From a virus: DNA of 20,948 nucleotides. The stretch lies in IMG/VR virus record IMGVR_UViG_3300020469_000315, positions 1 through 20,948 of that record. The stretch is one strand, 5' to 3'. Positions 1 through 20,948 of the stretch are shown one piece after another (the first letter of the stretch is position 1; the number at the start of each line of letters is the position of its first letter). The notes under the pieces are model-generated. The model made no database searches. It worked only from the letters and a program-made list of their open reading frames with translations, and was not told where the DNA came from. Made by a program: the position numbers and the translations under genes.

Positions 1-19
1 TATAACTCCGACTTTGTAA

Positions 20-27
20 TATTTAGC
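20..27 (-). promoter_or_regulatory. Possible late promoter for the next gene off the left edge
   Basis: Minus-strand GCTAAATA lies just beyond the fibre stop codon and resembles the T4 late box TATAAATA (6 of 8). No start codon is visible in the remaining bases of the window, so its target is not seen. Confidence 0.25.
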
Positions 28-50
28 AATTTTATTATGTTTAAAATATA

Positions 51-3000
51 TCAATTTGTGTCACTAAAATATTGAAGCGCCAAATAATGTCCATCTATAC
101 CACCATTCAATTTAGTTACTTTGTTCATGCTAATTGGTAAATTATCTATGCTTGTAATACTAGCATTCTCTAAAATTACTCTTGCAGCAACTAATTTATT
201 TGTAGATGTATTTGATCCACCACCTGTAATCCTTGATTCTACATATGTACGTATAGCTTTTTGTGTTGGCACAATATTGTGTGAATTGGCTGTAAATGTT
301 GAATCTTTTGAAAATTCTCTTATAACTACAGAAGACCCTCCAGCACTAACACCGCCTAATGAAAGTTCTTCTAACCCTCCTAAATCAAATTGATTCGTAT
401 TAATTGTTACAACACCTGTGGCTTGATCAACTTTGAATAAGTCACCCACACGGAAATTTCCATCTTGATCTGTACTGGTATAAAACACTTTACCTGTGTT
501 TGCCATATGGGTTTCTTTATCCGGTTGCCTGTTGTTTAATATTGTACTACCTTCAACATACAATGCTGGATATTGTGTATCAGTAAAATTACCTGTGCCA
601 ATGTCAAGAAAATCGTGACCAGTCAATCGTACTTGACTGTATTTTTCTCTAATAATGAAATTTGTTGCATGATTTAAACTTTCATCTAATTTAATTGTAG
701 GACTGATACGTAGTTGTGCTGCATAAGGTCCTGATCCAGACGTGTTTGTGACTTTACTTACAAGATAATCTTTTGTGAGTCCTGTGAAAACAATTGTTGA
801 TCCAAGATTAGGCACACTACTTAAATTTGACACAATAATTTCTGCACCAGATTGAAATATTTCTGCAAATCCGTTGCCTGTGATAGTAGCATTTAGGCTG
901 ACATATCCTTGTCCACGATTTGTCATTCTAGGCTGCGGCAAAACACCATTATTTTTATATAGTGTAGTATCAACATCTACAGTTTTACTATTATCTGTTA
1001 CAGTGATAGTTGGCGTTGATGAATATCCACTGCCTGGATCATAAATTGCAAATTGTCCTATTTTTTTATTTTGAACTATAGCCCTAACAATAGGCCTAGC
1101 GCCTGTTTCAATCTTATTCCAAACATTTGCTCCTGTGTTAATCACTATCCAAATATTATTTCCAAATGCTATTCCGTGCCAAGTGCTGACCTGGCTAAGA
1201 CTATAATTCGTAGCACTGTCATTAGCACTACGCCATACATTACCATCTTGAGATAATTGAACTACGCTATCATCTCCTGAGGCAATAAACAATCCTTGTC
1301 CATAACTAATTTGTTCTACATTAGCAGATATTGTAGTGGTCTCTTGCACAGTATATCCATCAAATGTGGTTGCACATTTTGACGGTGCAATAAACACAAA
1401 TCTATCTTTACCAAATGTAACATCTTTCCATCCGCTTGTGGTTAATTTTGCTGTGTTAATCGTCCAACTAGTACCGTTATCTGTAGAATACGCAAGATCA
1501 CCTGTGTCTTTGTCAAGTGCAACAACAATATTATTTCCATATTGTATCAAATCCCAGGTTTGTGAACCACTAGCTGTTGCAAGGGCTGTGATTGTAGACC
1601 AATTTGTGCCATGATCAGTTGAATATGATATGTTTCCAGATTGTCCTAACAACCATACTTTACCTGCACCGTCAGTTGTTATACTGTTATATGTTTCAGT
1701 TGCAGAAACTGTGACATTTGACCATGTTTGACCGTCTGCAGATTTTAGCACAATATTTCCGCTACCACTATGACTGGCAATAAAATCAGTTCCTGTGTAT
1801 ATTAATTTGTTGACTGCTGTTGTGCTTACACTTGATACTGTTGTCCAATTATCAGTATCTGTGCTGTATGCAGCATTTACAGTTCCTCCTGTTCCGTCTT
1901 GGATTGCTACCCATTTATTTTCACCATAAACAATATATTTCCAATTACTTCCTGTGGGTGGTGATGTAATTGAATTAGTAAATGGGGGCTCACTAATTAT
2001 TACCCTAGGTTCAATTACATATCTAGTAGTGCTATCTAGCAGAGTTTCAATTGGCCATCCTGGTTGAAAATGATCCCACCCTGTTTGATTGTCAAAATCT
2101 CTTTTTATTACTGCACGATTTGTAGTTTCATTATAAGAATCGATTTTTGCATATTGTCCTACTCCTAATCCGTTTATGATTACAATACGCTGTCCTACAA
2201 TTTCTGCTGATGTGCTTTGATCGGATAGTGAAAGATCAATATATTGATTTGTACCACCCTGTGCCACAAATACTTTGTATGTATAATTATCTCCTCCAGT
2301 AACACTGTTACTATCCATATTAATCCGTATATTAGATAGCGCATTCTGCCTAAATTCATCATACACACCTGTTGCGCCTGTTCCTGATCCGGAAAAGGTA
2401 ATAGACGCTGATGTATAATCTTGTCCGCAATGTTGAAGCCCTATTGCAAGGACTTTTTGTGCACTAGGTCCAAAACTGAATGAATCACTAAATTGTGCTT
2501 CTTTGGATTTGTTGTCTATTTGTCCTGTAATAGGTGATTCATTAGGATCAAAACCTTCTGCTACACTTCCGTATTCCCCATATGAATTGTTGCCATTTAA
2601 TGCACGTATTTTACCACCAGCTTCAGTTAAATAGCCAATATGGCAATAATATGTATACACACTTACTAATTCACTCCTACCTAAGTTTGTAATCCAACAA
2701 CCTATTCCGTCGCTTAATATAAGTGTGAAATTGTTTGCGAGTATACTGTCATTACCACTATTGTGCAATGCGCCATCAATTTTTAAACCAACGCATCCAG
2801 TGCCAAATGCACTTACATTATGGATATAAGGTGATCTTGAGCTAATATGAACTGCGGTATCATCTGGACCTGTACCAGGATCTAAGCTGACATAAGCACC
2901 TGCTGTAGGTCGTTTAGTTAAATATGCATTTGCAGATCCTAATGTGCCAGTAAGTCCTTGGAGTGATAAATGTCTAATACCGCTGCCGTTGCGAACAAAA

Positions 3001-5075
3001 AACATATTAGATGTTAAATACCCTGCAGCTGGTTGTATAACCACACTTCTTAATTCATCTCCTACTAAAGCACAATTTGCAGGAATAGAAATAGGTAATA
3101 TCTCAGAATATATACCGGATAATATGAATATAGTGCTATTTTCAGTAGCAGTGTTTACATTGTTTTGGATGTAAGTACATGCATGTTTTACTGTTTGGAA
3201 TGGACTTTCTATTGTTTTACCTGTATTATTAGTATCAGATCCTTGCATAGATACGTAATAAACATTAGGCACATCACCACGATCTTTCCATGTTGATAAT
3301 TCATTTTCAACAGTCAATGATGTGTTAGCTGTACCAATTGACAGTTTTTCTTTTTGAGTGTTAAATTGTTGTAAATCTCCTTTAGCAACTAACACATTGG
3401 TAGATTTGCCTTGTACTAATATCTGCCAATAAGACGTGTTAGTCACAGGATATGAAGATGAATTATGACTCTGGATACATTTATATGAAGTACCTGCGTA
3501 AATTACAACATCATTAAGATAATATTGAGTACCACTTGACCAATCTCCTAAGAACCTTTGGCTAGGAACTAAAAGTTGCCATTTCGCTGTAGTTTCTGGA
3601 GTAGTTCCAGCTGTTGAATCTGAAATACAAATATATAGATTTCCACCATAACGTACAATGTCTCCTGTTTCATATGCAAGTGTATTATCCCAAGTGCCTT
3701 CATGCGCATAACCTTTTGCAAGTACCTTCCAATTCGTAAGTGCTGAAGGTTGAGAATTTGCGTTTACTGCGATAGCAATGTATTCATATCCACCATAACT
3801 AACTATGTCACCAATAGAATACTCAGTGGTTGATGCCCAAGCATTTTGTTCGAAGCCCAAGCCTTCAATATATAAAGAAGCATAAGTAGATGTATTAACA
3901 AATGTTGATGATTGATGAGCAGTTGTTATCTTGTATAAACTGCTGTTATATTTAACAACATCATTCTTTTTATAATACGTAGCAGTGGTCCAATCACCTT
4001 TGTACTCTATACCCTCATTATAAACAGCCCAATTACTTAATGTAATATTAACAGTGCTAATATGAGATGTTGTACATCTATAAACATTACCACCATATCT
4101 CACTAGATCATTTATTACATAAGCAGTATTGTTAGCATAATCATTTAACCATTGGGTTACGCTGGAAATAAGCGTCCAATTTGTTAGATGTTGATTTAAT
4201 CCCTGCGTTAAATTTGCACTAGTATGGAATGTTTTACAGCGGTATATTAAACCACCATATTTTACTACTTCACCGGTTTCATATGCATTATTTGGTATCC
4301 ATGCACCTGACCATTTATACGCTGGACCGTGTAATGACCAATTTGATAGATTATCTTTTAATGCTGTACCACTGATATGTTGTTTTGTAGCTTCATAGAT
4401 ATCTCCATTGTTGTTTACTAAAGAACCCAAAGGATAGAACGTGCCAGTAGTCCATTGATTTTTCCAAATACGGCCGTCTATCATTAAATCCCAGAAACTA
4501 TCATATTCTGTTTTTAATTTAGCGCCCATATTTTTGTGAGTCGGGCTAAAATAATATAATTTTTTTGGAGTTGAAGCTGCTAGTGTTACACGTAATTCAC
4601 GTAAAGTTGCCGAAGCGAAGTTAGCTAGATAGTTTGTGTAAGTGACTTCGCTATTATCTAAGAAGTAGGTTACACCGGTGTTATATACTGCTCCACCTGC
4701 TAAGTTGCCGTTAATAACAGTGCTTAATAGAAAAGGATTTGCTGAACTGTTATATGACGCATTGGATGCATCATTCTGAACAAAAATATATTGTCTACCT
4801 TTAATTAATGTAATACTATCCTGTTCTATTCCATTAATGTAAAAATGTCCTTGCGTCTGGTTGTCAAATGTATCTACACCAACAGTCACAGTGAAAGATT
4901 CATTTCTTGATGTAGGATCTTGGTGATGATAAAAATTTGTACTGGACGTATGAGCAGCTAGGCAACTATAACTCTTACCTTGGTAATAAACTATATCATC
5001 TTTTTTATATTCTACATTACTATTCCATGTGCCTTTCCAAGTAAATTTAAATCTATCTAGATTGAAACTGGCCAT
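51..5075 (-). CDS. Large multidomain tail fibre / adhesin-like virion protein
   Basis: A 1674-residue protein, start supported by AGGAAATAAAT before the ATG. Modules in order: eight repeats of about 35-50 residues (around 9-44, 203-237, 253-290, 308-345, 355-395, 408-450, 455-500, 505-555) of the form W...Y..GDIV.YGG..Y.C...H, resembling chitin-binding CBM5/12-type folds; between repeats 1 and 2 a cupredoxin-like domain (about 58-195) ending YYFSPTHKNMG; from about 603 a pectate-lyase-like region (YYVSMQGSD, SPFQTV, GIYSE) likely forming a right-handed beta-helix; about 1065-1280 five Asp-box motifs such as STDHGTNW, STDNGTSW and SQDGNVW, suggesting a beta-propeller; from about 1480 a C-terminal domain (VRLTGHDFLDIG, FYTSTDQDGNFRVGDLF, VPTQKAI) that I recognise from marine T4-like fibres. 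The likely role is receptor or glycan binding at the virion surface. The domain assignments are by eye. Confidence 0.85.
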   Translation of the reverse strand: MASFNLDRFKFTWKGTWNSNVEYKKDDIVYYQGKSYSCLAAHTSSTNFYHHQDPTSRNESFTVTVGVDTFDNQTQGHFYINGIEQDSITLIKGRQYIFVQNDASNASYNSSANPFLLSTVINGNLAGGAVYNTGVTYFLDNSEVTYTNYLANFASATLRELRVTLAASTPKKLYYFSPTHKNMGAKLKTEYDSFWDLMIDGRIWKNQWTTGTFYPLGSLVNNNGDIYEATKQHISGTALKDNLSNWSLHGPAYKWSGAWIPNNAYETGEVVKYGGLIYRCKTFHTSANLTQGLNQHLTNWTLISSVTQWLNDYANNTAYVINDLVRYGGNVYRCTTSHISTVNITLSNWAVYNEGIEYKGDWTTATYYKKNDVVKYNSSLYKITTAHQSSTFVNTSTYASLYIEGLGFEQNAWASTTEYSIGDIVSYGGYEYIAIAVNANSQPSALTNWKVLAKGYAHEGTWDNTLAYETGDIVRYGGNLYICISDSTAGTTPETTAKWQLLVPSQRFLGDWSSGTQYYLNDVVIYAGTSYKCIQSHNSSSYPVTNTSYWQILVQGKSTNVLVAKGDLQQFNTQKEKLSIGTANTSLTVENELSTWKDRGDVPNVYYVSMQGSDTNNTGKTIESPFQTVKHACTYIQNNVNTATENSTIFILSGIYSEILPISIPANCALVGDELRSVVIQPAAGYLTSNMFFVRNGSGIRHLSLQGLTGTLGSANAYLTKRPTAGAYVSLDPGTGPDDTAVHISSRSPYIHNVSAFGTGCVGLKIDGALHNSGNDSILANNFTLILSDGIGCWITNLGRSELVSVYTYYCHIGYLTEAGGKIRALNGNNSYGEYGSVAEGFDPNESPITGQIDNKSKEAQFSDSFSFGPSAQKVLAIGLQHCGQDYTSASITFSGSGTGATGVYDEFRQNALSNIRINMDSNSVTGGDNYTYKVFVAQGGTNQYIDLSLSDQSTSAEIVGQRIVIINGLGVGQYAKIDSYNETTNRAVIKRDFDNQTGWDHFQPGWPIETLLDSTTRYVIEPRVIISEPPFTNSITSPPTGSNWKYIVYGENKWVAIQDGTGGTVNAAYSTDTDNWTTVSSVSTTAVNKLIYTGTDFIASHSGSGNIVLKSADGQTWSNVTVSATETYNSITTDGAGKVWLLGQSGNISYSTDHGTNWSTITALATASGSQTWDLIQYGNNIVVALDKDTGDLAYSTDNGTSWTINTAKLTTSGWKDVTFGKDRFVFIAPSKCATTFDGYTVQETTTISANVEQISYGQGLFIASGDDSVVQLSQDGNVWRSANDSATNYSLSQVSTWHGIAFGNNIWIVINTGANVWNKIETGARPIVRAIVQNKKIGQFAIYDPGSGYSSTPTITVTDNSKTVDVDTTLYKNNGVLPQPRMTNRGQGYVSLNATITGNGFAEIFQSGAEIIVSNLSSVPNLGSTIVFTGLTKDYLVSKVTNTSGSGPYAAQLRISPTIKLDESLNHATNFIIREKYSQVRLTGHDFLDIGTGNFTDTQYPALYVEGSTILNNRQPDKETHMANTGKVFYTSTDQDGNFRVGDLFKVDQATGVVTINTNQFDLGGLEELSLGGVSAGGSSVVIREFSKDSTFTANSHNIVPTQKAIRTYVESRITGGGSNTSTNKLVAARVILENASITSIDNLPISMNKVTKLNGGIDGHYLALQYFSDTN

Positions 5076-5087
5076 ATTTATTTCCTA

Positions 5088-5417
5088 TTATCCATTTGTT
5101 TTGACAATGAAATCACCATTTGCACTTATAGAATATGTTAAATTCCTTGAATCCCATCTAAATTGTTCATAGTTTAAATTATCATACACTATCTCATGAT
5201 TTACATCTCTGCCTTCGAAGAAATCCTGTCCTTCTTCAAAGTTATTATAATTATCTATTGATTCACCTGAATTGTTAATAGTAAGTGATTCAGCTCGCAA
5301 TTGATCATATTTCCCATGGAATACTTCTCCATTGTCTGTTCTACGCAAGCCATAAAAATATCTTTTTGATAGGGTACCAATTACGTCACCCGGTGAAACA
5401 CCAATATAGTAGCTCAT
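5088..5417 (-). CDS. Small virion-type protein upstream of the fibre
   Basis: A 109-residue acidic, aromatic-rich protein (MSYYIGVSPGDVIG at the N-terminus; FRWDSRNLTYSISANGDFIVKT at the C-terminus). I do not recognise a named family. Its start overlaps the previous gene's stop (TAATG, 5415-5419), which implies translational coupling, and the fibre starts 12 bases after its stop. The placement suggests a tail or fibre attachment or accessory protein; that is inference from context only. Confidence 0.7.
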   Translation of the reverse strand: MSYYIGVSPGDVIGTLSKRYFYGLRRTDNGEVFHGKYDQLRAESLTINNSGESIDNYNNFEEGQDFFEGRDVNHEIVYDNLNYEQFRWDSRNLTYSISANGDFIVKTNG

Positions 5418-5749
5418 TATACAATCTCCGCATAGCTAGCAATGACATCTATAGAATTTGCCACTGATGATTTTATTTTCATAGTATTATTTTGGTCTAA
5501 CACCAGTTTTTCACCAGTTGATACTGCTCTTAAACTAGTTCCAGTTGGTACCATGGTGTCTTTTAAATAAAAACTTTCTATATTACTTGTATTATCTTTG
5601 ACAATCACATCAACATAAACAATTGTATCAAGGATGTTTGTGAGACTTAATCCTATAACTGTAATTTTACTTGACACAGTAGTTGATATTATATTTTGTT
5701 CAGTTGTACCAATGTTTTTATTGACGCTATTTTTTACAACTACAGCCAT
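5417..5749 (-). CDS. Small beta-rich virion-type protein (paralogue of the upstream gene)
   Basis: A 110-residue protein made of alternating hydrophobic and polar stretches typical of a beta-sandwich. It aligns by eye with the product of the preceding gene: both start with a short Ala/Val/Ile stretch, then a QNII/QDIL-STT/LTT segment, a central VPTGTSL/IPTGTAI motif, an EKLVL/EKIIL segment, and end in ASYAEIV/ISYIEV. It begins one base after the upstream stop with only a weak GAAG ribosome site, so coupling is likely. It is probably a tail or fibre decoration protein; the function is not established. Confidence 0.7.
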   Translation of the reverse strand: MAVVVKNSVNKNIGTTEQNIISTTVSSKITVIGLSLTNILDTIVYVDVIVKDNTSNIESFYLKDTMVPTGTSLRAVSTGEKLVLDQNNTMKIKSSVANSIDVIASYAEIV

Positions 5750-5750
5750 A

Positions 5751-6104
5751 TTATACTTCTATGTAACTAATACATACTGCTAAATCTGTTAAATTAGATG
5801 AACTTCCATCGTCTGGTCCAAGTGCAGGTCTTGCAAAAAAACTTATTTTATCTCCTGCACCAAGAATAATTTTTTCTGTATCAAGAGTAAATGTTTCTCT
5901 TGGTGCTAACTGGAGATCATTTATCATCCTTGTTACTTCATCATCAATTGCAGTCCCAGTAGGAATAAGATGCATATCAAAGTTTGCATTATGTTGCCAA
6001 CTACTGTTACAAATAAAAATACAAGTTATGGCATAATTTTTACCTGCAGGTGTTGTTAATATATCTTGTATTGCATTGGTTAATTGTGCATTTATTATGG
6101 CCAT
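5751..6104 (-). CDS. Small beta-rich virion-type protein
   Basis: A 117-residue protein with an AAGGATAAAAATG start context. It has beta-type patterning with a characteristic EKIILGAGDKISFFARP segment and the C-terminal ISYIEV. It shares several motifs in order with the next gene downstream (5417-5749), so the two look like a tandem duplication. Similar short proteins occur next to fibre genes in marine T4-like phages as I recall them, but I cannot name the family. Confidence 0.72.
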   Translation of the reverse strand: MAIINAQLTNAIQDILTTPAGKNYAITCIFICNSSWQHNANFDMHLIPTGTAIDDEVTRMINDLQLAPRETFTLDTEKIILGAGDKISFFARPALGPDDGSSSNLTDLAVCISYIEV

Positions 6105-6113
6105 TTTTATCCT

Positions 6114-7151
6114 TTAAAACATCAAACTGTACAGGATTGCCCTTTTCCTGCTGATTAATTCGTCTGTAGTACCATTTTTATTTTTGAAAAATATTCCTGT
6201 TTCACCTCCAGCAGGAGTTTTTGCATAAAGTTTTACGCTTGCTGTTGGCGTTGTAGGATCTGTGCTTTCTGTAATCCTTAGTATGTCATTTACAAATACT
6301 TCTCCTGTGCCATTAGCTGATAATTGTAAATCACCGTTTGTTGCAATAGAAGTAAGTCCTGTGCTTGATGCTTTGACAGTGCCATATAATTCTACTCTAT
6401 CACTGTAAAATACAGTTTTATCAACATTATCAATGGCTACTGTTGCTTTACTAGCTGTGCTGTTAGACTGAAAATCACTAACAGTAATATTAGTATCAAA
6501 ATTGGTCACGCCAGCAATATTACCACTGTTAGTTACAAACCAACTCACGTAATCAACCACAGCTTTTGTGTTAGGAATATGATCATCATCTACTACAACA
6601 CCACTGCCTCCATCGTTTATACTATTACCTGAATAAGTAAATATTCCTTCTTCATAATCTGCTGACCCAGATACAGTTATTACTCCAGAACCTGGAAGCA
6701 CATACAGTGTGCTTGGTGACTTTATCCCGCTGGTATACAAAGGCAATAAAGTTTCTGAGCCTTCTTCGGTAGTAATTTTAAATGTGCCTTGTGTAGTCGT
6801 GCCTCCATGTGTCCAAGAAATGTTTTCATCAAACAAAAATTTGGCATTAGCATAATTACCTCTGTCAATCTCAATACCACCTACACTATTTTTAGTTGCA
6901 GGAATTCCATTAGTCTGAGTTTCAGTAGCAGTAAATTTATTGAGTGTTAGTATGTTATCATTTAGAGTAGTATTAACAGATTCTACTGTAATTGTAGATC
7001 CTTCAACTTCTAAATTACCTCGTACTATAACATTCCCATTTGGTCGACTATTTCCATCTGCAGTTCCTCTTGCTGTGTCTAGTATGATGCTTTGACCAGA
7101 TTGAACTTTGACAGTATATCCACCATTCTCAATTTTTAAAACTTTTGACAT
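6114..7151 (-). CDS. Fibre-like virion structural protein
   Basis: A 345-residue Thr/Ser/Asn/Gly-rich protein with an AGGATTTTTTTATG start. The N-terminal third contains NVIVRGNLEVEGSTITVES, then VNTTLNDNILTLN, the repeated beta-strand pattern seen at the head of many phage fibre and baseplate-wedge accessory proteins. The middle contains a VVDDDHIPNTKAVVDYV segment that parallels the VPTQKAIRTYV segment of the large fibre. The C-terminus is short and basic/hydrophobic (RKRAILYSLMF). It is likely a fibre or whisker-type component in the same operon as the large fibre. The exact position in the virion is unknown. Confidence 0.75.
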   Translation of the reverse strand: MSKVLKIENGGYTVKVQSGQSIILDTARGTADGNSRPNGNVIVRGNLEVEGSTITVESVNTTLNDNILTLNKFTATETQTNGIPATKNSVGGIEIDRGNYANAKFLFDENISWTHGGTTTQGTFKITTEEGSETLLPLYTSGIKSPSTLYVLPGSGVITVSGSADYEEGIFTYSGNSINDGGSGVVVDDDHIPNTKAVVDYVSWFVTNSGNIAGVTNFDTNITVSDFQSNSTASKATVAIDNVDKTVFYSDRVELYGTVKASSTGLTSIATNGDLQLSANGTGEVFVNDILRITESTDPTTPTASVKLYAKTPAGGETGIFFKNKNGTTDELISRKRAILYSLMF

Positions 7152-7189
7152 AAAAAAATCCTGTTAGAAAAGTATTACTCCTCTATAAA

Positions 7190-7675
7190 TCATGTATCTT
7201 CAGTAAACGGAGTGTCATCAGTATCACCTATAGTATCATCATCTCCTGCTTCTTCAACTACTACACTTCTTACTGTATCTGTAACTAGTCCACTTGCACC
7301 AGTGAAATTCCAAGAAACTTTTGCTCCATTAAATTCGTTCTCATTAGCAGTACCACCTGCTGAAGTTACTAATGTCATTACACGCCCTGAGATTTTACTT
7401 ACATTGTAAGTTTCGTTATCAGCTGCTTTTACGGTAATCATACATTCACCTTCAGCTAATGCACCAATCAATTTTCCTGTGACAAGTGTACATAACTTGG
7501 TAGTGTTTGCGCTTGCGCCTATAGGTGAGCATACAAATCTCTTAGAACCTTTTTGTTTTACAATATATCCTATTTTTGCAGATCCATCATTGAAATCTAC
7601 TTTTAATTCGTTTTCTGTTGAGCTAGGTGTTCCATCAGCTGCAAGAAAATTTCGTTTATTAAGAGGTCTTCCCAT
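7190..7675 (-). CDS. Virion-type protein with GRPLNKR N-terminus
   Basis: A 161-residue protein with a strong ribosome site (AGGAG, six As, ATG). The N-terminus MGRPLNKRNF is a motif I associate with small structural proteins of marine T4-like phages. The body is beta-patterned, with an acidic C-terminal tail (EEAGDDDTIGDTDDTPFTEDT). It is the first gene after the iscU insert and is preceded by a late-type promoter and an approximately 90-nt leader, so it is probably expressed late and abundantly. Its role is inferred only from context. Confidence 0.72.
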   Translation of the reverse strand: MGRPLNKRNFLAADGTPSSTENELKVDFNDGSAKIGYIVKQKGSKRFVCSPIGASANTTKLCTLVTGKLIGALAEGECMITVKAADNETYNVSKISGRVMTLVTSAGGTANENEFNGAKVSWNFTGASGLVTDTVRSVVVEEAGDDDTIGDTDDTPFTEDT

Positions 7676-7707
7676 TTTTTTCTCCTATTAGAAGTCCGAT
7701 GTGAGTT

Positions 7708-7764
7708 CTAGTCACTACGCTGTGGGAACAGCATAAATCCGTCAAAGGACAAATTATCCGACAT
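7708..7764 (-). other. 18-codon mini-ORF in the leader of the 161-residue gene
   Basis: An ATG sits about 4 bases after the late box and opens 18 codons ending in TAG (MSDNLSFDGFMLFPQRSD). There is no ribosome site, so if translated it would be from a nearly leaderless transcript. It may be chance. Confidence 0.2.
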
Positions 7765-7767
7765 AAG

Positions 7768-7775
7768 TATTTATC
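7768..7775 (-). promoter_or_regulatory. Late-type promoter before the 161-residue virion protein
   Basis: Minus-strand GATAAATA matches the T4 late box TATAAATA at 7 of 8 positions. It overlaps the end of the 59-codon gene and lies about 90 bases upstream of the ATG at 7675. The leader contains a 5-bp hairpin with a 4-base loop (7719-7732) and a weak GTGA/TCAC stem (7701-7715). Confidence 0.5.
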
Positions 7776-7953
7776 AATTTGTTATTATTGGTGGTTGTTG
7801 TTTTTGAGGTGATGGATTCAGTTGGTGGGTTTTTTTATAATCTTGATAATATGCAGTTTTTGCCCAATGAGGCAAATCTTTCAAACGGTATTCCGTTATT
7901 CCAATCCTATCATTCTGATGATCAATATAGAATTGTTTATCATATTCATCCAT
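7774..7953 (-). CDS. Small unknown protein overlapping iscU
   Basis: A 59-residue ORF whose ATG lies inside the last codons of iscU (8-base overlap), the usual sign of translational coupling. It has an acidic, aromatic N-terminal half (MDEYDKQFYIDHQNDRIG), a basic centre with WAKTAYYQDYKK, and a Pro/Gln-rich tail. No cysteine or recognised motif is present, and it does not resemble IscX, IscA or HscB. It could be an accessory protein for the phage IscU or an unrelated small late protein. The coding call rests on the tight overlap, the fully open frame and the plausible composition. Confidence 0.55.
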   Translation of the reverse strand: MDEYDKQFYIDHQNDRIGITEYRLKDLPHWAKTAYYQDYKKTHQLNPSPQKQQPPIITN

Positions 7954-8332
7954 GCTCTACTTGTTTATCTTTGTAATTTTTAATTGCTGTTTTTATAGCA
8001 TCTTCTGCTAAAACTGAACAGTGAATTTTTACAGGTGGAAGACTTAATTCTTCAACTATCATGCTATTTGGAATACTAGCTGCTTCCTCAATTGATTTTC
8101 CTTTAATCCATTCGGTTGCCAAACTTGAACTAGCGATTGCTGATCCACATCCAAATGTTTTAAATTTTGCATCAACAATTTGATTGTTTTCTACTTTTAT
8201 TTGTAATTTCATTACATCACCACATTCTGGTGCACCTACCAATCCTGTACCAACATCCAAGGCTTTAGGATCAAGAGATCCAACATTCCTAGGGTTTTCA
8301 TAATGATCGATCACTTTTGTGGAATATCCCAT
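7946..8332 (-). CDS. iscU: IscU iron-sulfur cluster assembly scaffold
   Basis: A full-length 128-residue IscU. Every functional residue of the family is present: cluster ligands Cys37 (PECGD), Cys62 (FGCGSAIASSS) and His104-Cys105 (KIHCS), the labilising Asp39, and the LPPVK motif at 98-102 recognised by the HscA chaperone. The N-terminus YSTKVIDHYENPRNVGS is almost that of bacterial IscU. In cells IscU receives sulfur from IscS and holds a nascent [2Fe-2S] cluster for transfer to apo-proteins. Here it stands alone, without iscS, iscA, hscAB or fdx, between the major capsid gene and the tail-protein genes and in their orientation. It would therefore plug into host machinery as an auxiliary metabolic gene. 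The ribosome site is weak (AGAGA). A terminator lies just upstream. Confidence 0.95.
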   Translation of the reverse strand: MGYSTKVIDHYENPRNVGSLDPKALDVGTGLVGAPECGDVMKLQIKVENNQIVDAKFKTFGCGSAIASSSLATEWIKGKSIEEAASIPNSMIVEELSLPPVKIHCSVLAEDAIKTAIKNYKDKQVEHG

Positions 8333-8341
8333 TTTTTTCTC

Positions 8342-8374
8342 TGTAAAAGGAAAAGTCCTACCGGAGTAGGACTT
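8342..8374 (-). terminator. Intrinsic terminator after the major capsid gene
   Basis: Minus-strand perfect 9-bp stem AAGTCCTAC/GTAGGACTT closed by a UCCG tetraloop (UNCG class), followed by TTTTCCTTTT. It starts 15 bases after the gp23 stop and ends shortly before iscU. T4 also terminates transcription after gene 23. Confidence 0.85.
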
Positions 8375-8389
8375 AGAAAAGTTAAAAAA

Positions 8390-9574
8390 TTAACTAAATG
8401 TTACGTTACCTGCGGTACTTCCACCTGTTGCAAATGCTACAGCACCTAAGTAGTCAGCAGCATTACCAAGTGATGAAGCTGTGTTACTTAACTCAACATA
8501 TCCGTAACGAGTCATAAAACTTACGACTGGTTCGAATGTCTGTGGATCAAGTACAACTCCACTACTCATCAATGGAATGTATGGGCAATAAAATGCAGCG
8601 GCGTCACTTTCGCTTGTGCCTTTGTATCCTACTAATACCTTAGTAGAATCTCCTGCATAGCTATCAACATATACACGCATAGCGTTATTCAAAGTTCCAA
8701 CAAATTTTGTATTAGTTGGAGCTTCAAATGATCCTTCAGTGGTTCGTGCAAATGCACTTGTAGTAGCACTTTGTAGAATAGTAAGTGCAAAAGGACTTAC
8801 TACTGCAAAGTTACCAGCACCACGTCTGGTTCTTTGTGCGATCAAGTTTGCTACTCTGTTGATTTGAACAGCTAATGCTGCATGCTCGTCACCAACAAAT
8901 GTAGCAGTACCAGATACTGCAGCTTGATTATATGTTTCTCCAGTAGTTGCCAATGCACGTAGGCTAGCTAGAATTTCTTGATCAATTTCAGCTGTTATTT
9001 CCTGTGCAAGTGCAGCCATAATTTCAGCTTCAACATCAATACCATGTTGTGCTTGTGCATCTTGTGCAGCTTCAAAAGTCCATCGAGCTGACAGTTTACG
9101 AGTCTTAGCTTCAACTGTTTGCTTTAGGATTTGAATGTTTAATTTTCGCCCTGGCTCACCTTCTTTTGCGGCTGTTGCATCAGCTTTTCCAGTATCAGCT
9201 CCTGAATATGCTTCAGCAATCTTAAATGGTGACAGTGCTTCTTCACCTGCTGTTGCACCACTATCGCCTGAACCGCCTGTTTCAGCATATCGCACACGTA
9301 GTGTATGGATTTGCCCAACCGGTGCAGTCATTGGTTGCACGCCTACAATTTCATTAGCAATAACAGTTGGCATGACACGTCGAATAACTGGTAGGATTAC
9401 TCTGTTTAATGTAGCGACATTACCAGCCTGGGTTGAACCAGCCGTTGTTGCCTCAGCAAGATACTTGCGAGTATTTTCTAAAGTAGTTGCCATTACACTT
9501 TTCTTTGTGCCTGACAAGCCTTCAAGTAGAGCTTGTCTTGTGTCTTGCCAGCGACCTTCTAATAGTTCTGACAT
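8390..9574 (-). CDS. gp23: Major capsid protein (gp23 family)
   Basis: The start is placed at 9574 (MSELLEGRWQDTRQ), giving 394 residues, because AAGGAG lies seven bases upstream; the longer frame to 9616 would overlap the gp22 end and has no ribosome site. Typical T4-type capsid features: an N-terminal segment with several LxE sites (TLE, LAE around residues 31-41) where the gp21 protease would cut, then RVMPTVIANEIVGVQPM, a long Ala/Gly-rich insertion, EINAEI-type helices (VEAEIMAALAQEITAEIDQEIL) and a C-terminal SFMTRYGYVEL segment. It forms the hexamers of the prolate or isometric head. It is the last gene of the head operon before a strong terminator. Confidence 0.95.
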   Translation of the reverse strand: MSELLEGRWQDTRQALLEGLSGTKKSVMATTLENTRKYLAEATTAGSTQAGNVATLNRVILPVIRRVMPTVIANEIVGVQPMTAPVGQIHTLRVRYAETGGSGDSGATAGEEALSPFKIAEAYSGADTGKADATAAKEGEPGRKLNIQILKQTVEAKTRKLSARWTFEAAQDAQAQHGIDVEAEIMAALAQEITAEIDQEILASLRALATTGETYNQAAVSGTATFVGDEHAALAVQINRVANLIAQRTRRGAGNFAVVSPFALTILQSATTSAFARTTEGSFEAPTNTKFVGTLNNAMRVYVDSYAGDSTKVLVGYKGTSESDAAAFYCPYIPLMSSGVVLDPQTFEPVVSFMTRYGYVELSNTASSLGNAADYLGAVAFATGGSTAGNVTFS

Positions 9575-9584
9575 CAATTTCTCC

Positions 9585-10667
9585 TTATTTGATTCCTGCA
9601 AGTCTACGAATGTCAATTACATTGTCTCTTGCTGTGTTTTTGTCTTCTTCTTTATTGCCTGTGATTTCCTTGCCTTCTGTTATAATTGCCTTTTTTGGTT
9701 TTACTTTTTCATCTATGACTGTAGGTAGGTACTTGTCAAATGACGTTTTCAATCTATTAGTCTGTATACTTTCAAGTAAACTCAACATGATTTCTTTTTG
9801 ATCCTTATTTAATGGATCAATAAGTTCATTTATAATATTTTGCCTGTTTGCAGACTCTGATAATTTTTTGATTTCTTTATCTTTATCTGCTGTAATTACT
9901 TTGTGTTTTTGAACTATTTGCTTTACTTCAGATAGTTGCTTGTTTTTCAACTCAACAACCTTCATTAATTTAGCAGTTTCAGAGTTTTCATTCAAATAAC
10001 TATTACTGTATTCAGCAGCAAATGTTTCGAAAAGTCTGCGTCCAAAATCATTTTTACGAGCAAAATCTATATCTTCTTTTAATTGAGAAATTTCATTTTT
10101 CAATACTTTTTCTACAATTTTTGATACTTTATTTGCACTTTTTTCAATAAATTTTGCCTTCGTATTATTGAATTGTGACTTAGCTTCACGAACCAATCTT
10201 ACTTTTGTTTCTGCTAAATCATTTTTGTCAGTCTGAAATTCTGTAATTTCTTTTGCAAGATTATCTACAATAAATTCTTCAAGCATTTGGAATTTAGTAG
10301 CTATAGATTTTTGATCTTGATGTAATTCCGATACTTCGTTACTGAGGTTTTCAAACACAAATTGCTTTAACAATTTTGCATTTTCTCGCATTGCTATTGT
10401 ATACTTTGCCTTAGCTTCAACAAGTTGTGACCGATCCTCTGATAATTCCTGCATTTCTGCATTCAAACGATCTGTAACCATTGTATCTACAGCTTCTACC
10501 ATAACACTCTTGTCATGTTCGTATTTTTGAGCAAATTCTTCACGAAGTTGGACTGTTACTTCTTGCTTATTCTCTTTAATCTTAGCTTGCCATGCTTCTT
10601 CGATTTCCCTGCGGACTTCTTCAGAAACTACATTATTTTCAAACAGCTTTGTAAGTGTATCCAACAT
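9585..10667 (-). CDS. gp22: Prohead core scaffolding protein (gp22 family)
   Basis: A 360-residue, highly charged, almost entirely helical protein rich in Lys, Glu, Gln and Asn, with long coiled-coil stretches and no cysteine. It starts at MLDTLTKLFENN with an AGGAGAAAAATAATG context. A FGRRLFETFAAEYSNSYLNENSE segment near residues 205-230 matches the core of marine gp22 proteins as I know them. It lies between the gp21 protease and gp23, exactly as in T4. It would form the transient core of the prohead and be degraded by gp21 during maturation. Its last codons carry the ribosome site of gp23. Confidence 0.92.
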   Translation of the reverse strand: MLDTLTKLFENNVVSEEVRREIEEAWQAKIKENKQEVTVQLREEFAQKYEHDKSVMVEAVDTMVTDRLNAEMQELSEDRSQLVEAKAKYTIAMRENAKLLKQFVFENLSNEVSELHQDQKSIATKFQMLEEFIVDNLAKEITEFQTDKNDLAETKVRLVREAKSQFNNTKAKFIEKSANKVSKIVEKVLKNEISQLKEDIDFARKNDFGRRLFETFAAEYSNSYLNENSETAKLMKVVELKNKQLSEVKQIVQKHKVITADKDKEIKKLSESANRQNIINELIDPLNKDQKEIMLSLLESIQTNRLKTSFDKYLPTVIDEKVKPKKAIITEGKEITGNKEEDKNTARDNVIDIRRLAGIK

Positions 10668-10680
10668 TATTTTTCTCCTG

Positions 10681-11304
10681 TTATTGGAGTCGATTGATTA
10701 TATTAATCAATGATTCTTTCAAATATTTTTGTGCCTTTACGTCTTCTCTTGTTGCCTGTGCTAAATTATACGCCTTATATCCGTTTTTAGTATTCATCAA
10801 ATGCTCATAAATAGGTGTTGGATATGCACCAGGAGCACTTGGTTGTGCTACTACATCAACAGTGATAATTTCAAAGTCACTAACTTCACCACTACCATCT
10901 TCTGAAACATTTCCTGAGCCTCTACTTGATACTCCAAGTTTGACACCATTTTCTAACATAGTTCGTACTAAGCCACCCATTGGTGTTGGCAAAATTTTCA
11001 TTTTCCCATAGCCATTCGGACCGTCCATCCATACTTCATTAATCATATGGCTGACACGATCCAAATTGACCGTAAGTCCTTCAGGATGATCTACTTCGCC
11101 TAGAACACTGTATCCCCCAGCTATTTGCTCGCTAAGAGTTTTGACAGCCCTGCCAATTTCATTTACAGGATAAACACGCTGATTTGCGTTGCGTACTCCG
11201 CCTTGTATACAAATACCTTTCATATACAAATCTTTTCCATCATTGGCATTCTCAACGATCACTTGCGCCTGGTCAAATGTCAGATGTTCTCTTAATAAAT
11301 TCAT
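10681..11304 (-). CDS. gp21: Prohead core protease (gp21 family)
   Basis: A 207-residue serine protease of the herpesvirus-like capsid maturation fold. The GEVDHPEG motif carries the probable catalytic His73, and LGVSSRGSG carries the catalytic serine (Ser126 or Ser127). DFEIITVDVVAQPSAPGA is the conserved strand that follows in the family. The start at 11304 is preceded by AAGGA; an ATG four bases upstream is out of frame and opens only 11 codons. It sits between the acidic core protein and gp22. It cleaves the core proteins and the capsid N-terminus at [LI]xE sites before DNA packaging. Confidence 0.95.
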   Translation of the reverse strand: MNLLREHLTFDQAQVIVENANDGKDLYMKGICIQGGVRNANQRVYPVNEIGRAVKTLSEQIAGGYSVLGEVDHPEGLTVNLDRVSHMINEVWMDGPNGYGKMKILPTPMGGLVRTMLENGVKLGVSSRGSGNVSEDGSGEVSDFEIITVDVVAQPSAPGAYPTPIYEHLMNTKNGYKAYNLAQATREDVKAQKYLKESLINIINRLQ

Positions 11305-11317
11305 CCATTAGTCCTTG

Positions 11318-12421
11318 TTAACTACCAATAGTAGATTTTTTGTTAGGTGCAGTATCGCCTGCTCCCTTTTTCTCTGCTCCGTGTCCCTTTGGCATTGCTT
11401 TCATACTTTTACTTGCTTTCCCACCTGGAACATTGACATTGCCCATGTTTTCTTCTTTAGTACTTGGTGCAGCTAATCCACCTGTTGTGCCTTTTGTATC
11501 AGCCTCTCCGCCTTGTACTAAGTTAGAAGCGTCGCCTCCCATGTCATTTTTGCCAGCAATTGGAGACTTTGTATATGCACCATTATCGCCCATGCTAGCT
11601 GATACTTTTTCTACGTACTCTCTCATTTGCTCCGCAGCACTCAAAGGTAAATTATTTTCGTCAACTTCCTCGTCGTCGGCTTCTTCAACTTCTTCATCAG
11701 ATGCTTCTTCAAATTCATCATAAGATTCTTTATCCATTTCACCCTCGTCGTCCATGTCCATATCGTCGTCTCCTTCATCGCTTCCCATGTCCATGTCGTC
11801 GTCATCCATATCTTTATCAGACATTAACTCTTCAAATTCTGCTTTGAGATCTGCAAGTTCAGCTTCTAGATCTTTAATATCATCTTGTGTAGCTGGCGCA
11901 TCACCATCCATGTCCATATCACCTTCTTGATCGTCCATGTCCATTTCCATGTCCATATCACCTTCTTGATCGTCCATGTCCATTTCCATGTCGTCTGATG
12001 GATCACCGCCCATAGGAGCTTCTTCAACATCAAACTCGTCTAGGTCGAAGTCTTCTTCAAGATCTTCATCATTTTCTTCAACTTCTTCTTCTTCAGATTC
12101 TTCAACTTCTTCATCATCTGATTCTTCAACTTCTTCGTCGTCACCTTCTTCGACTTCTTCATCTGAATCCTCCGCTAGTTCTTCTGCTAATAGTTCTTCA
12201 TAAATTTGTCGTGATTTTTCTACAACAATTTCATGAAATATTTCTTCTGCTTTTTCACTATCTTCATTAACAAGATATTCAAGCATTTGTTGAAATTTGT
12301 CAGTGCTTTCTTTCTTCATGGATTTTTTTTCATCTTTCTCCATGTCTTTCTTTTTTTCATCTTTCTTTTCATCTGCTTTGTGATGAACTTCGTTTACTTG
12401 TTTTCGCTTACGTGTAGCCAT
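11318..12421 (-). CDS. Highly acidic prohead core protein (gp68-like position)
   Basis: The start is placed at 12421 (MATRKRKQVNEVHHK), giving 367 residues, because CAGGAGAAACAAATG gives a good ribosome site; a longer frame to 12463 lacks one. Layout: a Lys-rich N-terminus (1-45), a conserved helix DKFQQMLEYLVNEDSEKAEE followed by IVVEKSRQIYEELL (about 43-80), a long Asp/Glu/Met low-complexity tract (about 85-270) with DEEVEE and MDMDDQEGD repeats, a SAAEQMREYVEKV helix, and a Gly/Lys-rich C-terminus. Its position between the gp67-like gene and gp21 matches the gp68 prohead core protein of T4; the VVEKSRQIYEELL helix recurs in core proteins of marine relatives. The acidic tract is likely disordered and may help fill or charge the core. 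Its exact role is not established. Confidence 0.75.
   Translation of the reverse strand: MATRKRKQVNEVHHKADEKKDEKKKDMEKDEKKSMKKESTDKFQQMLEYLVNEDSEKAEEIFHEIVVEKSRQIYEELLAEELAEDSDEEVEEGDDEEVEESDDEEVEESEEEEVEENDEDLEEDFDLDEFDVEEAPMGGDPSDDMEMDMDDQEGDMDMEMDMDDQEGDMDMDGDAPATQDDIKDLEAELADLKAEFEELMSDKDMDDDDMDMGSDEGDDDMDMDDEGEMDKESYDEFEEASDEEVEEADDEEVDENNLPLSAAEQMREYVEKVSASMGDNGAYTKSPIAGKNDMGGDASNLVQGGEADTKGTTGGLAAPSTKEENMGNVNVPGGKASKSMKAMPKGHGAEKKGAGDTAPNKKSTIGS
11908..11985 (-). repeat. 39-bp perfect tandem duplication in the acidic core gene
   Basis: Two identical, adjacent 39-bp copies (11908-11946 and 11947-11985) each encode a 13-residue MDMEMDMDDQEGD-type unit. The length is a multiple of three, so the frame is kept. 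Shorter, diverged copies of the same codons lie at about 11740-11815. Confidence 0.9.
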
Positions 12422-12517
12422 TTGTTTCTCCTGTTGATTTACCATCTCTGGTAAGGCTGTCATATAAGTTATTTACCTTATAGTATAAAAAGGCGTGTAA
12501 AACATATGAAAATTGCC

Positions 12518-12525
12518 TATTTATG
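12518..12525 (-). promoter_or_regulatory. Late-type promoter before the acidic core protein
   Basis: Minus-strand CATAAATA (7 of 8 to TATAAATA) overlaps the stop codon of the upstream 233-residue gene and lies about 97 bases upstream of the ATG at 12421. It could start a transcript carrying the core protein, gp21, gp22 and gp23. Confidence 0.5.
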
Positions 12526-13222
12526 TTAAACAAAACATTTTTTTAAATAAATCTATAGACAAAATAGAATAATTTTTCAATGATGTTAGATCTTTTGGAT
12601 CAAATGCATTATCCTGCAGAACACGAATATATTGAATATTTGTGTTTTGCTTTATAGTAGATTGTGTTTGTCGTAACCAATTACCATAGTATGTAGCTCC
12701 ATCGGTACTTTTTTTATAATTTTTTGTGTCAACATATATATTGTTTACATGCTTTCCTAAATTTAATCCCATGTAATCAAAACCTAAAATATAAATTTTA
12801 TTATATCCATGACCTGACGCTAGCCAAAGTGCAGTAGGTCCACTACTCCAGCCTTTGTTTGGTTTAAAATAATTAAATCCTTCCATTGCATCATATGCTC
12901 TATTTGGATTTGTCCAAACTATGTTTTTCTTTTGATAACCAGTTTCATTAATCTCAATAACCATTTTGACATCAACTGCTACTAGATAATCAGGTGTAAA
13001 TGTTCTGTATATTGCATTACAACCATATACTTTTCCATAAAAAAGTAATTCATTTTCGTCAATAGGCTTTCTAGATATTCCGTTGCCCAACACAAATGCT
13101 ATATGATCTAGAACTATATCATTTTGTAAATTATCTATTGATTGTTGTTTTTGTTGTTTTAGGAAGGTTTTTCTATTTTTATATTCTTGTTTAGAATATA
13201 ATTTTTTATCTAACTTAGGCAA
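12521..13222 (-). CDS. Conserved phage protein with Rossmann-like GNG motif, unknown function
   Basis: A 233-residue protein. After a Lys/Gln-rich N-terminal helix comes HIAFVLGNGISRKPI, a strand-glycine-loop pattern like the start of a nucleotide- or sugar-binding Rossmann fold. It is followed by YGCNAIYRTFTPDYLVAVD, NPNRAYD, KGWSSGPTALWLA, IYILGFDYMG and ATYYGNWLRQT. I remember proteins of this type in the head cluster of marine T4-like phages, and the GNG/DYLVAVD/GFDY arrangement recalls DUF115/MAF-type glycosyltransferase-related proteins, but that link is weak. The only usable start is TTG, directly after the upstream stop and in the same frame, so translation probably depends on reinitiation. 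There is no T4 counterpart at this position. Confidence 0.75.
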   Translation of the reverse strand: MPKLDKKLYSKQEYKNRKTFLKQQKQQSIDNLQNDIVLDHIAFVLGNGISRKPIDENELLFYGKVYGCNAIYRTFTPDYLVAVDVKMVIEINETGYQKKNIVWTNPNRAYDAMEGFNYFKPNKGWSSGPTALWLASGHGYNKIYILGFDYMGLNLGKHVNNIYVDTKNYKKSTDGATYYGNWLRQTQSTIKQNTNIQYIRVLQDNAFDPKDLTSLKNYSILSIDLFKKMFCLT

Positions 13223-13471
13223 TTACATACCAGTGGCTTGTGCCTGTGCAGCAATACCATACATTTTACGGACAAATTCTATTTCATTTACTTTTTCTTT
13301 ATCGTGCAATTCGCTTGCTTTCCTAGCACGATTAATAAGTTGCAAAGTCAATCTAGTCTTTCTAGTATCATCAAGATTCACTACAGATTGATCGTATTCA
13401 GGCTCATAACGATAATCTTCTGTTGGTTCATCTTCTAATGTATTATATGAAAAAATTTCTCTTAGTATCAT
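13223..13471 (-). CDS. Small prohead core-type protein (gp67-like position)
   Basis: An 82-residue charged protein: an acidic N-terminal half (YNTLEDEPTEDYRYEPEYD), then a helix of RKTRLTLQLINRARKASELHDKEKVNEIEFVRKMYG. It lies directly downstream of the portal gene; T4 gene 67, which encodes an 80-residue prohead core protein, occupies the same place and is the same size. Marine relatives carry similar short proteins ending in a VRxMYG-type segment. No ribosome site is visible before the ATG; a late-type promoter lies 6 bases upstream. It would be a core component needed for correct head assembly, by synteny. Confidence 0.75.
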   Translation of the reverse strand: MILREIFSYNTLEDEPTEDYRYEPEYDQSVVNLDDTRKTRLTLQLINRARKASELHDKEKVNEIEFVRKMYGIAAQAQATGM

Positions 13472-13476
13472 ATATA

Positions 13477-13484
13477 TATTTATG
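13477..13484 (-). promoter_or_regulatory. Late-type promoter before the gp67-like gene
   Basis: Minus-strand CATAAATA (7 of 8 to the T4 late box) straddles the portal stop codon. The expected start site, about 6 bases downstream of the box, falls on the ATG of the 82-residue gene at 13471, so a transcript from here would be leaderless. Confidence 0.45.
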
Positions 13485-15219
13485 TTTCTGCAGACGGATC
13501 AGCTGCTGTTGGCTGCGGTTCTGGGTCAGTAATCGAAGTTGGGCTATCACCAGTACCTCCATCTTCCGCCGCATCAGGTTCTATAATATCTTCAGCTCCA
13601 CCTATATCTGCACTTATGCCGGCGCCTGTAATTCCTGCACCACGCATTTCTCCAGATTGATTATTACCAGGTGGATTTAAAGTTTCATCATTTTCTTCTT
13701 TCCACAATCTTTCATTTTCTGCTATGTCTTCTTCATTTAGTCCAAGGAATCTTTTCAATGCAAATCTGTTAGAAATAAATGGAATAGCTTGGATCTGTCC
13801 AAAAGTGCCAATACGTTGATTGTCTAATTCTGATTGTCTATATGCTGCAAAATTTTGTGGAGGTGTGAACACAATATCAAACATACTCGTGTCAACATTT
13901 ACACCTTTTTCTAAAATATATCTTTTAAATTCTTGATCAAAATCTTCTACCAACAGATTTTGTAAACGTTCGCAGTAAGTATTAAATCTAAGTTCTTGTA
14001 TGAAAGCTGTACCTACTCTACCATCATTGTACTGTGCATTACTGTCATCTGCTCCTGTGGGCAAGTAACTAGAAGGTATACGTAACCCTCTTACAAGTTT
14101 GTTGGTAAAATACCTTAGATCATCTATTTCGCCAAGATTAGTACCTCCTGGCAAAGTTTCTACTTTACTGCCTCTACCTTCTGCTGTCTGCGGAAAGAAG
14201 TAGTCCTCATTGATTGACAGTGGATTATAACTACTGTCTATAACATTTGTACCTCCTCCTGTCTTCGATGGGATCCGTCTTTGGTGGATTTCCGTTTTAA
14301 CACGCTCAACAAATTGCATTGCTAAATGACTGGGCATATTACCCACATCAACATAAAAGACTCTTCTTTCAGGCGCACGTTGTACACGATATATAATTAT
14401 TGCATCTTCTAATAATTCTTTTTGTTTGTAAACTTTGAAAATACTTTCTAACAAACTATTTCCAAAAGGAAAATTGTTATCTAATCCTTCACTTAAACTA
14501 ATGTGCAATATATTTTCTGCACTTACAGATGTTTCTTCTAATTGTGTTTGAAATCTATTGCCTGATACATTAGCAACTGTGCCTGTTACACCGCGAGCAC
14601 CACCTGTCATATAACCACCAGCTGAGCCTGTGGTGTTACCATTTGTTTGTAACGGAGTCGTTGCTACTAAATTTTTAAAATTTAAATTTAGTTCTTGTAT
14701 AACATATTGTTCAGGATCCTTCCCTTCACTCTCATTAACAATTATCCTCGTGACCTTATCAGGGTCAATATGGAAAAGTTTTTTTGTTTCTGGATCTCTA
14801 ACAAAAAATGCATCTCCGTATTTAAAAGTGTTTCTAAATATACGAAACATCCTATTTTCAAAATTATTTAATTTATACCATTGTTTTAGATATTGTCCTA
14901 GAATTGTTACTTCACTATTGGTTGCATCTTTATAAAACTTAAATTCAAAATGAGTATCATTTTTTTTATTCTTTTGTGTGCAAAATTCAGCAAGGATATC
15001 TAAAGCTGCATTAACTTCAGAATCAGTATCCATTGTGTTATATTGACCATATCTGTCAATCCGATTAGGTGATCCTGTGTAAACATCTGGTAGGTAAGAA
15101 TTATAATTAGATTTGGCAGGTCCAGGTTTATTTCCAGCATTTATTCCACTGATCGGACTATATCCACCGTCTGAAATATTATCAGCTGTAACTGTCGTAA
15201 AAAATTTTTTCCAACTCAT
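13480..15219 (-). CDS. gp20: Portal vertex protein (gp20 family)
   Basis: A 579-residue portal. Hallmarks of T4-type gp20 are present: RYGQYNTMDTDSEVNAALDI followed by AEFCT near the N-terminus, NTFKYGDAFFVRDP, an ERRVFYVDVGNMP followed by YVERVKTEIHQRR-type segment in the stem/wing region, LPGGTNLGEIDDLRYF, LRIPSSYLP, FIQELRFNTYCERLQNLLVEDFD, and an acidic Pro/Gly-rich C-terminus. The dodecamer would form the DNA entry vertex and nucleate the core. The start overlaps the tape-measure stop as ATGA, with AGGA upstream. T4 places the sheath (18) and tube (19) genes before gp20; here a tape-measure-type gene takes that place. Confidence 0.95.
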   Translation of the reverse strand: MSWKKFFTTVTADNISDGGYSPISGINAGNKPGPAKSNYNSYLPDVYTGSPNRIDRYGQYNTMDTDSEVNAALDILAEFCTQKNKKNDTHFEFKFYKDATNSEVTILGQYLKQWYKLNNFENRMFRIFRNTFKYGDAFFVRDPETKKLFHIDPDKVTRIIVNESEGKDPEQYVIQELNLNFKNLVATTPLQTNGNTTGSAGGYMTGGARGVTGTVANVSGNRFQTQLEETSVSAENILHISLSEGLDNNFPFGNSLLESIFKVYKQKELLEDAIIIYRVQRAPERRVFYVDVGNMPSHLAMQFVERVKTEIHQRRIPSKTGGGTNVIDSSYNPLSINEDYFFPQTAEGRGSKVETLPGGTNLGEIDDLRYFTNKLVRGLRIPSSYLPTGADDSNAQYNDGRVGTAFIQELRFNTYCERLQNLLVEDFDQEFKRYILEKGVNVDTSMFDIVFTPPQNFAAYRQSELDNQRIGTFGQIQAIPFISNRFALKRFLGLNEEDIAENERLWKEENDETLNPPGNNQSGEMRGAGITGAGISADIGGAEDIIEPDAAEDGGTGDSPTSITDPEPQPTAADPSAET

Positions 15220-17870
15220 ATGGTTTGTCCTGAGCTAACTTTATCTCGTCTGTAATGAGAAGCATCTTGTGATGCAATAGTTTTACTAGTATTTATTAGT
15301 TGATCTAACTTCTCAATCAGCTGTGGATCAAGCTTTGCTACTGTTGTTTGTGCAGCCGGTTGTAGGTTAATTGGTGTATTATTATTTTGTTCAACCTGTG
15401 CTAATCGTAACTCTTGTATGTTTTCATTTAATTTTTCTATTGTTTCACGCAATCCGCCATCATCAAAATTCATACTGACTTGGAAAGGAGGTAATTTAGA
15501 AATAGAATCTATAGCTTGTTGTACAGGTTTTGCATCAACAGTTAATTCAGTTTGTGCCTGCATAGGCCTAGTTTCTGTAGCATTAATTGATCTTCCTTCT
15601 TTTACCACATCATCTGTACTTTGATCTAATCTAGAACCAAAAAGTTCGTTAGTCGGAGTATTGAAAAACTTAATCACATCATCCCACCAATTTTCTATAG
15701 CTAATCCAACATCTTCTATATCTGTTTTAATATTTTCTATAGCATTAGAAAATTCAGTAACAATGCCTTCTGGACCTATAAATAATTCTGATATCTTATT
15801 TGTTTGTTCTTCTATCTTACTTGTAATATCTGCTAACGCTGAATCATATAAATCTGTCATTTCTTTAAATATATCTGCAGTCATATTCTTCATTTTTTCA
15901 TAGTTTGCTAATGCAGGTTGTAGGAAATTTAAATCAAATTGAGTGTATAACTCTGTCATTGTTAAAGTTAGTTTGTCTTTTATCTCGTTGAACCCACTGA
16001 TCATGTTATCTATCATTCCAGGTTCTTTCAGCCTTTGTTCCGTGCTTTGTATTATAAATGATTTAAATTTTTCTGTAAGTTTATCGTTATCATCTAGTAT
16101 ATTATTCAATATATTGCGTTGTTCTTGTGTGGTATCTGTTTGAGGATCTTGCTCTGCTTGTAAAGCTGCTATAATATCTTTTACACTGTATTGTAAATTA
16201 TCACTGATTGCAAACATGTTGTCTACAAGTTTGTTATCTCCTTCTATTGACGGATCTAGTCTTGCTTCGATCAATTTCAACGCTTCCGTCGTCCTTGTCA
16301 TGTCGTTTTGATTTAAAAAATCTTTTAGCAATGCTTTTACTTTTTCTCCACCATCAACAAAATCGTCTCCTGCTTTCTCTACCATATCTGCAAATGTAAA
16401 TAAACCGTCATTCACTACATTCTGTGATTGTAAGAGTTCAATAAAATTTTGTCTAATTATTCCAGCCGCATCTGCAAAACTTTGTTCTAATTCATTAGTT
16501 GCAGCTAACATACCAGCACCTGGATTAGCTTCTTGTGTCAATTGAACTTGCTTCTGTGTAGCTTCTTCTAATTTTTTAATTAATTCTAAATAATCTTTTG
16601 TTATATCACCACTAGATTTAATATTGCTTGATAAACCTGTGAGTATACCATTGACTTCTTCCAGCACTGTTGCTTGTCCTTGTGCTACATCACTAATTTG
16701 GCTAAAGGTAGCAATAGTAAGTCCTTGTCTACTGTTTGCAAATTCTAATGTTTTCGCAGTGGCTTTTTCAGCAAGTGATTCTACTTCTTCTGCAGATGCT
16801 CCACTTTTTACAGCATTGGCAATTTGCATCGCTAATTCACCAGCTTCACCGTTTACTGCCATAAAATTTTGTGTAGCTTCAGTAAGTGGTGCGCCTGTTT
16901 GAATTAAATCACGAACTAAATCATTTAAGACACTAGGAGCACCTTTCAATCCTTCTTGTGCTGCATTAAAACTTTCTTGTGCTCCTGTTATACCATCTTT
17001 TTCTAATAATCTTAACGCAGCAATAGTTGCACCTTCACGATTACGTGCAATCATCTCATCTTGTATCTGTGAAACTTGTTTGCCTGTAAGTCTTGCTATC
17101 ACACTGTAATTTTTTGCCAAACTTCTGATTTGATCTAGTTGCGCATCCTGTACTTCTTGTTCAGTTGCACCAGCTCTTCGCATAGCATTTGCCTGACGAA
17201 TATTTAATTGCGTGTTTTTTGCTAAAAATTCATTTGATTCTGTTAAAGTCATACCAAGATTCATTAGTTGATCAACAACTTTACCTTGTCGCATCCTATT
17301 ACTCAATTCAGCAAAACGTTTTGTGCCCTCATTAACACTGCCTCCTAACATTACAAAATTTTCTGCATTATCAATAGAAATTTGTGCGAAATCTCTTAAT
17401 CCTAAACCTGCTCTAGCACTATTTGTCTGTAATTCAAATAAATTTCCATTTAATCCACCACCAACTTTGCTTAGATTTCTAAAAACATTAACATTATCTT
17501 CAATAAATGCTGTAGCTACATTCACAGAACCACCGAATAATTCTGCTACACCTTGTAATTTTGTACCAATTCCAGGTATAGAACTAACTAATGAACCTAC
17601 AATGCCTGACGTATCATTAATATTGGTTCCAAATTCTGACATAGTCATACTGTTACGGTTAACCTGTTGTAGCATGGTGCTGAAGACCTTTGCACCTCCT
17701 GACAGGGCCGATAAACTACGGCTTAGATTTGTAGGTGTGTTTTTATTAGATCCACCACCTGGATCATTTGAACTGCCTGGTAATTTTAAATCTTTAAATC
17801 CAGTCTCTATACTAGAAGATATTGCACCACTCAGTGCTTGTTTTAAGTCATTTAATTGATCTTCATCCAT
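15216..17870 (-). CDS. Tail tape-measure-type protein
   Basis: An 884-residue, predominantly helical protein. It has an N-terminal linker rich in Gly/Ser/Asn (35-50), then SGIVGSLVSSIPGIGTKLQGVAELFGGSVNVATAF, long amphipathic helices rich in Ala, Gln and Asn (about 170-450: RMRQGKVVDQLMNLGMTL, NAMRRAGATEQEVQDAQLDQ), a Phe/Asp-rich middle, and a coiled-coil C-terminal third ending in a basic tail. Size, composition and its place beside the gp26/gp51-like locus fit a tape measure that sets tail length (role of T4 gp29, 590 residues). The ribosome site is AAGGA 13 bases before the ATG; an exact T4 late promoter lies 54 bases upstream. The alternative is another large baseplate or internal protein. 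Confidence 0.7.
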   Translation of the reverse strand: MDEDQLNDLKQALSGAISSSIETGFKDLKLPGSSNDPGGGSNKNTPTNLSRSLSALSGGAKVFSTMLQQVNRNSMTMSEFGTNINDTSGIVGSLVSSIPGIGTKLQGVAELFGGSVNVATAFIEDNVNVFRNLSKVGGGLNGNLFELQTNSARAGLGLRDFAQISIDNAENFVMLGGSVNEGTKRFAELSNRMRQGKVVDQLMNLGMTLTESNEFLAKNTQLNIRQANAMRRAGATEQEVQDAQLDQIRSLAKNYSVIARLTGKQVSQIQDEMIARNREGATIAALRLLEKDGITGAQESFNAAQEGLKGAPSVLNDLVRDLIQTGAPLTEATQNFMAVNGEAGELAMQIANAVKSGASAEEVESLAEKATAKTLEFANSRQGLTIATFSQISDVAQGQATVLEEVNGILTGLSSNIKSSGDITKDYLELIKKLEEATQKQVQLTQEANPGAGMLAATNELEQSFADAAGIIRQNFIELLQSQNVVNDGLFTFADMVEKAGDDFVDGGEKVKALLKDFLNQNDMTRTTEALKLIEARLDPSIEGDNKLVDNMFAISDNLQYSVKDIIAALQAEQDPQTDTTQEQRNILNNILDDNDKLTEKFKSFIIQSTEQRLKEPGMIDNMISGFNEIKDKLTLTMTELYTQFDLNFLQPALANYEKMKNMTADIFKEMTDLYDSALADITSKIEEQTNKISELFIGPEGIVTEFSNAIENIKTDIEDVGLAIENWWDDVIKFFNTPTNELFGSRLDQSTDDVVKEGRSINATETRPMQAQTELTVDAKPVQQAIDSISKLPPFQVSMNFDDGGLRETIEKLNENIQELRLAQVEQNNNTPINLQPAAQTTVAKLDPQLIEKLDQLINTSKTIASQDASHYRRDKVSSGQTI

Positions 17871-17917
17871 GTAATAAATCCTTACTCAGTTGTAATATCA
17901 CACCTAATTTTAATGGC

Positions 17918-17925
17918 TATATATA
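17918..17925 (+). promoter_or_regulatory. Late-type promoter for the gp26/gp51-like gene
   Basis: Plus-strand TATATATA (7 of 8 to TATAAATA). The expected start is about 17931, immediately before the AAGGAG ribosome site at 17931-17936 and the ATG at 17943. It overlaps the minus-strand late box by two bases. Confidence 0.45.
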
Positions 17926-17931
17926 TTTATA
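17924..17931 (-). promoter_or_regulatory. Exact T4-type late promoter for the tape-measure/head operon
   Basis: The minus strand reads TATAAATA exactly, the consensus bound by the gp55/gp33-type late RNA polymerase. The expected start is near 17918, giving a 48-base leader with AAGGA before the ATG at 17870. It overlaps the plus-strand promoter candidate. Confidence 0.7.
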
Positions 17932-17942
17932 AGGAGTAGGTA

Positions 17943-18815
17943 ATGAGTAATTTTTTATCGCAATATAAACGTCAACCCAAAATCTATATTGATTTACCAA
18001 GCAAAGGCATTTTTTACGATGAAAATATTATTCAAGATAAACAATTTACTGAAATTCCTGTGTTTGGAATGAACACCATGGATGAAATCCTTATAAAAAC
18101 ACCAGATGCATTGTTTTCTGGTGAGTCAACAGCCCAAATCATTAGAAGTTGTATACCTATTATTAAAAATCCTTGGGATTTAGTAGGATTTGATATTGAT
18201 TTTGTGCTTATTGCCATAAGGATTGCTACCTATGGTGATAGTATGCCTGTTCAAAGCACTTGTCCCCACTGCGACAATACTACAGAAAGTGATCTTATAC
18301 TCAACCATCTCCTTGCAGAATACTCAAATAGATCTACATTTTACAGTATTGATTTTCAAGAGCTTAGGTTAGATCTACGTCCATTAAACTATAAAATGCA
18401 GACTGAATTTGCAAAAAAGCAATACATGTTAGAAAGGCAGATAGTTCAAATAGATAAAACCACACAAACAGATGATGAAAAGAATGTTTCAAAACAAAAA
18501 TTAATGAAACAAATGACAGAATTAAATGCAGAAATGATAATTACACATATTTTTAACATTTCTAATCGAGAAAACGAAAGAGAATTTGATTTTGCAGTCA
18601 TTAAAGACTTTGTTATCAATAATGATGCAAGTATTTTCAACGATGTACAAGAAAAGATAAGACAAATGAATAAAGATTGGTCTTTGCCTACATTTGAAGT
18701 ATCTTGTGCAAGCGAATCGTGTAAAAAACAATATGCATCATCTATCAATGTGGATTATGCAAGTTTTTTCGGCGACACATCCTTACGCTCTCGGACTCTG
18801 AGATCGAATCGTTAG
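17943..18815 (+). CDS. gp26: Baseplate/hub protein, gp26 family (zero-frame product)
   Basis: A 290-residue protein with a strong ribosome site (AAGGAGTAGGTAATG). Family signature: IYIDLPSKGIFY, FGMNTMDEILIKTPDALFSG, IRSCIPIIKNPWDL, FDIDFVLIAIRIATYGDSM. A CPHC pair (107-110) and Cys255-x4-Cys260 could form one zinc site. T4 gp26 (208 residues) is linked to the central baseplate hub. The 3' end contains T TTT TTC in phase (18764-18770); reading on in frame adds only a basic 14-residue tail to the stop at 18813-18815, while the -1 frame stays open to 19003. It is the only plus-strand gene in the window and is divergent from the tape-measure gene. A nonstructural, chaperone-like role is possible for the pair (inference). 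Confidence 0.88.
   Translation: MSNFLSQYKRQPKIYIDLPSKGIFYDENIIQDKQFTEIPVFGMNTMDEILIKTPDALFSGESTAQIIRSCIPIIKNPWDLVGFDIDFVLIAIRIATYGDSMPVQSTCPHCDNTTESDLILNHLLAEYSNRSTFYSIDFQELRLDLRPLNYKMQTEFAKKQYMLERQIVQIDKTTQTDDEKNVSKQKLMKQMTELNAEMIITHIFNISNRENEREFDFAVIKDFVINNDASIFNDVQEKIRQMNKDWSLPTFEVSCASESCKKQYASSINVDYASFFGDTSLRSRTLRSNR
18764..18770 (+). promoter_or_regulatory. Candidate -1 ribosomal frameshift site (T TTT TTC)
   Basis: The heptamer fits X XXY YYZ in the phase of the gp26-like frame (AGT TTT TTC). Slipping by -1 leads into CGG CGA CAC and an open frame of 77 more codons. No strong downstream pseudoknot is obvious by eye; a short TCTC/GAGA stem occurs about 20 bases on. Confidence 0.65.
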
Positions 18816-19003
18816 CAAAAGATTATGAAAACGAAACTAAAGAAATGAAATATCAAAGTTATAAGTTAGCTTGGTATATGAGAGGTTCTTTTAGCTATAA
18901 TGATGTAATGTTTCGGATCTCAGCTGAAGATAAAGAAATACTTGGTAAAATTATTAATGAAAATATAGAAAATACTTCAAAAGCCCATATGCCCCTGATT
19001 TAA
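18770..19003 (+). CDS. gp51-like WYMRG domain in the -1 frame of gp26
   Basis: An open frame runs from the upstream stop at 18722 to TAA at 19001-19003 and overlaps the gp26-like 3' end by about 46 codons beyond the slip point and stop. After the slip it reads FFRRHILTLSDSEIESLAKD, then YENETKEMKYQSYKLAWYMRG and DKEILGKIINENIENTSKAHMPLI: a charged helical domain with a WYMRG motif that I associate with the small gene following gp26 in marine T4-like phages, annotated gp51 (baseplate hub assembly catalyst). There is no ATG, GTG or TTG before 18845 in this frame, and that ATG would remove the leading helix and lacks a good ribosome site. The best reading is a 353-residue gp26-gp51 fusion made by -1 frameshifting. 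The alternatives are internal initiation at 18845 (52 residues) or a missing base in the T run. Confidence 0.65.
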   Translation, partial: RRHILTLSDSEIESLAKDYENETKEMKYQSYKLAWYMRGSFSYNDVMFRISAEDKEILGKIINENIENTSKAHMPLI

Positions 19004-19818
19004 TCTGTTTGATATTTCAAACCTTCCTGTATAACTATGTCACTCAATAAAAATCTTTCTAAATGCATTTGTAAATTACGTTGATCATTAACTAAATTAA
19101 GTGATTCTGTAGTTGGTAATTTATATTTTATTCCTTTAGTACATGGTGCGCTCTTTGCAAAAAAATAGTGAGTAACGAATTTTTTTGTAAGGAAATCACT
19201 GAAGGATTGGAATGCTTCACTATTATCTCTTAACAATTTACCTATATTTTCAATCATCCATGTACCAGTGATAGCTTGGACACCTGGAATCATATTTGCT
19301 ACGGTTAATAATCCTGATATTCCAGGTCGACCTATAGCTAATGCTAATAAAGGTGGTAATGATCCAGCTAGTTTTCCACCACCTGCAGCACCAATGACTA
19401 TGGTACTAAGTCCTAATGTAAAAGTTTTACGGAATTCTTCTAATTTTTTAATCATTATAGTTTGATGATTAAAACTTTCAGGATCAAATTTTTCAGCAGT
19501 TTGTGAGTCAGTTGAATTTAATTTTCTAATCCTTAACGAACAGTTGTTTTTTTCTAACGCATAATTATATTGTGCTAATATAGCACTAAGCTCTTTCCTG
19601 TACTTTTCACCAAAAAGAGCAACTATTGCAAATATATCAAATAAACTGGTTTGTGTATCCATCATAGCAAACACACCAGCTACTGTTCCACCTTGCTTTG
19701 CTTTATTACCTAGAACTCTACCAGTTTTAGATCCAATTAATTTTTTACCTAGTTGTTTTACAAATGGTCCTATAGCAAAAATATTCTCATTCGTAGTTGT
19801 TATTTCATTTATTTTCAT
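19000..19818 (-). CDS. Unknown protein with hydrophobic Gly-rich segments
   Basis: A 272-residue protein. The N-terminus MKINEITTTNENIFAIG resembles the short amphipathic starts seen on T4-type head-targeted proteins, but no clear LxE cleavage site follows. There are two hydrophobic stretches: about 48-70 (VFAMMDTQTSLFDIFAIVALF), and about 133-190 (TLGLSTIVIGAAGGG, LLALAIGRPGISGLL, MIPGVQAITGTWMI), which is Gly/Pro-rich and could insert in a membrane. The rest is basic and polar. Function is not recognised. Its stop overlaps, tail to tail, the stop of the gp51-like frame. No ribosome site precedes the ATG; a late-type box lies 7 bases upstream. Confidence 0.7.
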   Translation of the reverse strand: MKINEITTTNENIFAIGPFVKQLGKKLIGSKTGRVLGNKAKQGGTVAGVFAMMDTQTSLFDIFAIVALFGEKYRKELSAILAQYNYALEKNNCSLRIRKLNSTDSQTAEKFDPESFNHQTIMIKKLEEFRKTFTLGLSTIVIGAAGGGKLAGSLPPLLALAIGRPGISGLLTVANMIPGVQAITGTWMIENIGKLLRDNSEAFQSFSDFLTKKFVTHYFFAKSAPCTKGIKYKLPTTESLNLVNDQRNLQMHLERFLLSDIVIQEGLKYQTD

Positions 19819-19825
19819 ATTAATG

Positions 19826-19833
19826 TATTTATT
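19826..19833 (-). promoter_or_regulatory. Late-type promoter abutting the 272-residue gene
   Basis: Minus-strand AATAAATA (7 of 8 to TATAAATA) directly follows a strong inverted repeat. The expected start falls within about two bases of the ATG at 19818. Confidence 0.4.
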
Positions 19834-19855
19834 GAATGAGCGCTGCGCTCATTCA
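19833..19855. repeat. 10-bp inverted repeat upstream of the 272-residue gene
   Basis: TGAATGAGCG/CGCTCATTCA with a 3-base centre forms a perfect palindromic hairpin. An imperfect direct copy of one arm (CGCTCTGCTCA against CGCTGCGCTCA) lies at 19862-19872. It could be a terminator for transcripts from the right, an RNA processing site or an operator. No long T run follows on either strand. Confidence 0.75.
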
Positions 19856-19912
19856 TGTTTTCGCTCTGCTCAAACAATTTCTTTTCTTAAGTTTCATGTA
19901 GATTATGTAGTC

Positions 19913-20166
19913 AGACGGAACCTTTTTACAGGTTCCGTCTTCTCGAAGCTTCATGTGAGTTCTAGCAGCCGAGACTGGAAGTAGGTATTTGTGTAACTCT
20001 ATGGGCTCTGACCTTTCCCAACCTACGTCGACATCATGTAGTACAATTATACTACACTATCCCTAGCTTCGTTCCTGTGCTTAGGGTTTTTAAGAGTAAT
20101 CACACGGGTGAACACACCAGGTCCGGCGATAATATACCGCCTCAAGGTGAATCGAGCTACCTCGAT
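19913..20166 (-). ncRNA. Candidate structured non-coding RNA (about 260 nt of consecutive hairpins)
   Basis: No gene is visible between 19819 and 20188. The interval contains, in order: an 11-bp perfect hairpin (19913-19940, 6-base loop); TCTCG/CGAGA (19941-19974) with an inner GCT/AGC; GTAGGT/ACCTAC (19981-20026) enclosing TGGG/CCCA; TGTAGTA/TACTACA (20037-20056, 6-base loop); CCCTAGC/GCTTAGGG with one bulge (20061-20086); GGTG/CACC (20107-20118); GGCG/CGCC (20125-20141); ATCGAG/CTCGAT (20151-20166, 4-base loop). The segment is clearly less AT-rich than its surroundings. The strand is uncertain; minus is chosen because it would follow the nuclease gene and end at the 11-bp hairpin. It is not a recognisable tRNA, tmRNA, group I intron core or hammerhead. 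Confidence 0.45.
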
Positions 20167-20188
20167 CAAACAATGTTCTTATATAGCC

Positions 20189-20704
20189 TTAATTGCCTAA
20201 GCAACGATTTTCAAATTTAGTTTTGTTGAGGGTAAAAAAATCATCATATGAAGTGAATCTCCATATATTTTTATTTTTATCTTGATAGTCTACGTGCCTG
20301 TATGTATCGAAATTTTGTGGTAATAGATATGCTATATATCTGCCTATACGATTGAATTTCATTAAAAGTGTACTACAATCTCCAGGGTCAGCAGCCTCAA
20401 GAGTTTGTTCTAACCAAGCCTCTAAGATGGGAATTAATGTGTTTGAAAATAATTGATGAAATGGAAAACTTGAATAGGATTTGCATTCAATATTCAAGTA
20501 TTTCCACTCATCGGGGGGTATTATATCACCTTTGTGAGCACGAATTTGGCCTTCAGTAAGGTGATTTTTACGGAAAGAGTTCTTTCCACCAGTGAATGCT
20601 CCACTGTCCGGCACTCTAGTAAACGATGTATTGTATAAACCACTGAGAAATTGTGCTACCTCTCGCTCAAATGCTTTACCTTTTTGTTTGCTTTTTGTCG
20701 GCAT
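20189..20704 (-). CDS. PD-(D/E)XK superfamily nuclease (Holliday-junction-resolvase-like)
   Basis: The start is set at 20704 (MPTKSKQKGKAFEREVA), giving 171 residues; an upstream in-frame ATG at 20755 would overlap the previous gene by 80 bases. Key residues: Glu in KGKAFEREVAQFL (motif I helix), RVPDSGAFTGG, the Asp of HKGDIIPP, and the IECK pair in LNIECKSYSS, together giving the E...D...ExK metal-binding set of Hjc/RecB-like nucleases. The C-terminal half (FNRIGRYIAYLL, IWRFTSYDDFFTL) looks like added fold or target-recognition elements. It may resolve branched DNA in place of T4 gp49, or process DNA otherwise. A GGAGG lies 16 bases upstream, rather distant. A structured non-coding region follows. 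Confidence 0.75.
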   Translation of the reverse strand: MPTKSKQKGKAFEREVAQFLSGLYNTSFTRVPDSGAFTGGKNSFRKNHLTEGQIRAHKGDIIPPDEWKYLNIECKSYSSFPFHQLFSNTLIPILEAWLEQTLEAADPGDCSTLLMKFNRIGRYIAYLLPQNFDTYRHVDYQDKNKNIWRFTSYDDFFTLNKTKFENRCLGN

Positions 20705-20876
20705 ATGTATCTTGAACTTCCCTCCAACGTAATTTAGCCAATTTCTGTATCTCACGTAACCATTTCCGAGTAGAATAATATGTTCTTACAGAATACGCCT
20801 TATTAAATTTGTCACAAGCTTTAAAATACTCTAAATAAGCTATCGTTAACTTATCATGTAAATCATTTTCGATCAT
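20676..20876 (-). CDS. Small helical basic protein, unknown
   Basis: A 66-residue protein rich in Lys, Tyr and Arg, predicted helical (AYLEYFKACDKFNKAY, KWLREIQKLAKLRWREV). AGAGG precedes the ATG, and the start overlaps the upstream stop as ATGA, so it is translationally coupled. Its 3' end overlaps the nuclease start by 29 bases. Short proteins of this composition are common between replication and recombination genes in marine T4-like phages, but I cannot assign a function. Confidence 0.65.
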   Translation of the reverse strand: MIENDLHDKLTIAYLEYFKACDKFNKAYSVRTYYSTRKWLREIQKLAKLRWREVQDTYADKKQTKR

Positions 20877-20948
20877 GCTGCTACCTCTAGGTCGTTTGCA
20901 TATGAAGTAAATCCGTTTTCTTTAATTACTTTCATAACATAATTTACT
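20873..20948 (-). CDS. 3' end of a gene running off the right edge
   Basis: An open frame from the window edge to TGA at 20873-20875 encodes at least 24 residues ending in NGFTSYANDLEVAA. The stop overlaps the start of the next gene (ATGA). Too little is present for identification. Confidence 0.6.
   Translation of the reverse strand, partial: VNYVMKVIKENGFTSYANDLEVAA

Follow-up and report, generated by a model that had tools for sequence, protein, structure and literature searches.

The window analyzed here, a viral DNA stretch of 20,948 nucleotides corresponding to positions 1 to 20,948 of IMG/VR record IMGVR_UViG_3300020469_000315, very probably (estimated at roughly 0.9) contains the tail assembly chaperone locus of a marine T4-like myovirus, from which a short form (TAC-N) and, by frameshifting, a long form (TAC-NC) are expressed. 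The assignment as a tail assembly chaperone is a well-supported prediction from sequence comparison. In the proposed mechanism, for which we infer the occurrence of slippage, its efficiency and the chaperone role, most ribosomes would end at the stop codon of the gp26-like ORF itself and release TAC-N of 290 aa, and a minority would slip one base back on U UUU UUC and continue in the -1 frame, resulting in TAC-NC of 353 aa. The C-terminal 77 residues of TAC-NC would be equivalent to the terminal part of T4 gp51. In analogy to gpG/gpGT of lambda, the tape-measure protein would be coated by both forms while the tail tube is assembled, and neither form would be part of the virion. Programmed -1 slippage between gp26- and gp51-like domains, similar to lambda G/GT, had been put forward in the initial annotation of this DNA and, with the second domain taken as the C-terminal part of gp51, is strongly supported by the comparative evidence presented below.

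The short form is encoded on the plus strand at 17943..18815 and belongs to the gp26-like/T4_baseplate family (PF12322, phrog_150). The 290-aa ORF matched PF12322 with E=8.2e-13 in a Pfam search, and a PHROG search identified phrog_150 'baseplate hub' (E=2.6e-13) and also phrog_1854 (PmgB-like, E=4e-5). Structure modelling was performed with alignment rows from the window and the IMG/VR loci only. The structure matches of the short form were gp26-type models; when the short-form model was compared with the PDB in a fold search, no informative match and no solved chaperone structure were found. Homology of the short form reaches its limit at residue 276, which is the slip site, and the remaining tail of 14 residues is not conserved. 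Indeed, tblastn alignments of the short form with cultured phages stop at residues 276-278 in nearly all records listed, and in the 60 distinct IMG/VR loci the zero frame continues past the slip site for 1-14 codons only, which are not conserved.

Four cysteines of the short form, C107, C110, C255 and C260 (CPxC and CxxxxC; 18261-18722 in the window), are invariant in the aligned marine and jumbo phage short forms and are apparently missing from cyanophage gp26. They suggest a possible zinc-binding site of the zinc ribbon type.

The slippery heptamer T TTT TTC is located on the plus strand at 18764..18770 in codons 275-276 (SFF). The codons AGT TTT TTC set it in the -1 slippery phase (X XXY YYZ), and the zero-frame stop ends 45 nt further on; phase and distance to the gp26-like stop were thereby confirmed as initially annotated. 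In the AT-rich window the sequence TTTTTTC is not rare, with 11 occurrences compared to 11.6 expected. Three phased X XXY YYZ heptamers are present in the 290-codon ORF, so that chance alone would place approximately 0.2 in its last 20 codons. By itself, the window sequence is weak evidence for a frameshift. The slip site is significant because it is conserved among relatives, not from the single sequence, and it is this conservation that makes the case decisive.

Folding of the RNA downstream of the slip site resulted in z=+0.67 for the window and a family mean z of ∼-0.9 for positions +5..+65, and no strong stem-loop or pseudoknot that could act as a stimulator was seen 3' of the slip site in the window or the marine family. 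Stimulatory RNA structures downstream of the slip site are common in programmed -1 ribosomal frameshifting, but they are not obligatory. The locus offers a well-conserved natural TTTTTTC for studies of slippage at a site that lacks an obvious stimulatory structure.

Relatives were collected from IMG/VR. In a first scan 20 loci were obtained, 18 of which reach the site, and all 18 have TTTTTTC with a -1 frame of 78 codons. A wider scan was performed with an alignment of the marine subset, as a wide alignment proved too divergent to serve as scan query. Here, TTTTTTC was identified at the homologous codon in 60/60 distinct relatives (counting distinct loci that extend to this residue), and in each of them the -1 frame stays open for another 76-77 codons. 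Relatives with the slip site share as little as ∼33% protein identity with the window. Among 14 cultured jumbo phages (PA5oct, Atu_ph07, Phosso, RaK2, 121Q, SCTP-2, Vibrio 2.275.O, XacN1, CBB, GAP32, XaC1, BF, Munch and Hallingskeid), 13 carry TTTTTTC and XacN1 carries TTTTTTT, and a -1 frame of 70-80 codons is present in all of them. In the cyanophages S-PM2 and P-SSM2, TTTTTTC shortly precedes the gp26 stop and gp51 occupies the -1 frame; eight Ts are found at the slip site of HTVC008M. A near-invariant TTTTTTC over marine, jumbo phage and cyanophage lineages was thus tabulated in the present analysis. The expectation that the two-Phe slip site is conserved across the family was borne out by the IMG/VR relatives, the jumbo phages, S-PM2 and P-SSM2, and both the heptamer and the overlapping -1 frame are conserved in the relatives covered here, with longer T runs in XacN1 and HTVC008M. 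Different residues (S, T, N, H, R, D, Y, A) are found ahead of the two Phe, yet in every sequence they are encoded by a codon with T as its last base; the product of the codon-usage probabilities for this is 3e-7, a value that overstates the surprise since the sequences were taken as independent.

One added T would join both frames in the window, as would be the case if a sequencing or assembly error had hidden a true sequence of seven Ts and a single uninterrupted ORF, an alternative that had been named at the outset. However, six Ts followed by C, with the same relation to the -1 frame, are present in all 60 distinct metagenomic relatives, in 13/14 cultured jumbo phages and in S-PM2 and P-SSM2. 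Because of these conservation data the seven-T error is refuted, and its probability is considered negligible. Slippage could also occur during transcription, in which case RNA polymerase would slip on the T run and produce a mixed mRNA pool, instead of the ribosome slipping during translation. The T6 run at the slip site, and the seven and eight Ts of XacN1 and HTVC008M, would be in line with this, but slippage of RNA polymerase would not need exactly six Ts and a C in X XXY YYZ phase, and bacterial polymerases usually need longer runs to slip. Transcriptional slippage is therefore regarded as unlikely, and ribosomal slippage on T TTT TTC is the preferred reading.

The -1 frame ORF (TAC-C; 18767..19003, plus strand) encodes the C-terminal domain of the predicted 353-aa fusion. 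It reads FRRHILTL...WYMRG...MPLI up to the stop at 19003 and comprises 78 codons when counted from the slipped Phe. Marine relatives were compared pairwise in the region beyond the zero-frame stop, and the median pN/pS of 0.36 for the -1 frame, as opposed to 1.03 for the zero frame and 1.45 for the +1 frame, shows that the -1 frame evolves under purifying selection at the protein level. The FR residues immediately after the slip are conserved as well. When the -1 domain alone was used in Pfam and PHROG searches, no family above the cut-off was found, and the C-terminal domain was modelled with modest confidence (pLDDT 71).

A separate gene, in which the -1 ORF has a start codon of its own or depends on termination-reinitiation, would agree with the annotations of S-PM2 and P-SSM2, where the gp51 start is placed just past the gp26 stop, and with those of several jumbo phages, where a separate CDS is annotated at the -1 frame. 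In the window, however, the earliest ATG/GTG/TTG of the -1 frame is found at 18845, one third into the domain, which substantiates the earlier statement that this frame has no credible start. Among the 61 marine-family sequences no conserved independent start could be identified: the first ATG is mostly at residue 38, within the conserved WYMRG (36/61), and any ATG/GTG/TTG by residue 5 is present in only 15/61. Moreover, the invariant in-phase heptamer and the conserved FR after the slip would be unexplained by a separate gene. S-PM2 and P-SSM2, in whose records gp26 and gp51 are separate genes, carry TTTTTTC. Independent initiation of the -1 ORF is very unlikely. The small ORF that is named 'hypothetical' or 'gp51' and follows 'baseplate hub gp26' in many jumbo phages and cyanophages is probably the end of the frameshifted chaperone, so that these annotations could be corrected. 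In the records of the jumbo phages, the -1 frame either lacks an annotation or is listed as a hypothetical gene, separate or truncated.

The chaperone gene is separated by a 72 bp gap from a gene on the minus strand (15216..17870) for a tape-measure-type virion protein of 884 aa, assigned by profile match and synteny, which is followed by a gp20-type portal protein (13480..15219, minus strand; phrog_213, E=2e-112). On the other side, a convergent ORF of 272 aa (19000..19818, minus strand) shares its last 4 bases with the 3' end of the -1 ORF and gave no family match in Pfam or PHROG. The 884-aa protein matched virion proteins of PA5oct and RaK2 in a profile comparison with a probability of 99.1%; the PA5oct homolog was detected by MS, and the record of the RaK2 homolog notes similarity to tape measures. 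No profile match was obtained with T4 gp29 or with the tail genes of S-PM2, P-SSM2 and HTVC008M, no tape-measure family was found in Pfam or PHROG, and tblastn in cultured phages gave no match. Where the flank is long enough, nearly all relatives have a divergent ORF of mostly ∼540-1140 aa at ∼50-90 bp upstream of the chaperone gene, and this variable length fits a tape measure. We infer that the 884-aa protein is the tape measure. The divergent orientation is contrary to the chaperone reading, as it is unlike the usual order of a chaperone followed by a tape measure. Of the tape-measure neighbor described in the initial annotation, the adjoining tape-measure-type gene was recovered; it is, however, transcribed divergently, and its identity would follow from profile match and synteny. 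In S-PM2 and HTVC008M the gp26/gp51 pair is found close upstream of a long gene, which in HTVC008M is annotated as tape measure.

The divergent pair of chaperone and tape-measure-type genes (15216-17942 in the window) is conserved in the marine and most of the jumbo phage relatives, the usual order being on the same strand. Additional features were observed in the window. A PDDEXK_15/RusA-like nuclease of the Holliday junction resolvase type is encoded at 20189-20755 on the minus strand, and endonuclease VII or RusA-like genes occur nearby in several relatives. Rfam RF02980 (freshwater-2 RNA, 67.9 bits) was identified at 7673-7753 on the minus strand, where it overlaps the start of a 161-aa ORF (7190-7675); it is a putative cis-regulatory RNA within the phage structural region.

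The intergenic region 19819-20188 contains a strikingly conserved candidate for a structured RNA, likely on the minus strand. Its DNA identity is ∼70-84% in 74 loci, compared to ∼35-50% for the neighboring chaperone proteins, and folding resulted in z=-3.9 for the minus strand and -1.9 for the plus strand. A hairpin around AGGAACGA shows compensatory changes in its stem (CCCTA/TAGGG, CCTCT/AGAGG, CCGT/ACGG, CTGTAC/GTGCAG and CTTAAA/TTTAAG). As the core is nearly invariant, little covariation is seen in its RNAalifold consensus. An exact core of 31 bases was identified in at least 120 stretches of viral contigs and, in stretches with enough flank, generally has the chaperone locus on one side and a homolog of the small ORF at 20676-20876 on the other. 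The region had no match in Rfam, nor in cultured phages by blastn. The region looks like an undescribed structured RNA of this clade, and it may merit a study of its own.

The frameshifted locus was compared with T4, in which gp26 and gp51 have domains homologous to those of the short form and the -1 frame of the window. With hhalign, residues 5-203 of the gp51 profile aligned with the whole gp26 profile (probability 99.4%, E=2e-21), and the profile of the frameshift fusion aligned end-to-end with T4-type gp51, including the C-terminus (probability 94.4%, E=9e-8); the match of the -1 domain alone to gp51 was weaker (probability 44%). As judged from these alignments, T4 gp51 consists of a gp26 paralog as N-terminal domain, joined to the C-terminal domain that is found here in the -1 frame. 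The description of the -1 domain as gp51-like is therefore retained for the C-terminal part of gp51, the rest of gp51 being already accounted for by the gp26-like N-terminal domain. Because gp51 aligns both with gp26 and with the frameshift fusion, T4 appears to have separate genes for the two forms, gp26 being the short and gp51 the long one, whereas the window and many relatives appear to encode both in one gene by slippage. Genes 26 and 51 of T4 are divergently transcribed, in contrast to the single frameshifted locus of the window, and hence could not be joined by a frameshift.

There are about even odds, in our estimation, that T TTT TTC is ancestral and nearly invariant in the T4-like superfamily (marine phages, jumbo phages and cyanophages), that the T4 gp26/gp51 pair is a derived state, reached as the gene was duplicated and fused and the slip site was lost, and that, the marine and jumbo phage chaperone being also divergent from the tape-measure-type gene, two promoters would partly determine how much chaperone is made relative to tape measure.

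Slippage of this kind is employed by many long-tailed phages. In lambda, gpG and gpGT are the two products of a gene near the tape measure, and the ribosome slips into the -1 frame shortly before the short form ends. The window shares this two-product logic, but its slip site is TTTTTTC, its tape-measure-type gene is divergent, and no sequence relation to gpG/gpGT was seen. For T4, genes 26 and 51 are reportedly named in the abstract of the 2022 study by Vladimirov, Gautam and Davidson. As relayed in PMC10885494 and PMC12846349, that study (Vladimirov et al., 2022, Virology 566:9-15) described the tail assembly chaperones of T4-like phages, with poly-T -1 slip sites and frameshifting in several T4-like groups and, as an alternative, a separate fused long-form gene as in T4. 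A gp26-family short form, a gp51-type long form and a poly-T slip site are also seen in the marine contig. Going by these two accounts, the unification of gp26/gp51 and the frameshifting in T4-like phages were already published in 2022; the claim that joining the hub assembly factors with the frameshift chaperones would be new has to be withdrawn, and the marine contig is one more member. The chaperone of the Pakpunavirus phage Adele is likewise made by -1 programmed frameshifting; a conserved GTTTTT motif is located where TAC-N ends, and the frame for TAC-C lacks an annotation (PMC12846349). Adele belongs to another phage family and its chaperone is encoded upstream of the tape-measure gene, whereas that of the window is divergent from the tape-measure-type gene. 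PmgB of P1 is an essential protein whose gene immediately precedes that of the tape measure, and a function as tape measure chaperone has been proposed for it (PMC9024508). The PmgB family (phrog_1854) is related to the short form of the window, and by analogy with P1 PmgB the chaperone of the window may be required for tail assembly and may be absent from the virion.
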